A stretch of DNA of 55,261 nt from Reyranella massiliensis 521. GTDB lineage: Bacteria; Pseudomonadota; Alphaproteobacteria; Reyranellales; Reyranellaceae. Numbering within the stretch: position 1 is the stretch's first letter; each line of letters begins with the position of its first letter. The notes beneath the pieces were generated by a model. It did not search any database and had not been told where the DNA came from. It saw nothing but the letters and a program-made list of their open reading frames with translations. Both the position numbers and the translations under genes were made by a program. Of the stretch, positions 1 to 55,261 are shown one piece after another. Location: the NCBI GenBank assembly GCA_945862125.1, contig CAMAYC010000019.1, forward strand, positions 1 to 55,261, written 5' to 3'.

Positions 1-168
1 GGCACCGATCCCAGGGCCGTGGTCGATCCACTCAGCATGCGCGTGATCGGCCTGCAGGGCCTTCGCGTTGCCGATGCTTCGTGCATGCCCACGATGGTGT
101 CCGGCAATACCTACGCCGCCACCAACGTGATCGCAGAGAGGGGCGCCGACCTCATCGCTCAGACGTAA
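1..168 (+). CDS. GMC family oxidoreductase, C-terminal fragment
   Basis: The frame is open from the first base to a TAA at 166-168 and gives about 55 residues. They match the end of the GMC (glucose-methanol-choline) oxidoreductase C-terminal domain: V-V-D-P then L-R-V-A-D-A-S, M-P-T, S-G-N-T-Y and a final A-E-R-G-A-D-L-I. In this family the S-G-N-T segment carries the conserved Asn near the flavin and substrate site. The catalytic His, the Rossmann domain and the start lie left of the window. The gene converges on the enolase-superfamily gene and the two 3' ends overlap by 10 nt. The substrate cannot be inferred. Confidence 0.85.
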   Translation, partial: GTDPRAVVDPLSMRVIGLQGLRVADASCMPTMVSGNTYAATNVIAERGADLIAQT

Positions 169-1298
169 CCGGGACCCTCGATCACCGGGTGGGCGATGAG
201 GAATTTCTCGTCGATCTCGACGCCGATGCCGGGCTTGTCGAGCGGTCGGACAGTGCCGTCCTTGCCGATCTGCCACGGTACGCTGCCCAGCTCGTCACGG
301 AACTTGTTGGCCACCGAAAGGTCGGCTTCGAAGTAGCCGCCATTGTCGATCGACGCCAGGAAATGGATCGAAACGGCGTGGTTGAGGCCGGTCATCGAAC
401 TGTGCGGATGGATCGGCAGCTTCCACATCGAGGCGGCGGCGGCGATGCGCTGGACCTCGGTGATGCCGCCCGACTTGGAAAGGTCGGGCTGCAGGATGGT
501 GATGTTGCCGTCCTCGATGATGCGGTGAAACTCGAAGCGCGTGTAGTGGTTCTCGCCGGCCGCCAGCGGCGTCACGCCCCAGCCCTTGGCCATCGCGTAG
601 GAGCGGTGGTCGTGCGCCGGGAAGGGCTCCTCCAGCCAGGCGATGCCCAGCTCGTCCATCGCCGGCATCACGCGGCGCACATCCTCGACCGTGTAGCCGG
701 TGTTGGCGTCGGTCAGCAGCACCATGTCGTCGCCGAAACGTTTGCGCACCGCGGTCATGCGCGCGATGTCGGCCTTCACATTATCGCCGACGCGCAGCTT
801 CAGCGCCTTGTAGCCCGCCTCGACCATGGGCACGGCCTCGGCCGCCAGCGACTCCGGCGCCTGGTAGCCCAGCGAAATGCCGCCGGCATAGGCCGGCACA
901 GGTTTGTTGGAGCCGCCCAGAAGCTTGTAGAGCGGCCAGCCCACGGCCTTGCCCTTGATATCCCACAGCGCCTGGTCGAGACCGCTCATCGCCATGGCGG
1001 TGGCCGCGCCCATACCGTGGGAGCCGAGCTGGAACTTATAGATCTTGGCCCAGATGCCGACGGTGTCCGTCGCATCCATGCCGACCACGAAGCCTTTCAG
1101 CGTCGTGTTGATCAGATGGCCGATGCTGCCCGGCGAGCGCGCGTGGTGGCTCTCGCCCCAGCCGACGATGCCGTCCTCGGTCGTCACCTTGACCATGACG
1201 CAGTCGCGCTTGGTCATGGTACCGATGCCGAGCGACACCTGCAGTTCCTTCGGCACGCGGTAGCTGGTCGGATAGGCCTTTACGTCGACGATTTTCAT
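159..1298 (-). CDS. Mandelate racemase/muconate lactonizing enzyme family protein (enolase superfamily), copy 1
   Basis: This 379-aa protein has the two-domain enolase-superfamily layout: an N-terminal capping domain (about 1-125) and a TIM barrel. Visible catalytic parts are K167-L-R169 (the KxK/KxR acid-base position), metal ligands D197, E223 and E249 (in D-A-N, E-E-P and G-E-N motifs), D271 and H297/H299 near the end of the barrel. Members abstract a proton alpha to a carboxylate with Mg2+ and then racemise, dehydrate or cycloisomerise. It lies 4 nt downstream of a same-strand paralogue and is the last gene of the left minus-strand array. The exact reaction is unknown; sugar-acid dehydratase and cycloisomerase are both possible. 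Confidence 0.88.
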   Translation of the reverse strand: MKIVDVKAYPTSYRVPKELQVSLGIGTMTKRDCVMVKVTTEDGIVGWGESHHARSPGSIGHLINTTLKGFVVGMDATDTVGIWAKIYKFQLGSHGMGAATAMAMSGLDQALWDIKGKAVGWPLYKLLGGSNKPVPAYAGGISLGYQAPESLAAEAVPMVEAGYKALKLRVGDNVKADIARMTAVRKRFGDDMVLLTDANTGYTVEDVRRVMPAMDELGIAWLEEPFPAHDHRSYAMAKGWGVTPLAAGENHYTRFEFHRIIEDGNITILQPDLSKSGGITEVQRIAAAASMWKLPIHPHSSMTGLNHAVSIHFLASIDNGGYFEADLSVANKFRDELGSVPWQIGKDGTVRPLDKPGIGVEIDEKFLIAHPVIEGPGYV

Positions 1299-1302
1299 GG
1301 CG

Positions 1303-2442
1303 TCACGCCACCTTGTACTTCTTGAGGATCTCGCGATCGATGTCGATGCCGAGGCCGGGACCGGTCGGGACTTTCACGATGCCCTTCTTCTGCTCGATCG
1401 GCTCCTTGGCCAGGGTGTCGCGCAGCGGATTGGGCGTCTGCTCGAACTCGAGCATCGGCGGCATCGGCCGGAAGGCAGGCGGCTGATCGGGAAGGGCCGC
1501 CAGGAACTGCACCGTGGCGGCGAGGCCGATGACCGAGCCCCAGGCGTGCGGCACGCATTCGACGCCGAAGGCAGACGCAAGCGTCGCGATCTTGCGGCAC
1601 TCGGAGAAACCGCCGGCGGCGCAGAGGTCGGGCTGCACGATGTCCATCGCCTTCTTGGCAATCACGTCACGGAAGCCCCAGCGGGTGAAATCGTTCTCGC
1701 CGCCGGCCACCGCCATGTCGAGCGCCCGCGTCACCTCGATGTAGCCGTCATGGTCCTCGGGGCTGATCGGCTCCTCGAACCACAGGATGTCGTGCTCCTC
1801 CAGCATGCGGCCGAGTTTGATGGCATTGGGCACCGAGAAGCAGTGGTTGGCATCCACGGCCAGCTTCACGTCGGGGCCAATCGCCTTGCGCACCGCGCCG
1901 ACGCGCCTGGCGTCGAGCTTGAGGTCGCCGAGGCCGATCTTCATCTTTATGGCGCGGAAACCGTCGTTTTTGAACTCCAGCGCCTCTTCCACGGCCTCCT
2001 CGACCAGCCGGTTCATGTCGATGAAGTAGAGGCCTGTCGCGTAGGGAATCACTTCGGTTCGGTACGCACCGCCGATCAGCTTGTGCACCGGCTTGTTCAC
2101 CGCCCGGCCCATGATGTCCCACAACGCGATATCGATGCCGGAGATGGCCGAGATCGCCATGCCGGTCGTGCCGTAATCCTTGATACGATTGTAGAGATCT
2201 TCCCAGATCGCCTCGACGTCGAACGGATCGCGGCCGATCACACGCGCCTTGTACTGCGTCTCGACGAAGGTTTTTGCGACAGCGGCAGGACCGTAGCACT
2301 CGCCCCACCCGGTGATGCCCTCGTCGGTCGAGATCTCGACCAGGCAGGTCGAGCGCGTGCCATAGACCCAGCCGCGCGCCGACACGAACGGCTTGTCGAC
2401 CTTGCATTGCAGGATGTGGCAGACGACGTCCGTCACCTTCAT
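1303..2442 (-). CDS. Mandelate racemase/muconate lactonizing enzyme family protein (enolase superfamily), copy 2
   Basis: The protein is 379 aa, the same length as its downstream neighbour but clearly diverged. Active-site positions are K166-M-K168, D197, E223, E249 (G-E-N), D272 in Q-P-D-L, and H299 in V-P-H-A-W-G. The K-M-K and P-H-A-W-G-S motifs resemble the galactarolactone cycloisomerase/galactonate dehydratase part of the superfamily, so a sugar-acid or lactone substrate is as likely as an aromatic-derived one. The hyuA-type gene ends 22 nt upstream. Tandem non-identical paralogues suggest two steps or two substrates in one pathway; that is inference. Confidence 0.88.
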   Translation of the reverse strand: MKVTDVVCHILQCKVDKPFVSARGWVYGTRSTCLVEISTDEGITGWGECYGPAAVAKTFVETQYKARVIGRDPFDVEAIWEDLYNRIKDYGTTGMAISAISGIDIALWDIMGRAVNKPVHKLIGGAYRTEVIPYATGLYFIDMNRLVEEAVEEALEFKNDGFRAIKMKIGLGDLKLDARRVGAVRKAIGPDVKLAVDANHCFSVPNAIKLGRMLEEHDILWFEEPISPEDHDGYIEVTRALDMAVAGGENDFTRWGFRDVIAKKAMDIVQPDLCAAGGFSECRKIATLASAFGVECVPHAWGSVIGLAATVQFLAALPDQPPAFRPMPPMLEFEQTPNPLRDTLAKEPIEQKKGIVKVPTGPGLGIDIDREILKKYKVA

Positions 2443-2464
2443 GGCGTTTCCTCCGAATTTTTTG

Positions 2465-4516
2465 TTAGGCGAGTGTTACCAGCAAATTGCCGAGCTTGTC
2501 CTGCCGGACCTTGTCGCCGGGCTCGACGACGGTCGTGCAATCAAGTTGTTCGAGGATCGCCGGCCCTTCGAATACGGCATCGCGCGGCAGTTTCTCGCGC
2601 GCATAGACGGGAGTCTGGCGCCAGCTGTCGGCGAACCAGACTCGACGCTCTCCGACCTGAGCCGCCTTGAGCGTCGGCGCCCGTTCGGTGGCGGCAAGGG
2701 CTGCCAGCGAAATTTCCGGCCGCACGCCGATAACCGCGGTGTGGAGATTGACGAGGACCGGCGGGATTTCCGCCAACTCGATACCGAAACGGCGGAAGTA
2801 GGCCGCGGCAAATGCCTGGCGCAGACCAGCAACGCCGATATCGGGCCGGTCGACGCCGACCGAGAGGATGTGGCTCTGTCCCTGGAACTGCATGTCGGCG
2901 GTGTGGACGCGGCGCAGCTCGCGCACTGGCACGCCCTCGCGGCCGATCGTGGCCTCGCCCTCGGCCGACTGCTCGGCATAGATGCGCGCGACCGTGGCAT
3001 CGTCGAGTGCGGACAGGGGCTTGTTCACTGTGCGGACATAGTCGTGGCGCAGGTCGGCCACGACGCAGCCCAGCGCGTTGGTGATGCCGGGCCGGGCCGG
3101 CACCAGCACCGTCGGGATCGCGAGCTCGCGGGCAAGCGCCATGGCATGCAGCGGTCCGGCGCCGCCGAAGGCGAACAGGGCGAAGTCGCGCGGATCGTGG
3201 CCACGCGACAGCGAGACCAGGCGGATGGCGCCCGCCATGCGGTCGTTGGCAATGCGCAGGATGGCGGCGGCCGCCGCCTCGGCATCGAGGCCCAGCCGGT
3301 TGCCGATCTTGTCGAGGATGATGGCGCGCACATGGTCGAGCGTGACCGGATGGTCGACGCCGAGCAGCCGGTCGGGATTGAGCCGGCCCAGCACCAGGTT
3401 GGCGTCGGTGATGGTGGGTTCGCTGCCGCCGCGGCCGTAGCAGATCGGGCCCGGCCGCGCGCCCGCACTCTCAGGGCCGACGCGCAGCATGCCGGCCGAA
3501 TCGACCGAGGCGATCGAGCCGCCACCGGCGCCGATCGTGTGCACGTCGACCATCGGCACATGGATGGGCATGGCATATTCGAGTTCGAGCTCGCCCGAGA
3601 CCTGCGGCACGGCATTCTCGATCAGACCGACGTCGGTCGAGGTGCCCCCCATGTCGTAGGTGATCAGGTTGGGATGACCCGAGGCGCGGCCTGTGTAGGC
3701 CGCCGCCATCACGCCCGAGGCAGGGCCGGACATCACCGTATTGACCGCGGCATGGGCGATGAGCTGCGAGGAGATGGTGCCGCCGTTGCCCTGCATCACC
3801 AGAAGGTCGCGATCGAAACCCTTGGCCGAAAGTTCGGTGCGGAGCCGCGTGAGATAGCGGTCGAGGACCGGTTGGACGGAAGCATTGACCGCCGCCGTCA
3901 CACCGCGCTCATACTCGCGATATTCGGAGAGAATGGCATGGCCCGCCGTGACATAGGCGTTGGGCCACAGCCCGCGCACGATCTCGGCCGCGCGGCGCTC
4001 ATGCGTGGCATTGATGTAGCTGTGCAGAAAATGGATCACGACGGCTTCGCAGCCCAGCGCCAGCAACTTCTTCGTGGCATCGGCGACAGCGGCCTCGTCG
4101 AGCGGAATCAGCACCTTGCCATCGGCATCCATGCGCTCCGGCACTTCGAGGCGCCGTTCGCGGTCGATCAGCGGATCGAACGTACCACGCAGGCCATAGG
4201 GCTGCGGCCTGGTGCGGCGGCCGAGCTCCAGCACGTCGCGAAAACCCTTGGTGGTGATGAGACCGACCGTGGCGATCTTGCGCTCCAGCAGCGCATTGGT
4301 CGTGGTGGTGGTGCCGTGCACCACGGCCTGCAGGGTCGCGGGATCGGCGCCGGCCTGCGCAAGGGCCGCCATGAAGCCGATGGCCTGGTTGTCGACCGTC
4401 GTCGGCACCTTGGCGAGCTTGACCTCACCGGAGACCGAATCGATTGCCAGCAGGTCGGTGAAGGTGCCGCCGACGTCGATGCCGACCGTGAGGGAGCGTT
4501 CTGCAGGCATGATCAC
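2465..4516 (-). CDS. Hydantoinase/oxoprolinase family protein, HyuA-type (no HyuB alongside)
   Basis: This 683-aa protein has the HyuA/acetone-carboxylase-beta fold. It shows the N-terminal ATP-binding V-G-I-D-V-G-G-T-F-T-D signature (about 12-22), a second phosphate motif Y-D-M-G-G-T-S-T-D mid-protein, and F-G-G-A-G-P-L-H-A in the C-terminal half. Relatives use ATP to activate a cyclic amide (hydantoin, 5-oxoproline) or a ketone and normally work with a HyuB subunit. No HyuB is adjacent here. The start is GTG at 4514-4516, sharing GTGA with the livF stop; an in-frame ATG lies two codons in. A role in ring opening is inference from context. Confidence 0.88.
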   Translation of the reverse strand: MIMPAERSLTVGIDVGGTFTDLLAIDSVSGEVKLAKVPTTVDNQAIGFMAALAQAGADPATLQAVVHGTTTTTNALLERKIATVGLITTKGFRDVLELGRRTRPQPYGLRGTFDPLIDRERRLEVPERMDADGKVLIPLDEAAVADATKKLLALGCEAVVIHFLHSYINATHERRAAEIVRGLWPNAYVTAGHAILSEYREYERGVTAAVNASVQPVLDRYLTRLRTELSAKGFDRDLLVMQGNGGTISSQLIAHAAVNTVMSGPASGVMAAAYTGRASGHPNLITYDMGGTSTDVGLIENAVPQVSGELELEYAMPIHVPMVDVHTIGAGGGSIASVDSAGMLRVGPESAGARPGPICYGRGGSEPTITDANLVLGRLNPDRLLGVDHPVTLDHVRAIILDKIGNRLGLDAEAAAAAILRIANDRMAGAIRLVSLSRGHDPRDFALFAFGGAGPLHAMALARELAIPTVLVPARPGITNALGCVVADLRHDYVRTVNKPLSALDDATVARIYAEQSAEGEATIGREGVPVRELRRVHTADMQFQGQSHILSVGVDRPDIGVAGLRQAFAAAYFRRFGIELAEIPPVLVNLHTAVIGVRPEISLAALAATERAPTLKAAQVGERRVWFADSWRQTPVYAREKLPRDAVFEGPAILEQLDCTTVVEPGDKVRQDKLGNLLVTLA

Positions 4517-5214
4517 ACTGAAAGGTATTGTTCACGGAGGGAGGAGTCGGCTGCCAATTCGGCCATCGTGCCGCCGAAGCGGATCTGGCCCTTCTCGATG
4601 ATATAGGCGCGGTCGGCGACGGCCTGGGAGAAATGCAGGTTCTGCTCGCACAACAGCACCGAGAGCCCCTCGCCCTTCAGCGCCCGGATGGAGTTCGCCA
4701 TCTGCTCGACGATAATCGGCGCCAGCCCCTCCGACGGCTCGTCGAGCAGCACGCAGCTCGGGTTGCCCATCAGGGTGCGGGCGATGGTGAGCATCTGCTG
4801 CTCGCCACCCGACATGCGCCCTCCCGGCCGGTCACGCATGCCGGCGAGGTTTGGAAAGAGCGCGAAGAGCCTGTCCTCCGTCCAGACCGGCGCACTGCCG
4901 CGTCCGGCCTGGCGGCCGACCTCGAGATTCTCCATCACCGTGAGGTCGGTGAAGATGCGCCGCTCCTCGGGCACGTAGCCGAGACCCAGCCGCGCGATGC
5001 GGTAGGGCAGAAGCCTTTCGATGCGCCGGCCCTCGAACGTCACTTCGCCCTCGGCCGGCGGCACCAGCCCCATGATCGCCTTCAGCGCCGTCGACTTGCC
5101 GGCGCCGTTGCGGCCCAGCAAGGCCACGACCTCGCCGGCGCGCGCCTCGAGCGAGACGCCGTGCAGGATATGGGCACGGCCGTAGAAGGCGTGGAGATTC
5201 TTCACCGAAAGCAT
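4513..5214 (-). CDS. livF: Branched-chain amino acid-type ABC transporter, ATP-binding protein LivF
   Basis: The product is a 233-aa ATPase of the LivF class. Walker A is G-R-N-G-A-G-K-S-T at 34-42, the ABC signature M-S-G-G-E-Q-Q at 134-140, and Walker B C-V-L-L-D-E at 154-159. It should sit on the cytoplasmic side of the LivHM permease and pair with LivG. The ATG at 5214 overlaps the livG stop (ATGA), which argues against a longer upstream start. HAAT-family importers carry amino acids but also urea, aromatic acids and amides; the catabolic neighbours favour a non-amino-acid substrate. Confidence 0.92.
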   Translation of the reverse strand: MLSVKNLHAFYGRAHILHGVSLEARAGEVVALLGRNGAGKSTALKAIMGLVPPAEGEVTFEGRRIERLLPYRIARLGLGYVPEERRIFTDLTVMENLEVGRQAGRGSAPVWTEDRLFALFPNLAGMRDRPGGRMSGGEQQMLTIARTLMGNPSCVLLDEPSEGLAPIIVEQMANSIRALKGEGLSVLLCEQNLHFSQAVADRAYIIEKGQIRFGGTMAELAADSSLREQYLSV

Positions 5215-5963
5215 CAGTGGGTGCTCCCGAGATAGACCGCGCGCACATTGGGGTTGGCACGCACCTCCGCAGGCGTGCCGCCGGCGATCAGCTGGCCGCG
5301 GTCGAGTACGATGATGCGATCGGCCTGGGAGAAGACGACGTCCATATCGTGCTCGGTAAAGAGCACCGCGATGTTGCGTGCCCGCGCCAGCCTGGCCGTG
5401 AGTTCCATCAGCTCGACACGTTCGCGCGGCGCCATGCCGGCGGTAGGCTCGTCCATCAGCAGCAGCCGGGGTTCGTTGGCGAGCGCCATGGCGAGTTCGA
5501 CGCGCTTCAGGTCGCCATAAGCCAGCACGCCGCAGGTCCGCTCGGCCTGGTCGAGCATGCCGACCTGGGCCAGCAGCGCATCGGCCTCTGTCCGAAACGC
5601 GGCACCGAAGCGCGACAGAATCGAGCGCAGACGGCCGGCATGGGAATAGAGCGCCATCTGCACGTTTTCGCGAACGCTCAGCGAGACGAAAGTGGCGGTG
5701 ATCTGGAAGGTCCGGCCGACGCCCAGCCGCCACACGGCACGCGGCCGCAGGCCCACGATGTCGCGGCCGGCCAGGCGCACGATGCCGGCATCGGGCACGA
5801 GCTGGCCGTTCAGCATGTTGAAGCAGGTGCTCTTGCCGGCGCCGTTGGGCCCGATCAGCGCCAGCATCTCGCCCGCCGAGACGGCGAAGGAAACGTCGGC
5901 CACCGCCTGCACGCCGCCGAAGGCCTTGTGCAGCCCTTCAACCTGGAGAACGGCGTCGCTCAC
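5214..5963 (-). CDS. livG: Branched-chain amino acid-type ABC transporter, ATP-binding protein LivG
   Basis: The product is a 249-aa LivG-class ATPase starting at GTG 5963, which overlaps the livHM stop as GTGA. Walker A is G-P-N-G-A-G-K-S-T (38-46). The signature region is the non-canonical L-A-Y-G-D-L-K-R (148-155) typical of LivG rather than LSGGQ. Walker B is R-L-L-L-M-D-E (166-172). It should form the ATPase heterodimer with LivF. The tight overlaps on both sides indicate translational coupling and fixed stoichiometry. Confidence 0.92.
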   Translation of the reverse strand: MSDAVLQVEGLHKAFGGVQAVADVSFAVSAGEMLALIGPNGAGKSTCFNMLNGQLVPDAGIVRLAGRDIVGLRPRAVWRLGVGRTFQITATFVSLSVRENVQMALYSHAGRLRSILSRFGAAFRTEADALLAQVGMLDQAERTCGVLAYGDLKRVELAMALANEPRLLLMDEPTAGMAPRERVELMELTARLARARNIAVLFTEHDMDVVFSQADRIIVLDRGQLIAGGTPAEVRANPNVRAVYLGSTH

Positions 5964-7837
5964 GCGCGGGCCTCCTTCCAGCGGAGAAACAGCGCCTTCA
6001 GGCCGCCCACCAATCCCTGCGGGAAGAGCAGCACGATCAGCAGGATGATGCCGCCCATGACGGCGCGCCAGAATTCGGTGTGCCGGGCGACGGCATCGCG
6101 GACCCAAGTATAGACCGCGGCACCCACCACCGGGCCGGTCAGCGTCTCGACGCCGCCCAGCAGCACCATGATCAGCCCGTCGGTCGACTGGCCGATGGAG
6201 ATGGTCGAGGGCGAGATGCTGCCCTTGGAGAAGGCGTAAACGGCGCCGGCGAGGCCCGCCAGCGTGCCCACGAGCACGAAGGCCGCCCACTGGAAGCCGC
6301 GCAGGTCAATTCCGATCGCCTCGGCCCGCAGCGGCGAATCGCGGCCGGCGCGGAGCGCATAACCGAAAGGCGAGAACAGCACCCGCCACAGCAGCGCGAT
6401 GCCGGTGCCGCAGCAGGCGAGCGCCAGATAGGCGTAGGTGGTCTTGTCGGCGAGCCAGGCTGACGGCCAGATGCCGAACACGCCGTTGCTCCCCCCGGTT
6501 ACCGAATCCCACTGGAAGACAATCGACCAGCTGATCTGTGCAAACGCCAAGGTCAGCATGGCGAGATAGACACCCGAGAGGCGCACGCAGAACCAACCGT
6601 AGACGACGGCAAAGGCACCGGCGCAGAGCGGCGCCAACAGGAGGGCGGCCTCCATGGGCAGGCCGGCGCGCTTGAAGAGAAGGCCGGCAGCATAGGCACC
6701 GAGGCCGAAATAGGCGGCGTGGCCGAACGACACCATGCCGGCGGGGCCCATGATGAAATGCAGGCTGACGGCGAATAGCGCGAAGCAGACGATGTCGGTC
6801 AGCATGATGGTGATGTAGCGGTCGGCCACCAGCGGAACGACCAGCAGTAGCACCACCCAGACCAGCGCGATCTTCCACGAGGGCGCCGTGAGCGGCGGGG
6901 CGGGATCGACGGCAATGCGTTGCGCCGCCTGAGGCTTGCCGAGAAGCCCGTAGGGCCGAGCCACCAGCACGATCGCCATGATCAGGAACTCGACCACCAG
7001 GGTGAGCTTGGAGAAGGAGATTTCGAACCCGAACCAGGTGACGGTGCCGATGCCGATGCAGAAGGCCTTGGCGACTCCGATGATGATGGCGGCCAAAAAG
7101 GCGCCGGTGATGCTGCCCAGACCGCCAACCACGGTGATGACGAAGGCGTCAGCGATGATGGCAAGGTCGAGTTCGAGATTGGCGGGCTCGCGCGGGATCT
7201 GTAGTGCGCCGCCAAGGCCGGCCAGGACCGAGCCCACGAAGAAGACCGAGGTGAAGAGCTTGGCCTGATCGACGCCCAACGCACCGACCATCTCGCGGTC
7301 CTGGGTGGCCGCCCGCACCAGCGCGCCCCAGCGCGTGCGGGTCAGCAACAGCCACATGACGCCCAGCACCACGGGACCAATGGCGATCAGCAGCAGGTCG
7401 TAGGCCGGGATGCGCTTGCCCAAAATCTCCACGGCCATCGACAGACCCGGCGCCCGTGGCCCGACCAGATCCTCGGCACCCCAGACGAACAGCGCGATGT
7501 CCTTGATCACCAGCACGACGGCGAAGGTCGCCAGCAGCTGAAACAGTTCGGGCGCGCGATAGATGCGGCGCAGCACCAGCACCTCGATCAGCACGCCGAC
7601 CAGCCCGACGGCAAGCGCCGCCAGCACGACGGCGCTCCAGAAGCCCATGGGCGTCCGGCCCAGCGCCTGGATCAGCGAGTAGGCGCCATAGAGCCCCAGC
7701 ATGTAGAGCGAACCGTGGGCAAAGTTCACGATCCGCGTCACGCCGAAGATCAGCGACAGGCCGGCCGACACCAGAAACAGAGACGCCGCGGCAGCCAGCC
7801 CGTTGAGGAGCTGGATGATGATGGAGGCGAAGGTCAC
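5960..7837 (-). CDS. Fused LivH-LivM permease of a branched-chain amino acid-type ABC transporter
   Basis: The protein is 625 aa, about the sum of LivH (near 300) and LivM (near 300). Residues 1-300 are LivH-like: the start with N-G-L-A-A-A-A-S-L-F and the I-V-N-F-A-H-G-S-L-Y-M-L-G motif. A linker near 300-325 carries proline-rich P-A-P-P-L-T-A-P. Residues 330-625 are LivM-like, with G-M-V-S-F-G-H-A-A-Y-F-G-L-G-A-Y and the cytoplasmic G-R-D-S-P-L-R-A-E-A-I-G coupling motif. Many hydrophobic helices are present in each half. The usual two-gene permease is one polypeptide here, which forces a 1:1 LivH:LivM ratio. Confidence 0.92.
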   Translation of the reverse strand: MTFASIIIQLLNGLAAAASLFLVSAGLSLIFGVTRIVNFAHGSLYMLGLYGAYSLIQALGRTPMGFWSAVVLAALAVGLVGVLIEVLVLRRIYRAPELFQLLATFAVVLVIKDIALFVWGAEDLVGPRAPGLSMAVEILGKRIPAYDLLLIAIGPVVLGVMWLLLTRTRWGALVRAATQDREMVGALGVDQAKLFTSVFFVGSVLAGLGGALQIPREPANLELDLAIIADAFVITVVGGLGSITGAFLAAIIIGVAKAFCIGIGTVTWFGFEISFSKLTLVVEFLIMAIVLVARPYGLLGKPQAAQRIAVDPAPPLTAPSWKIALVWVVLLLVVPLVADRYITIMLTDIVCFALFAVSLHFIMGPAGMVSFGHAAYFGLGAYAAGLLFKRAGLPMEAALLLAPLCAGAFAVVYGWFCVRLSGVYLAMLTLAFAQISWSIVFQWDSVTGGSNGVFGIWPSAWLADKTTYAYLALACCGTGIALLWRVLFSPFGYALRAGRDSPLRAEAIGIDLRGFQWAAFVLVGTLAGLAGAVYAFSKGSISPSTISIGQSTDGLIMVLLGGVETLTGPVVGAAVYTWVRDAVARHTEFWRAVMGGIILLIVLLFPQGLVGGLKALFLRWKEARA

Positions 7838-7850
7838 GAAACGACTACGC

Positions 7851-7919
7851 TGTCATCCAGAACGAAGCGAGGGACCTTTGAGGCAACAGCAAAGGTCCCT
7901 CGCGATGCTCGGGATGACA
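7851..7919. repeat. Imperfect palindromic intergenic element between livK and livHM
   Basis: The ends TGTCATCC (7851-7858) and GGATGACA (7912-7919) are inverted. Inside is a perfect 14-bp inverted repeat, 7867-7880 and 7890-7903, with a 9-nt loop. It fills most of the 90-nt gap between livHM and livK. The sequence resembles dispersed palindromic elements known from many alphaproteobacterial genomes (REP/MITE-like), but only one copy is in the window. On livK mRNA the hairpin would sit 9 nt after the stop codon and could protect the 3' end or attenuate read-through into livHM. Confidence 0.75.
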
Positions 7920-7927
7920 AAGGTGCG

Positions 7928-9133
7928 TCAGTTCTTCGGCCTCATCTTAAGGACTTCGGCATCGCTCGGCAGCGCGTCCTTGCCGTCGACGAAGCGCCAG
8001 TCCTTCATGTAGCCCTTGCCGTCCTTGACGGCGATGCGGCCGACATAAGCACCCATGGTCGACTGATGGTCGATCGGCCGGTATTCCACCATGCCAAACG
8101 GCGTCATCAGCTTTAGTCCGCTCGCCGCCGCGATCAGCTTGTCCTGGTCGAGCGAGCCTGCCTTCTTGATCGTCTCGACCGCCGACATCACGGTGGCATA
8201 GCCCACCACCGAGCCCAGGCGCGGATAGTCCTTGAACTTGGCCTGGTAGGCATTGAGGAACTTGGTGTGCTCCGGAGTCTTGATCTCGCTCCAGGGATAG
8301 CCCGTCACGTACCAGCCCTCGGGTGCCTCCTCCTTCAGCGGGTCGAGATATTCCGGCTCGCCGGCCAGCAGGTTGAACACTTCCACGCCTTTGAACAGGC
8401 CGCGCGTCTGGCCCTCGCGCACGAACTTGGCGAGATCGGCACCGAACAGCGAGGAGAAGATCGCGTCGGGTTTGGCGTCGGCCAGGGCCTGGGCCACGGC
8501 ACCGGCGTCGATCTTGCCGAGCGGCGGCGCCTGCTCGACGACGAACTCGACGTCAGGCTGCTTCTCCTTGAGGAGCTTCTTGAACGCCGCGGTGGCCGAT
8601 TGGCCGTACTCGTAGTTCGGATAGACGATCGCCCAGCGCTTCTTCTTGAGCTTGGCGGCATCCGGAATGAGCATCGCCGTCTGCATGTAGGTCGATGTGC
8701 GCAGGCGGAAGGTGTAGGCGTTGCCCGAGTCCCAGACGATCTTGTCGGTCAGCGGTTCGGCCGCGATGAACAGCACCTTGCGCTGCTTGGCGAAGTCGGC
8801 AACGGCGAGGCCGACGTTGGATGGGAAGGTCCCGATCAGGAACGACACCTGCTCGCGGCTCATCAGCTCCTCGGCGACGCGCACCGCGTCACCGGGATTG
8901 CCGTTATCGTCGCGGCTGATGACCTCGATCTTGCGGCCGAGCGCGCCACCGGCGGCATTCACTTCCTCGACCGCCAGCTCGATGCCCTTTTTGTAGGGCT
9001 CGAGGAACGCCGGGAAGACCTTGTAGCTGTTGAGTTCGCCAATCTTGATCGGCGTCTGCGCGCCGGCCGGTCCGAACAGCGACAGCGCCACGAGCGCCGC
9101 GGTGCCGGCGAGCAAGTTGTTGCGGGTCAGCAT
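7928..9133 (-). CDS. Branched-chain amino acid-type ABC transporter substrate-binding protein (LivK-like)
   Basis: The 401-aa precursor has a Sec signal peptide: R4-N-N, a hydrophobic core about 7-20, and likely cleavage after A23-G-A25. The mature part is a type I periplasmic binding protein starting I-K-I-G-E-L-N, with the G-I-E-L-A-V-E-E-V-N-A-A-G-G and R-D-D-N-G-N-P family motifs. It captures the substrate in the periplasm and hands it to LivHM. A strong ribosome-binding site (GGAGGGGG) precedes the ATG. Its ligand class (amino acid, amide or aromatic acid) cannot be read from sequence; the surrounding hydroxylase genes suggest a heteroaromatic or related compound. Confidence 0.9.
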   Translation of the reverse strand: MLTRNNLLAGTAALVALSLFGPAGAQTPIKIGELNSYKVFPAFLEPYKKGIELAVEEVNAAGGALGRKIEVISRDDNGNPGDAVRVAEELMSREQVSFLIGTFPSNVGLAVADFAKQRKVLFIAAEPLTDKIVWDSGNAYTFRLRTSTYMQTAMLIPDAAKLKKKRWAIVYPNYEYGQSATAAFKKLLKEKQPDVEFVVEQAPPLGKIDAGAVAQALADAKPDAIFSSLFGADLAKFVREGQTRGLFKGVEVFNLLAGEPEYLDPLKEEAPEGWYVTGYPWSEIKTPEHTKFLNAYQAKFKDYPRLGSVVGYATVMSAVETIKKAGSLDQDKLIAAASGLKLMTPFGMVEYRPIDHQSTMGAYVGRIAVKDGKGYMKDWRFVDGKDALPSDAEVLKMRPKN

Positions 9134-9209
9134 GACATCCCCCTCCGTAAAACTGTGAAAACTCTCCCTGAGCTGAGCCTAACGACCTCAGCCCACGCCC
9201 GACAAGCGC

Positions 9210-9587
9210 TCAGTCCGCAAAACTCGACCGCGCCTGTATGCCCCAATGCCCATTCTGAAGGGTCACGATGTAGATCGTCTCGAAGCGACCGATCAGCGAA
9301 CCGTCCTTCTTCCAGCGGCTGAACTTCACCTTCAGATGCACTTTCTTGTCGCCGACATGGATGGCGGAGCGCTCGTCCCACTTGCTGTGGTCCCAGCCGT
9401 CACCCGCCCGGGCGACGAAATCCTGGAGCTTGTAGTCGCCATGGTTGGGCCAGACGACGACCTTGCCGCCGGCCAATCGCACATGAGGGAAGTTGCAGGC
9501 GGCGTTAACACCCGACTCGTCGCCTCTGTTGAGCGCCGCCATATAGTCGTCGAGTGCTTTTATCGCCGCCGTCAGGGGGTCGCTCAT
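9210..9587 (-). CDS. NTF2-like/SnoaL-type small protein of unknown function
   Basis: This 125-aa protein looks like the NTF2-like cone fold. An N-terminal helix (A-A-I-K-A-L-D-D-Y-M-A-A-L-N-R-G-D) is followed by alternating beta segments ending in V-T-L-Q-N-G-H-W-G-I-Q-A-R-S-S. The fold hosts small isomerases, dehydratases and subunits of ring-hydroxylating enzymes, and also non-catalytic proteins. The start overlaps the DUF1185 stop (ATGA), making it the last gene of the chained hydroxylase/reductase unit. A pathway role is likely from position, but no catalytic residues can be assigned. Confidence 0.72.
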   Translation of the reverse strand: MSDPLTAAIKALDDYMAALNRGDESGVNAACNFPHVRLAGGKVVVWPNHGDYKLQDFVARAGDGWDHSKWDERSAIHVGDKKVHLKVKFSRWKKDGSLIGRFETIYIVTLQNGHWGIQARSSFAD

Positions 9588-10186
9588 CGCTGTCCGTCTC
9601 CCAGCTTGATTCCATCGACCGTGAGCCCGCCGACGCGGGCGTGCGGGCGGCCACCAATCGAGGCCGCGACGATGAACACGATCTCGTCGGGCCTGGGCCC
9701 GTCGGGTACGCAGAACTCGATCGCATCGAAATGGCTGCGCACGTAGGCCGCCGTCACATGATGCAGGGGAATGTCGATGCGCGTACCAGCCGCCGCCACC
9801 TTCACCGTCGAGGGCACGATCGACTTTGCACCACTACCTCCAGCCTGCTGAATAGCGTGGCGGATGCCGAACCCCGAGGGTTGGTGCCACAGCGCCGCAT
9901 GCTCCAACTCGCCCGCCAGGCCCACAATGACGCCCTTGCCGTAGGCCTCGAGGTCGGACCCCTTGGCCCCCAGCAGCTTCATGACGCGTTCCGTGAGATC
10001 GACCGCCAGCGGCTCGAGCGCCTTCATCATCGGCTGGATATCCGCGTCATGCCGCCCGGCATAAGGGTTGGCAACCACGCCACCGACCACCGCCTTGGTG
10101 ACCGCACGCGCCAGCACCGGACCGCCGTCGTGATGCGTCTCCTCGACCGTGGCGACATACTTTCGCAGCTTCACCAGATCGCTCAT
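9584..10186 (-). CDS. DUF1185 family protein (annotated as amino acid synthesis family)
   Basis: The protein is 200 aa from ATG 10186, chosen because it overlaps the UPF0280 stop as ATGA; a longer frame upstream is non-conserved-looking. The sequence (K-L-R-K-Y-V-A-T-V-E-E-T at the start, then V-V-A-N-P-Y-A-G-R, G-L-A-G-E-L-E-H-A and R-A-D-E/R-P-D-E-I-type motifs) matches the DUF1185 family. The family has no firmly established reaction and its database name is not evidence of amino acid synthesis. Its coupling to hydroxylase and reductase genes suggests a step in heterocycle breakdown. Confidence 0.78.
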   Translation of the reverse strand: MSDLVKLRKYVATVEETHHDGGPVLARAVTKAVVGGVVANPYAGRHDADIQPMMKALEPLAVDLTERVMKLLGAKGSDLEAYGKGVIVGLAGELEHAALWHQPSGFGIRHAIQQAGGSGAKSIVPSTVKVAAAGTRIDIPLHHVTAAYVRSHFDAIEFCVPDGPRPDEIVFIVAASIGGRPHARVGGLTVDGIKLGDGQR

Positions 10187-11040
10187 CCCGCCCTCATCTC
10201 GCCAATCGCGCCACCGGCGGCTTCGATGCGCCATTGTCCTTGCAACGAGAGCGCCGCGCTGTCGATCAGACCGCAGAGCCTGAGGCGCCGAGCTTCGCCC
10301 AAGCCACGATCCAGCGCCTCGGCGACCTGCGCCGGCGACAACGTACCCACCTTCACCGTCACCGGGATTTCGCCCAGGTCGCTGTCGGGATCGATCTCGC
10401 AGGCGGGCCGGCGGCTGATCGCCGTGGCATCGACGTTGACGGCGTTGGCGATCAGCGTCGCCGCCGCATCGGCTGCCGCCGCCGTGGCCGCCAGTACCGT
10501 GGCGGAATCGGCGATGCCGAGTGAAAGGGAGCGCCCGCCGCGGCCCGAGGTGGCGATGCCGCGCACCGGACGATCGTGCTGAAGGGTGGCAAAGCCCGAC
10601 AGCTGAGGCGCCTCGAGATCGGCCACGATGCCCGCCCGCAGTTGATGGCCAGGCGCGAGATGGATCGCGATATCGCCGCCGTCGTTGACATAGGCCTTGT
10701 CGAGCCTGCGGCCCCGCACCAGCGCCGCCAGCACTTCGTCAGCCACGGCGCCCGCCACCGCGGCCATCGGCGTGATGTAGACCGCGCGATGCGGCCAAAC
10801 AGCTTTGGCCATGCGGCGCGCGACGGGTCCCCGAAACCTCGGCGGTTCCTCGCCGACCGGACGGCGCAGCGTCGCGAGTTCGCTCACCAGAGTTTCGAGA
10901 ATGTCGGCAAACCGATCGGTTGCCTGGGCATAGGCTCGGCCGACTTCCTCTGCGTCCCCGAAGGCTTCGATGACGAGATCGATCGGCCCCTGCTGCAGAT
11001 GCAGCCGGCCATCGGGCAAGTGGGCGGAAATGGCGCTCAT
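10183..11040 (-). CDS. UPF0280 family protein (ApbE-like)
   Basis: The protein is 285 aa. It shows the UPF0280/ApbE-like pattern: V-N-D-G-G-D-I-A-I-H-L near the middle and G-I-A-T-S-G-R-G-G-R-S-L-S-L-G-I-A-D-S-A-T-V-L-A-A-T, followed by an Ala-rich helix and T-L-I-A-N-A-V-N-V-D. ApbE proteins bind FAD and transfer FMN to target proteins; whether UPF0280 members do so is not established. It overlaps both neighbours by 4 nt. A role in maturing or handling flavin for the adjacent reductase is a reasonable guess only. Confidence 0.82.
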   Translation of the reverse strand: MSAISAHLPDGRLHLQQGPIDLVIEAFGDAEEVGRAYAQATDRFADILETLVSELATLRRPVGEEPPRFRGPVARRMAKAVWPHRAVYITPMAAVAGAVADEVLAALVRGRRLDKAYVNDGGDIAIHLAPGHQLRAGIVADLEAPQLSGFATLQHDRPVRGIATSGRGGRSLSLGIADSATVLAATAAAADAAATLIANAVNVDATAISRRPACEIDPDSDLGEIPVTVKVGTLSPAQVAEALDRGLGEARRLRLCGLIDSAALSLQGQWRIEAAGGAIGEMRAG

Positions 11041-12467
11041 TCCACGCGGACCTTGTGATCGCGCAACACGCTCTCGAGCGTGACGGCGCGCGAGCTGTAG
11101 CCGCCCAGCGCCGCGTAATCATCCGCGCGCAGGGTGAATTCGATCGGCGCCACCAGCGCCGGAGTCGGCACATAGCCGAAGGAATTGGCCGGCATGCGCG
11201 CCACATCGACCATCAAGGTGATGCCGCCGCCCGGCCAGACGAAGGCCGGCGCGCCCCCCAGGGTGACTTTGGTCAGCGTGTCGCGCACCGACCGTGTAAG
11301 CCGCACCGGATTTTCCGTGACGCCAGCGCGCAACGAACCGCCGGCGCCGGCCATGAACAGCACGGTGCAGAGCGCGGGCTCGCAATTCTCGGCAATCCGC
11401 TCGACCACGAGGCGCACCGGCTGAGGCATCGGCACGGGCTGCGGCTTCAGTTCCCGGTCGAGTACAAACCAGGCCGAATGTTCGCCCGTCGTGGAGACCA
11501 TCAGCAGCCTGAGGCCGGGCCATGCCTGCTTGGGATCGATACGGTCGATGATTTCCAGCGGATCCTTCACGTCGGTGCCGCCCCAGCCGAGGCCCGGTTC
11601 AGCCACCTGGAAGTAGCGGCCCGGCGTCGAGCGGCGGCCGCGGACGCGGATGCCGGCGGGCTTCATGTCAAGGAAGGCGCCACCCTGATGCTCGCTCAGC
11701 ACGCCGGTGATGTGATCGTCGACCACGATCACCTCGTCGACATGACCGTGCCATTGCGGCGCGAACATGCCGATGGCGGCCGACCCGCAGCCCACCCGCA
11801 TGCGCTCCTCGACAGAGCCGTTCACGACGGGTGGCTTTTCCGACTGCACCACGACGGTCGCGCCGCCGTCGATCGACAACTCCACCGCCTCGCGATTGCA
11901 GAGCGCCAACAGCGCATCGCATGTGACGATGCCTTCTTTCTTGCTGCCGCCCGTCAGATGATGCACGCCACCCAGCGACAGCATCTGCGAGCCGTATTCA
12001 GCCGTGGTGACGTGGCCCACGGCCTCGCCCTTCACCCGTACCGCCGCCTGCTCGGGCCCGAGGAAGCGGTCGGTGTCGATCTTCACCTTCACGCCGCAGT
12101 AGCTGAAGATACCTTCGGTCACGACCGTGACCATGTCGACGCCGTCGTGCTTGGACGAAACAATGAAGGGCGCGGGCTTGTAATCGGGATAGGTCGTGGT
12201 GGCGCCGATGCCGGTCACGAACGCGCCCTCGCCTTTGCCCAGCTCGCCGCGCCAGGCGGGGCTGCCCTCGACGAAGGCCACGCGCGCGGTATCGGGCTTG
12301 GCCAACAGCACCAGCGGATCGACCCGCACCAGCCTGCCCTCTTCGTTGGCGTAGCGGTCGCAGGCGCCGGCGCGGCCCGGCCGGATGCGGCACAATACGG
12401 GGCAGGCATCGCAGCGCACGATGCCGGCAGTGCGTTCAGCGTCGGTGAGCGAGATGTCGTCGCTCAT
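11037..12467 (-). CDS. 6-Hydroxynicotinate reductase-like iron-sulfur protein
   Basis: The 476-aa protein has an N-terminal four-cysteine motif C19-x2-C22-x3-C26-x9-C36 suited to a 4Fe-4S cluster. A long domain follows with G-I-F-S-Y-C-G-V-K-V-K and G-G-V-H-H-L-T-G-G-S motifs. It resembles the family annotated as 6-hydroxynicotinate reductase. In Eubacterium barkeri that enzyme reduces 6-hydroxynicotinate to 6-oxo-1,4,5,6-tetrahydronicotinate with ferredoxin. Stop and start overlap UPF0280 and the Mo-hydroxylase gene. The hydroxylase-then-reductase order is what such a pathway needs. Nicotinate itself is not proven as substrate. Confidence 0.8.
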   Translation of the reverse strand: MSDDISLTDAERTAGIVRCDACPVLCRIRPGRAGACDRYANEEGRLVRVDPLVLLAKPDTARVAFVEGSPAWRGELGKGEGAFVTGIGATTTYPDYKPAPFIVSSKHDGVDMVTVVTEGIFSYCGVKVKIDTDRFLGPEQAAVRVKGEAVGHVTTAEYGSQMLSLGGVHHLTGGSKKEGIVTCDALLALCNREAVELSIDGGATVVVQSEKPPVVNGSVEERMRVGCGSAAIGMFAPQWHGHVDEVIVVDDHITGVLSEHQGGAFLDMKPAGIRVRGRRSTPGRYFQVAEPGLGWGGTDVKDPLEIIDRIDPKQAWPGLRLLMVSTTGEHSAWFVLDRELKPQPVPMPQPVRLVVERIAENCEPALCTVLFMAGAGGSLRAGVTENPVRLTRSVRDTLTKVTLGGAPAFVWPGGGITLMVDVARMPANSFGYVPTPALVAPIEFTLRADDYAALGGYSSRAVTLESVLRDHKVRVE

Positions 12468-15172
12468 GTCCCGTTCCCCTTCAACGCAACGATGGCTTCG
12501 CGCAGGCGGTGCGGCAACAGCGGAACGCGGTGTGCGCGCACGCCGGTCGCATGATGAACGGCGCCCAGGATGGCCGGCGCCGTCGGGACCAGGCCGGGCT
12601 CGCCCACGCCCTTGGCGCCCGAGGGGCCGAGCGGCTCACGATCCTCGATCAGGATGCATTCGATCAGGGGCACATCGCCGATCGTCGGAATCAGATAGTC
12701 GTGCAGGTTCTCGGTGCGGCCGGGCAGGAACTCTTCCATCAGGGCGAGGCCCAACCCTTGCGCGATGCCACCCTCGATCTGGCCTTCGACCAGGGTCGGG
12801 TTGATCGCCTTGCCGACATCGTGGGCCGCCACGATGCGCAGCACTTTTACGGTGCCGAGCTCGATATCGACTTCGACCTCGGCCATTTGGGCAGCAAAGG
12901 CGTAGGTGGCATAGGGGATGCCCTGGCCGTTGGCGTCGAGCGGCGTGGTCGGCGGATCGAACGTGCCTTCGCCCATCAGCACGCCTGTCGTCGCGAGATC
13001 GATGGTGCGGACCTCGGTGCCGTCCCGCACCGTGAGTTCGGCTCCTTCCAGCGACAGCACCGCGTCGGGTCCGGCATTGGCCAGCCGCAGGATCTGCTGG
13101 CGAAGATCCCGCCCCGCGCCTTCAGCCGCCCTGCCCGACACGAAGGTCTGGCGCGAGGCCGAGGTCTTGCCGGCGTCGGCGGTGAGATCGGTATCGCCCT
13201 GGACCAAGGTAAACTGCGCCGCCGGCAGGCCCAGCGCATCGGCCGCGATCTGGGTCATGATGGTGTTGCTGCCCTGCCCGATATCGACCGCGCCGTTGTA
13301 GAGCGTCAGCGTGCCGTCCGCCGACAGGGCCACGCGCATGCGCGAGGGATTGGACATGGACGTATTGCCGATGCCGTACCACATGCAGCCGACACCGATG
13401 CCGCGGCGCTTGATGCCGCCCTTGTCGTTGAAGGCCGCGACCTCGTCGCGCGCCTTGTGCCAATGCGGCCGCAACGCGTCGAGGCATTGCGCGAGACCGG
13501 CGGAATGGGCCAGCACCTGGCCCGTCGCCGTCTTGTCGCCGGCCCGGAGCGCGTTGCGGTACCGGAATTCCAGCCGGTCGATGCCGAGCTGATCGGCGAG
13601 ATCGTCCATCATCGCCTCGTGGGCGATGGCCGCCTGCGGCACGCCGAAGCCGCGGAAGGCGCCGGCCGGCGGGCCGTTGGTGAAGAAGGCCTCGCCCCAG
13701 GTCCGCACGTGGGGCATTGTGTAAGGCCCCATGGCATGCACCGGCACGCGGTTGGCGACGGTCGGTCCCCAGGACGCATAGGCGCCGGTGTCGAACGTCG
13801 CCGACACGTCGCAGGCCACCAGCTTGCCCTCGGCGTCGCAGCCGAACTTGGCGGTGACGCGCGCCGGGTGGCGCTTGGTGGTGGCGGCCATGCTCTCGGG
13901 CCTCGTGTAGACGCAAGCCACCGGCCGCCTCAGCAGCCAGGCCGCAACCGCCACCAGCGGCTGGACCGAGAGATCGAGCTTGCCGCCGAAGCCCCCGCCG
14001 CAAGCAGTCGGCACGATGCGCACGGCCTCGGGCCGCAGTTGCATCACGTTGGCGATCTCGTCGCGGTCCATATAAGGCGTCTGGGTCGTGACATGGATCT
14101 CGATGCGGTCGCCCACACGCTCGGCCCAGCCGGCCTCGGGCTCGATGTAGGCATGTTCGACGAACGCCGTTTCGAACACGCCCTCGGCCACGGCGGCACA
14201 CCCGGCGAAGGCCGACGCCGCATCGCCATGCCGTACGCCACCGTCCAGCAGCAAGTTCTTGGGCTTGTCGTCCTGAACGAGCGGCGCATCGGCCGCCGTC
14301 GCCGCATCGATGCCCATCACCGGCGGCTCGACGGTCCAGGAGATCGGCACCTCGTCGTCGCGGATGGAGAGGACGGCGGCGCGCTCGCCGACCAGGGCAA
14401 CCACCGCTTCGCCGCGATAGCGCACGATGCCATTGGCCAGCACCGGCTGGTCCTTGATGTCGGGATAGATGCCGAAACCATTGAACGGCACTTCCGACGC
14501 CGTGAGCACGGCAACCAGCCGCGCACGCAACGGCGCGAGATCACCCAGCGTGAACCGGGCACGGGCATAGGGCGACCGCACGACGCGAAGCCAGAGGGCA
14601 TCAGCCGGCATGCCGTCGGCGCCGAACACGTCACGGCCGGTGACCTTGGCGTGACCGTCGACGCGCGCGAGCCGGGCGCCCACGGCCGCCCCGGCCTCGG
14701 GCACCACTGCCGGCATCTGCTCGGAAGCGGACAGAACGGCGTCGACGATCTTTGTGTAGCCGGTGCAGCGGCACAGCACGCCACCCAGCGCGTCTTCTAC
14801 ATCACCGCGCGCCGGCTGCGCCTTCCGGTACAGCAAGTCCTTGGCCGCCATCAGCATGCCCGGCGTACAGATGCCGCACTGGGCGGCGCCGTGCGCGAGG
14901 AAGGATTCCTGCAAACGCGCCAACGTGCCATCGCTATCGGCGAGGCCTTCGACCGTTTCGACGGCGCGCCCCTCGACCTGGCCGATCGCCACCAGGCAGG
15001 CGCAGACCTGCCTTCCGTCGAGCCGTACGGTGCAGGCGCCGCAGTCGCCGGCATCGCAGCCGACCTTGGTGCCGGTGAGGCCAAGATCGTCGCGCAGGGC
15101 AGCGGCGAGCCGGGTGACCGGCGGGCCGCTCCAGGTCGCCGCCGTGCCATTCAGGGTGAACGTCACCTTCAT
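12464..15172 (-). CDS. Fused [2Fe-2S] and molybdopterin subunits of a xanthine dehydrogenase-family hydroxylase
   Basis: This 902-aa fusion begins with a CoxS-type domain (1-155): plant-type 2Fe-2S ligands C39, C44, C47, C59 and second-cluster ligands C99, C102, C134, C136. From about 165 it is a CoxL/XdhB-type molybdopterin subunit, with C-G-G-G-F-G-G-K, G-A-F-R-G-F-G and, near the end, G-V-G-E-P-G-L whose Glu is the catalytic base in this family. It should hydroxylate an electron-poor C-N ring carbon using water. Small and large subunits are usually separate. It needs the FAD subunit encoded directly upstream (4-nt overlap) and molybdenum cofactor. Confidence 0.92.
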   Translation of the reverse strand: MKVTFTLNGTAATWSGPPVTRLAAALRDDLGLTGTKVGCDAGDCGACTVRLDGRQVCACLVAIGQVEGRAVETVEGLADSDGTLARLQESFLAHGAAQCGICTPGMLMAAKDLLYRKAQPARGDVEDALGGVLCRCTGYTKIVDAVLSASEQMPAVVPEAGAAVGARLARVDGHAKVTGRDVFGADGMPADALWLRVVRSPYARARFTLGDLAPLRARLVAVLTASEVPFNGFGIYPDIKDQPVLANGIVRYRGEAVVALVGERAAVLSIRDDEVPISWTVEPPVMGIDAATAADAPLVQDDKPKNLLLDGGVRHGDAASAFAGCAAVAEGVFETAFVEHAYIEPEAGWAERVGDRIEIHVTTQTPYMDRDEIANVMQLRPEAVRIVPTACGGGFGGKLDLSVQPLVAVAAWLLRRPVACVYTRPESMAATTKRHPARVTAKFGCDAEGKLVACDVSATFDTGAYASWGPTVANRVPVHAMGPYTMPHVRTWGEAFFTNGPPAGAFRGFGVPQAAIAHEAMMDDLADQLGIDRLEFRYRNALRAGDKTATGQVLAHSAGLAQCLDALRPHWHKARDEVAAFNDKGGIKRRGIGVGCMWYGIGNTSMSNPSRMRVALSADGTLTLYNGAVDIGQGSNTIMTQIAADALGLPAAQFTLVQGDTDLTADAGKTSASRQTFVSGRAAEGAGRDLRQQILRLANAGPDAVLSLEGAELTVRDGTEVRTIDLATTGVLMGEGTFDPPTTPLDANGQGIPYATYAFAAQMAEVEVDIELGTVKVLRIVAAHDVGKAINPTLVEGQIEGGIAQGLGLALMEEFLPGRTENLHDYLIPTIGDVPLIECILIEDREPLGPSGAKGVGEPGLVPTAPAILGAVHHATGVRAHRVPLLPHRLREAIVALKGNGT

Positions 15173-15999
15173 GACGCGAACCCCGCCAGCAGGCGGCGCA
15201 GCAGCACGAGCACGGAGTCGCCGCGATAGCCGGCGCTGCCGCGAATATCATCGATGGGCGCGAGGGGCGCGAGATGGGCGGGGTCGACCAGGCCGACCAG
15301 ATGTCCATCGACCGGCGCGCCGAGGAGAGCGGCCTCGAGGGCCGGCAGGCGCTGCGCGACAGCCGAGCAGGCGCCGACGGCGAGACGGGCGGCGGCGATG
15401 CGGCCGTCGACGATCTCGATCGTGGCGGCGGCCATGGCGATCGAGATCACGAGATAACGCCGGGCGCCCAGCTTGAGGAAAGCGCTCCGCGTCTCACGCG
15501 CAGACTTGGGAATATGGATCGCGACGACCAGTTCGCCTGGTATCAGCGCGGTACGGCGCACGCCGGTGATGAACTGGCTGAGCGGCAGGCGGCGCGTCGC
15601 GGCCCGGCTCGCGATCTCGACTTCGGCGTCGAGCGTCAGCAGGCCCGGCACGCCATCGGCCGCCGGCGAGGCGTTGCAGAGGTTGCCGACCAGGGTTCCG
15701 GCGTTCTGGATCTGCCGGCCGCCGACCTCGCGCGCGGCCTGCTTCAGGCCATCGAATAGGGGCGGCAAGTCGGCCTCGATCAGTTCGCTCCAGGTAGTGG
15801 TGGCGCCCAGCCGCCAGCCCCCGGCCGTCGTGAAAATGCCGCGCAGTTCGGCGATGGCGCCGATGTCGAGAATGTCTTCGTCGATCGCCCTGCCGACCCG
15901 GGCCGGATAGAAATCGGTGCCGCCCGCCAGCACGACATGCGGCCGTGCAAGGGCCGATAACGCCTCTTCCAGGCGCGAAGGACGGACGTATTCACCCAT
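15169..15999 (-). CDS. FAD-binding subunit of xanthine dehydrogenase-family hydroxylase (CoxM-like)
   Basis: The protein is 276 aa with the CoxM/FAD_binding_5 pattern: V-L-A-G-G-T-D-F-Y-P-A-R (FAD pyrophosphate loop, about 35-46), G-G-R-Q-I-Q-N-A-G-T-L-V-G-N-L-C-N-A-S-P-A-A-D (about 92-114) and the C-terminal CO-dehydrogenase flavoprotein domain. It passes electrons from the 2Fe-2S clusters of the fused partner to an acceptor. It is the first gene of the chained operon. The 60-nt gap to the MarR gene holds two palindromes, so control by that MarR is likely. Confidence 0.9.
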   Translation of the reverse strand: MGEYVRPSRLEEALSALARPHVVLAGGTDFYPARVGRAIDEDILDIGAIAELRGIFTTAGGWRLGATTTWSELIEADLPPLFDGLKQAAREVGGRQIQNAGTLVGNLCNASPAADGVPGLLTLDAEVEIASRAATRRLPLSQFITGVRRTALIPGELVVAIHIPKSARETRSAFLKLGARRYLVISIAMAAATIEIVDGRIAAARLAVGACSAVAQRLPALEAALLGAPVDGHLVGLVDPAHLAPLAPIDDIRGSAGYRGDSVLVLLRRLLAGFAS

Positions 16000-16004
16000 A
16001 TCGT

Positions 16005-16018
16005 TCGTGTACGCACGA
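16005..16018. promoter_or_regulatory. Inverted repeat next to the coxM-like start
   Basis: TCGTG and CACGA arms separated by TACG end 5 nt upstream of the hydroxylase FAD-subunit start codon. The element could be a regulator-binding site or overlap the promoter. Arms of 5 bp are short and can occur by chance in GC-rich DNA. Confidence 0.35.
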
Positions 16019-16039
16019 TGGCCAGAGAGGCCGTGCGAG

Positions 16040-16051
16040 TCAAACGTTTGA
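16040..16051. promoter_or_regulatory. Perfect 12-bp palindrome, candidate MarR operator
   Basis: TCAAACGTTTGA is a perfect palindrome in the 59-nt gap between the MarR gene (ends 16059) and the hydroxylase FAD-subunit gene (starts 15999). MarR dimers bind short palindromes of this type. The TTTGACT on its minus-strand side could serve as a -35 element, placing the operator on the promoter. No clear -10 is seen. Confidence 0.45.
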
Positions 16052-16058
16052 GTCCGGT

Positions 16059-16532
16059 TCAGACGATCCTGGAGAGCAGTTCGAGAAGCTGCCGCTGCTC
16101 CTGGGCGGTGAGCGGCTTCATGGTCTCGCGCGACACCGCGGGGCCGTTGATCAAGAGCTTGTGCACCAGCCGCTGGCCTTCTGTCGTCAGGCTGAGCAAC
16201 GTGCGCCGTGCATCGCCGGGATCGGGCCGCGAATCGACGAGACCGCGCTCCTTCAGCCGCCGCACCACGCCCTGCATCGTGGCCTTGTCCATGCCGACGA
16301 GGCGGCCGAGCAGATTCTGCGACAGCTCGGTGTACTCGTTCAGCTTCACCAGGCTCGAATACTGGGTCGGCGTGATGTTGGGATCGCCGATGCTGACCTG
16401 GAAGATGGCGCTGGCGCGCTGATGCGCACGACGCAGCAGGTAACCCACTTGCTCTTCGATTCGGTACTGTCGCGATGCCGGGCTTGCCGCCGACTTTTGC
16501 TCTTGCTGTTTTTTTGCGACGTTGCTTCGCAT
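16059..16532 (-). CDS. MarR family transcriptional regulator
   Basis: The protein is 157 aa from ATG 16532; the longer frame would need a TTG start and adds a non-conserved tail. The winged helix-turn-helix spans about 55-125, with L-S-Q-N-L-L-G-R-L-V-G-M-D-K-A-T-M-Q-G-V-V-R-R-L-K-E-R-G-L-V-shaped recognition region and D-P-G-D-A-R-R in the wing. It heads the left minus-strand array, so it probably represses the hydroxylase operon until a ring compound binds. In Pseudomonas putida the MarR protein NicR plays that part for nicotinate genes; this is an analogy only. Confidence 0.88.
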   Translation of the reverse strand: MRSNVAKKQQEQKSAASPASRQYRIEEQVGYLLRRAHQRASAIFQVSIGDPNITPTQYSSLVKLNEYTELSQNLLGRLVGMDKATMQGVVRRLKERGLVDSRPDPGDARRTLLSLTTEGQRLVHKLLINGPAVSRETMKPLTAQEQRQLLELLSRIV

Positions 16533-16739
16533 CGCCCCCGCCTCTGTTGATCCTTGGCTACACCGGCCGCGCGCGTCGCACAACGGTCACATAACACTCG
16601 TCAGCGGCGGTGAATGATCGTGCCCCCTTGACTCATTCGCACGGGCGCGGCAGCGCGCAACTCTCGGCCGACTGCAACCTCGTGACGCGGCGACGCGGCG
16701 GTGGCAGTCTCGCCGCCTCCCTCATAACAGGACAGTGCA

Positions 16740-17948
16740 ATGCCCGGCGCCCTCGAAGGCATCAAGATCGTCGACCTCACCAACATCATCCTCGGGCCCT
16801 ACGGCACGATGCTGCTCGCCGACCAGGGCGCCGAGGTCATCAAGGTCGAGGCGCCGGAAGGCGACGCGGTGCGCCACATAGGCAAGCCCGGCAAAAGCCC
16901 CGGCATGGGCCCGACCTATCTCTACGTGAACCGCAACAAGCGCTCGCTCTGCCTCGACCTCAAGGACAAGGCGGCGCGCGCGGCCCTTCTCAAGGTGGTG
17001 GCGACGGCCGATGCCTTCGTTCATGCGCTCAGGCCGCAGGCGATCGAGGGGCTGGGACTGGGCTACGAGGACATCCGCAAGGTAAACCCCAACATCGTCT
17101 ATGTCGGCGCCTACGGATATTCCGCTGACGGTCCTTACGGAAAACTGCCGGCCTACGACGATGCCATCCAGGCCCGCTTCGGGATCGCCGACCTGATGGG
17201 TCGCGCCGCCGGCGACGACGTGCCGCGCTATCCGCCCACCATTCTTGCCGACAAGACCGTGGGTCTCACCTTTGCCTTCTCGACCCTGTCGGCCCTGATG
17301 CACCGCCAGCGTACCGGCGAGGGCCAGTTCGTCGAGGTGCCGATGTTCGAGACCATGGCCGCCTGGCTGATGGTCGAACATTTGTGGGAGCGCACCTTCA
17401 GCGACGAGGGCGAGGTCGGCTACACACGGCTGCTGTCGCGCAGCCGCAAGCCCTACCGCACCCTGGACGGCTGGATGGCGATCCTGCCCTACAACGACAA
17501 GCACTGGCGCAACTTCTTCGAGATCGTCGGCCGGCCCGAAGTGCTGAAAGACCCGCGCTATTCGACCCTTAACGCCCGCTCGATGCACATCTCGGACATG
17601 TACGCGATGGTCGAGGCACTGGCCCCCAGCCGCACCACGGCCGAATGGGTGAAGCTGCTCGACGAAGGTCAGATCCCCAACGCGCCGGTGTCGCGGCCGG
17701 CCGATCTCTTTGAGGATCCGCACCTGGTCTGGCGCCAGCTCTTCAAGAAGTACCCGCATCCCAGTGAGGGCGAGATCATGATGGTCGAGCCGCCGATGCG
17801 GATGAGCCGCACCCCGCCCGCCATCCGCACGATGGCCCCGCTCCAGGGCGCCGATTCGCGCGCTATTCTGGCCGAGGCCGGGGTGGGTGCAGCGGACATC
17901 GCAGCCCTGAAGGCAGCCGGCACGCTGATCGAACCCGACCAAGACTAG
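16740..17948 (+). CDS. CaiB/BaiF family CoA-transferase (family III)
   Basis: The protein is 402 aa, the usual length for family III CoA-transferases. It begins with the typical P-G-A-L-E-G-I-K-I-V-D-L-T, then L-A-D-Q-G-A-E-V-I-K-V-E-A-P and the N-R-N-K-R-S-L-C-L-D-L-K block. The catalytic Asp is expected in the D-L-M-G-R-A-A-type region near 155. These enzymes move CoA between carboxylic acids. The AGGACAG ribosome-binding site precedes ATG 16740. The gene is divergent from the MarR gene and its stop overlaps the next convergent gene. It may activate an acid made by the left cluster, but that is inference. Confidence 0.9.
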   Translation: MPGALEGIKIVDLTNIILGPYGTMLLADQGAEVIKVEAPEGDAVRHIGKPGKSPGMGPTYLYVNRNKRSLCLDLKDKAARAALLKVVATADAFVHALRPQAIEGLGLGYEDIRKVNPNIVYVGAYGYSADGPYGKLPAYDDAIQARFGIADLMGRAAGDDVPRYPPTILADKTVGLTFAFSTLSALMHRQRTGEGQFVEVPMFETMAAWLMVEHLWERTFSDEGEVGYTRLLSRSRKPYRTLDGWMAILPYNDKHWRNFFEIVGRPEVLKDPRYSTLNARSMHISDMYAMVEALAPSRTTAEWVKLLDEGQIPNAPVSRPADLFEDPHLVWRQLFKKYPHPSEGEIMMVEPPMRMSRTPPAIRTMAPLQGADSRAILAEAGVGAADIAALKAAGTLIEPDQD

Positions 17949-18934
17949 AGGCCGACGGCAAGCTCCGCCGCGGCCAGATCTTCCAGCGCCGCGCCCACCG
18001 ACTTGAAGAGCGTTATGGTGGTCGCGTCGCCCTGAAGCCGGCCGGTCTGCTGACCCCGCGCGAGTTCGAACAGGTCGGCGATGATATCGTCCTCCTCGAT
18101 GGTCCCGTTGGCCAGCGGCTGGACGATATCGCCCGCTTCTTTGAGCGCGCCGGCACGGGTATCGACGTAGAGGCGCGCCCGCCAGGCTGCGTTGTCGTCG
18201 CTTTCGCGCATCGCGGGCGTATAGGCGCCGACGAGGTCGAGATGCTGGCCTTCGTGCAGCCACTCGCCCTCGACCAGCGGTTCCTTCGACAGCGTGGCGC
18301 AGGAGACGATGTCGGCCTCGGCGATCGCGGCCTCGCGGTCGGCCACGGCGCGCACGACAATCGGTCTTCCAAGGATCCTGGGCAGCGAAGCCTCGAGGTC
18401 CGCAGCCAGCGCTTCGGCATGCGCCGGCGTCCGGCCCCAGATCGCGACCTCGCCGATCGGCCGGACCTTGGCGTGGACCCGGATGAGTTGAGGCGCGAGC
18501 GCGCCGGTGCCGATCATCAGGAGCTTCGACGAGTCCGGCCGCGACAGATAGCGCGAGGCGAGCCCCGACGCGCAGGCGGTGCGCCGCTTGGTCAGCATGG
18601 TGCCATCCAGCATCGCCAGGGTTTGTCCGGTGGTGCCGTCGAGCAGCAGGTATTGGCCGTAGATCGAGGGCAGCCCGCGGCGGTCGTTGTCGGGAAACAC
18701 CGTCACGATCTTCACGCCGACCCGTGGAGTAGCTCCGGGCTTGGGCGACGCACGCGTCCAGGCCGGCATCAGGAGGAGCATGGCGTCGGCCGAACCGGGC
18801 CCGAGCGGCGCCGTGATCGGGTGATGGTGCCGCAGCGGCATCTCGCAGCCGGCGCGAAACAGCGCCTCGAGGCGGTCGATCAGAGCCAGGTCGTCGAGGG
18901 CGGCATCGACCTCGGCGGCCGACAGAATCTTCAC
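17945..18934 (-). CDS. Ornithine cyclodeaminase/mu-crystallin family protein
   Basis: The protein is 329 aa from GTG 18934, where the family-like K-I-L-S-A-A-E-V begins; upstream in-frame residues are Arg-rich and unlike the family. Motifs are V-G-V-K-I-V-T-V-F-P-D-N (substrate Lys region), R-R-T-A-C-A-S-G-L-A-S-R-Y-L and the NAD-binding G-T-G-A-L-A-P-Q. Members include ornithine cyclodeaminase, ketimine reductases and alanine/arginine dehydrogenases, so the reaction is open. It converges with the CoA-transferase gene (stops share 4 nt). Confidence 0.87.
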   Translation of the reverse strand: MKILSAAEVDAALDDLALIDRLEALFRAGCEMPLRHHHPITAPLGPGSADAMLLLMPAWTRASPKPGATPRVGVKIVTVFPDNDRRGLPSIYGQYLLLDGTTGQTLAMLDGTMLTKRRTACASGLASRYLSRPDSSKLLMIGTGALAPQLIRVHAKVRPIGEVAIWGRTPAHAEALAADLEASLPRILGRPIVVRAVADREAAIAEADIVSCATLSKEPLVEGEWLHEGQHLDLVGAYTPAMRESDDNAAWRARLYVDTRAGALKEAGDIVQPLANGTIEEDDIIADLFELARGQQTGRLQGDATTITLFKSVGAALEDLAAAELAVGL

Positions 18935-18944
18935 GAAATTGTCT

Positions 18945-19349
18945 TCACGAAAATGGGCCGCGCGTGGCCGGCGCTGCGAGATCGGGCGCGACCAGCGCAC
19001 TTTGGCGCTCGATCGCCTTCTGTCCCGGCGTTACCGGGCCTGCGGCGGGCGCCATGGGGGCTTGCGCGGCCAGGCTGCTGCGCAGGTGCACCGCCTCGCG
19101 CTGCAGCCGGGCGGCCTCGCTGCCGGCCTCGCGCGCGCGCCGACGGTGATGACGGGCAGCCCACCAGCCAACCCCCAGCCCGGCCAGGACGCCCAGCAAC
19201 AGCAACCCGATGACCAGCAGATAGACCGGCATCACGATGACATGCGGCAACGGCCACAGGGCGAGCTCGACCGGCTGCGAATTGCTGACCGCGATCAGCA
19301 CGCCGAACAGGACGAAAAGCAGGAACAGGGCGCGGGAGAGGATCTTCAT
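18945..19349 (-). CDS. LapA domain (DUF1049) inner-membrane protein
   Basis: The protein is 134 aa from ATG 19349. There are two membrane helices, about 5-22 and 40-62, the first followed by the family-like S-N-S-Q-P-V-E-L, then a charged, probably coiled-coil cytoplasmic stretch (about 65-95) and an Ala/Pro-rich tail. In E. coli LapA and LapB control LpxC turnover and lipopolysaccharide assembly. No LapB is in the window. It lies between ihfB and the cyclodeaminase gene on the same strand; ihfB-lapA order is common in proteobacteria. Confidence 0.8.
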   Translation of the reverse strand: MKILSRALFLLFVLFGVLIAVSNSQPVELALWPLPHVIVMPVYLLVIGLLLLGVLAGLGVGWWAARHHRRRAREAGSEAARLQREAVHLRSSLAAQAPMAPAAGPVTPGQKAIERQSALVAPDLAAPATRGPFS

Positions 19350-19410
19350 GCGGTGGGCAGCATGGCACACCGCGACGGCCGGAGGCGAGTTAGTCGGCCT
19401 CCGAAGAGGG

Positions 19411-19746
19411 CTACTTCTTGTCGCCCGCCTTATCGTCGGCCGGCAACAGGCCTGCGGCGCGTGCCGCTTCCTTGTTCAGCCGGTCGCGCAGATCCTTGCC
19501 GGTCTTGAAATAGGGCACGCGCTTGGACGCCACCGCGACCTGCTCGCCAGTCCTGGGGTTGCGGCCGGTGCGCGGGTCGCGCTTTTTCACCGAGAAGGCG
19601 CCGAAGCCGCGCAACTCGACACGGTGGCCTGAGGCCAGGGCCTTCGAGATTTCGTCGAAAACGGTCGCGACGATCCTCTCGACATCCCTTTGGTAGAGAT
19701 GCGGATTGCGGGCCGCCAGGCGGGCAATCAGCTCGGACTTGGTCAT
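19411..19746 (-). CDS. ihfB: Integration host factor subunit beta
   Basis: The 111-aa protein is a HU/IHF-fold DNA-bending protein. It starts [15 protein letters not shown], the IHF-beta start, and has the flank G-F-G-A-F-S-V and the beta-arm R-N-P-R-T-G-E-Q-V with the Pro that intercalates DNA. The C-terminal tail (from about 92) is charged and slightly longer than in E. coli (94 aa). With IhfA it would bend DNA at sigma-54 promoters, among other places. It lies downstream of rpsA on the same strand, as in many proteobacteria. Confidence 0.95.
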
Positions 19747-19844
19747 CGCGGTTCCACGGCGAGGCGCTGGGCCTCGGGATCAAGGATTTAAGTCTTTGAT
19801 ATTAAACTAAATAACAACATCGTCAAGCCTAAGCCCTTGAAAGC

Positions 19845-19877
19845 AAAAGAAAAGGCCGATCCTTGCGGACCGGCCTT
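19845..19877 (-). terminator. Rho-independent terminator downstream of rpsA
   Basis: On the minus strand a 10-bp stem with one mismatch (19852-19861 with 19868-19877) and a short loop is followed by TTTTCTTTT. It sits 24 nt after the rpsA stop and before ihfB, so ihfB probably has its own promoter. Confidence 0.85.
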
Positions 19878-19900
19878 CCTTTCCAAGGTCTCGAAAGACC

Positions 19901-21634
19901 CTATTTCTCGTCGTCCTCGCCCTTCTTCTGGGCCCGGCTGAGCGCCGCACCCAGGATGTCGCCCAGGCTGGCGCCCGAGTCGGACGAGCCGAAATCGGCC
20001 ATCGCCTTCTTCTCTTCGTCCATCTCGCGCGCCTTGACCGACAGCACGACCCGGCGCGAGGCCTTGTCGATGTTGGTGATCTTGGCGTCGAGCTTGTCGC
20101 CGATGGCGTAGCGGTCGGGACGCTGCTCGGAGCGGTCGCGGCTGAGCTCGGACTTGCGGATGAAGCCCGGGATGCCGTCCTGCACCGTGACGTCGATGCC
20201 GTTGTCCTGGATGCCGGCCACGATGACGGTGACCACGTCGCCCTTCTTGGCGACGATGCCGACGTTCTCGAACGGATCGTTGGCCAGCTGCTTGATGCCA
20301 AGCGAGATGCGCTCCTTGTCGATGTCGACGTCGAGGACCTTGACCTTGACGTTGTCACCCTTCTTGAAGTCGCGGATTGCCTCGTCGCCGGCCTTGTCCC
20401 AGCTCAGGTCGCTGAGATGAACCATGCCGTCGATGTCGCCGGGCAGGCCCACGAACAGGCCGAACTCGGTGATGTTGCGGACCTCGCCTTCCAGCTCGGT
20501 GCCCGCCGGGTACTTCTCGGCGAAGCTCTCCCACGGGTTGGCCATGCACTGCTTGAGGCCGAGCGAGATGCGGCGCTTGGACATGTCGACGTCCAGCACC
20601 ATCACTTCGACTTCCTGCGAAGTGGCGACGATCTTGCCCGGGTGCACGTTCTTCTTGGTCCAGCTCATTTCGCTGACATGGACCAGGCCTTCGACGCCCG
20701 GCTCCAGCTCGACGAACGCGCCGTAGTCGGTGATGTTGGTGACGCGGCCCTTGAGCTTGAAGGCCACCGGGTACTTGGCGCCGGCGCCATCCCACGGATC
20801 GCTCATCAGCTGCTTCATGCCGAGCGAGATGCGCTGCGTCTCGGCGTTGAAGCGGATGACCTGCACCTTGACCTGCTGGCCGATGGTGAGGGCTTCCGAC
20901 GGATGGTTGATGCGCTTCCAGGCGATGTCGGTGACATGCAGCAGGCCATCGACGCCGCCCAGGTCCACGAACGCGCCGTAGTCGGTGATGTTCTTCACGA
21001 CGCCGTCGAGCACCTGGCCCTCCGACAGCGCGCCCATCAGGCGCGTGCGGTCCTCGGCGCGGGTCTCTTCCATGACGGCGCGGCGCGACACAACGATGTT
21101 GCCGCGGCGGCGATCCATCTTGAGGATCTGGAACTGCTGGGCCTGGCCCATCAGCGGGCCGACATCGCGGACCGGACGGACGTCGACCTGGCTGCCCGGC
21201 AGGAACGCCACGGCGCCGCTCAGATCGACGGTGAAGCCACCCTTAACGCGGCCGAAGATCGTGCCCATGACACGTTCCTGGTCGGTGAAAGCCTTCTCGA
21301 GAACGGTCCAGGCTTCCTCGCGGCGCGCCTTGTCGCGCGACAGGACGGCCTCGCCCTCCTTGTTTTCCATGCGATCGACGAAGATGTCGATCAGGTCGCC
21401 TTCCTTGATCTCCGGCGCGCCCGTCCCGTTGGCGAACTCGCGCAGAGCAACGCGGCCCTCGGACTTGAGGCCGACGTCGATGGTGACGAAATCGTTGGCA
21501 ATGCGAATGACGCGGCCCTTGACGACCGAGCCTTCAAAGCTCGTCGAACCGCCCAGCGATTCGTCGAGGAGTGCTGCGAACTCGTCGCTAGACGTGTCGT
21601 TCGCAGGCTTACGAAGGGCGCTGCCCTTTGCCAT
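19901..21634 (-). CDS. rpsA: 30S ribosomal protein S1
   Basis: The protein is 577 aa with six S1 RNA-binding repeats. The first two (about 35-180) bind the ribosome; the later, more alike repeats carry I-T-D-Y-G-A-F-V-(D/E)-L, G-L-(L/V)-H-V-(T/S)-(D/E) and R-I-S-L-G-(M/L)-K-Q motifs. S1 brings mRNA to the 30S subunit and unfolds it. A good AAGGAG site lies 8 nt before ATG 21634. The 150-nt gap to cmk holds a GC-rich hairpin (about 21658-21675) in the leader, which might take part in S1 autoregulation; this is not established for the lineage. Confidence 0.97.
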   Translation of the reverse strand: MAKGSALRKPANDTSSDEFAALLDESLGGSTSFEGSVVKGRVIRIANDFVTIDVGLKSEGRVALREFANGTGAPEIKEGDLIDIFVDRMENKEGEAVLSRDKARREEAWTVLEKAFTDQERVMGTIFGRVKGGFTVDLSGAVAFLPGSQVDVRPVRDVGPLMGQAQQFQILKMDRRRGNIVVSRRAVMEETRAEDRTRLMGALSEGQVLDGVVKNITDYGAFVDLGGVDGLLHVTDIAWKRINHPSEALTIGQQVKVQVIRFNAETQRISLGMKQLMSDPWDGAGAKYPVAFKLKGRVTNITDYGAFVELEPGVEGLVHVSEMSWTKKNVHPGKIVATSQEVEVMVLDVDMSKRRISLGLKQCMANPWESFAEKYPAGTELEGEVRNITEFGLFVGLPGDIDGMVHLSDLSWDKAGDEAIRDFKKGDNVKVKVLDVDIDKERISLGIKQLANDPFENVGIVAKKGDVVTVIVAGIQDNGIDVTVQDGIPGFIRKSELSRDRSEQRPDRYAIGDKLDAKITNIDKASRRVVLSVKAREMDEEKKAMADFGSSDSGASLGDILGAALSRAQKKGEDDEK

Positions 21635-21784
21635 CTAGTACTCTCCTTCATCGATCCCGGGCGGCACTGCGCCCGTCGGCCAACCGGTTAAGTCCGGCGG
21701 ATCCACTGCCTTTGAAACACCGACGCCCGGACGACACGCCCGTTCGCAATCGCCGCTTGTTGTCTTCGATCCGCCGGCGGCGAC

Positions 21785-22417
21785 TTACGGCCCGGAGGAT
21801 CGAAAGCCCTTGCGCTCGATGAACGCCAAGGCGGCAGCAAACGCTGCGTCGGCATCCATGTCGCTGGTATCGAGAAGGAAAGCATCGGGTGCGGCTTGAA
21901 GTGGTGCAGCCGCCCGTTCGCTGTCGCGACGGTCCCGCTCCGCCATCTCGGCAAGAACGCGCGGTTTTATAGTGTCGAGCCCCCGTTCGCGCAACTCCCG
22001 GTGTCGGCGCTCCGCCCGGGCCTCGAGACTCGCCGTCACGAACAGTTTCACCGGCGCGCCGGGGCAAATGACCGTGCCGATATCGCGTCCGTCGAGCACC
22101 GCGCCCGACGCCTGGTATGCAAATTTCTTTTGGAAATTCAAGAGGTTGTCGCGGACTTCCGGCAGCGCTGCCACTTTCGAGGCGGCTTGGCCGGCTTGGT
22201 CGGTCCTGAGGTCCGGATCGGCCAAATCCGAGGGCTGCAGGGCAGTTGCGACCTCGCCAGGCCGCCGGCCGCTTTTCTCCGCCAGCAAGCCGACCGCGCG
22301 GTAGAGCAGGCCGGTATCGAGATGGGGCAGCCGGAAATGAGCAGCGAGCCGGCGGGCGAGCGTGCCCTTGCCCGCGGCCGAGGGCCCGTCGATGGCGATG
22401 ACCAACGGCCCTTTCAT
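21785..22417 (-). CDS. cmk: Cytidylate kinase
   Basis: The protein is 210 aa. The P-loop is I-D-G-P-S-A-A-G-K-G-T-L-A at 9-21; L-D-T-G-L-L-Y-R-A-V at 34-43 and L-D-G-R-D-I-G-T-V-I-C-P (about 108-119) are the CMP-kinase substrate motifs, and R-D-R-R-D-S-R/E-R-A lies in the lid region. It phosphorylates CMP and dCMP with ATP. It stands between aroA and rpsA on the same strand, the classical aroA-cmk-rpsA order. Confidence 0.96.
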   Translation of the reverse strand: MKGPLVIAIDGPSAAGKGTLARRLAAHFRLPHLDTGLLYRAVGLLAEKSGRRPGEVATALQPSDLADPDLRTDQAGQAASKVAALPEVRDNLLNFQKKFAYQASGAVLDGRDIGTVICPGAPVKLFVTASLEARAERRHRELRERGLDTIKPRVLAEMAERDRRDSERAAAPLQAAPDAFLLDTSDMDADAAFAAALAFIERKGFRSSGP

Positions 22418-22441
22418 GTCGCGCCGCTCACGCCGCCCCGC

Positions 22442-23797
22442 TCACGCCGGTTCGATCTTGGCGCCGAGGCCGTTCATCAGGGCCGCGAAGCCGGGAAAGC
22501 TGGTGTCGATCGGCGAGCCGTCGTCGACCGCGACCGGCTCGCGCGCCGCCAGTCCCAGCACCAAGAAAGACATGGCGATGCGATGGTCGAGGTGCGTCTT
22601 GACCAGCCCGCCGCCGTCCGGCGCCGCGCCCGTGCCGTGCACGGTGAGCGTGTCGGTGCCCATTTCGTGGCGCACGCCGTTCACGGCGAGGCCTGCCGCC
22701 ACGCTGGCCAGCCGGTCGCTTTCCTTGGCGCGCAGCTCAGCCAGACCCAGCATGCGCGTCGTGCCGATCGCGCAGGCCGCCGCGACGGCGAGGATGGGAT
22801 ATTCGTCGATCATCGTCGGCGCGCGCTCGGCCGGCACCTCGACGCCTTTCAGTTCGCCGCCCTTGACGCGGAGATCGGCCACCGGCTCGCCGCCGACCTC
22901 ACGCTGGTTCTCGAAGGCGATGTCGGCGCCCATCTCGCTCAGCGTTTGATAGAGGCCGGCCCGCAACGGATTGACGCCGACGTTCTCGACCGTGACGTCA
23001 CTGCCGGGCCGTATCGCGGCGGCGACCACGGCGAAGGCCGCCGACGAGGGATCGCCCGGCACCACGATGTCGCGGGCCTTCAGCTCCGGCCAGCCGACGA
23101 CGGTGATGCGCTTGCCGCCGCCCTCGGCCGCGCTCACCCGAACCTCGGCGCCGAAATGGCGCAACATGCGTTCGGTATGATCGCGCGTCGCCTCGGGTTC
23201 GATCACCGTGGTTTCGCCCGCGGTGTTGAGGCCGGCCAGCAGGATGGCGCTCTTCACCTGCGCCGAGGCGACAGGCAGGCGGTATTCGATCGGCACCATC
23301 TCGTCGGTGCCGATGATGGCGAGCGGCATGCGTCCGCCTTCGCGGCCCTGGAAGCGCGCACCCATGCGCGACAGCGGCTCGATGACGCGCTGCATCGGCC
23401 TGGACCTCAGCGAGGCATCGCCGGTCATGAAACTGGTGAAGGGATGGCTGGCGAGAATGCCCGACAGCAGCCTGGCCGAGGTGCCGGAGTTGCCGAGGTT
23501 GAGAACGTCGCTGGGCTCGCGTCCGCCGCCGACGCCGAAGCCACGGATCCTCCACAGGCCTTCGCCGACATGCTCGACCACGGCGCCCAGCGCGCGGAGC
23601 GCGGCCGCGGTGGCCAGCACGTCCTCGCCCTCGAGAAGGCCGCTGACGTTGGTTTCACCCAGTGCCAGGGCGCCGAACATCAGGGCGCGGTGCGACACCG
23701 ATTTGTCGCCGGGCGCACGGACCCGGCCGTGCAATCGGGCGACGGGGCGGGCGATCAGTTTGGCCGTTGCGGCTGTCCCGGACAGGGCACTCTCCAT
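22442..23797 (-). CDS. aroA: 3-phosphoshikimate 1-carboxyvinyltransferase (EPSP synthase)
   Basis: The protein is 451 aa from ATG 23797; 81 further in-frame residues upstream are not family-like. Motifs are [13 protein letters not shown] (about 29-41), [11 protein letters not shown] (PEP-binding) and K-E-S-D-R-L near the end. It joins PEP to shikimate-3-phosphate in aromatic amino acid synthesis. An Ala in the N-S-G-T-S-A-R motif is of the alphaproteobacterial/class II-like kind, but glyphosate response cannot be judged by eye. It is followed by cmk after 24 nt. Confidence 0.95.
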
Positions 23798-23932
23798 GAG
23801 GGATGGCGGAAATGCGGCGCGGCGCCCTCGTAGCATGCCGGAATTTGGTTTTGACAGGGTGAAAGACGCGTGACATACGCGCTCCCTCACGGCCGATTCG
23901 GCCGATTTCAGCGGAATTCCGGGAGATTCAGC

Positions 23933-24304
23933 GTGGTCAAGGCGACCTGGGGTACCAAGCGCACCTGCCAGAGCTGTGCAGCGCGCTTCTACGACCTGAA
24001 CAAGAGTCCGATCAAATGCCCCAAGTGTGGCCGCGATCACGATCGCGAGGACTTCGTGAAGGTGCGTCGTGGCCGCGGTGCGGCGGCAGCGGCGGCGGCG
24101 ACTGCCGCGGCGGCGACCGCGGCAGCGGCGGCTTTGGTCAAGGCGGCGGCCAAGAAGAAGGCTGATGACGCGGCCTTGAATGGCGACGAGATACCCGACG
24201 TGGAGGGTGATGACGCGCTCGAGGCGGACGATCTCGCCGACGAGACCGACGATATCGAGGTCGAGGTTGAAGTAGAGGACGACAAGGGCGAAGGCGACCG
24301 CTAG
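23933..24304 (+). CDS. TIGR02300 family (FYDLN acid domain) protein
   Basis: The protein is 123 aa from GTG 23933, chosen because the family starts just before [10 protein letters not shown] and a GGGAG site lies 8 nt upstream. A zinc-ribbon-like part has C-x2-C (T-C-Q-S-C) and C-x2-C (K-C-P-K-C), with the hallmark R-F-Y-D-L-N between them. Residues about 44-70 are almost pure Ala with a few Thr, and the last 45 are strongly acidic. The family is nearly confined to Alphaproteobacteria and has no known function. The gene is divergent from aroA. Confidence 0.9.
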
Positions 24305-24373
24305 GCCTAGTCCAGTCCCCTGTTGCCAGTTGAGGGGGCAGGAATTATACCTCGCGCCGCGACCCAGGAATTC

Positions 24374-24449
24374 GGGGCCATAGCTCAGCTGGGAGAGCGC
24401 TACGATGGCATTGTAGAGGTCAACGGTTCGATCCCGTTTGGCTCCACCA
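24374..24449 (+). tRNA. tRNA-Ala (anticodon GGC)
   Basis: The 76-nt cloverleaf includes an encoded CCA. The acceptor is GGGGCCA with TGGCTCC, the D-arm GCTC/GAGC, the anticodon loop ATGGCAT with GGC as anticodon, and the T-arm AACGG/CCGTT around TTCGATC. The anticodon stem CTACG/TGTAG closes with a G-T wobble next to the loop. A strong terminator follows. Confidence 0.96.
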
Positions 24450-24455
24450 ACTAAA

Positions 24456-24495
24456 TCAAGGGCCTAGCCGGCAACGGCTGGGCCCTTCGATTTTT
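24456..24495 (+). terminator. Rho-independent terminator after tRNA-Ala
   Basis: Arms 24458-24470 and 24475-24487 form a 13-position stem with one internal mismatch and a GCAA tetraloop, followed by CGATTTTT. It lies 8 nt after the tRNA CCA end. Confidence 0.92.
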
Positions 24496-24524
24496 GCGGC
24501 AGGCGAGAAGATGAAGGCGGCGGC

Positions 24525-24788
24525 ATGGACTATCTGAAGGAACTGGCCGCACGCGCCAACCTCAGTGCGACATGGGAGGCCTGGACCCCGGAGTACCGGG
24601 TGCTGGCGATCGCGGTCACCCTCGTCTTCGCCTACTGGGCCCTGCGTGTGGCGGTGCCCGCCCTGGTGCGGACCCTGCGGCCGGTGCTGCTGGCGGTGTT
24701 CGTCTTCGGCGCGGTCTGGGCCTTGTTTCCCGAGGCGACTTGCTCGATCGAGCTGATCTCCAAACTGCCGGTACTCTGTTCGCGCTAG
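24525..24788 (+). CDS. Small hypothetical membrane protein
   Basis: The frame encodes 87 aa with a soluble start (about 1-25) and two hydrophobic stretches, about 26-46 and 56-70, then a short Cys-containing tail. It looks like a two-helix inner-membrane protein. I do not recognise a family. It sits between the tRNA terminator and guaD on the same strand, 10 nt before guaD, so it may be co-transcribed with it. The coding frame has the G/C-rich third positions of its neighbours, which supports it being real. Confidence 0.6.
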   Translation: MDYLKELAARANLSATWEAWTPEYRVLAIAVTLVFAYWALRVAVPALVRTLRPVLLAVFVFGAVWALFPEATCSIELISKLPVLCSR

Positions 24789-24798
24789 GATAGGCCGT

Positions 24799-26136
24799 AT
24801 GGCTGTTCCCGCTTCCCGACCGATCGCCGTGCGCGGCCCGGCGCTCAGCTTCACCGGCGATCCGTTCCAGGACGGGCTCGACGCCACGATGGTCCACGAG
24901 TCCGACGCCATCGTTGCCATGATGGACGGCCGCATCACCCATTTCGGTCCGGCGAGCCTGGTAGCGCCGCAACTGCCGGCCGGTACCGAGGTGCGCGACT
25001 ATGGAAGCGACGCGCTGATCTCGGCGGGCTTCATCGACACCCATGTTCACTATCCGCAGACACCGATGATCGCGAGCCACGGTGCCCAGCTCCTCGACTG
25101 GCTGAACAACTACACGTTCCCGACGGAACTCAAGTTCGCCGACAAGGCCTACGCACGCGATATCGCCAAACTTTTCTTGCGCGAGAACCTGCGCAACGGC
25201 ATCACCACGAGCTGCGTCTACTGCACCGTCCATCCGCACTCGGTCGATGCACTGTTCGAGGAAGCCGAGGCAATCGGCCTGCGCCTGGCCGCGGGCAAAG
25301 TGCTGATGGACCGCAATGCGCCAGCGGGCCTGCTCGACACTGCGCAGTCGGGCTACGACGAATCGCAGGCGCTGATCGCCAGGTGGCACGGCCGCGGACG
25401 GTTGCTCTATGCCATCACGCCGCGTTTCGCCGGCACCAGCACGCCGGCGCAGCTCGCCGCCGCCGGCGCGCTGTGGCGCGAAAACGGCGACTGCCTGATG
25501 CAGACCCACATCGCCGAATCGCGCGACGAGGTCGCCTGGACCAAGGAGCTTTTCCCCGACCGCCGGAACTATCTCGATGTCTACGATCATCATGGTCTGT
25601 GCGGGCCGCGCGCGGTCTTCGGCCACGGCATCTGGCTGGACGACCCCGAGATGCAGCGCCTGCATGAAAGCGGCGCCGCGATCGCTCATTGCCCGACGTC
25701 GAACTTCTTCCTCGGCAGCGGCGCCTTCGACATTGCGCGCGCCGTCGCCAAGGCGCGGCCGGTGCGGGTCGGGCTGGGTACCGACATCGGCGCCGGCACG
25801 TCGTTCTCAATCATGGCGACGCTCGATGCCGCCTACAAAGCCAGCCAGCTCAACCGCCAGTCGCTGTCGGCCGGGCACGCCTACTATCTCGCCACCCGCG
25901 GTGGCGCCCGGGCAATGTACCTTGAAGACAAGATCGGCAGCCTCGCCGCCGGCATGGAAGCCGATCTGGTGGTGCTCGACATGCGGTCGACGCCGCTGAT
26001 CGATGCCCGCATGAACGGCGCGCGCGACTTCGCCGAACAGCTCTTCATCCAGATGACTCTGGGCGACGATCGGGCGGTGCAGGCCACCTACATTGCCGGC
26101 CGTCTGGCCTACGCCAAAACCCCGGGTGTAGTGTGA
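24799..26136 (+). CDS. guaD: Guanine deaminase
   Basis: The 445-aa amidohydrolase has zinc ligands H82 and H84 in T-H-V-H-Y-P-Q, further His in M-Q-T-H-I-A-E and F-G-H-G-I-W, and Asp in G-L-G-T-D-I-G-A-G-T-S. The guanine-deaminase hallmarks are the H-Y-P-Q-T motif after the first metal pair and H-C-P-T-S-N-F-F-L-G-S-G. It converts guanine to xanthine and ammonia in the cytoplasm. Xanthine would then need a xanthine dehydrogenase; the hydroxylase at 12-16 kb has that fold but its context points elsewhere. Confidence 0.92.
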   Translation: MAVPASRPIAVRGPALSFTGDPFQDGLDATMVHESDAIVAMMDGRITHFGPASLVAPQLPAGTEVRDYGSDALISAGFIDTHVHYPQTPMIASHGAQLLDWLNNYTFPTELKFADKAYARDIAKLFLRENLRNGITTSCVYCTVHPHSVDALFEEAEAIGLRLAAGKVLMDRNAPAGLLDTAQSGYDESQALIARWHGRGRLLYAITPRFAGTSTPAQLAAAGALWRENGDCLMQTHIAESRDEVAWTKELFPDRRNYLDVYDHHGLCGPRAVFGHGIWLDDPEMQRLHESGAAIAHCPTSNFFLGSGAFDIARAVAKARPVRVGLGTDIGAGTSFSIMATLDAAYKASQLNRQSLSAGHAYYLATRGGARAMYLEDKIGSLAAGMEADLVVLDMRSTPLIDARMNGARDFAEQLFIQMTLGDDRAVQATYIAGRLAYAKTPGVV

Positions 26137-26200
26137 AATTTGGGTTGCGGCCCATAAATGTGGTGGCCGACCCGTTTTGTTCAGAGTACGATTTCTTCGG

Positions 26201-26346
26201 TAGCAAAAGGAGGTTGCTTATCCGTCCAAGGACTTTGCGCCCAGACGGAGTTTGGATCACTGGCGGTGTTCCCGCCGAGTGCTCTTGCAGCCGCACTTTC
26301 GGTACTGCCCATCGTCGACGCCTCCGCTTTGCGGGGGCGTTTTTTA
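26201..26346 (+). ncRNA. Candidate structured RNA or leader upstream of phoH
   Basis: Three hairpins follow one another in the guaD-phoH gap: arms 26221-26226/26244-26249, 26262-26266/26272-26276 and 26278-26282/26293-26297. A strong terminator ends the segment (26318-26346). A weak promoter (TTGTTC about 26177, TAGCAA about 26201) could start a transcript of about 135 nt. No coding frame here looks real. It may be a small RNA or an attenuated leader of phoH; it matches no RNA family I can name. Confidence 0.35.
26318..26346 (+). terminator. Rho-independent terminator between guaD and phoH
   Basis: A 10-bp stem, 26318-26327 with 26331-26340, with a TTT loop is followed by TTTTTATT. It ends guaD or a separate short transcript, 50 nt before the phoH start. 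Confidence 0.88.
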
Positions 26347-26395
26347 TTGTCGGCGACGGGTCCCGTTCCTCTGTCACAGCCTCCGGAGTACGCAA

Positions 26396-27121
26396 ATGGC
26401 AAAACGAGCCACACGCCGCGCCAAGCTGCATGCCGTCGATAGCGCCCGTGTTCACAACCTCGTCTTCGACAAGTCTCCGGCCAACGACAGGGATCAGAGC
26501 TACATCCGCAAGGTCCGACCGCGCAGCGACAACCAACGCATATTGATGGAGGCCATAGAGGCTAAACCGCTCACCGTCGCCCTCGGACCGGCAGGCACCG
26601 GCAAGACCTACCTGGCGATCTGCGCTGCGGTGGAAGCGCTGGAATCCGGCTCGGTGACGCGCATCGTGCTGTCACGGCCGGCAGTCGAGGCCGGCGAAAA
26701 CCTCGGCTTCCTGCCGGGCGACATGCGCGAAAAGCTCGATCCCTACCTGCGCCCGCTGTGGGATGCCCTGAACGACCGGCTGGGCGCCAAGCGCCTGCGC
26801 CAGCACCTCGACGACGGCACGATCGAGATCGCGCCGGTGGCGTTCATGCGCGGACGCACCCTCAACAACAGCTTCGTCCTGATCGACGAGGCGCAAAACT
26901 GCACCTACGGGCAGCTCAAGATGCTGCTGACACGCCTCGGCTGGCATTCCACCATGGTCATGACAGGCGATCCCGACCAGACCGACCTGTTGCCGGAACT
27001 CTCGGGTCTCGCCTGCATCGGCAAGAAGCTGGACGGGCTGGATGACGTCTCGGTGGTCCATCTCACCGACCAGGATGTGGTCCGCCATCCCCTGGTCGGC
27101 CGCATGCTGTCGGTGCTTTAA
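26396..27121 (+). CDS. PhoH-like ATPase
   Basis: The protein is 241 aa from ATG 26396 with GGAG 8 nt upstream. Walker A is G-P-A-G-T-G-K-T (64-71), Walker B F-V-L-I-D-E (160-165), and M-T-G-D-P-D-Q-T-D-L follows near 190. The length fits the short PhoH family, a P-loop NTPase linked to superfamily 1 helicases with a likely RNA-related role. No PIN domain (PhoH2) and no ybeY lie next to it, so this is not the ybeZ locus. An unusually Arg-rich N-terminus (K-R-A-T-R-R-A-K) suggests nucleic acid contact. Confidence 0.88.
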   Translation: MAKRATRRAKLHAVDSARVHNLVFDKSPANDRDQSYIRKVRPRSDNQRILMEAIEAKPLTVALGPAGTGKTYLAICAAVEALESGSVTRIVLSRPAVEAGENLGFLPGDMREKLDPYLRPLWDALNDRLGAKRLRQHLDDGTIEIAPVAFMRGRTLNNSFVLIDEAQNCTYGQLKMLLTRLGWHSTMVMTGDPDQTDLLPELSGLACIGKKLDGLDDVSVVHLTDQDVVRHPLVGRMLSVL

Positions 27122-27440
27122 AGCGACCGAACTTATCCACAAATCGAAGCGCGGCAGACGATCGGACTGAATCGGGAACGTCTGCCGCGACGAGTCGATA
27201 ATTTGGAATGGAAATAATCTAAATTAGTCAGTTATTTCAATATATTGGAGTGAAAATACGGCCCGACTGCCACCGCATTCTGATTGAGTCAATACAGTGA
27301 CGTTGGCGTAACGTCCGGCTGACACCAAGTTTCTTCACAGACTTCCCCACATGGCCTTTGCCGTCTTGTCGGCGGGCACCTGCCGACCCATTGTGCGCGG
27401 CCCTCCGGCCCACTCTCCGGCTTCCAAGCGATCACGTCCC
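27122..27440. other. 319-nt intergenic region between phoH and uvrC
   Basis: No gene is seen. It holds a perfect 10-bp inverted repeat, 27151-27160 with 27179-27188 (GCGGCAGACG and its complement), which may end phoH transcription though no T-tract follows. A local AT-rich patch (about 27198-27262) stands out from the GC-rich surroundings and probably holds the uvrC promoter. An in-frame ATG at 27351 would extend uvrC by 30 residues that do not look family-like. Confidence 0.6.
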
Positions 27441-29327
27441 GTGAGCATCGAAACCGATACCAACCAGAAACCCAACGAGGGCACGCTCGCCGACGGCATG
27501 CGGACCATCGCCGAGTTCGTGCGCACCCTGCCGCGCAAGCCCGGGGTCTATCGCATGATCGCGGCCGACGGCGAGGTCCTCTACGTCGGCAAGGCGAAGT
27601 CGCTGCGCAGCCGCGTCGCCGCCTACACGCAGCCGACCCGGCTGGCGACCCGGCTGATGCGCATGGTCACGGCGACCACGACCATGGAATTCTCGGTCAC
27701 CGACAGCGAGGCCGAGGCGCTGCTGCTCGAGAACAACCTGATCAAGCGCTTCCGGCCGCGCTTCAACGTGTTGCTGCGCGACGACAAGTCGTTTCCCTAT
27801 ATCGTCATCCGCCGCGATACCGACTGGCCGCAGCTCGCCAAGCACCGCGGTACGCGCGAGGCCGGCAACGAGTATTTCGGCCCCTTCGCCTCCGCCACCG
27901 CGGTCAACCGCACGCTCTACGCGCTGCAGCGTGCCTTTCCGCTCAGGTCCTGCTCCGACGGCGTGTTCTCGACGCGCACCCGGCCCTGCCTGCAGTTCCA
28001 GATCAAGCGCTGCACGGCGCCGTGCGTCGGCCGCATCGAGAAGGAGGAGTACGCATCGATCGTCGAGGAGGTGCGCGGCTTCCTGGGCGGGCGCAACCGC
28101 GAGATCCAGCAGGCGTTGTCGCAGCGCATGGAACAGGCATCGGCCAATCTCGAGTTCGAGGGCGCTGCCGTATTGCGCGACCGCATCCGCGCGCTGACCC
28201 AGATCCAGTCGCATCAATCGATCAGCCTGCCCTCGATCGAGGAGGCCGATATCTTCGCCGCCCACGCCGATGGCGGGCAGGTGTGCGTCCAGGTGTTTTT
28301 CCTGCGAGCCGGGCAGAATCTCGGCAACCGCGCCTATTTCCCGAGCCACCCGCGCGAACTCGACCAGGAAGCGGTGCTGTCGGCCTTCATCGGACAATTC
28401 TACGAATCGCGGCCGGCGCCCAAGCTGGTCCTGACCAGCCACGACGTCGCCGAGCGCGAGTTGCTGGAAAGCGCGCTGGCGATCAGCGCGGGCCACAAGG
28501 TCGAGATCCGCCATCCCAAGCGCGGCGACCAGAAGGACGCCCTCGACCAGGCCGTCTCGAACGCCCGCGAGGCGCTGGCGCGGCGGCTGGCCGAGCGCGG
28601 CACGCAGCGCACCTTGCTCGAGGGTTTGGCGCGCGTCTTCGGGCTGGATTCGCCGCCGGAGCGCATCGAGGTCTACGACAACAGCCACATCCAGGGCACC
28701 GCGCCGATCGGCGCAATGATCGTGGCCGGGCCCGAGGGCTTCATGAAGAACGCCTATCGCAAGTTCAATATCAAGACCGAGGGTGCGGCCGGCGACGACT
28801 TCGCCATGATGCGCGAGGTCATGAGCCGCCGCTTCGGCCGCGCGCTCAAGGAGAACCCCGAACGCGACGAGGAACACTGGCCCGACCTGGTGCTGATCGA
28901 CGGGGGCCAGGGCCAGCTCGAGGCGGCGCGGCAGGTGGCGGTCGAACTCGGCCTCGAAGACATCGTCATGGTCGGCATTGCCAAGGGCCCGGACCGCAAT
29001 GCGGGACGCGAGCGGTTCTTCATGCCCGGTCGTCCGCCCTTCTCGCTCGAGCAGCGCGACCCCGTCCTGTATTTCCTCCAGCGGCTGCGCGACGAGGCCC
29101 ATCGCTTCGCGATCGGAACTCACCGCACGCGCCGTGCGGCTGATCTCACGCGCTCCGCCCTCGACGAGGTGCCGGGCATCGGCGCCGGCCGCAAACGTGC
29201 ACTGCTCAATCATTTCGGCAGCGCCCGTGCCGTGGCCGTGGCGACGATCGAGGACATCAAATCCGTGCCGGGCATCTCGGGCGCGATTGCCCAGAAAATC
29301 CATGACCACTTCAGAGGCGGTCGCTAA
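27441..29327 (+). CDS. uvrC: UvrABC system protein C (excinuclease subunit C)
   Basis: From GTG 27441 the protein is 628 aa. The GIY-YIG nuclease domain comes first: L-P-R-K-P-G-V-Y-R-M then V-L-Y-V-G-K-A-K-S-L-R-S-R. The Cys-containing C-L-Q-F-Q-I-K-R-C-T-A-P-C-V-G region, the UVR motif and the RNase H-like endonuclease domain follow, with Y-D-N-S-H-I-Q-G and D-G-G-Q-G-Q-L. A helix-hairpin-helix pair ends it. It makes both incisions in nucleotide excision repair. The start is uncertain: ATG 27351 and ATG 27498 are alternatives and no good ribosome-binding site decides. Confidence 0.95.
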   Translation: MSIETDTNQKPNEGTLADGMRTIAEFVRTLPRKPGVYRMIAADGEVLYVGKAKSLRSRVAAYTQPTRLATRLMRMVTATTTMEFSVTDSEAEALLLENNLIKRFRPRFNVLLRDDKSFPYIVIRRDTDWPQLAKHRGTREAGNEYFGPFASATAVNRTLYALQRAFPLRSCSDGVFSTRTRPCLQFQIKRCTAPCVGRIEKEEYASIVEEVRGFLGGRNREIQQALSQRMEQASANLEFEGAAVLRDRIRALTQIQSHQSISLPSIEEADIFAAHADGGQVCVQVFFLRAGQNLGNRAYFPSHPRELDQEAVLSAFIGQFYESRPAPKLVLTSHDVAERELLESALAISAGHKVEIRHPKRGDQKDALDQAVSNAREALARRLAERGTQRTLLEGLARVFGLDSPPERIEVYDNSHIQGTAPIGAMIVAGPEGFMKNAYRKFNIKTEGAAGDDFAMMREVMSRRFGRALKENPERDEEHWPDLVLIDGGQGQLEAARQVAVELGLEDIVMVGIAKGPDRNAGRERFFMPGRPPFSLEQRDPVLYFLQRLRDEAHRFAIGTHRTRRAADLTRSALDEVPGIGAGRKRALLNHFGSARAVAVATIEDIKSVPGISGAIAQKIHDHFRGGR

Positions 29328-29338
29328 GGTCGCGGAAG

Positions 29339-29914
29339 ATGCTGTTCAACCTTCCCAACATGCTGACCTTGTCGCGGATCATCGCGATTCCGCTGGTCGT
29401 GGCGTGCTTCTGGCTCGATCGCGGCTGGGCACAGTGGCTGTCGATGATCCTGTTCGTGATCGCGGCGGTTACCGACTGGTTCGACGGTTACTTCGCGCGC
29501 CGCTACCATCAGATCTCGCGCTTCGGCCGCTTCCTCGATCCCATCGCCGACAAGCTGCTGGTTGCCGCCGCGCTGGTCATGCTGGTCGACAGCGGCACGC
29601 TGCGCGACCTGAACGTGCTGGCAGCGCTGATCATCCTGGCGCGCGAAATCTTGGTCTCCGGGCTGCGCGAATTCCTGGCCGAGCTGCGGGTCGGCCTGCC
29701 GGTCAGCCAGCTCGCCAAATGGAAGACCGGCGCGCAAATGGTGGCGATCGCGGCCCTGCTGGTGGGCGACGCCGCCTCGCCCTACGTCACGCAGGTCGGG
29801 ATCGTGCTGATCTGGGTGGCCGCGGCGCTGACCCTGATCACCGGATACGACTACCTGCGGACCGGCCTCAAGCATATGGCCGAAGATTCGCCCCCGCCGA
29901 GCGGCCAGAAATGA
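29339..29914 (+). CDS. pgsA: CDP-diacylglycerol-glycerol-3-phosphate 3-phosphatidyltransferase
   Basis: The protein is 191 aa and starts M-L-F-N-L-P-N-M-L-T-L-S-R-I, typical of PgsA. The CDP-alcohol phosphatidyltransferase motif D-x2-D-G-x2-A-R-x8-G-x3-D-x3-D is present as D-W-F-D-G-Y-F-A-R then G-R-F-L-D-P-I-A-D-K. Several membrane helices follow. It makes phosphatidylglycerol phosphate in the inner membrane. It lies 11 nt after uvrC, the common uvrC-pgsA order, and overlaps moaD by 4 nt. Confidence 0.95.
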   Translation: MLFNLPNMLTLSRIIAIPLVVACFWLDRGWAQWLSMILFVIAAVTDWFDGYFARRYHQISRFGRFLDPIADKLLVAAALVMLVDSGTLRDLNVLAALIILAREILVSGLREFLAELRVGLPVSQLAKWKTGAQMVAIAALLVGDAASPYVTQVGIVLIWVAAALTLITGYDYLRTGLKHMAEDSPPPSGQK

Positions 29915-30162
29915 AAGTGCGCTACTTCGCCTGGATGAAGCGGACCGTTGGCCTGCCCGAAGAAGAGGTCACGCTGCCGGCCGAGGTCAGGACCGTGGGC
30001 GATCTCGTGGTCTGGCTGCGCGCCCGTAGTGCAGGCCATGCCGAGGCGCTGGCCGCGGGAGCGGCCTTCGGTGCCGCCGTCGACCAGAAGACAGCATCCT
30101 TCGACGCCTCTCTCGCCGATGCCCGCGAGGTCGCGTTCTTTCCGCCCTTCACCGGCGGCTAG
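29911..30162 (+). CDS. moaD: Molybdopterin synthase sulfur-carrier subunit
   Basis: The 83-aa beta-grasp protein ends in F-F-P-P-F-T-G-G; the terminal Gly-Gly is adenylated and thiocarboxylated. The start K-V-R-Y-F-A-W-M-K is MoaD-like. It overlaps pgsA (ATGA) and is followed by moaE after 4 nt. With MoaE it makes the dithiolene of molybdopterin, needed by the molybdenum hydroxylase in the left cluster. Confidence 0.93.
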   Translation: MKVRYFAWMKRTVGLPEEEVTLPAEVRTVGDLVVWLRARSAGHAEALAAGAAFGAAVDQKTASFDASLADAREVAFFPPFTGG

Positions 30163-30166
30163 GCCC

Positions 30167-30640
30167 GTGACCGTTCGAGTCCAGCAGGGCGATTTCGACG
30201 TTGGCGCCGAGCTCGACGCGCTCACCCGCGGCAACCGCAAGATCGGCGGGCTGGCAGTGTTCGTGGGTCTGGTGCGCGAGATGCATACGCGCGACGGCCT
30301 GCATCGCGAGCGCATCGAGGCCATGACGCTGGAGCACTATCCCGGCATGACGGAGAAGGCGCTGGAGGAGATCGAGGCCGAAGCGCAGCGGCGCTGGCCG
30401 CTGGAGGCGACACTGATCGTGCATCGCCACGGCCGCCTGGAAGCCGGCGATCGCATCGTCCTGGTGGCGGTCGGATCGCCACACCGCGAAGCGGCCTTCG
30501 AGGCCTGCGAATTCCTGGTCGACTGGCTCAAGACCAAGGCGCCGTTCTGGAAACTCGAGGAAACTCCGAGCGGCGAAAAATGGGTCGAAGCCCATGAGGG
30601 CGACGACGCCGCCGCCGCGCGTTGGGCCAGCAAGCCCTAA
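30167..30640 (+). CDS. moaE: Molybdopterin synthase catalytic subunit
   Basis: The protein is 157 aa from GTG 30167; the long in-frame extension upstream is only moaD in another frame. MoaE motifs are F-V-G-L-V-R (35-40 region), L-E-H-Y-P-G-M, the H-R-H-G-R-L-E-A-G-D segment, and the active-site Lys pair region W-L-K-T-K-A-P-F-W-K. It transfers sulfur from MoaD to precursor Z (cPMP). Its stop overlaps the convergent thiF-type gene. Confidence 0.94.
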   Translation: MTVRVQQGDFDVGAELDALTRGNRKIGGLAVFVGLVREMHTRDGLHRERIEAMTLEHYPGMTEKALEEIEAEAQRRWPLEATLIVHRHGRLEAGDRIVLVAVGSPHREAAFEACEFLVDWLKTKAPFWKLEETPSGEKWVEAHEGDDAAAARWASKP

Positions 30641-31611
30641 CCCAGCGCGACCAGCACCAGGTTCGAGAGGCCTCGTTCGCGCAGGCGGTCCGCCGCCATC
30701 AGCGCGCGCTGGCCGCTGCGGCACGCCAGGACGATGCGGCCTGCCGGGTGCTCGCTCGCCAGGTTCCCGACATCGTCGACCATCAGCCGCCGCGCGCCAG
30801 GAAACGGCGAGACAGGCGTTTCTTCCAGGCTGCGCAGATCGACCACGAGATCGTCCTTCGTTACGGCATCGGGTGCGATGAAAGGCACGAACGCGTCGGG
30901 CTCGGGACTGCCCGCAAAGCCGAACCCGCCGAACGCCAGCCGCTTGGCATCGAAAGTGACCACACGGCCGCGCACACCGGGCTCGAGACCCAGAAGAAGG
31001 TGCAGCGCGAGATGGGCTTGTAGCCCCCCCAGCACCGCCACCGCCGTGCCCAACACCCCGACCGTGGCGCACGTGCCGCCGTCGACCGACACTTCGGGGA
31101 AAACGGCGCGATAGCTCGGGCCGCCGCCGCAGAAGGACCCGGCGTAGCCCGTCATGCCGATGACCGAGGCGCTGACCAGCGGCTTGGCCGCGGCCTGGCA
31201 GGCGTCGCTCAGGATGTAGGTGACGGCGAAACTGTCGGCGGCATCGACCACGACATCGGCCGCAGCGACCAGGCGGGCGACGTTCTGTGGCGTCAGCCGT
31301 TCCGCCACCGTATCGAGGCGAACCTCCGGATTGAACCCCAGCAATGCGTCTCGCGCCGCTTCGACCTTCGGCCGGCCGAGGTCGGACATGCGGTAGAGCG
31401 GCTGGCGATGGAGGTTGGTCACCTCGACCGTGTCGTGATCGACGACCGTGATCCGACCGACGCCGGCGCCCACGAGATACTGCAGCACCGGGCAGCCGAG
31501 ACCGCCGGCACCAACCACGAGGACCGACGCCGCGGCGAGCTTCGCCTGGCCCTCAGGGCCGACCTCGCCCAGGATCGCCTGACGCGCGTAGCGGCTCGTA
31601 CCTGTCGTCAT
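30637..31611 (-). CDS. ThiF/MoeB-family adenylyltransferase fused to a rhodanese domain
   Basis: The protein is 324 aa from ATG 31611 (ATGA overlap with thiE). The E1-like N-terminal domain has G-A-G-G-L-G-C-P-V-L, V-D-H-D-T-V-E-V-T-N-L-H-R-Q and D-A-A-D-S-F-A. The last 60 or so residues form a rhodanese domain with active-site-like A-C-R-S-G-Q-R. It should adenylate the C-terminal Gly of ThiS, and perhaps MoaD, and supply sulfur. The two C-x2-C zinc pairs of E. coli ThiF/MoeB are missing (S-Y-R-A replaces C-Y-R-C). Which carrier it serves is open; the operon favours ThiS. Confidence 0.88.
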   Translation of the reverse strand: MTTGTSRYARQAILGEVGPEGQAKLAAASVLVVGAGGLGCPVLQYLVGAGVGRITVVDHDTVEVTNLHRQPLYRMSDLGRPKVEAARDALLGFNPEVRLDTVAERLTPQNVARLVAAADVVVDAADSFAVTYILSDACQAAAKPLVSASVIGMTGYAGSFCGGGPSYRAVFPEVSVDGGTCATVGVLGTAVAVLGGLQAHLALHLLLGLEPGVRGRVVTFDAKRLAFGGFGFAGSPEPDAFVPFIAPDAVTKDDLVVDLRSLEETPVSPFPGARRLMVDDVGNLASEHPAGRIVLACRSGQRALMAADRLRERGLSNLVLVALG

Positions 31612-32207
31612 GGCCTTCTCGTTGCGGAGATCCACGCCTTCGCCTGTCCGATCGGGTCCGCGTGGTTCACGATGTCGCCCACGACCGAGGCAATATCCGC
31701 GCCGGACTTCAGGCACAGCAGCGCACGTTCGAGCGTCAGCCCGCCGATGGCGACCAACGGCCGGTCACCGATCAGCTTCTTCCATTCGCGCAGTTTCTCC
31801 GTGCCTTGCGGCGCCCACGGCATCTGCTTCAGCTTGGTCGGATAGATCGGTCCCAGCGCCACGTAGTCGGGATCGATCGCGAGGCCCTTGTCGAGTTCGG
31901 CATGATCATGCGTGCTGACGCCGATCCGAATGTTGGCGCGGCGCAGCGCCTTGATGTCGGCGTCGATGAGATCTTCCTGGCCGAGATGGACCCAAGTGCA
32001 ACCCTCGTCGATGGCGACCTGCCAGAAATCGTTGACGATGAGATGCGCACCATGCATCGCGCAGACCGCCTTGGCCTCGCGCACCTGAAGGCGCACCTCG
32101 GCATCGGGCCGGTCCTTGATGCGGAGCTGGATCAGCTTCGTGCCGGCAGGCACCAGCTTCGCCACCCAGCCGGCATCGGGCACGACGGGATAGAACGGAT
32201 CGAGCAT
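31608..32207 (-). CDS. thiE: Thiamine-phosphate synthase
   Basis: The protein is 199 aa from ATG 32207. The TIM-barrel shows Q-L-R-I-K-D, L-I-V-N-D, V-H-L-G-Q-E-D-L, I-G-V-S-T-H-D, Y-V-A-L-G-P-I-Y-P-T-K-L-K and A-I-G-G-L, the standard pyrophosphate- and HMP-PP-binding motifs. It joins thiazole phosphate and HMP-PP. It lies 4 nt after thiG in the TPP-controlled operon. Longer starts run into the thiG reading region and are unlikely. Confidence 0.93.
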   Translation of the reverse strand: MLDPFYPVVPDAGWVAKLVPAGTKLIQLRIKDRPDAEVRLQVREAKAVCAMHGAHLIVNDFWQVAIDEGCTWVHLGQEDLIDADIKALRRANIRIGVSTHDHAELDKGLAIDPDYVALGPIYPTKLKQMPWAPQGTEKLREWKKLIGDRPLVAIGGLTLERALLCLKSGADIASVVGDIVNHADPIGQAKAWISATRRP

Positions 32208-32211
32208 GTCT

Positions 32212-32985
32212 CTAGTCTCCAAGCGCCGCTTTGCCGATGACCGGCGTGGACGGCGCTGCCATGTCGCGCGGCTCCAAGGGCTGGGCAAGAAAGGCCGTGC
32301 GACCCGCGTCGACCGCGAGGGCAAAGGCCCGCGCCATGGCCACGGGATCGCCCGCCTCGGCGACCGCCGTGTTGAGCAGCACCGCGTCGTAACCCATTTC
32401 CATGGCTGCCGCGGCATGAGAGGGCACGCCGAGGCCGGCATCGACCACCAGCGGAATGTCGGGAAAATGAGCTCGCAGTGACTTCAGGCCGTAGACGTTG
32501 TTGAGACCGCGCGCCGAGCCGATCGGCGCGCCCCACGGCATCAGCACGCGGCACCCCGCCTCGACCAGGCGATCGGCGACCACGAGATCCTCGGTCGTGT
32601 AGGGAAATACCTCGAAGCCGTCCTCTGAGAGAATACGCGCCGCCTCGACCAGGCCGAACACGTCGGGCTGCAAGGTGTCGGACTCGCCGATGACTTCGAG
32701 CTTGATCCAGGTCGTGTCGAACAGCTCGCGCGCCATGTGCGCGGTCGTCACCGCTTCCTTCACCGTGTGGCAGCCTGCGGTGTTGGGCAGCACGCGTACG
32801 CCCAGCGCCCGCACCAGGGACCAGAAGCTCTGGCCGGCGCGCTCGCTGCCGCTCTCGCGCCGCAGCGACACCGTCACGACCTCGGCCTTCGACGCCTTGA
32901 TCGCTTCGGCCAGGATCGCCGGCGAAGGATAGCGGGCCGTGCCCAGCAGCAGGCGCGAGCCGAGCTCTACGCCATAGAACGACAT
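32212..32985 (-). CDS. thiG: Thiazole synthase
   Basis: The protein is 257 aa. It has [10 protein letters not shown] near the start, the Schiff-base Lys in T-W-I-K-L-E-V-I-G and [27 protein letters not shown] near the end, all standard for ThiG. It builds the thiazole from DXP, dehydroglycine and ThiS thiocarboxylate. Dehydroglycine should come from ThiO, encoded in the same operon. Confidence 0.95.
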
Positions 32986-32988
32986 CTC

Positions 32989-33186
32989 CTAGCCTCCCTG
33001 CATCGGCGCCACGACCTCGATGCGATCGCCGTCGGCCAGCTTGGTCGCGGGGCGCGCGGTGGCGGCAACGAAACGGCCGTTCACTGCCGTCGCAATCTTG
33101 CGACCGCCGAAGCCCAATGCTTCCAGCGCCGCGGCCAGGGTCGCGGCCTCGACGTCGCGAACGTCATCGTTGAGGAAGATCCGCAT
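32989..33186 (-). CDS. thiS: Sulfur carrier protein ThiS
   Basis: The 65-aa protein starts M-R-I-F-L-N-D-D and ends P-M-Q-G-G; V-A-T/A-A-V-N-G-R-F-V is the ThiS core. The C-terminal Gly-Gly is the sulfur carrier end. ATG 33186 lies inside thiO, whose end overlaps by 23 nt, so translation is probably coupled. Confidence 0.93.
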   Translation of the reverse strand: MRIFLNDDVRDVEAATLAAALEALGFGGRKIATAVNGRFVAATARPATKLADGDRIEVVAPMQGG

Positions 33187-34174
33187 GGGCCATCTCCAGC
33201 GTGTCGGTAGAATTAACAATAATGCCGGCGACCTCGCGGGCAAGCGCGGGTGCCAGCAGGAAGCCGTGGCGATAGAGGCCATTGGCGCGGACGATTCGAC
33301 CCTGACGCTCCACCCTCGGCAGATTGTCGGGAAATGTCGGACGCAGATCGGCGCCGAGCTCGACGATCTCCGCCTCGCCGAAAGAGGGATGGAGGGCGTA
33401 GGCGGCGTTCAGCAGCTCGACTGTGGAGCGCACGGTCGCGGGCCCCTGCTGTTGGCTTTCGACCATGGTGGCGCCGATCATGAAGCGGCCATCGCCGCGC
33501 GGCACGATGTAGAGTGGGATCCGCGGATGCAGCATGCGGATGGGCCGTGCGAGCGTCACGTCGCGGCAACGCACCACCACCATCTCGCCCCGCACGCCGC
33601 GCAGATCGGGCAAGGCGTCTCGCGCGGCGAACCCGCGGCAATCGACGACTGCATCGCCCGGTGCTTCTTCAGGCGAAACTTCGACGCCGAAGCGAATCTC
33701 GACGCCCCGGTCGGCGAGCCGCTCGACGAGCGCCGCCAGCGCCAGGCGCGGATCGAGATGCGCTTCGTCGGGAAAGAACAACGCCCGGCGGAAGCGGCCG
33801 GCGAGATCGGGTTCGAGGGCTGCAATGCGTTCGGCATCCACCCATTCGTAGCGTTCGGTCCGCTGGGCGAACCGCGTGAGGTCGGCGGCATCGCGCGGCT
33901 GGGCGGCAACGAGGCTGCCCTTGCGGACGGTGCCGGGAAAATGACGCGTCCACCAATCGATGGACGGCGCGCCCATGACGGCGACCGTGGCATCCGTGGT
34001 GGCGCGTTCGCACCAGGGCGCCAGCATGCCGCCCGCCTGCCAAGAGCAGGCGCCGTCACCCAGCGCGCGGCCGCGATCGACGACCTCGACCCTGGCGCCC
34101 CGTTCAGCAAGCTCCAGCGCGCAGCAAAGTCCTGCGACGCCGGCGCCTATGACAGTGACAGAAAGTCGTTCCAC
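33164..34174 (-). CDS. thiO: Glycine oxidase ThiO
   Basis: The 336-aa flavoprotein of the DAO family has G-A-G-V-A-G-L-C-C-A-L-E-L-A (about 10-23) as FAD motif, A-G-G-M-L-A-P-W-C-E with the ThiO-type signature, and G-L-Y-R-H-G-F-L-L-A-P-A-L-A near the end. It oxidises glycine to the imine used by ThiG. The GTG at 34174 lies 8 nt after GGGAG, which itself is inside the TPP riboswitch. No thiC or thiD is present in the window, so HMP synthesis is encoded elsewhere. Confidence 0.93.
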   Translation of the reverse strand: MERLSVTVIGAGVAGLCCALELAERGARVEVVDRGRALGDGACSWQAGGMLAPWCERATTDATVAVMGAPSIDWWTRHFPGTVRKGSLVAAQPRDAADLTRFAQRTERYEWVDAERIAALEPDLAGRFRRALFFPDEAHLDPRLALAALVERLADRGVEIRFGVEVSPEEAPGDAVVDCRGFAARDALPDLRGVRGEMVVVRCRDVTLARPIRMLHPRIPLYIVPRGDGRFMIGATMVESQQQGPATVRSTVELLNAAYALHPSFGEAEIVELGADLRPTFPDNLPRVERQGRIVRANGLYRHGFLLAPALAREVAGIIVNSTDTLEMAHADLPQR

Positions 34175-34179
34175 TCGAC

Positions 34180-34285
34180 GAACTCCCGTTCCTTCGCCGG
34201 CATGATCCGGATCAGGTTCAAAGGGTTCAGCCGGTCGGCTGTCTCAGCCCGGTTACCTTGCGGCAGCCGGACACCCCTCGGACGT
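34180..34285 (-). promoter_or_regulatory. TPP riboswitch (THI element) controlling thiO-thiS-thiG-thiE
   Basis: Read on the minus strand it has GAGGGGTG, CTGAGA, then ACCCTTTGAACCTGATC, ATGCCGGCGAAGG, the conserved core of the TPP aptamer. The P1 side could be GACG with CGTC downstream. The thiO ribosome-binding site GGGAG (34183-34187) follows the aptamer core directly, so TPP binding should hide it and block translation. Confidence 0.95.
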
Positions 34286-34290
34286 CATCG

Positions 34291-34313
34291 AGAAAAGGGG
34301 ATTGAAACCCCTT
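34291..34313 (-). terminator. Probable terminator after ilvE
   Basis: On the minus strand AAGGGG and CCCCTT (6 bp, 7-nt loop) are followed by TTCT, just after the ilvE stop and just before the TPP riboswitch. The stem is short. A TTGACA overlapping the ilvE stop (34315-34320) could instead be a -35 box for the thi operon, but no good -10 follows. Confidence 0.5.
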
Positions 34314-34316
34314 ATG

Positions 34317-35249
34317 TCAAGCCGCCAGCGGCTTGGCCTGCGCCACCAAATGCGTCGACTCGCCAAAGCCTTCGGAATCGGGCGCGCGCACCAGCTTCTG
34401 GAAATCGGCCATCAGGGTCCGCGCCACTGGCCCGGCCTGATAGTGGTGCCCGTCGACCGAGCCCACCGGCACGATCTCGGCAGCCGTGCCGGACAGGAAT
34501 ACCTCGCTGGCGCGGGCAAGCTCCTCGGGCATGACCGTGCGCTCCTCCACGGCCAGGCCGCGCTTGCGCGCCATGCCCATGACGGCGCGCCGCGTGATGC
34601 CATCCAGGAAGTTCTCCGGTGTCGGCGTCACCAGAGTGCCGTCGATGACGAGAAAGATGTTGGCACCGGTCGACTCGGCCAGACGCCCCTGCCAGTCGAG
34701 CATCAGCGCGTCGTCGAAGCCGGCCTTCAGGGCGCGGTCCTTCTCGATGCCGCAGATGACGTAGAGACCCGCGACCTTGGCGTGGCCCGGTGCCGTTTCC
34801 GGCGACGGGCGGCGGTATTTGGCCATGGTGACGTTGATGCCGCTGTCGCGCGCCTGGACGGAGAGCTTGCCCTCCTGATCCCAGGGGGCGATGGCCAGAT
34901 GCACCGACGTGCCGATGCCCGACACGCCCAGCATTTCGGAGCCGCGCCAGGCGATCGGGCGGATGTAGCCCTGTTGCAGCTTGTTCGCCTTCACGACGGC
35001 GCGCGTCGCCTCGTCGATCTGCTCGCGCGTCCATGGCAACTCATAGTCAAGCAGGCGGGCGGAATTGATCAGCCGGGCACTGTGCGCCGCGAGGCGGAAC
35101 ACACGGCCGTCGTAGATGCGCTCACCCTCGAATACGGCCGAGCCGTAATGCAGGGCATGGGTGAGGACATGCATCCGGACTTCGCGCCATGGCGCCAGCT
35201 TGCCATCGACCCAGATGAAGCCGTCGCGATCATCCATTGTTGCGGACAT
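34317..35249 (-). CDS. ilvE: Branched-chain amino acid aminotransferase (class IV, ilvE group)
   Basis: The protein is 310 aa from ATG 35249, preceded by GAGGAG. Fold-type IV PLP motifs are H-Y-G-S-A-V-F-E-G-E-R (about 36-46), the probable PLP Lys in G-H-A-K-V-A-G-L-Y, and A-E-S-T-G-A-N-I-F and L-D-G-I-T-R-R-A-V downstream. It transfers the amino group of Leu, Ile and Val to 2-oxoglutarate. A second, different BCAT lies at 38.8 kb. A clear promoter with a tandem repeat sits upstream. Confidence 0.92.
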   Translation of the reverse strand: MSATMDDRDGFIWVDGKLAPWREVRMHVLTHALHYGSAVFEGERIYDGRVFRLAAHSARLINSARLLDYELPWTREQIDEATRAVVKANKLQQGYIRPIAWRGSEMLGVSGIGTSVHLAIAPWDQEGKLSVQARDSGINVTMAKYRRPSPETAPGHAKVAGLYVICGIEKDRALKAGFDDALMLDWQGRLAESTGANIFLVIDGTLVTPTPENFLDGITRRAVMGMARKRGLAVEERTVMPEELARASEVFLSGTAAEIVPVGSVDGHHYQAGPVARTLMADFQKLVRAPDSEGFGESTHLVAQAKPLAA

Positions 35250-35315
35250 TGCGATATTCTCCTCTAAAAGATTCTGAATGAACCGTTTCGACCGACTAAT
35301 TAGCAATCTTCTGGA

Positions 35316-35345
35316 TATATAGGTCAATAATACTGACTATGTCAA
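35316..35345 (-). promoter_or_regulatory. Sigma-70-type promoter of ilvE
   Basis: TTGACA (35340-35345) and TATATA (35316-35321) with an 18-nt spacer on the minus strand. The start would be near 35309, giving a 60-nt leader with a good GAGGAG before ATG 35249. Both boxes are nearly consensus, which is rare in this GC-rich window. Confidence 0.8.
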
Positions 35346-35356
35346 TAAAGCTGACT
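35321..35356. repeat. Tandem 18-bp repeat over the ilvE promoter
   Basis: Two copies, 35321-35338 and 35339-35356, match at 15 of 18 positions (minus strand AGTCAG..TTATTGAC..). One copy carries the -35 box and the other fills the spacer, so a protein binding both faces would control the promoter. Confidence 0.7.
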
Positions 35357-35357
35357 C

Positions 35358-35392
35358 AAAATTGCAGGCAAGCCTGCGGCTTCGGCAATTTT
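35358..35392. terminator. Hairpin terminator after the GST gene
   Basis: AAAATTGC and GCAATTTT arms (35358-35365, 35385-35392) and an inner 6-bp hairpin 35364-35369/35372-35377. On the minus strand the inner hairpin is followed by AATTTT, 21 nt after the GST stop. Confidence 0.6.
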
Positions 35393-35413
35393 CAGCCGGC
35401 CCGTCAGGTCAGA

Positions 35414-36055
35414 TCAGGAGAGGAGAGGCGCCATGTCGGGGTCGCCCTTGGCCATCGCCCTTTGATAGGCCGGCCGCGAACCGATGCGCTGCAGGTAGCG
35501 CAGGAGCGAGGGATAAGGCTTGAGATCGTAGGGATAGAACAGCCGCATGGTGGTGAGCGTGAAGACCAGCATGATATCGGCGGTGGTGAATTCGCGACCG
35601 GCGAGATAGTCGACCGCCGCCAGCCGCTCCTCCAGGAAACCGAGTGCCAGATCGAGGCGCGCCTTCATCGCGATCAAAAGCGCATTGTCGGCCGGCAGAT
35701 TCAAGCGGCCGAGGATCATGTTGCGCCCGGTCGCCGGCTGCAGCGTGCCGTTGGCGAAATGGAACCAGTAAAGGAATTGGGCGAAGTCGGGATGATCGGG
35801 GGCGAGAATCAGGCGACCTTTCCCGTACTTGGCGACGATGTACTCGACGATGGCGCCCGATTCGGCCAGCACGAGTTCGCCGTCGGTAATCACCGGCGCC
35901 GAGCCGATCGGATGCAGCGCCTTGTAATCGGCCTGCGCCAGCCGGGTGACAGGGTGGCGGTCGTAAACCTTCAGCTCGTAAGGGATGCCGAGTTCCTCGC
36001 AGAGCCAGACGATGCGTTCGGACTGCGACTTGCCGAGATGATGAACGGTGAGCAT
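35414..36055 (-). CDS. Glutathione S-transferase family protein
   Basis: The protein is 213 aa from ATG 36055 (M-L-T-V-H-H-L). The thioredoxin-like N-terminal domain has S-Q-S-E-R-I-V-W-L-C-E-E-L and the glutathione-gamma-Glu motif A-P-V-I-T-D-G-E-L-V-L-A-E-S-G-A-I. The all-helical C-terminal domain has the N-cap motif F-T-T-A-D-I-M. The start H-H-L-G-K-S-Q-S-E-R resembles beta/Ure2p-like bacterial GSTs where Ser is the likely catalytic residue. The substrate is unknown. It diverges from the MarR gene at 36153. Confidence 0.9.
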   Translation of the reverse strand: MLTVHHLGKSQSERIVWLCEELGIPYELKVYDRHPVTRLAQADYKALHPIGSAPVITDGELVLAESGAIVEYIVAKYGKGRLILAPDHPDFAQFLYWFHFANGTLQPATGRNMILGRLNLPADNALLIAMKARLDLALGFLEERLAAVDYLAGREFTTADIMLVFTLTTMRLFYPYDLKPYPSLLRYLQRIGSRPAYQRAMAKGDPDMAPLLS

Positions 36056-36152
36056 GCGACAGAAAATGTCGGAAAAGCGGTAGGTCCGCAACGCCGACCC
36101 GGTGGGGTGTCAACGCAGCGCGCCCGCTCTATAGTCGCGCCCAGTTAAAGGC

Positions 36153-36650
36153 ATGGTCGAATCAAGATCCCCCGCTAATCCGCTGTTCCTGCGCGAGGAG
36201 GAACTGCGTCAGGGCATTGAGCTGATGTTCTATGCCTATCGCGATTTCACGTTCGAATCGGACCAGCACCTCAAGCGCTACCAGCTCGGCCGGGCGCATC
36301 ACCGCGCGCTCTATTTCATCGGCCGCCACCCCGGCGAGACCGTCGGTCATCTTCTGTCGATCCTCAAGGTCACCAAGCAGTCGATCAGCCGTGTCCTGAA
36401 GGACCTCCTCGAACAGGGCTACGTCGAGCAGAAGAGCGGCGCGCGCGACCGGCGCGAGCGGCGCCTGCGGCTCACCGAAAAGGGCACGAAGCTCGAACTC
36501 GACCTGACGGACCGCCAGAGCCAGCGCTTTGCCCGCGCCTACCGCGAGACCGGTGCCGATTCGGTCGAGGGTTTCCGCAAGGTCCTGCTCGGCCTGCTCG
36601 ATCCCACCGAACGCGCCGTGGTCGACAAGCGGGTCAGGAGCGGACGCTGA
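36153..36650 (+). CDS. MarR family transcriptional regulator (PetP-like)
   Basis: The protein is 165 aa. The winged helix-turn-helix includes T-V-G-H-L-L-S-I-L-K-V-T-K-Q-S-I-S-R-V-L-K-D-L and the wing R-D-R-R-E-R-R-L. It ends 5 nt before an OmpR-type response regulator gene. This MarR-regulator pairing is that of PetP-PetR, first described next to the cytochrome bc1 genes in Rhodobacter capsulatus; no bc1 genes are in this window. Target genes are unknown; the divergent GST is a candidate. Confidence 0.9.
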   Translation: MVESRSPANPLFLREEELRQGIELMFYAYRDFTFESDQHLKRYQLGRAHHRALYFIGRHPGETVGHLLSILKVTKQSISRVLKDLLEQGYVEQKSGARDRRERRLRLTEKGTKLELDLTDRQSQRFARAYRETGADSVEGFRKVLLGLLDPTERAVVDKRVRSGR

Positions 36651-36655
36651 GCGTC

Positions 36656-37357
36656 ATGGACGCCTCGGCCGACAAGCCGCACATCCTGGTGGTCGATGAC
36701 GACACGCGCCTGCGCGAGCTGCTGAAATCGTTCCTGTCGCGCAACGGCTTTCGCGTCAGTACCGCAGGCCATGCCGCCGAGGCGCGCCAGCGCCTGCAGG
36801 CGCTCGACTTCGACCTGATCGTGCTCGACGTCATGATGCCGGGCGAGACCGGCCTCGACTTTGCGACCCAGCTCCGCCGCACCGACAATGTGCCGATCCT
36901 GATGCTGACGGCGATGGGCGACACCAAGGACCGCATCGCCGGCCTCGAGACCGGAGTCGACGACTATCTCGGCAAGCCATTCGAGCCGCGCGAGTTGCTG
37001 CTGCGCATCCAGAGCGTGTTGCGCCGCGGCCGGCCGGGCGCCGCCCCGTCGGCCGAGCCGCAGCGCCTGGTGGCGTTCGGCCCGATGCAGTTCGACGCCG
37101 ACCTGGGCGAACTCACGCAGAAGGGCAAGCGTGTGGCACTCACCGATGCCGAGGTGGCGCTGCTGCGCGCCTTCGCCAGCCGCATGGGCGAAGCGCTGAG
37201 CCGCGAGACGCTGTGCAAGATGGTCGGCAGCGCCGTCAACGAGCGTGCCATCGACGTGCAGGTAACGCGGCTCCGGCGCAAGATCGAGCCCGACCCGTCC
37301 TTTCCACGTTACCTGCGCACCGTCCGCGGCCAGGGCTATAGGCTGGTCGACGCATGA
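36656..37357 (+). CDS. OmpR-family response regulator (PetR-like)
   Basis: The protein is 233 aa. The receiver domain has D14-D15-D16, phosphorylation site D58 in L-I-V-L-D-V-M-M-P, T85 and K107. The C-terminal winged helix (about 135-230) has L-T-D-A-E-V-A-L-L-R-A-F and I-D-V-Q-V-T-R-L-R-R-K-I. It overlaps the histidine kinase gene by 4 nt, so the kinase at 37354 is its evident partner. Confidence 0.94.
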   Translation: MDASADKPHILVVDDDTRLRELLKSFLSRNGFRVSTAGHAAEARQRLQALDFDLIVLDVMMPGETGLDFATQLRRTDNVPILMLTAMGDTKDRIAGLETGVDDYLGKPFEPRELLLRIQSVLRRGRPGAAPSAEPQRLVAFGPMQFDADLGELTQKGKRVALTDAEVALLRAFASRMGEALSRETLCKMVGSAVNERAIDVQVTRLRRKIEPDPSFPRYLRTVRGQGYRLVDA

Positions 37358-38709
37358 GGTGGGGCGCCGCCCGCGACATCTTCGAGCGCATCGCCAGCTG
37401 GTCCGACAGGCATTCGCCGCAGACGCTCTTTGCGCGCGCGCTGATCATCATCGTCGTGCCGATGCTGTTGCTGCAGGCGCTGAGCGCCTGGTGGTTCTAC
37501 AGCCAGCGCGGCGACAACGTCACCAACCGCCTCGCCATCCTGCTGGTCCGCGACCTGCGGGTGCTGATTGCGCTGCGCGCCGATTTTCCCGACGACGAGC
37601 ACCGCGCCTGGATCCTGCGCCGCTCGGCACAGGACCTGCTGCTGTTCGTCAGCTTCCGCAAGGGCATCGTGCGGCCGTTTCGGGAGCCGGAGTATTTCGA
37701 CATCGTGGCGCGCGAGGTCCAGGGCGCGCTCGAAGCCGACCTGAAGCGGCCGTTCTACATCGACAACGATGTCGGCGGCGGCCAGATGCTGATCGAGATC
37801 CAGCTTGCCGACGGCGACGTCATGGACGTGCTGGTACCTCATGTCCGCCTGACTTTCGGCTCGAGCTTCGCCTACGTGCTGGCCCAGCTCGGTCTGGCGC
37901 TGGTGCTGTTCGGCCTCGCCATCTGGTTCATGCGCCGCGAACTGGTGCCGATCGAGCATCTCGGTGTCGCCGCCGACGCACTGGGCAAGGGCCGCGACGT
38001 CCCCGACTTCGCCTTTTCCGGCGGCACCCGCGAGGTCCGAAACGCGGCCACCGCCTTCCACACCATGCGCATTAGGCTCCGCCGCTCGACCCAGCAGCGC
38101 ACCGAGATGCTGGCCGGCGTCAGCCACGATCTGCGCACGCCGCTCACCCGCATGAAGCTGTCGCTGGCAATGCTGCCGGAGTCGCCCGAGACCAAGGAAC
38201 TGGCCGACGACGTCTCCGACATGGCGCGCATGATCGAGGGCTATCTCGCCTTCGCCCGCGGCGAGGGCGACGAGGACCCGGCCCCGGTCGACCTGTCCGA
38301 GATCCTGGAGGACGTGGCCGCCGGCGCCCGGCGCGACAATGCCCATGTCGAGGTGAGCTGGCAGGGCGACATGAACGTCGAGCTGCGCGCGCTCGCCATC
38401 AAGCGCTGCCTGACTAACCTGGTGTCGAATGCGCTGCGCTACGGCACCAGGGTCCAGCTCCAGGCGGTGCGCGGCCGCACCTCGGTCGAGATCACCATCG
38501 ACGACGACGGCCCCGGCATCCCGTCCGACAAGTACGAGGACGTGTTCCGCCCGTTCTTCCGCCTCGACGAATCGCGCAACGTCGACACCGGCGGCGTCGG
38601 CCTCGGCCTCACCATCGCGCGCGACGTGGCGCGCAGCCACGGCGGCGACGTGGCGCTCGGCGCCTCGCCGCTGGGCGGTTTGCGCGTGGTCGTGCGAATT
38701 CCGCTATGA
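37354..38709 (+). CDS. Membrane sensor histidine kinase
   Basis: The 451-aa protein has membrane helix 1 at about 27-48, a periplasmic sensor part about 49-168 without a recognised domain, and helix 2 at about 170-193. HAMP follows, then HisKA with the phospho-acceptor H258 in V-S-H-D-L-R-T-P. The ATPase domain has N (L-V-S-N-A-L-R-Y), D-D-D-G-P-G-I and G-V-G-L-G-L. The layout is EnvZ-like. With PetR-like regulator and MarR in one unit it senses an envelope or environment signal that cannot be read from sequence. Confidence 0.94.
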   Translation: MRWGAARDIFERIASWSDRHSPQTLFARALIIIVVPMLLLQALSAWWFYSQRGDNVTNRLAILLVRDLRVLIALRADFPDDEHRAWILRRSAQDLLLFVSFRKGIVRPFREPEYFDIVAREVQGALEADLKRPFYIDNDVGGGQMLIEIQLADGDVMDVLVPHVRLTFGSSFAYVLAQLGLALVLFGLAIWFMRRELVPIEHLGVAADALGKGRDVPDFAFSGGTREVRNAATAFHTMRIRLRRSTQQRTEMLAGVSHDLRTPLTRMKLSLAMLPESPETKELADDVSDMARMIEGYLAFARGEGDEDPAPVDLSEILEDVAAGARRDNAHVEVSWQGDMNVELRALAIKRCLTNLVSNALRYGTRVQLQAVRGRTSVEITIDDDGPGIPSDKYEDVFRPFFRLDESRNVDTGGVGLGLTIARDVARSHGGDVALGASPLGGLRVVVRIPL

Positions 38710-38774
38710 GCAGCGGCGCACGGACTTGCAGTCAGGCGGTCTGTGCTACAGTCGGTAAAATATCCGAGAGAAAA

Positions 38775-39869
38775 ATGTCCAAGACACCGTCACTGAAATT
38801 CGTCCACCATCCGCATCCGGCCCCGCTCGCCGCCGACAAGCGCGCCGAGCTCCTGAAGAACCCGGGCTTCGGCCGCGTCTTCTCCGACCATATGGTCACC
38901 ATCCGCTACAGCGAATCCCAGGGCTGGCACGATGCACGGGTCGAGCCGCGCGCGCCGATCCCGATGGATCCGGCCGCCGCCGTCCTGCACTACGCCCAGG
39001 AAGTGTTCGAGGGGCTGAAGGCCTATCGCACTGCCGGCGGTGGCGCGACCCTGTTCCGGCCACGCGAGAATGCGCGCCGGTTCCGGGACTCGGCCGAGCG
39101 GCTGGCGATGCCGGCCCTGCCGGAAGAAGTGTTCCTCGAAGCCGTCGACCAGTTGGTCAGCATTGACCGCGAGTGGATCCCGGACGGCGACGGCAGCCTC
39201 TACATCCGGCCGTTCATGTTTGCGAACGAGATCTTCCTCGGCGTGAAGCCCTCGTCGGATTATCTCTTCATCGTCATCGCCTCGTCGGTCGGCGCCTACT
39301 TCAAGACCAGCGCACCCGCGGTGTCGGTCTGGGTATCGCCGGACTACACACGCGCCGCACCCGGCGGCACGGGGGCGGCCAAGTGCGGCGGCAACTACGC
39401 CGCCAGCCTGATCGCGCAAGCGGAGGCCACCAAGCATGGCTGCGACCAGGTCGTGTTCCTCGACGCCGTCGAGCGGCGCTGGGTGGAGGAACTGGGCGGC
39501 ATGAACATCTTCTTCGTCTTCGACGACGGCTCGATGGTGACGCCGCCGCTGGGCGGCACGATCCTGCCCGGCATCACGCGCTCGTCGCTGCTGACGTTGG
39601 CCAAGGACAAGGGCATCGCGGTTCGCGAGGAGCGCTATTCCATCCAGCAATGGAAGGCCGATGCTGCCAGCGGCCGCCTGCGCGAAGCCTTCGCCTGCGG
39701 CACCGCCGCGGTCGTGACGCCGATCGGCACCGTGCGCTCGCCCGAGGGTGAGTTCACCATCGGCAACGGCGGCTCGGGCGCCAGCACCGAGGCACTGAAG
39801 GCGACCCTGGTCGGCATCCAGCGCGGCAGCGCCGCCGACCCGCACGGCTGGATACACAAGGTCTTCTAG
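38775..39869 (+). CDS. ilvE: Branched-chain amino acid aminotransferase (BCAT type II)
   Basis: The protein is 364 aa from ATG 38775. It has the longer BCAT-II layout: F-S-D-H-M, H-Y-A-Q-E-V-F-E-G-L-K-A-Y, R-P-F-M-F-A, the PLP Lys in G-G-T-G-A-A-K-C-G-G-N-Y-A-A-S and E-E-L-G-G-M-N-I-F-F-V. It is distinct from the 310-aa class at 34.3 kb. It should catalyse the last step of Leu/Ile/Val synthesis or the first of breakdown. The gene follows the kinase after 65 nt and may be read from that transcript. Confidence 0.94.
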   Translation: MSKTPSLKFVHHPHPAPLAADKRAELLKNPGFGRVFSDHMVTIRYSESQGWHDARVEPRAPIPMDPAAAVLHYAQEVFEGLKAYRTAGGGATLFRPRENARRFRDSAERLAMPALPEEVFLEAVDQLVSIDREWIPDGDGSLYIRPFMFANEIFLGVKPSSDYLFIVIASSVGAYFKTSAPAVSVWVSPDYTRAAPGGTGAAKCGGNYAASLIAQAEATKHGCDQVVFLDAVERRWVEELGGMNIFFVFDDGSMVTPPLGGTILPGITRSSLLTLAKDKGIAVREERYSIQQWKADAASGRLREAFACGTAAVVTPIGTVRSPEGEFTIGNGGSGASTEALKATLVGIQRGSAADPHGWIHKVF

Positions 39870-39875
39870 GAACGC

Positions 39876-40214
39876 CTAGAACAGGCGGCCACCGTTCGGC
39901 ACGACCCGGTCCGGCGCAAACAGCACCACGCTCCCGTCTTCCGCCGGGAAGCCCAGGGTCAATACCTGCGACATGAATTTGCCGATCTGGCGCGGCGGGA
40001 AATTCACCACCGCGGCGACCTGGCGGCCGATCAGGCATTGCGGCGTATAGTGCACCGTGATCTGAGCCGAGGATTTGCGGATGCCGATCTCCGGCCCGAA
40101 ATCGATCGCCAGCCTCAGCGCCGGCTTACGCGCGCCCTCGAGCAGGGCTGCTTCCACGATGGTGCCGACGCGGATGTCGACGCGGGCGAAATCGTCGTAG
40201 GTAATCTGTTCCAT
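39876..40214 (-). CDS. csaA: tRNA-binding domain protein, CsaA-like
   Basis: The 112-aa OB-fold protein has D-I-R-V-G-T-I-V-E-A near the start, S-S-A-Q-I-T near the middle, and V-N-F-P-P-R-Q-I-G-K-F-M-S-Q-V-L-T-L-G-F near the end, the pattern of CsaA and of the C-terminal tRNA-binding domain of MetRS. CsaA of Bacillus subtilis acts as an export-related chaperone; its role in proteobacteria is unclear. The stop is 6 nt from the convergent aminotransferase gene. Confidence 0.88.
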   Translation of the reverse strand: MEQITYDDFARVDIRVGTIVEAALLEGARKPALRLAIDFGPEIGIRKSSAQITVHYTPQCLIGRQVAAVVNFPPRQIGKFMSQVLTLGFPAEDGSVVLFAPDRVVPNGGRLF

Positions 40215-40242
40215 GATGGCCGGACCCTACCGGGGTGCGGCC

Positions 40243-40273
40243 AAAAGAAAAGGGGCCGCTAAAGCGGCCCCTT
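40243..40273 (-). terminator. Rho-independent terminator after the phasin gene
   Basis: A perfect 10-bp stem, 40250-40259 with 40264-40273, loop of 4, followed on the minus strand by TTTCTTTT. It separates the phasin gene from csaA. Confidence 0.92.
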
Positions 40274-40303
40274 CCCGTTCCATCGGCGTGCGCCGATGAA
40301 AGC

Positions 40304-40738
40304 TTACTTCTTGGCGATCGCGGCCTTGACCTCTTCGGTCAGCTCGGTGACGCGCTGGCTGAGCGTGGTCAGCGCCTCGGTGTGGCCCTTGCTGTAGAGC
40401 TCGGCCAGTTCCTTGGTGTTGGCCATGGCGGCCTCATAGCTCTTCTTCACGAAGTCGATCTGCTTGGCGGCCTTCTCCTCGACGGTCGCGGCCGACATCA
40501 CGTCGCTGCCGTGCTTGGAGAGGTCTTCCATCGCGGCGCGGACCATGTCGCCCTGGCGCTGCGCGATCGCCTTCATCGACTCGACGGCCGAGGTGTTGGC
40601 GGCGGTCATGGCGGCAAAGTTCTTGCGGCCGGTCTCGACGATCGACTCGATGTTCATCGTCGGCATCTTGAACTCGCCGGCAATCTTGCTGAAGTCGAAG
40701 TCGGCGAACGGATTCTTGAAGGCGCCAGTGGCGTACAT
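40304..40738 (-). CDS. Phasin family protein
   Basis: The 144-aa protein is mostly helical with phasin_2 features: an N-terminal hydrophobic, aromatic part (F-K-N-P-F-A-D-F-D-F), a repeat-like A-M-T-A-A-N-T-S-A-V-E-S-M-K-A-I-A-Q-R-Q middle and K-K at the end. Phasins coat polyhydroxyalkanoate granules and limit their fusion. A good AGGAG site precedes the ATG, and the promoter holds TGC-rich palindromes like PhaR sites. No other pha genes are in the window. Confidence 0.9.
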   Translation of the reverse strand: MYATGAFKNPFADFDFSKIAGEFKMPTMNIESIVETGRKNFAAMTAANTSAVESMKAIAQRQGDMVRAAMEDLSKHGSDVMSAATVEEKAAKQIDFVKKSYEAAMANTKELAELYSKGHTEALTTLSQRVTELTEEVKAAIAKK

Positions 40739-40785
40739 GGGATTCTCCTGGGACTAAAAACGCGGTGAAACTCTGGGAGCGCCGC

Positions 40786-40864
40786 TTTGCTGCGGTGCAC
40801 AACAGCTCGTAATTTAGGCATGCAGTGCAGCAAGTCAAGAGACAATTTTGTGCACTGCACAAAA
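40786..40864. promoter_or_regulatory. Cluster of three TGC-rich palindromic boxes, candidate PhaR operators
   Basis: Box 1 is TTTTGTGCACTGCACAAAA (40846-40864), a 9-bp inverted repeat around one base. Box 2 (40818-40832) lies between -35 and -10. Box 3 (40786-40803) lies at the transcription start. All share the TGCN-3-4-GCA theme known for PhaR repressor sites in Paracoccus and Rhodobacter. Confidence 0.6.
40811..40838 (-). promoter_or_regulatory. Promoter of the phasin gene
   Basis: TTGACT (40833-40838) and TAAATT (40811-40816) with a 16-nt spacer on the minus strand, start near 40803. The spacer is largely filled by the palindromic TGCTGCACTGCATGC (40818-40832). Confidence 0.65.
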
Positions 40865-40867
40865 TGT

Positions 40868-41491
40868 TCACGGTGCAGGCGATTCAGCCCCCGGCGCAGG
40901 CCTCTTGAGGTCTGGCATTTTCACATACTTTTCAACGAGTTGAGCCCATTTTTCAGCGGTTTTGAGACGCTCGTCCAGAGCTGCCATGGTCTTCGACAGA
41001 TCCCCCGTCTCATCCTGGTCGAACACGCGGGAGACGGCATAATGAATCGCCAGCAGGCCGTTCTGTCGCAACGCACCAGAGAGGCCGTCGCTCGAGACGC
41101 CGGCGGCTTCGAGCATGGCCGCCATCGACCGCCGCATCGCCGGCCCGAGCGCCAGCAGCAGCAGCGGATCGCGGGCCGCCGCTGCCCGGATCGCGCCCAG
41201 CACCGCCTTGTGCGGACGGAGCGCGTCGTAGCGGCGCATCATGGTGTCGAACAGTCGGTCGCGCGCCGTTTCCTCGGGGTCGCCCTGGCTGGGTGTGCCG
41301 GCCAGCACCTCCGCATCGACGCGGGCCACGAAGGCCGCCACCAGTGCCGTCTTGTCGGGATAGAGGCGATAGAGATCGGCGAGGCCGAGGCCTGCCGCCC
41401 CCGCCACGTCGCGCAGCGTGACGGCGGCGAACCCCTTCTCGGCTACCAGGCCGAGGAAGGCGTCGAGCGCCGTCTTGCCTGTTTCCGTCAT
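40868..41491 (-). CDS. TetR family transcriptional regulator
   Basis: The protein is 207 aa. The N-terminal helix-turn-helix (about 5-50) has K-G-F-A-A-V-T-L-R-D-V-A-G-A-A-G-L-G-L-A-D-L-Y-R-L-Y-P-D-K, a good TetR recognition region. The C-terminal ligand domain is Ala- and Leu-rich. The start overlaps the proC stop (ATGA), and its stop touches the phasin operator cluster. It resembles the TetR/COQ9-like group of alphaproteobacteria in overall look, but no ligand can be named. Confidence 0.85.
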   Translation of the reverse strand: MTETGKTALDAFLGLVAEKGFAAVTLRDVAGAAGLGLADLYRLYPDKTALVAAFVARVDAEVLAGTPSQGDPEETARDRLFDTMMRRYDALRPHKAVLGAIRAAAARDPLLLLALGPAMRRSMAAMLEAAGVSSDGLSGALRQNGLLAIHYAVSRVFDQDETGDLSKTMAALDERLKTAEKWAQLVEKYVKMPDLKRPAPGAESPAP

Positions 41492-42285
41492 CCCGCGAGT
41501 TCCTTCGACCGGCGCGACGCGGCTGCGAGGGCCTTGTCGAAAACCGGTTGGATGCCGTCGTCGGCCATCAGGACCTTCAGCGCTTCGGCGGTGGTGCCGC
41601 CGGGACTGGTCACGTTGATGCGCAACTGCGCGGCGGGTTCACTCGACTGTCTCAACAATTCGCCGCTGCCCGACACCGTCGCGCGTGCGAGCTGCATCGC
41701 CATCTCCGGCGTGAGGCCGAGCTTGGCGCCGGCCGCGGCCATCGCCTCGACCAGCAGGAAGACATAGGCCGGGCCGCTGCCCGACAGCGCCGTCACCGGA
41801 TCCAGCAACGCCTCGTCGTCGACCCACAGCACCTGGCCCACGGCTTCGAGCAGCTCGTGGCAACGCTTCTTCTCGGCCGCCGACACACCCGACGCGGCCG
41901 TGGCGACGGTGATGCCCTGGCGCACGGCGGCCGGCGTGTTGGGCATGGACCGCACGACCTTGGCGCCCTTCCCGAGATGGCCCGCGAAATAACCCAGAGT
42001 CTTGCCGGCGGCGATCGACAGGAACACCGCGCCTTTGTCTGCAAAGCGTTTGAGGTCCGGCAGCACCGAATCCATCGACTGCGGCTTGACCGCCAGCACG
42101 ACGATCTCAGGCGTCTCGCTCACCTCGTTCGAGGCAGCCAAGGCCTGCAGGCCCGGCTTCATTGGCCGCAACCCCTCGGCCGGTTCGGCCACGACGACAT
42201 CCGATGCCGCGAGCCCGCGCGCCAGCCAGCCTTCCAGCATGGCGCCGCCCATCTTGCCGCAGCCGACCAGCAGCAACTTGCCCAT
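41488..42285 (-). CDS. proC: Pyrroline-5-carboxylate reductase
   Basis: The 265-aa protein has the NAD(P)-binding start L-L-L-V-G-C-G-K-M-G-G-A-M (3-15), V-K-P-Q, R-S-M-P-N-T-P-A and the ProC signature D-P-V-T-A-L-S-G-S-G-P-A-Y-V-F-L. It makes proline from pyrroline-5-carboxylate. It lies 9 nt after the enoyl-CoA hydratase gene and overlaps tetR. Confidence 0.95.
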   Translation of the reverse strand: MGKLLLVGCGKMGGAMLEGWLARGLAASDVVVAEPAEGLRPMKPGLQALAASNEVSETPEIVVLAVKPQSMDSVLPDLKRFADKGAVFLSIAAGKTLGYFAGHLGKGAKVVRSMPNTPAAVRQGITVATAASGVSAAEKKRCHELLEAVGQVLWVDDEALLDPVTALSGSGPAYVFLLVEAMAAAGAKLGLTPEMAMQLARATVSGSGELLRQSSEPAAQLRINVTSPGGTTAEALKVLMADDGIQPVFDKALAAASRRSKELAG

Positions 42286-42294
42286 GCGCTTCTC

Positions 42295-43029
42295 CTAACG
42301 TCCCTTGAATTTCGCCGGCCGCTTCTCGCGGAAGGCTGCAGCGCCTTCCTTGCGGTCTTCCGAATTGGCGATCTGCTCGAGCTTATAACGCTCCGGCACG
42401 AAGATCTCCGCCGGGCCGCGCGGCAAGGTCTGGTTGGCGAAGTCGCGCAGGGTTCGGATCACCAGCGGCGCCGAGTCGGCGATCACCTTGGCCATGCGCC
42501 GCGCTTCCTTGCGCTCTTCGCCCAGCGGCACGACCTTGTTCACGAAACCCACGTCGTAGGCGCGCTTGACCGACATCTCCTCGCCGAGCAGCAGCAGCTC
42601 CATCGCGACCTTGTGCGGCATGCGCGACACGATGCCCGGCATCAGCCCGCCGAACACGCCGACCTTGGCCTCGGGATACATGAACTTGGTGGTATCGGCC
42701 GAGACCATCAGATCGCAGGTCATGACCATGCAGATGGCGCCACCGATCACCCAGCCCTGGGTGGCGCAAATCACCGGCTTGGTCAGGTGATGGCTGACAT
42801 GCGGCACAGCCTTCCACATCGCCGACGGAGGCTCCTTGAGGTCGGCGCCGACGCAGAAGGCCGGCCCGTCGGCCTGCAGGATAGCGACCTGGTCACCGCC
42901 CGCCTCGAAGGCGCGGTAGGCGTCGTAGAGGCCATCGCACAGGGCTTGCGACAAGGCATTGCGCTTGTCCGCCCGCGTCATGGTGATGGTGGTGATGCCT
43001 TCGCTCGACTCGACCTTGACCAAACTCAC
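42295..43029 (-). CDS. Enoyl-CoA hydratase/isomerase family protein
   Basis: The 244-aa crotonase-fold protein has I-T-M-T-R-A-D-K-R-N-A-L-S near the start and the oxyanion region F-C-V-G-A-D-L-K. Where hydratases have two Glu it has G-W-V-I-G-G-A-I and M-Y-P-E-A-K-V-G-V-F, so at least one Glu position is altered from the mitochondrial hydratase pattern. The exact reaction (hydratase, isomerase, other) is uncertain. It is divergent from ubiK. Confidence 0.85.
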   Translation of the reverse strand: MSLVKVESSEGITTITMTRADKRNALSQALCDGLYDAYRAFEAGGDQVAILQADGPAFCVGADLKEPPSAMWKAVPHVSHHLTKPVICATQGWVIGGAICMVMTCDLMVSADTTKFMYPEAKVGVFGGLMPGIVSRMPHKVAMELLLLGEEMSVKRAYDVGFVNKVVPLGEERKEARRMAKVIADSAPLVIRTLRDFANQTLPRGPAEIFVPERYKLEQIANSEDRKEGAAAFREKRPAKFKGR

Positions 43030-43113
43030 GGCGTTCCTCCGATCATCGCTTGCAGTGCTTCTTGCGCCGGATGCTACCAGCCGCCCATACTCCCCGCATC
43101 AGGAGTCACACTC

Positions 43114-43365
43114 ATGCAAACCCGCAATCCCTTCATCGACGATCTCACCAAGGTGGCCAACGGCGCCGTCGGCGCGCTCTCCGGCATGAAGGACGAGGTC
43201 GAGGCCCGCGTGCGCGACCAGATCGCCAAGATCCTCGACGGCATGGATATTCCGCGCCGCGATGAATTCGACGCGGTGAAGGCGATGGCCGCCAAGGCGC
43301 GCGAAGAGAACGAGGAACTGAAGAAGCAGATCGCCGAACTGCAAGCCAAGCTGGACGCGCGCTAG
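43114..43365 (+). CDS. ubiK: Accessory factor UbiK family protein (BMFP domain)
   Basis: The 83-aa protein has F-I-D-D-L-T-K-V-A-N-G-A at the start and a coiled coil (about 50-83, A-R-E-E-N-E-E-L-K-K-Q-I-A-E-L). This is the BMFP/UbiK pattern. UbiK helps assemble the aerobic ubiquinone synthesis complex in E. coli and Salmonella. AGGAG precedes ATG 43114. It ends 3 nt before hyuA, so the two may share a transcript. Confidence 0.85.
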   Translation: MQTRNPFIDDLTKVANGAVGALSGMKDEVEARVRDQIAKILDGMDIPRRDEFDAVKAMAAKAREENEELKKQIAELQAKLDAR

Positions 43366-43368
43366 ACC

Positions 43369-45384
43369 ATGCGCGTCGGTGTCGAAGTCGGCGGGACCTT
43401 CACCGACCTGGTCGCGGTCGAAGGTGGCCGCCTCGTCGTCACCAAGGTGCCGAGCACGCCCAAAAGTCCGGACGTCGGCGCCTTTGCCGCCCTTACCGCC
43501 TCCGGCATCGACCTCTCGCGCATAGAAGATCTCGGCCACGGCTCGACCGTCGCCACCAACGCGGTGCTGGAGCGCAAAGGCGCTGCCGTCGCTTTCATCG
43601 CTACCGCTGGTTTCCGCGACCTGCTGTTCATGCAGCGCCACGACCGCCGCAACATCTACGATCTCTTCTACGCCAAGCCCGCGCCGCCGGTGCGCCGCAA
43701 GGATTGCTTCGAGGCCGCCGAGCGCCTGCGCGCCGACGGCTCTATCGAGACGCCGCTCGACGAGATCAAGGTGCGCGCGGAATTGCTCCTCGCACTCAAA
43801 GCCGGCGGTTATCGCGCCGTCGCGATCTGTCTTCTGAATGCCTACGCCAATCCCGTTCACGAGCAGCGCCTCGCCACATTGATCGCGGAGTCCCTTCCCG
43901 GCGTGCTCGTGACCTGCAGCCACCAGGTGGCGCGCGAGTTCCGCGAATTCGAACGCGCCTCGACGACCTTGCTATCGGCCTATGTACAGCCCGTGATCGA
44001 CGGCTACCTGCACCGCTTCGAAGGCAAGCTCGCCGACGCGGGCTTCACCGGCCGCTTCACCGTGATGCAATCCAACGGCGGCCGCCTGCCCGCCTCCGCG
44101 ATGCGCCAGAGCGCCATCACCGCGCTCTATTCAGGGCCTGCCGCCGGCGTGGTCGGCGCCACGCGACAGGCCGCGCGCTCCGGCTACAAGGACCTCATCA
44201 CCTTCGACATGGGCGGCACGTCGACCGACGTCTGCCTGGTGCAGGACGGAAGGCCGTCACTCGCCTCGGAGTCCGAGATCGACGGCCTGCCGATCCGCAC
44301 ACCGATTCTCGACATCGTGTCGGTCGGCGCGGGCGGCGGTTCGATCGCCTGGGTCGATGACGGCGGCATGCTGCGCGTCGGCCCGCAGAGCGCAGGCGCC
44401 GATCCCGGCCCCGCCTGCTACGGCAAGGGCGGCACCGAGCCCGCCACCACCGACGCCCACATCGTGATCGGCACCATCCGCCCCGGCGCCTTCTTGGGCG
44501 GCCGCATGACCTTGGATGGCGATGCCGCGCGCCGCGCCTTCGAACCCATCGCCGCCCGCTTCGACCTCGGCATCGAGCAGGCCGCCTCCTCGGCGCTGCA
44601 GCTCGCCGACGCCAACATCGTGCGCGCGATCCAGCTCGTCTCGACCGAGCGCGGCCGCGACCCGCGCGACTATGCGCTGGTGCCCTTCGGCGGCGCCGGG
44701 CCCCTGCATGCCGCGCGCATCGCAGAGGAACTCGGCATCTCGACCATTGTCGTTCCGCCCAATGCCGGCGTGATCTCGGCCTACGGGCTGGTGGCCTCCG
44801 ACTACACCAAGTTCGATGCCGTCACGCGCAAGATGAAGCTCGACGATGCCGCCGCCGCGGAAGCCGGCAGGACCTTCGCCGAGATGCGCGCGAGACTCGC
44901 TGCCCAGTTTGCCGACATGAAGCTGCCGGGCGGGCTCGACTACATCCACACGCTGGAAATGCGCTTCGTCGGCCAGGCCTTCGAGGTCGGCGTCGAAATT
45001 CCCGCCGATCGCCTGGACTCGCTCGACGGCGCCTATCTCGCTGGCCTGTTCGCCGACGCCCATCACCGCACCTTCATGCATGGCGCCAATCTCGATCGCG
45101 CGGTCGAGATCGTGACCCTGCGCGTCGGCGCCACCTTGCCGATCGGCATCATCCCGAGGCTCGACCGCGAGAAACTCGCGGCCCGCGCGCCGGAGCAGGC
45201 CAAGATTTTCCACGATGAAGCCTGGCACGATTGCGCCCGCCATACGGCGGAGGCGCTCGCCGCCGGACAGAAGATCGTCGGCCCCGCTGTGATCGAAGGC
45301 TACACCGCCACCACCTGGGTACCGCCCGGCTGGACGGCCGCACTCGACCCGGCCGACAATCTGATTCTTCGGAGGTCTGCATGA
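43369..45384 (+). CDS. hyuA: Hydantoinase/oxoprolinase subunit A
   Basis: The 671-aa protein has V-G-V-E-V-G-G-T-F-T-D-L near the start and F-D-M-G-G-T-S-T-D-V, G-A-G-G-G-S-I-A-W and F-G-G-A-G-P-L-H-A-A later, the HyuA ATP-binding and core motifs. It overlaps hyuB by 4 nt. The pair should be an ATP-dependent hydrolase of a cyclic amide such as N-methylhydantoin, hydantoin or 5-oxoproline. It is a paralogue of the lone HyuA at 2.5 kb. Confidence 0.93.
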   Translation: MRVGVEVGGTFTDLVAVEGGRLVVTKVPSTPKSPDVGAFAALTASGIDLSRIEDLGHGSTVATNAVLERKGAAVAFIATAGFRDLLFMQRHDRRNIYDLFYAKPAPPVRRKDCFEAAERLRADGSIETPLDEIKVRAELLLALKAGGYRAVAICLLNAYANPVHEQRLATLIAESLPGVLVTCSHQVAREFREFERASTTLLSAYVQPVIDGYLHRFEGKLADAGFTGRFTVMQSNGGRLPASAMRQSAITALYSGPAAGVVGATRQAARSGYKDLITFDMGGTSTDVCLVQDGRPSLASESEIDGLPIRTPILDIVSVGAGGGSIAWVDDGGMLRVGPQSAGADPGPACYGKGGTEPATTDAHIVIGTIRPGAFLGGRMTLDGDAARRAFEPIAARFDLGIEQAASSALQLADANIVRAIQLVSTERGRDPRDYALVPFGGAGPLHAARIAEELGISTIVVPPNAGVISAYGLVASDYTKFDAVTRKMKLDDAAAAEAGRTFAEMRARLAAQFADMKLPGGLDYIHTLEMRFVGQAFEVGVEIPADRLDSLDGAYLAGLFADAHHRTFMHGANLDRAVEIVTLRVGATLPIGIIPRLDREKLAARAPEQAKIFHDEAWHDCARHTAEALAAGQKIVGPAVIEGYTATTWVPPGWTAALDPADNLILRRSA

Positions 45385-47051
45385 GCGCTCTGCTCGGTCC
45401 GATCGACTATGCCGTCATCAGCCAGGCGCTGATCGCCTCGGCGCGCGAGATGGGCGTGAAACTCATCCGCTCGGCCTACTCCACTATCCTGCGCGAGGCG
45501 CGTGACGGCTCGGCCGGCCTGATGGACCGCTTCGGCAACACCGTGGCCCAGGCTGAACTCATTCCCATGCAGCTTGGCCCGATCGGCGAGACCTTGCGCG
45601 CCTGCCTGAGACGCCATCCCGTCGAGACGCTCAAGGAAGGCGACTTCCTGATCAACAACGACCCGTTCGAGGGCGGCCAACACATTCCCGACGTGTTCAT
45701 TTTCACGCCGATCTTCGTCGCGGGCCGCGTGGTGGGCTTTGGCGCCTCGGTGGCGCACCATCTCGACCTCGGCGGCGGCGCGCCCGGCCTCAACATCCAC
45801 GCGAGCGACGTCTACCAGGAAGGTCTTCGCTTCCCGCCCAGCAAGTACGACTTCCAGCGCGACTGGAACGGCGGCAGCTTCGAGCGACTCGTCACCGCCA
45901 ATGTCCGCGTGCCCGACCTGACCATCGGCGACTTCAATGCCCAGTTCGCGGCCAATGCGATCGGCGTGCTGCGGGTAAAGCAGCTCTGCGAGCGCTACGG
46001 CACCGACAAGGTCGAAGCGGCGATGCAGGAGATGCAGGACTATTCCGAGCGCCGCGTCCGCGCCGCCATCGCCCAGGCGCCCAAAGGCACTTTCTATGGC
46101 GAGGACGCGGTCGACGACGACGGCCTGACCGACGAGCCTTTGGTTGTGAAGGCCAAGGTCACCATCTCCGACGACTCGGTCGAGATCGATTTCGAGGGCA
46201 CCTGCGCCCAGGTGAAGCGCAACCTCAACTGTCCCTATTCCAGCACGCTCTCGGCGGCGCTCTCCTGCGTGAAGTCCGTACTGACCAGCCCCGACATTCC
46301 CTACAACGAAGGCATGGCGCGGCCGATCAAGATCAAGGTGCCCTACGGTTCACTGCTTAATCCGCGGCCGCCGGCGCCGGTCCGCGCGCGCATGATCCCG
46401 GCCTACCGCGTGTTCAACGCCGTGATGAAGGCGATGGCGCAGGCGCTGCCGGACAAAGTGATCGCGACGGGCTTCGACTGCACGACTGCGTTCTGTCTCA
46501 GCCACCTCGGCGAGAAAGGCTACAGCGTCTATCTCGAAATCTTCGGCGGTGGCTACGGCGCCTCCCGAGGTGCCGACGGCTGCGACGCCGTCGACTCGCC
46601 GCTCAGCAACTGCTCCAACGCCCCGGTCGAATCGCTCGACATCGACTACGATTTCTTCCGCATCGTCGGCTACGAACTGGCCCCCGACTCCTTCGGTCTC
46701 GGCGCCCGGCGCGGCGGCGCGGGCTTCACGCGGCGCTGCGAGATCCTGCGCGACGACGTGCAGCTCGCCATCTACTCCGACCGCTTTCGCCTGGCGCCCG
46801 AGGGACTTTTGGGCGGCGAGCCCGGCCAGCGCGGCTACTGCCGCGTCCATCGTGCCGACGGCATCGTCGAGGAACTCAAGAGCAAGGCCGCGATCGATCT
46901 TGCCAAGGGCGACATCGTGGAAATGTTCGTGGGCGGCGGCGCCGGCTTCGGCCGCGTCGAGGAGCGTCCGGATTCCATGACCGACCGCGATCTCGCCGAC
47001 GGCCTGCTCACGCGCGACCCGAGAAGCGCGCGCAAGCTCGCCGCCGAATAG
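45381..47051 (+). CDS. hyuB: Hydantoinase/oxoprolinase subunit B
   Basis: The 556-aa protein has HyuB motifs: I-R-S-A-Y-S-T-I-L-R-E-A-R-D, N-N-D-P-F-E-G-G-Q-H-I-P-D, A-H-H-L-D-L-G-G and G-G-G-Y-G-A-S-R-G-A-D-G. The H-I-P-D and A-H-H-L-D parts are likely metal/active-site regions. GGAGG at 45371 precedes ATG 45381. It converges with cynS with no gap. Confidence 0.93.
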   Translation: MSALLGPIDYAVISQALIASAREMGVKLIRSAYSTILREARDGSAGLMDRFGNTVAQAELIPMQLGPIGETLRACLRRHPVETLKEGDFLINNDPFEGGQHIPDVFIFTPIFVAGRVVGFGASVAHHLDLGGGAPGLNIHASDVYQEGLRFPPSKYDFQRDWNGGSFERLVTANVRVPDLTIGDFNAQFAANAIGVLRVKQLCERYGTDKVEAAMQEMQDYSERRVRAAIAQAPKGTFYGEDAVDDDGLTDEPLVVKAKVTISDDSVEIDFEGTCAQVKRNLNCPYSSTLSAALSCVKSVLTSPDIPYNEGMARPIKIKVPYGSLLNPRPPAPVRARMIPAYRVFNAVMKAMAQALPDKVIATGFDCTTAFCLSHLGEKGYSVYLEIFGGGYGASRGADGCDAVDSPLSNCSNAPVESLDIDYDFFRIVGYELAPDSFGLGARRGGAGFTRRCEILRDDVQLAIYSDRFRLAPEGLLGGEPGQRGYCRVHRADGIVEELKSKAAIDLAKGDIVEMFVGGGAGFGRVEERPDSMTDRDLADGLLTRDPRSARKLAAE

Positions 47052-47498
47052 CTAGTACGACTTGTAGCCCAGGAACTTGCCTGACATCGCGATCTTCACG
47101 CGGTCGCCCTTCTGGTCGGGCTGGCGCTCCATGGTCATGTCGAAGTCGATGGCGCTCATGATGCCGTCGCCGAATTCCTCCTGGATCAGTTCCTTCCAGG
47201 TCGTGCCGTAGACCTGCACCAGCTCGTAGAAGCGGTAGATCAGCGGATCGGTCGGCGGGATCTGCGGCAGCGAACCGCGGTACGGCACTTCCTGCAGCAA
47301 CAGCACTTCTTCCTTGCCGAGACCGAACAGCTTGCCGGCCTTGGTCGCCTGCTCCTTGGTCATCTTCATCTGGCCCATGCAGGCCGCGGTGACGATGATC
47401 TTCGAGGCGCCGCCGATCTTCTTGGCGATCTCTTCCCAGCTGAGTTCCTTCATCCGCTTGGCGGTCAGGATCTTCTCGGTCACTTCAGCCCGTTTCAT
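47052..47498 (-). CDS. cynS: Cyanate hydratase (cyanase)
   Basis: The protein is 148 aa, close to the 156 aa of E. coli CynS. Catalytic R89, E92 and S115 (E. coli R96, E99, S122) are visible in I-Y-R-F-Y-E-L and I-M-S-A-I-D. It decomposes cyanate with bicarbonate to ammonia and CO2, as a decamer. It overlaps the upstream ABC ATPase gene by 4 nt, so uptake and breakdown are one unit. Confidence 0.96.
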   Translation of the reverse strand: MKRAEVTEKILTAKRMKELSWEEIAKKIGGASKIIVTAACMGQMKMTKEQATKAGKLFGLGKEEVLLLQEVPYRGSLPQIPPTDPLIYRFYELVQVYGTTWKELIQEEFGDGIMSAIDFDMTMERQPDQKGDRVKIAMSGKFLGYKSY

Positions 47499-48400
47499 TG
47501 CCTTCTCCCGGTTGTCAAAGTCACTACCTCGGCCGGCGGATTGACCGCGGCCAGTCCCGGCTTCACCAGCTTCAGCCGGCGCGGGTCGTAGTTCTGTCCG
47601 GCGATCTCCTGGTCGAACGCGCGGGAGCGGTTGACCAGGAACTCCACCAGGTGATTGCGGATGGCGTAGTACTGCGGATGCTTGTGCAGGTCGTTCCGGT
47701 GCCGCTCGTTCCTGGGCATGGTGTTGACCACGATCTCGGCGATTTTCGCTCCCGGACCGTTGGTCATCAGCACGATCTTGTCGGCCAGCAGGATCGCCTC
47801 GTCGACGTCGTGGGTGATCATGAACACGGTCTGGTTGGTGTCGGCGCAGATGCGCAGCACCTCGTCCTGCAGCATGCCGCGCGTCAGCGCATCGAGCGCG
47901 CTGAACGGCTCGTCCATCAACAGCATCTTGGGCTGGATGGACAGCGCGCGGGCGATGCCGACCCGCTGCTTCATGCCGCCCGAAAGCTGGGCCGGCCGCT
48001 TGTTCTCAGCGCCCTTCAACCCCACCAGATCGATGAAGCGGCGGGCATGTTCCTGCACCTTGGCGCGGTCCCACGACGGCCAGCGCGAGGAGACCGCAAA
48101 GGCGATGTTGCCCATCACCGTCAGCCACGGCAGCAGCGCGTGACCCTGGAAGATCACGGCGCGATCGAGGCTCGGCCCGTCGATCTCGCGGTTGTCGACG
48201 ATGACGGCGCCCTCGCTCGGACTGTCGAGGCCGGCCAGCACGTTCAGGATCGTGGTCTTGCCGCAGCCGGAATGGCCGATCAGGCAGCAGAACTCGCCCT
48301 TGTCGACGCCGAACCAGATGTCCTCGAACACGGCGGGCTGGCTCGAATCGCCAAAGCGGCGCGCCAGGCCCTCTACGCTGATCAGGGGACGGTTCTCCAT
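47495..48400 (-). CDS. ABC transporter ATP-binding protein, nitrate/cyanate/sulfonate type
   Basis: The 301-aa protein has Walker A G-H-S-G-C-G-K-T-T (about 38-46), signature L-S-G-G-M-K-Q-R and Walker B M-L-L-M-D-E-P-F-S-A-L-D, the TauB/NrtD/CynD class. After the ATPase core it has about 60 more residues with a Pro/Lys-rich end. It drives import by the permease at 48.4 kb. Coupling to cynS favours cyanate, though nitrate carriers look alike. Confidence 0.92.
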   Translation of the reverse strand: MENRPLISVEGLARRFGDSSQPAVFEDIWFGVDKGEFCCLIGHSGCGKTTILNVLAGLDSPSEGAVIVDNREIDGPSLDRAVIFQGHALLPWLTVMGNIAFAVSSRWPSWDRAKVQEHARRFIDLVGLKGAENKRPAQLSGGMKQRVGIARALSIQPKMLLMDEPFSALDALTRGMLQDEVLRICADTNQTVFMITHDVDEAILLADKIVLMTNGPGAKIAEIVVNTMPRNERHRNDLHKHPQYYAIRNHLVEFLVNRSRAFDQEIAGQNYDPRRLKLVKPGLAAVNPPAEVVTLTTGRRQ

Positions 48401-48407
48401 GGCGCGC

Positions 48408-49262
48408 CTATTCCGGATAGGTGACGAGCTTGGCGAGATACGCCAGGCCCTGGTCGAGCAGGAGACCGACCAGGCCGATCAGCAGGATCGCGGTCACGAT
48501 GTTGGCGATCGAGAGGTTGTTCCACTCGTTCCACACGAAGTAGCCGATGCCGGTTCCGCCCACGAGCATCTCGGCGGCCACAATCACCAACCAGGCGATG
48601 CCGACCGAGATGCGCATGCCGGTCATGATGGTGGGCGCCGCCGCCGGCAGGATCACGCGAAAGGCGGTGCGGAACGGCCCGACCTCGAGGGTGCGCGCCA
48701 CGTTCAGCCATTCCTTGCGCACGCTGCCGACGCCGAAGGCGGTGTTGATCAGCATCGGCCACACCGAGCAGATGAAGATCACGAAGATCGAGGAGATGGC
48801 GCTGTCCTTGATGGTGTAGAGCGCGAGCGGCATCCAGGCGAGCGGCGACACCGGCTTCAGGATCTGGATGAAGGGGTCGAGCGCGCGATAGACCAGCGGC
48901 GACATGCCGATCAGGAAGCCGAGCGGCACCGCGACCAGCGCCGCCAGACCAAAGCCCAGCAGCACGCGGCCCAGCGAATAGGCAAGCTGGATGCCGATGC
49001 CCTTGTCGTTGCTGCCGCGGATGTAGAAGGGATCGAGCAGGTGATGCCAGATCGTGGCGCCGATGTCGGCCGGTGTCGGCATCGCCGACTTGGTGCCGGT
49101 GGCCGCCGCCGCACCCACCAGCTTGGCATATTCCGGATCCATCGCCGGGCCGGTGCCCGCCATCGGCATGGTGGCGATCTGCCAGATGCCGACGATGGCC
49201 ACGAAGATCAGCAGCGACAGTAGGCCCGCCCGCAAGCCGAGCGAGTTCTTGAACGCCGTCAT
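48408..49262 (-). CDS. ABC transporter permease, nitrate/cyanate type
   Basis: The protein is 284 aa from ATG 49262. It has one N-terminal helix (about 11-30) and a BPD_transp_1 core with five or so helices; the ATPase-contact motif E-x3-A-A-x3-G-like part is E-V-G-P-F-R-T-A-F-R-V-I-L-P-A-A-A-P. It contains a stretch unlike many relatives at about 30-75 (Met/Ala/Pro-rich). It ends 7 nt before the ATPase gene. Confidence 0.9.
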   Translation of the reverse strand: MTAFKNSLGLRAGLLSLLIFVAIVGIWQIATMPMAGTGPAMDPEYAKLVGAAAATGTKSAMPTPADIGATIWHHLLDPFYIRGSNDKGIGIQLAYSLGRVLLGFGLAALVAVPLGFLIGMSPLVYRALDPFIQILKPVSPLAWMPLALYTIKDSAISSIFVIFICSVWPMLINTAFGVGSVRKEWLNVARTLEVGPFRTAFRVILPAAAPTIMTGMRISVGIAWLVIVAAEMLVGGTGIGYFVWNEWNNLSIANIVTAILLIGLVGLLLDQGLAYLAKLVTYPE

Positions 49263-49267
49263 GGCAG

Positions 49268-50638
49268 CTAGGTCCGCTTGATGGCGAAGCTGTTGATGTA
49301 CTCGGCGGGCTTGGCGGGATCGAACGGCTTGCCCATGATCACGATGGTCTTCTTGGACGGATCGGGCGGGGTGAGGCCCATCTCCTTCATCATCTTGGCG
49401 GTGTCGGTGGCGAGGAAGACGTCGGAGGCGACCTTGGCGTAGTCGACATCGGCCTTGAGCTGACCCCAGCGCTTCATCTGCGTCAGGATCCAGATCGCGA
49501 ACTGGTTCCAGGGGAACGGATCGAAATCGATGCGGTTGGGATCCTTCTTCACGCCGCCCAGGCCGTCGGCGTAGGTGCCGGTCAGGATCTGCTCCAGCAC
49601 CGTCTCGGGCTGGTTCAGGTAGTTTTGTGGCGCGATCGCCTTGGCGATCTCCTTGCGGTTTTCCTGTTTGTGGGCAAACGCCGTTGCCTCGATGAGCGAC
49701 TTCAGGAGCGCGCGATAGCTGTTGGGGTTCTGAGTGGCGAATTCCTTGCTGACGGCGAAGGCGCAGCAGGGATGGCCGTCCCACATCTCCTTGGTCAGCA
49801 TGTGAATGAAGCCAATGCCGTCGTAGACAGCACGCTGGTTGAACGGGTCGGGGCCGAGATAGCCATCGAGATTGTCGGCGCGCAGGTTGGCCACCATCTC
49901 CGGCGGCGGCACCGAGCGGATCGAGATGTCCTTGTCGGGATCGAGCCCGTGCTCGGCCACGTAGTAGCGCAGCAGGTAGTTGTGCATCGAGTAGTCGAAC
50001 GGCACGGCGAAGCGGAAGCCCTTCCAGTCCTTGGGATTACGCTTGTCCTTGTGCTTGTTGGCCAAAGTGATCGCCTGGCCGTTGATGTTCTCGATCGCCG
50101 GCATCGTCCACGGCACCGGATTCGAGCCGACGCCGAGCGAAATGGCGAGCGGCATCGGCGAGAGCATGTGCGCGGCGTCGTATTCCTTGGCCAACGACTT
50201 GTCGCGGATCACCGCCCAGCCGGCCGTCTTCACCACCTCGACGTTGAGGCCGTGCTTCGAATAGAAGCCCATCGGATGGGCCATGATGATGGGGGTGGCG
50301 CAGGTGATGGGGATGAAGCCGACCTTCAGGTCCTTCTTCTCCAGCGCCCCTCCCTGGGCGAAGGCCTCGCGGGCGGTCGCCAACGGGAACACCGACGAGA
50401 TCGCCGCCATCGCCGTCGACGCGCCGACGGTCTTGAGGAACAGCCGGCGCTGCGCATCGACCGGGAAAACTGCCTGCAGGACGGCGGCATCGACGACCCG
50501 GTTCCACTGCGCTTCCTCGCCGGCAGGCGCCGCCTCGGCCGTCAGCCGCGCATGGTCGGCCGCCGCATGATTGCCGCCGCAGCCGCAGCGCCGCTTGAAG
50601 AGGGCCTTGGGATCGAACGGGTCCTTGAAAATCGACAT
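49268..50638 (-). CDS. Nitrate/cyanate-type ABC transporter substrate-binding protein with internal Tat motif
   Basis: The protein is 456 aa from ATG 50638 with GGAGG. It is CmpA/NrtA-like: I-P-I-T-C-A-T-P-I-I-M-A, G-F-Y-S-K-H-G-L, P-Y/D-P-F-N-Q-R and G-H-P-C-C-A-F. A twin-arginine motif R64-R65-L-F-L-K precedes a hydrophobic run (70-90) and A-F-A-Q, so it is probably exported folded by Tat. The first 60 residues carry C18-G-C20-G-G-N-H24 and H29, a likely metal or cluster site also seen in alphaproteobacterial relatives. The ligand is probably cyanate or nitrate. Confidence 0.9.
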   Translation of the reverse strand: MSIFKDPFDPKALFKRRCGCGGNHAAADHARLTAEAAPAGEEAQWNRVVDAAVLQAVFPVDAQRRLFLKTVGASTAMAAISSVFPLATAREAFAQGGALEKKDLKVGFIPITCATPIIMAHPMGFYSKHGLNVEVVKTAGWAVIRDKSLAKEYDAAHMLSPMPLAISLGVGSNPVPWTMPAIENINGQAITLANKHKDKRNPKDWKGFRFAVPFDYSMHNYLLRYYVAEHGLDPDKDISIRSVPPPEMVANLRADNLDGYLGPDPFNQRAVYDGIGFIHMLTKEMWDGHPCCAFAVSKEFATQNPNSYRALLKSLIEATAFAHKQENRKEIAKAIAPQNYLNQPETVLEQILTGTYADGLGGVKKDPNRIDFDPFPWNQFAIWILTQMKRWGQLKADVDYAKVASDVFLATDTAKMMKEMGLTPPDPSKKTIVIMGKPFDPAKPAEYINSFAIKRT

Positions 50639-50674
50639 GCTTCCTCCGTGCGCTTCGGCGCTTGGGGCCAAAGG

Positions 50675-50692
50675 AAGCAAGCGACATGCCAA
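50675..50692 (-). promoter_or_regulatory. Sigma-54 (RpoN) promoter of the cyanate/nitrate transporter-cynS operon
   Basis: TTGGCATG-TCGC-TTGCTT on the minus strand matches the TGGCACG-N4-TTGCW consensus at all but one base. The -24 GG and -12 GC are exactly spaced. Transcription would start near 50665, 27 nt before the ATG. Confidence 0.75.
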
Positions 50693-50743
50693 GGGATGCA
50701 GACATGCAAAAACCTGAGACAATCCGCAGGTCGAGCCCGCAAT

Positions 50744-50760
50744 TGCCCATAAACGGGGCA
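50744..50760. promoter_or_regulatory. NtrC-like upstream activator site
   Basis: A 17-bp inverted repeat TGCCC-N7-GGGCA with the GC-N11-GC geometry of NtrC sites, about 87 nt upstream of the predicted start. The inner bases differ from the TGCACC-N5-GGTGCA consensus. Confidence 0.45.
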
Positions 50761-50998
50761 GTTTCGCCCGATTCGTTATGCGAAATTCTGCGACTCGAAT
50801 CTTAGCGCTGGGGATTAAATTTATGGAATCGCTGACTCTTTCCCCGATTTCCGCTTCATTTCTTATTGCGTCCCGACTCACCCTTATGGCAGGCTACAGC
50901 TTGTGGGTTGTTGGGTGCCCACCACGATATGTCGGCCACCCGCCTCAAGAATGGTTCCCCCAGGAACCGCATGGCGGAAATGGTTGGGGAGTGGGTCG

Positions 50999-51508
50999 AT
51001 GGCGTTATCGCGACACGAGCGGACCAGACGAAAAGTCGATTTGAACCCGCTCGAGATGATCGAAAGAGTCGTCTCCGACAATGATTGGCCCTTCGACCGC
51101 ACCTCCGACCGGGAAATCGCCGTCGAGGTCGCCGGCCGCTGGTGCGACTACCGCATGTTCTTCAGCTGGCGCGACGATGTCGAGGCGTTGCACTTCACCT
51201 GCGCCTACGACGTCCGCATCCCAGCCGAACGCCACAGCGAAATCCATGTCCTGCTGGCCTTGATCAACGAGAAGATGTGGCTGGGCCACTTCGACCTGTG
51301 GACCGAGGAAGGCCTGCCGATGTTCCGCCACGCCATCCCGCTGCGCGGCACCTCGGGGCTGATGCCCGACCAGTTGAACGACCTCGTCGAGGTGGCGATC
51401 ACCGAAAGCGAGCGCTTCTACCCTGCCTTTCAGTACGTCGTGTGGGCCGGCAAGACGCCCGCCGACGCGCTGACCGCCTCGATCCTCGAGACGGTCGGCG
51501 AAGCCTGA
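50999..51508 (+). CDS. YbjN domain-containing protein
   Basis: The protein is 169 aa from ATG 50999 with GGGGAG 7 nt upstream; an earlier in-frame start at 50903 adds residues that look like untranslated leader. The YbjN pattern shows: I-E-R-V-V-S-D-N-D-W-P-F, a beta-rich middle with H-F-T-C-A-Y-D-V and H-V-L-L-A-L-I-N-E-K-M-W-L-G-H-F-D-L, and P-A-F-Q-Y-V-V-W-A-G. The fold is like type III secretion chaperones. YbjN affects motility and stress responses in E. coli; here function is unknown. Confidence 0.82.
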   Translation: MALSRHERTRRKVDLNPLEMIERVVSDNDWPFDRTSDREIAVEVAGRWCDYRMFFSWRDDVEALHFTCAYDVRIPAERHSEIHVLLALINEKMWLGHFDLWTEEGLPMFRHAIPLRGTSGLMPDQLNDLVEVAITESERFYPAFQYVVWAGKTPADALTASILETVGEA

Positions 51509-51637
51509 TCCAACTACCGGGACCCTCCGACGCCCCCTCTCGTCAAAAAACAATAAACGTCACTGTTCGGATCGTCCCCGCGGCGCCGGCCCCCCAGGCC
51601 GGCGCCGCATCCATTCTGGGCTATAGTCTCCGCACCC

Positions 51638-52444
51638 ATGACCCCTCTTCTGATCCCCTATCCCGAAATCGACCCGGTGCTGATCCAGCTCGGGCCCTTC
51701 GCCATCCGTTGGTATGCGCTCGCCTATATCGCGGGACTCGTCATCGGCTGGCAGGTCATGCGGCGCGTCTGCGCCGAGCCCCCCAAGATCCTGTCGCCGC
51801 TCAAGATCGACGACTTCCTGCTGTGGGCGGCGTTGGGCGTCATCCTCGGCGGCCGCATCGGCTACGTGCTGTTCTACAAGCCGGGCTTCTACATCGAGCA
51901 TCCGCTGGCGGTGCTGACCCTGTGGGAGGGCGGCATGTCGTTCCACGGCGGGCTGCTGGGCGTGATCGCCGCCATCCTGGCCTTCGCGATCCGCAACAAG
52001 ACCGACCCCTTCATGCTGTCCGACCTGGTGGCGATCGTGGCGCCGATCGGCCTGTTCTTCGGCCGCCTCGCCAACTTCATCAACGGCGAGCTGTGGGGCC
52101 GCGTCACCGACGTCCAGTGGGGCATGATCTTTCCCCGCGGCGGTCCGCTGCCGCGCCATCCCAGCCAGCTCTACCAGGCCTTCTTCGAGGGCGTGCTGCT
52201 CGTGCTCGTGGTGGCTGCCGTGTGGAAGCTCACCGACGGTCGCCGCCGTCCCGGGCTGCTGACCGGTGTGTTCTGTGCCGGCTACGGCGTGGCGCGCATC
52301 GCCGGCGAGTTCTTCCGCGAGCCCGACGCCCATCTCGGCTACCTCTGGGGACCGCTCACCATGGGCATGCTGCTGTCGGTACCGATGATTGTCTTCGGCG
52401 GCTGGCTGATCGCCCGCGCCTACACCAAACCAAAGTTGTCGTGA
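51638..52444 (+). CDS. lgt: Prolipoprotein diacylglyceryl transferase
   Basis: The 268-aa membrane protein has the Lgt signature G-R-L-A-N-F-I-N-G-E-L-W-G-R (about 143-156), S-F-H-G-G-L-L-G with the essential His, R-W-Y-A-L-A-Y and R-I-A-G-E-F-F-R-E-P-D. It adds diacylglycerol from phosphatidylglycerol to lipobox Cys. A client, a lipoprotein, is encoded at 54.3 kb. The stop overlaps the next gene as GTGA. Confidence 0.95.
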   Translation: MTPLLIPYPEIDPVLIQLGPFAIRWYALAYIAGLVIGWQVMRRVCAEPPKILSPLKIDDFLLWAALGVILGGRIGYVLFYKPGFYIEHPLAVLTLWEGGMSFHGGLLGVIAAILAFAIRNKTDPFMLSDLVAIVAPIGLFFGRLANFINGELWGRVTDVQWGMIFPRGGPLPRHPSQLYQAFFEGVLLVLVVAAVWKLTDGRRRPGLLTGVFCAGYGVARIAGEFFREPDAHLGYLWGPLTMGMLLSVPMIVFGGWLIARAYTKPKLS

Positions 52445-53523
52445 CCACGGAGCTCGGCCGCCTGATCGCGCACCGCATCGCGCTCACCGGCCCGATTTCG
52501 ATCGCCGACTTCATGGCCGAGGCGCTGGGCCATCCGCGCCTCGGCTACTACCGCCGCGCTCTGCCGCTGGGCGCCCCCGGCGACTTCACCACGGCGCCCG
52601 AGATCTCACAGATGTTCGGCGAGCTCTTAGGGGCCTGGCTGGCCGACCGCTGGCTGGCGATGGCAAGCCCTGCACCCGTCAGGCTGGTCGAACTCGGCCC
52701 CGGCCGCGGCACGTTGATGGCCGATGCGCTCCGCGCCACGCGTGGCGTGCCGGGCTTCCATGCCGCGCTCGACCTCCATCTCGTCGAGACCAATGCACCG
52801 CTCCGCGAGGCCCAGCGCGCCGCGCTCAACGGCTTCGCGCCCACCTGGCACGAACGCCTCGACGACGTGCCGGCAGGGCCGCTGCTGCTGATCGCCAACG
52901 AATTCTTCGACGCCCTGCCGGTCCGCCAGTTCCACCGGACGGCCGAGGGCTGGCGCGAGCGCATGGTGGGCCTGGCGGCGGACGGCACGCTGCGCCTGGC
53001 GCTTGCCCCCGGCCCGACGCCATTTGCCGCCGCGCTGCCCGAGGCAGCGCCCGGCGCCGAGACCGAGCTCTCCGAAGCCGGCCGGGCGCTGGCCGCCGCA
53101 CTCGGCATGCGCCTTGGCCGCGACGGCGGCTGGGCGCTGATCGTCGACTATGGCTACGATCAGTCCGGCCTCGGCAGTTCCCTGCAGGCCGTGCGCGGCC
53201 ATCGCGGCGCCGATATCCTCGATCGGCCGGGCGAAACCGACTTGAGCACGCACGTCGACTTCGCGGCCCTGGCCGCTGCGTCGGGCGTGCGTTCCTTCGG
53301 CCCGGTGGGCCAGGGCGACTTCCTTTGCCGCCTGGGAATCGCGGAGCGTGCAGGAACACTGAAGCGCCACGCCAGCCCGGAGCAGGTCCGCGCGATAGAC
53401 GCGGCACTCGCGCGCTTGATCGCGCCCGATCAAATGGGCACCCTCTTTCGTGTTCTGGCCTTGGGCGACGACAGAAGCGCCCAGCCGGCCGGCTTTTCGG
53501 ATACCCCCTCGGACACGACATGA
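52441..53523 (+). CDS. SAM-dependent methyltransferase, MidA/NDUFAF7 family
   Basis: The protein is 360 aa from GTG 52441 (overlap with lgt). It has G-Y-Y-R-R-A-L-P-L-G-A-P-G-D-F-T-T-A-P-E-I-S, the family entry motif, then the SAM motif V-E-L-G-P-G-R-G-T-L-M, and A-N-E-F-F-D-A-L-P-V-R-Q-F. NDUFAF7 methylates an Arg of complex I subunit NDUFS2 in mitochondria; the bacterial target is not known for sure. Its position between lgt and pgeF is common in Alphaproteobacteria. Confidence 0.92.
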   Translation: MTTELGRLIAHRIALTGPISIADFMAEALGHPRLGYYRRALPLGAPGDFTTAPEISQMFGELLGAWLADRWLAMASPAPVRLVELGPGRGTLMADALRATRGVPGFHAALDLHLVETNAPLREAQRAALNGFAPTWHERLDDVPAGPLLLIANEFFDALPVRQFHRTAEGWRERMVGLAADGTLRLALAPGPTPFAAALPEAAPGAETELSEAGRALAAALGMRLGRDGGWALIVDYGYDQSGLGSSLQAVRGHRGADILDRPGETDLSTHVDFAALAAASGVRSFGPVGQGDFLCRLGIAERAGTLKRHASPEQVRAIDAALARLIAPDQMGTLFRVLALGDDRSAQPAGFSDTPSDTT

Positions 53524-54287
53524 TCCAGGCACCAGCGCTTGCCGACCTCGACGGCGTGCAGCACCGATTCTTCACCCGCCGCGGCGGCGTGAGCAGCGGT
53601 CTCTTCTCCTCGCTCAATTGCGGCTACGGCTCGGCCGACGCAGCCGAAAACGTCCGCGAGAACCGCCGGCGCGCAGCGCTGGAATTCGGCCTCGCCGAGC
53701 CCGACCTGCAGACGGTGCACCAGATCCATTCGACCGACGTGCTGACCGTCGCCGATGAACGCTGGACCTCTCCCGGCGCGCCCAAGGCCGACGGTCTCGT
53801 GACCGACCGGCCCGGCGTCGCGCTGGGCGTGATGGCGGCCGACTGCGCGCCGGTGCTGCTGGCCGATGCCGCCGCCGGCGTGATCGGCGCCGCGCATGCC
53901 GGCTGGAAGGGTGCGCTGGGCGGTGTCGTCGACACGACCATCGTCGCCATGGAAAAGCTCGGCGCCCGCCGCGAGCGCCTCAAGGTCGCGGTCGGGCCTT
54001 GCATCGGTCCTCGATCCTACGAGGTCGGCCCGGAATTTCCCGCCCCGTTCCTGGCGCAGGACGAAGCCAATGCCGCGTTCTTCCGCGCGGCGATCCGCGC
54101 CGGACACTTCATGTTCGATCTGCCCGGCTATCTCGTGCACCGCATTGCGCGCAACGGCGTCGCGGTGGCGGCGACCGGCCACGACACGCTCACGGCCACC
54201 GAGGATTTCTTCAGCTACCGACGCAACACGCTCCAGGGCGTGCGCGACTACGGCCGGGGCCTGTCGGCGATCGCCCTCGAGACCTGA
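53520..54287 (+). CDS. pgeF: Peptidoglycan editing factor PgeF (YfiH/laccase-domain protein)
   Basis: The protein is 255 aa from ATG 53520 (ATGA overlap). Motifs are F-F-T-R-R-G-G-V-S-x-G, H-Q-I-H-S-T-D-V, M-A-A-D-C-A-P-V-L-L and A-A-H-A-G-W-K-G, whose Cys and His bind zinc. PgeF in E. coli removes L-Ser wrongly built into UDP-MurNAc precursors; polyphenol-oxidase activity is reported for relatives. A family-typical S-Y-R-R-N ends it. Confidence 0.92.
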   Translation: MIQAPALADLDGVQHRFFTRRGGVSSGLFSSLNCGYGSADAAENVRENRRRAALEFGLAEPDLQTVHQIHSTDVLTVADERWTSPGAPKADGLVTDRPGVALGVMAADCAPVLLADAAAGVIGAAHAGWKGALGGVVDTTIVAMEKLGARRERLKVAVGPCIGPRSYEVGPEFPAPFLAQDEANAAFFRAAIRAGHFMFDLPGYLVHRIARNGVAVAATGHDTLTATEDFFSYRRNTLQGVRDYGRGLSAIALET

Positions 54288-54288
54288 C

Positions 54289-54357
54289 GTGCCCTACCTG
54301 ATCATTCTGATGCTCTGCTGCCTGCTCGGACTTGTTGTGACATGCGTCATGTTGTGA
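54289..54357 (+). CDS. Possible 22-aa hydrophobic micro-protein
   Basis: GTG 54289 opens a 22-codon frame that is almost wholly hydrophobic with L-C-C-L-L-G in the centre. It would be one membrane helix. It starts 1 nt after pgeF and overlaps the lipoprotein start by 16 nt, so it could couple translation between the two. There is no ribosome-binding site of its own, and the length is too short to judge. Confidence 0.22.
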   Translation: MPYLIILMLCCLLGLVVTCVML

Positions 54358-55261
54358 GTCTTCTCTGCTGCCTCCTGCTGGCGGCATGCAGTACGGGTTA
54401 CAAGCCATTCGAGGCGGTCAGCGGTGATTCCGCCCCCTATCGTTCGCCGCTCGACAAGATCGACATCGCGATCGGCCCGCCGCGCAACATGCCGCCCGAC
54501 ATGGGCAAGAGGCTGGCGGCGGCGCTGGCCATCGAACTGCAGTCCTATGGCGTGGTGGCGGCGATCCAGCCGGCCGACGCGCCGATACAGGTCGGTGGAG
54601 TCATGAGCACCCGCGACGCCGGCGAAGGCATCGAGATCCAGATCGACTGGCGCATCGCGGGCAAGCCGCCGACGCAGGAACCCGCCGTCAGCCGCACGCG
54701 CACGCGCGGCGAGGACTATGCCGAAGCCAGCGACAAGCTGATCTCGCGCATCGCCCAGCAGGCCGCCCCGCGCATCGCCACCCTGATCGGCCGGCCGCCC
54801 ACCTTCCAGCCGCGCTCGCCCGGCCAGGTCGCTGCCGGCATCAGCATGATGCAGGAGCAGGCGGCAGCCGAAGCGGCAGCGGCCGCGTCGGGTGCGACGC
54901 CCGTTGTTGCCGCCGCCGCCTCGACCGAAACGCATGTCAAGGTGCTGGTGGGCGCCATCACCGGCGCGCCGTCCGACGGCAACCGCCAGCTCTATTCCGG
55001 CATGCGTCGCGCGCTGGGCTCGAGCAAGATCGTCATCGTCGATGCGCCCGGCCCCGAGATCTACTCCGTCGTCGCCGTGGTGAGCCTGACACCGGTCGAC
55101 GAGAAGACCGGCACGCTCGCCATCAAATGGACGTTGAAGGACCCGGCCGGCAAGACCATCGGCGACATCGACCAGTCCAACCCGGTGCCGCTCGCCGCCG
55201 CCAAGGGTTCGTGGGCGGGATTCGGCGACATCGTCGCGACTGCCGCCTCGGAAGGCGTCAT
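54342..55261 (+). CDS. Predicted lipoprotein, 3' end outside the window
   Basis: From ATG 54342 at least 306 residues are encoded. The start M-R-H-V-V-S-L-L-C-C-L-L-L-A-A-C-S-T gives a lipobox L13-A-A-C16, so it is lipid-anchored after Lgt and LspA. The mature part is soluble, with an Ala-rich linker around residues 170-195 and beta-rich parts at both sides. Residues about 205-290 (V-K-V-L-V-G-A-I-T-G-A-P-S-D-G-N) may be a second domain. I do not recognise a family. The lgt-midA-pgeF-lipoprotein order suggests an envelope role. Confidence 0.85.
   Translation, partial: MRHVVSLLCCLLLAACSTGYKPFEAVSGDSAPYRSPLDKIDIAIGPPRNMPPDMGKRLAAALAIELQSYGVVAAIQPADAPIQVGGVMSTRDAGEGIEIQIDWRIAGKPPTQEPAVSRTRTRGEDYAEASDKLISRIAQQAAPRIATLIGRPPTFQPRSPGQVAAGISMMQEQAAAEAAAAASGATPVVAAAASTETHVKVLVGAITGAPSDGNRQLYSGMRRALGSSKIVIVDAPGPEIYSVVAVVSLTPVDEKTGTLAIKWTLKDPAGKTIGDIDQSNPVPLAAAKGSWAGFGDIVATAASEGV

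Follow-up and report, generated by a model that had tools for sequence, protein, structure and literature searches.

Candidate PhaR operators at a phasin promoter and upstream of dusB-ntrBC in Reyranella

In S. meliloti, accumulated PHB sequesters the PhaR repressor and relieves the repression of phasin genes (PMC12542648). In the same study, the S. meliloti phaP1 and phaP2 promoters are bound by PhaR (also termed AniA) at two palindromes of the same consensus that flank the -35 element, and mutation of these palindromes abolishes binding. For the B. diazoefficiens phaP1 and phaP4 promoters, DNase I footprints are known on TGCGACGCACAA and TGCGTCGCACAA, located 6 bp either side of the -35 element at phaP1, with the consensus TGCRNYGCASMA (PMC6201568). 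The PhaR targets of Paracoccus denitrificans and Rhodobacter sphaeroides, as cited in PMC10888616, contain repeated TGC motifs, the number of which may set the affinity. A further position is represented by the S. meliloti mmgR and SMa1961 genes, each of which has a single PhaR site near +13/+14 (PMC12542648).

We analyzed a stretch of 55,261 nt from Reyranella massiliensis 521 (the window), which is included in a 5.2-Mb draft genome as contig C19. The minus-strand gene at 40304-40738 encodes a phasin of 144 aa that matches Phasin_2 (PF09361) with 68.1 bits against a cut-off of 24.9, as well as TIGR01841; its closest relatives are 90-98% identical, many of them being located on Reyranella contigs and some on contigs with other labels. 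Upstream on the same strand is a TetR-like gene (40868-41491; TetR_N, 31.8 bits), which encodes a candidate rival regulator and overlaps the minus-strand proC gene (41488-42285) by four bases. In addition, the TetR-like product has a weak match to a COQ9-family model (22.9 bits against a cut-off of 74.55). The 129 bases from the tetR stop to the phasin start contain three candidate operator boxes, which are interleaved with a predicted promoter. The sigma-70 promoter scan of positions 40200-41000 gave a single match, on the minus strand and with a 16-nt spacer (0.1 expected in shuffles), and the order of elements on this strand is box 1, TTGACT (predicted -35, 40833-40838), box 2, TAAATT (predicted -10, 40811-40816), and box 3.

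Box 1 (40845-40865) is a perfect palindrome, ATTTTGTGCA-g-TGCACAAAAT, with 10-nt arms and 1 nt between them; it is located 6 bp upstream of the -35 element, and its edge is 2 nt from the tetR stop codon. Box 2 (40818-40832; TGCTGCACTGCATGC, with the core TGCACTGCA at 40821-40829) is a weak site that fills the spacer and lies wholly within its 16 nt. Box 3 (40788-40802; TTGTGCACCGCAGCA) is an inverted repeat of degenerate sequence that closely follows the predicted start; it would lie at approximately +2 to +16 if transcription starts 7 nt after the -10 element. Boxes 2 and 3 are tied to the geometry of the promoter itself. The original prediction had described three TGC-rich palindromes, positioned upstream of the -35 element, between -35 and -10, and at the start site. 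This description is confirmed, except that the start site is a predicted one and that, of the three TGC-type boxes, box 1 alone is perfectly palindromic. The sites overlap the computationally predicted core promoter.

Compared with the two-box S. meliloti phaP1 and phaP2 promoters (PMC12542648), the Reyranella promoter has a third box at the predicted start, and its second box is inside the spacer. The B. diazoefficiens promoters have two sites (phaP1) or one (phaP4), and none is reported at the start (PMC6201568), where Reyranella has box 3. A parallel to this start-site box is provided by the mmgR and SMa1961 sites, which have a similar position; moreover, all 15 letters of box 3 recur within the mmgR site, and PhaR shifted the mmgR promoter (PMC12542648, Table 3). 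The mmgR and SMa1961 sites differ from box 3, however, in being lone sites outside any array and in belonging to non-phasin genes. In the TGC-rich regions of P. denitrificans and R. sphaeroides, the consensus appears less defined than in the Reyranella boxes, as far as these regions are described in PMC10888616. Thus, the three-site layout unites positions known singly elsewhere, namely the pair flanking the -35 element and the start-site box.

The boxes were scored using a weight matrix built from 17 S. meliloti PhaR sites of promoters rated 'Efficient' (PMC12542648, Table 3), none of which comes from Reyranella; three of the four exoH sites and the acyP entry, which is the reverse complement of the rpoE8 entry, were left out. 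Binding in S. meliloti was shown per promoter and not per individual site used in the matrix. Within the 55-kb window, box 1 has the highest score (30.3) and box 3 the second highest (18.8), whereas box 2 ranks sixth (10.6). When the window was resampled 40 times with a first-order Markov model, an average of 0.05 places reached a score of 18.7 or more (top score 19.8), and hence boxes 1 and 3 are beyond chance by sequence alone. The same resampling gave a mean of 1.4 places scoring at least 10.6; therefore box 2 is not beyond chance and rests on its position and partial conservation. When the 142-bp promoter, which is itself TGC-rich, was resampled 5,000 times, the 99.9th percentile was 21.7 and the maximum 27.1, and box 1 scores higher than both. 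Box 1 also fits the S. meliloti consensus WNWDDNYGCRNYGCRNHHWNW. The similarity to PhaR sites that had been noted in the original prediction is thus supported by an independent S. meliloti matrix, by which boxes 1 and 3 outscore every other place in the window.

All 57 related phasin loci, which were taken from named contigs, retain boxes 1 and 3, and the TetR-like neighbor is located beside the phasin gene in 55 of these 57 loci. The exact box 2 core TGCRNYGCA is present in 32/57 loci and missing from 25, and at least seven of its eight core letters are present in 45/57. In the alignment of these loci, boxes 1 and 3 and the -35 and -10 elements are conserved, TTGACT being near-invariant and TAAATT standing out, whereas the stretch from box 3 to the ribosome site is variable. 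The box centers in the window (40855, 40825, and 40795) have an exact 30-bp pitch, which the original prediction had not noted; however, the distance between the centers of boxes 1 and 3 is 60 bp in 42 loci, 59 bp in eight, 58 bp in five, and 56 bp in two. Strict helical phasing was considered, but as this distance shifts by 1-4 bp in 15/57 relatives, and a 30-bp pitch does not correspond to an integral number of helical turns (10.5 bp per turn), we make no claim of it. Two distant loci with a phasin identity of approximately 35% (L071 and L072) have no tetR gene and keep boxes 1 and 3.

The latter two loci bear directly on the possibility that the boxes are operators of the neighboring TetR-family protein, acting as a repressor of the phasin gene. 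Although the gene directly upstream encodes a TetR_N protein, the neighborhood is maintained in nearly all related loci as counted above, and palindromes are frequent among TetR operators, we regard this reading as highly unlikely: the boxes persist in the tetR-less loci, they are matched by a PhaR matrix built without Reyranella, and the same motif recurs at phaP2, ccr, and dusB. Furthermore, a TetR operator is expected in the regulator's own or a shared promoter region and should be lost together with tetR, and neither was found; the boxes are located 3' of the tetR stop, and at this locus there is no separate intergenic promoter for tetR, which overlaps proC. It is extremely improbable that box 1 is an intrinsic terminator of the proC-tetR transcript, even though it starts 2 nt past the tetR stop and appears terminator-like by scan, because the scan expects 1.1 such matches by chance, the stem has only three G-C pairs instead of a G+C-rich composition, the 8-nt tail contains two or three T in 29/57 relatives and never more than five instead of a T run, an A..C pair in 12/57 relatives breaks the stem yet fits the R..Y operator code, box 1 is kept where tetR is absent, and a terminator would leave boxes 2 and 3 unexplained.

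The expected regulator is encoded elsewhere in the genome. A single phaR gene was identified, the product of which scores 149.4 bits against TIGR01848 (cut-off 109.45) and contains the PHB_acc_N (PF07879) and PHB_acc (PF05233) domains; the original prediction had made its reading dependent on such a gene, which is present above the curated cut-off. We conclude that the three boxes are very probably operators for PhaR, the granule-sensing repressor, and that the phasin promoter is a well-supported addition of Reyranella to the known PhaR scheme. By analogy with the studied relatives, PhaR would bind the boxes cooperatively, repress the promoter, and be released in the presence of PHA. At low PHA, free PhaR would occupy the high-affinity palindrome of box 1 together with box 3, aided by the weaker box 2, and the resulting array, covering the region 5' of the -35 element, the spacer, and the start, could prevent RNA polymerase from binding or leaving. 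Such occlusion would presumably act most strongly via boxes 1 and 3. Upon formation of PHA granules, PhaR would be captured on their surface and the promoter freed, so that phasin output would be proportional to granule surface; phasin in turn would displace PhaR from the granules, and repression would return.

A genome-wide search revealed that the palindrome TTGTGCRNYGCACAA occurs in exactly two places, namely in the phasin promoter and in the ispDF/dusB intergenic region. Among 25 genomes of the same genus (the studied genome included), it was found in 45 places, comprising 23 phasin sites, 21 dusB sites, and one site inside an unrelated ORF, while the reversed palindrome, used as a control, gave 0 places in the same genomes. 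The 16 genomes examined outside the genus contain five exact palindromes, three of which adjoin Phasin_2 genes. The remaining exact palindromes are located 9 bp before a DprA-like ORF outside the genus (L077 1508, G029:C3), before an ORF without a Pfam match (L078), and within a periplasmic-binding-protein ORF (L103); these three are taken as chance or unexplained occurrences.

Sites of the PhaR type were also identified at other genes of the studied genome. One is located 57 bp before the second phasin gene phaP2 (L123 13424; G000:C8:23423) and is present in 15/15 genus loci having this gene, and another is located 53 bp before ccr, which encodes crotonyl-CoA carboxylase/reductase (L123 3413; G000:C8:13412), and is present in 27/27 genus loci. 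The genes themselves occur in 15 (second phasin) and 27 (true ccr) of 31 genus genomes. Both sites are weaker by matrix than the exact palindrome, and every region has p <=0.05 by resampling. The ccr site suggests a possible PhaR control of the ethylmalonyl-CoA pathway. The search for further sites near pha genes, which had been proposed along with the original prediction, thus succeeded at phaP2 but not at the third phasin gene (L123 15871-16296) or the phaC locus (L124), where no site scoring at least 7.5 was found in the stretches scanned. Near phaR, for which autoregulation has been reported in some species, the only site is weak (matrix score 10.1). On the computational evidence, the motif shared by phaP1, phaP2, ccr, and dusB-ntrBC defines a probable PhaR regulon; the wider value of the phasin promoter lies in this regulon, and most of all in its dusB-ntrBC member.

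As a lead, the dusB site surpasses the phasin promoter itself. The exact palindrome precedes the dusB(nifR3)-ntrB-ntrC-ntrY genes in 21 of 25 same-genus genomes, including the studied one (L122 2173-2193; G000:C28), and in 21/21 same-genus regions carrying it the distance to dusB is 28-33 bp. The operon assignment is based on DusB (TIGR00737) and NtrC (TIGR01818), both above cut-off, and on an NtrY_N domain; NtrB has its best match to nitrogen regulation protein NR(II), with a score of 225 versus a cut-off of 240. The sigma-70 promoter scan at dusB found no promoter. In S. meliloti, dusB-ntrB-ntrC is expressed as one transcript from the dusB promoter and is autorepressed by NtrC (PMC10746234).

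The relation between this site and PhaR was surveyed outside Reyranella, with PhaR presence scored by PF05233. The first set comprised the regions upstream of dusB in 70 among 106 DusB-matching genomes (68 without two Reyranella), and the second set comprised 102 further loci from among the top-ranked matches (99 without three Reyranella); the p values are only indicative in such a survey, owing to the relatedness among the genomes. In the first set, matrix scores upstream of dusB did not differ between genomes with and without PhaR (Mann-Whitney p 0.77), and at a matrix threshold of 13 the counts were 7/44 with PhaR versus 1/24 without it (p 0.15). We judged that AT-rich genomes lacking PhaR may inflate the scores of the AT-armed matrix, and therefore searched the 150 bp preceding dusB for the core TGCRNYGCA as published, together with 127 control palindromes. 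By this test, the first set had the core in 7/44 PhaR-bearing genomes versus 0/24 without PhaR. Since the test was changed after the first result was known, a fair comparison is given by the second set; here the core precedes dusB in 21/72 versus 1/27 genomes (p 0.004), and the best control reached 7/72. For both sets together, the core was found in 28/116 versus 1/51 genomes (Fisher 1.3e-4) and ranked first of 128 palindromes, the next one reaching 8/116. Counted by family, it is present in 13/67 PhaR-bearing families, compared with six for the best control. The exact core is absent before dusB in 88/116 PhaR-bearing genomes, and it was not found there in the sister genus of the same family (G199). 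The lone PhaR-lacking genome with the core (G193) belongs to the same genus as a genome that has both (G274). With starts inferred by alignment, the core is located at -39 to -44 in 15/29 cases and at -53 to -68 in 11/29. The ntrB gene was found in 24 of the 26 long-flank dusB loci checked, three of them Reyranella.

Thus, we propose that in Reyranella, and in around twelve further families of Alphaproteobacteria, PhaR probably also represses dusB(nifR3)-ntrB-ntrC(-ntrY) directly, via an operator located approximately 30-70 bp upstream of dusB. If this is true, PHB, the accumulation of which reflects more carbon than nitrogen, would titrate out PhaR and thereby increase NtrBC, and the granule would tune nitrogen assimilation. 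NtrC and PhaR may compete at dusB. The B. diazoefficiens gene blr4486 (nifR) is presumably the dusB/nifR3 homologue heading an ntr operon. This gene has the sequence TGCAGTGCAGCA, is up 2.01-fold without PhaR, and is tabled as PhaR-repressed (PMC6201568), a single transcriptomic line that agrees with PhaR repression of the dusB operon. In the same paper, the word nifR occurs once and ntrC never; likewise, Table 3 of PMC12542648 contains neither dusB nor ntr genes, and NtrC appears in that paper only in a reference. A literature search, with subscription papers mostly outside its scope, found no discussion of PhaR acting on the ntr operon. NtrB and NtrC mutants have altered PHB levels, according to a review (PMC9049629); if PhaR does act at an operator of the ntr operon, this would add the converse connection, by which stored carbon influences the control of nitrogen.

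The dusB survey also bears on whether the boxes might be used by another regulator of PhaR-like specificity rather than by PhaR, given that comparative data reveal the motif and not the protein. NtrC, with the site consensus GCAC-N6-8-GTGC, is a candidate in the dusB regions, where NtrC-like inverted repeats with at most one mismatch overlap 11/34 core sites. However, the repeats overlapping a dusB core are never exact, and none was found in the promoter within the window, where positions 40771-40880 contain no match to the NtrC site with up to one mismatch. Moreover, the dusB core tracks the presence of PhaR (28/116 versus 1/51 genomes), and the motif equals the one demonstrated to bind PhaR in S. 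meliloti and B. diazoefficiens (PMC12542648, PMC6201568). We consequently give very little credence to such a regulator and retain PhaR as the protein that very probably uses the boxes.

At L126 1861 of the studied genome (G000:C1, ~32353-32360), a one-mismatch palindrome, ATGTGCGCCGCACAA, has a matrix score of 13.0. In the L122 region, an imperfect inverted repeat, GCTCAATAATTGTGC, which is NtrC-like with one mismatch, is located at approximately 2167-2181, where it shares bases with the left arm of the palindrome at dusB.
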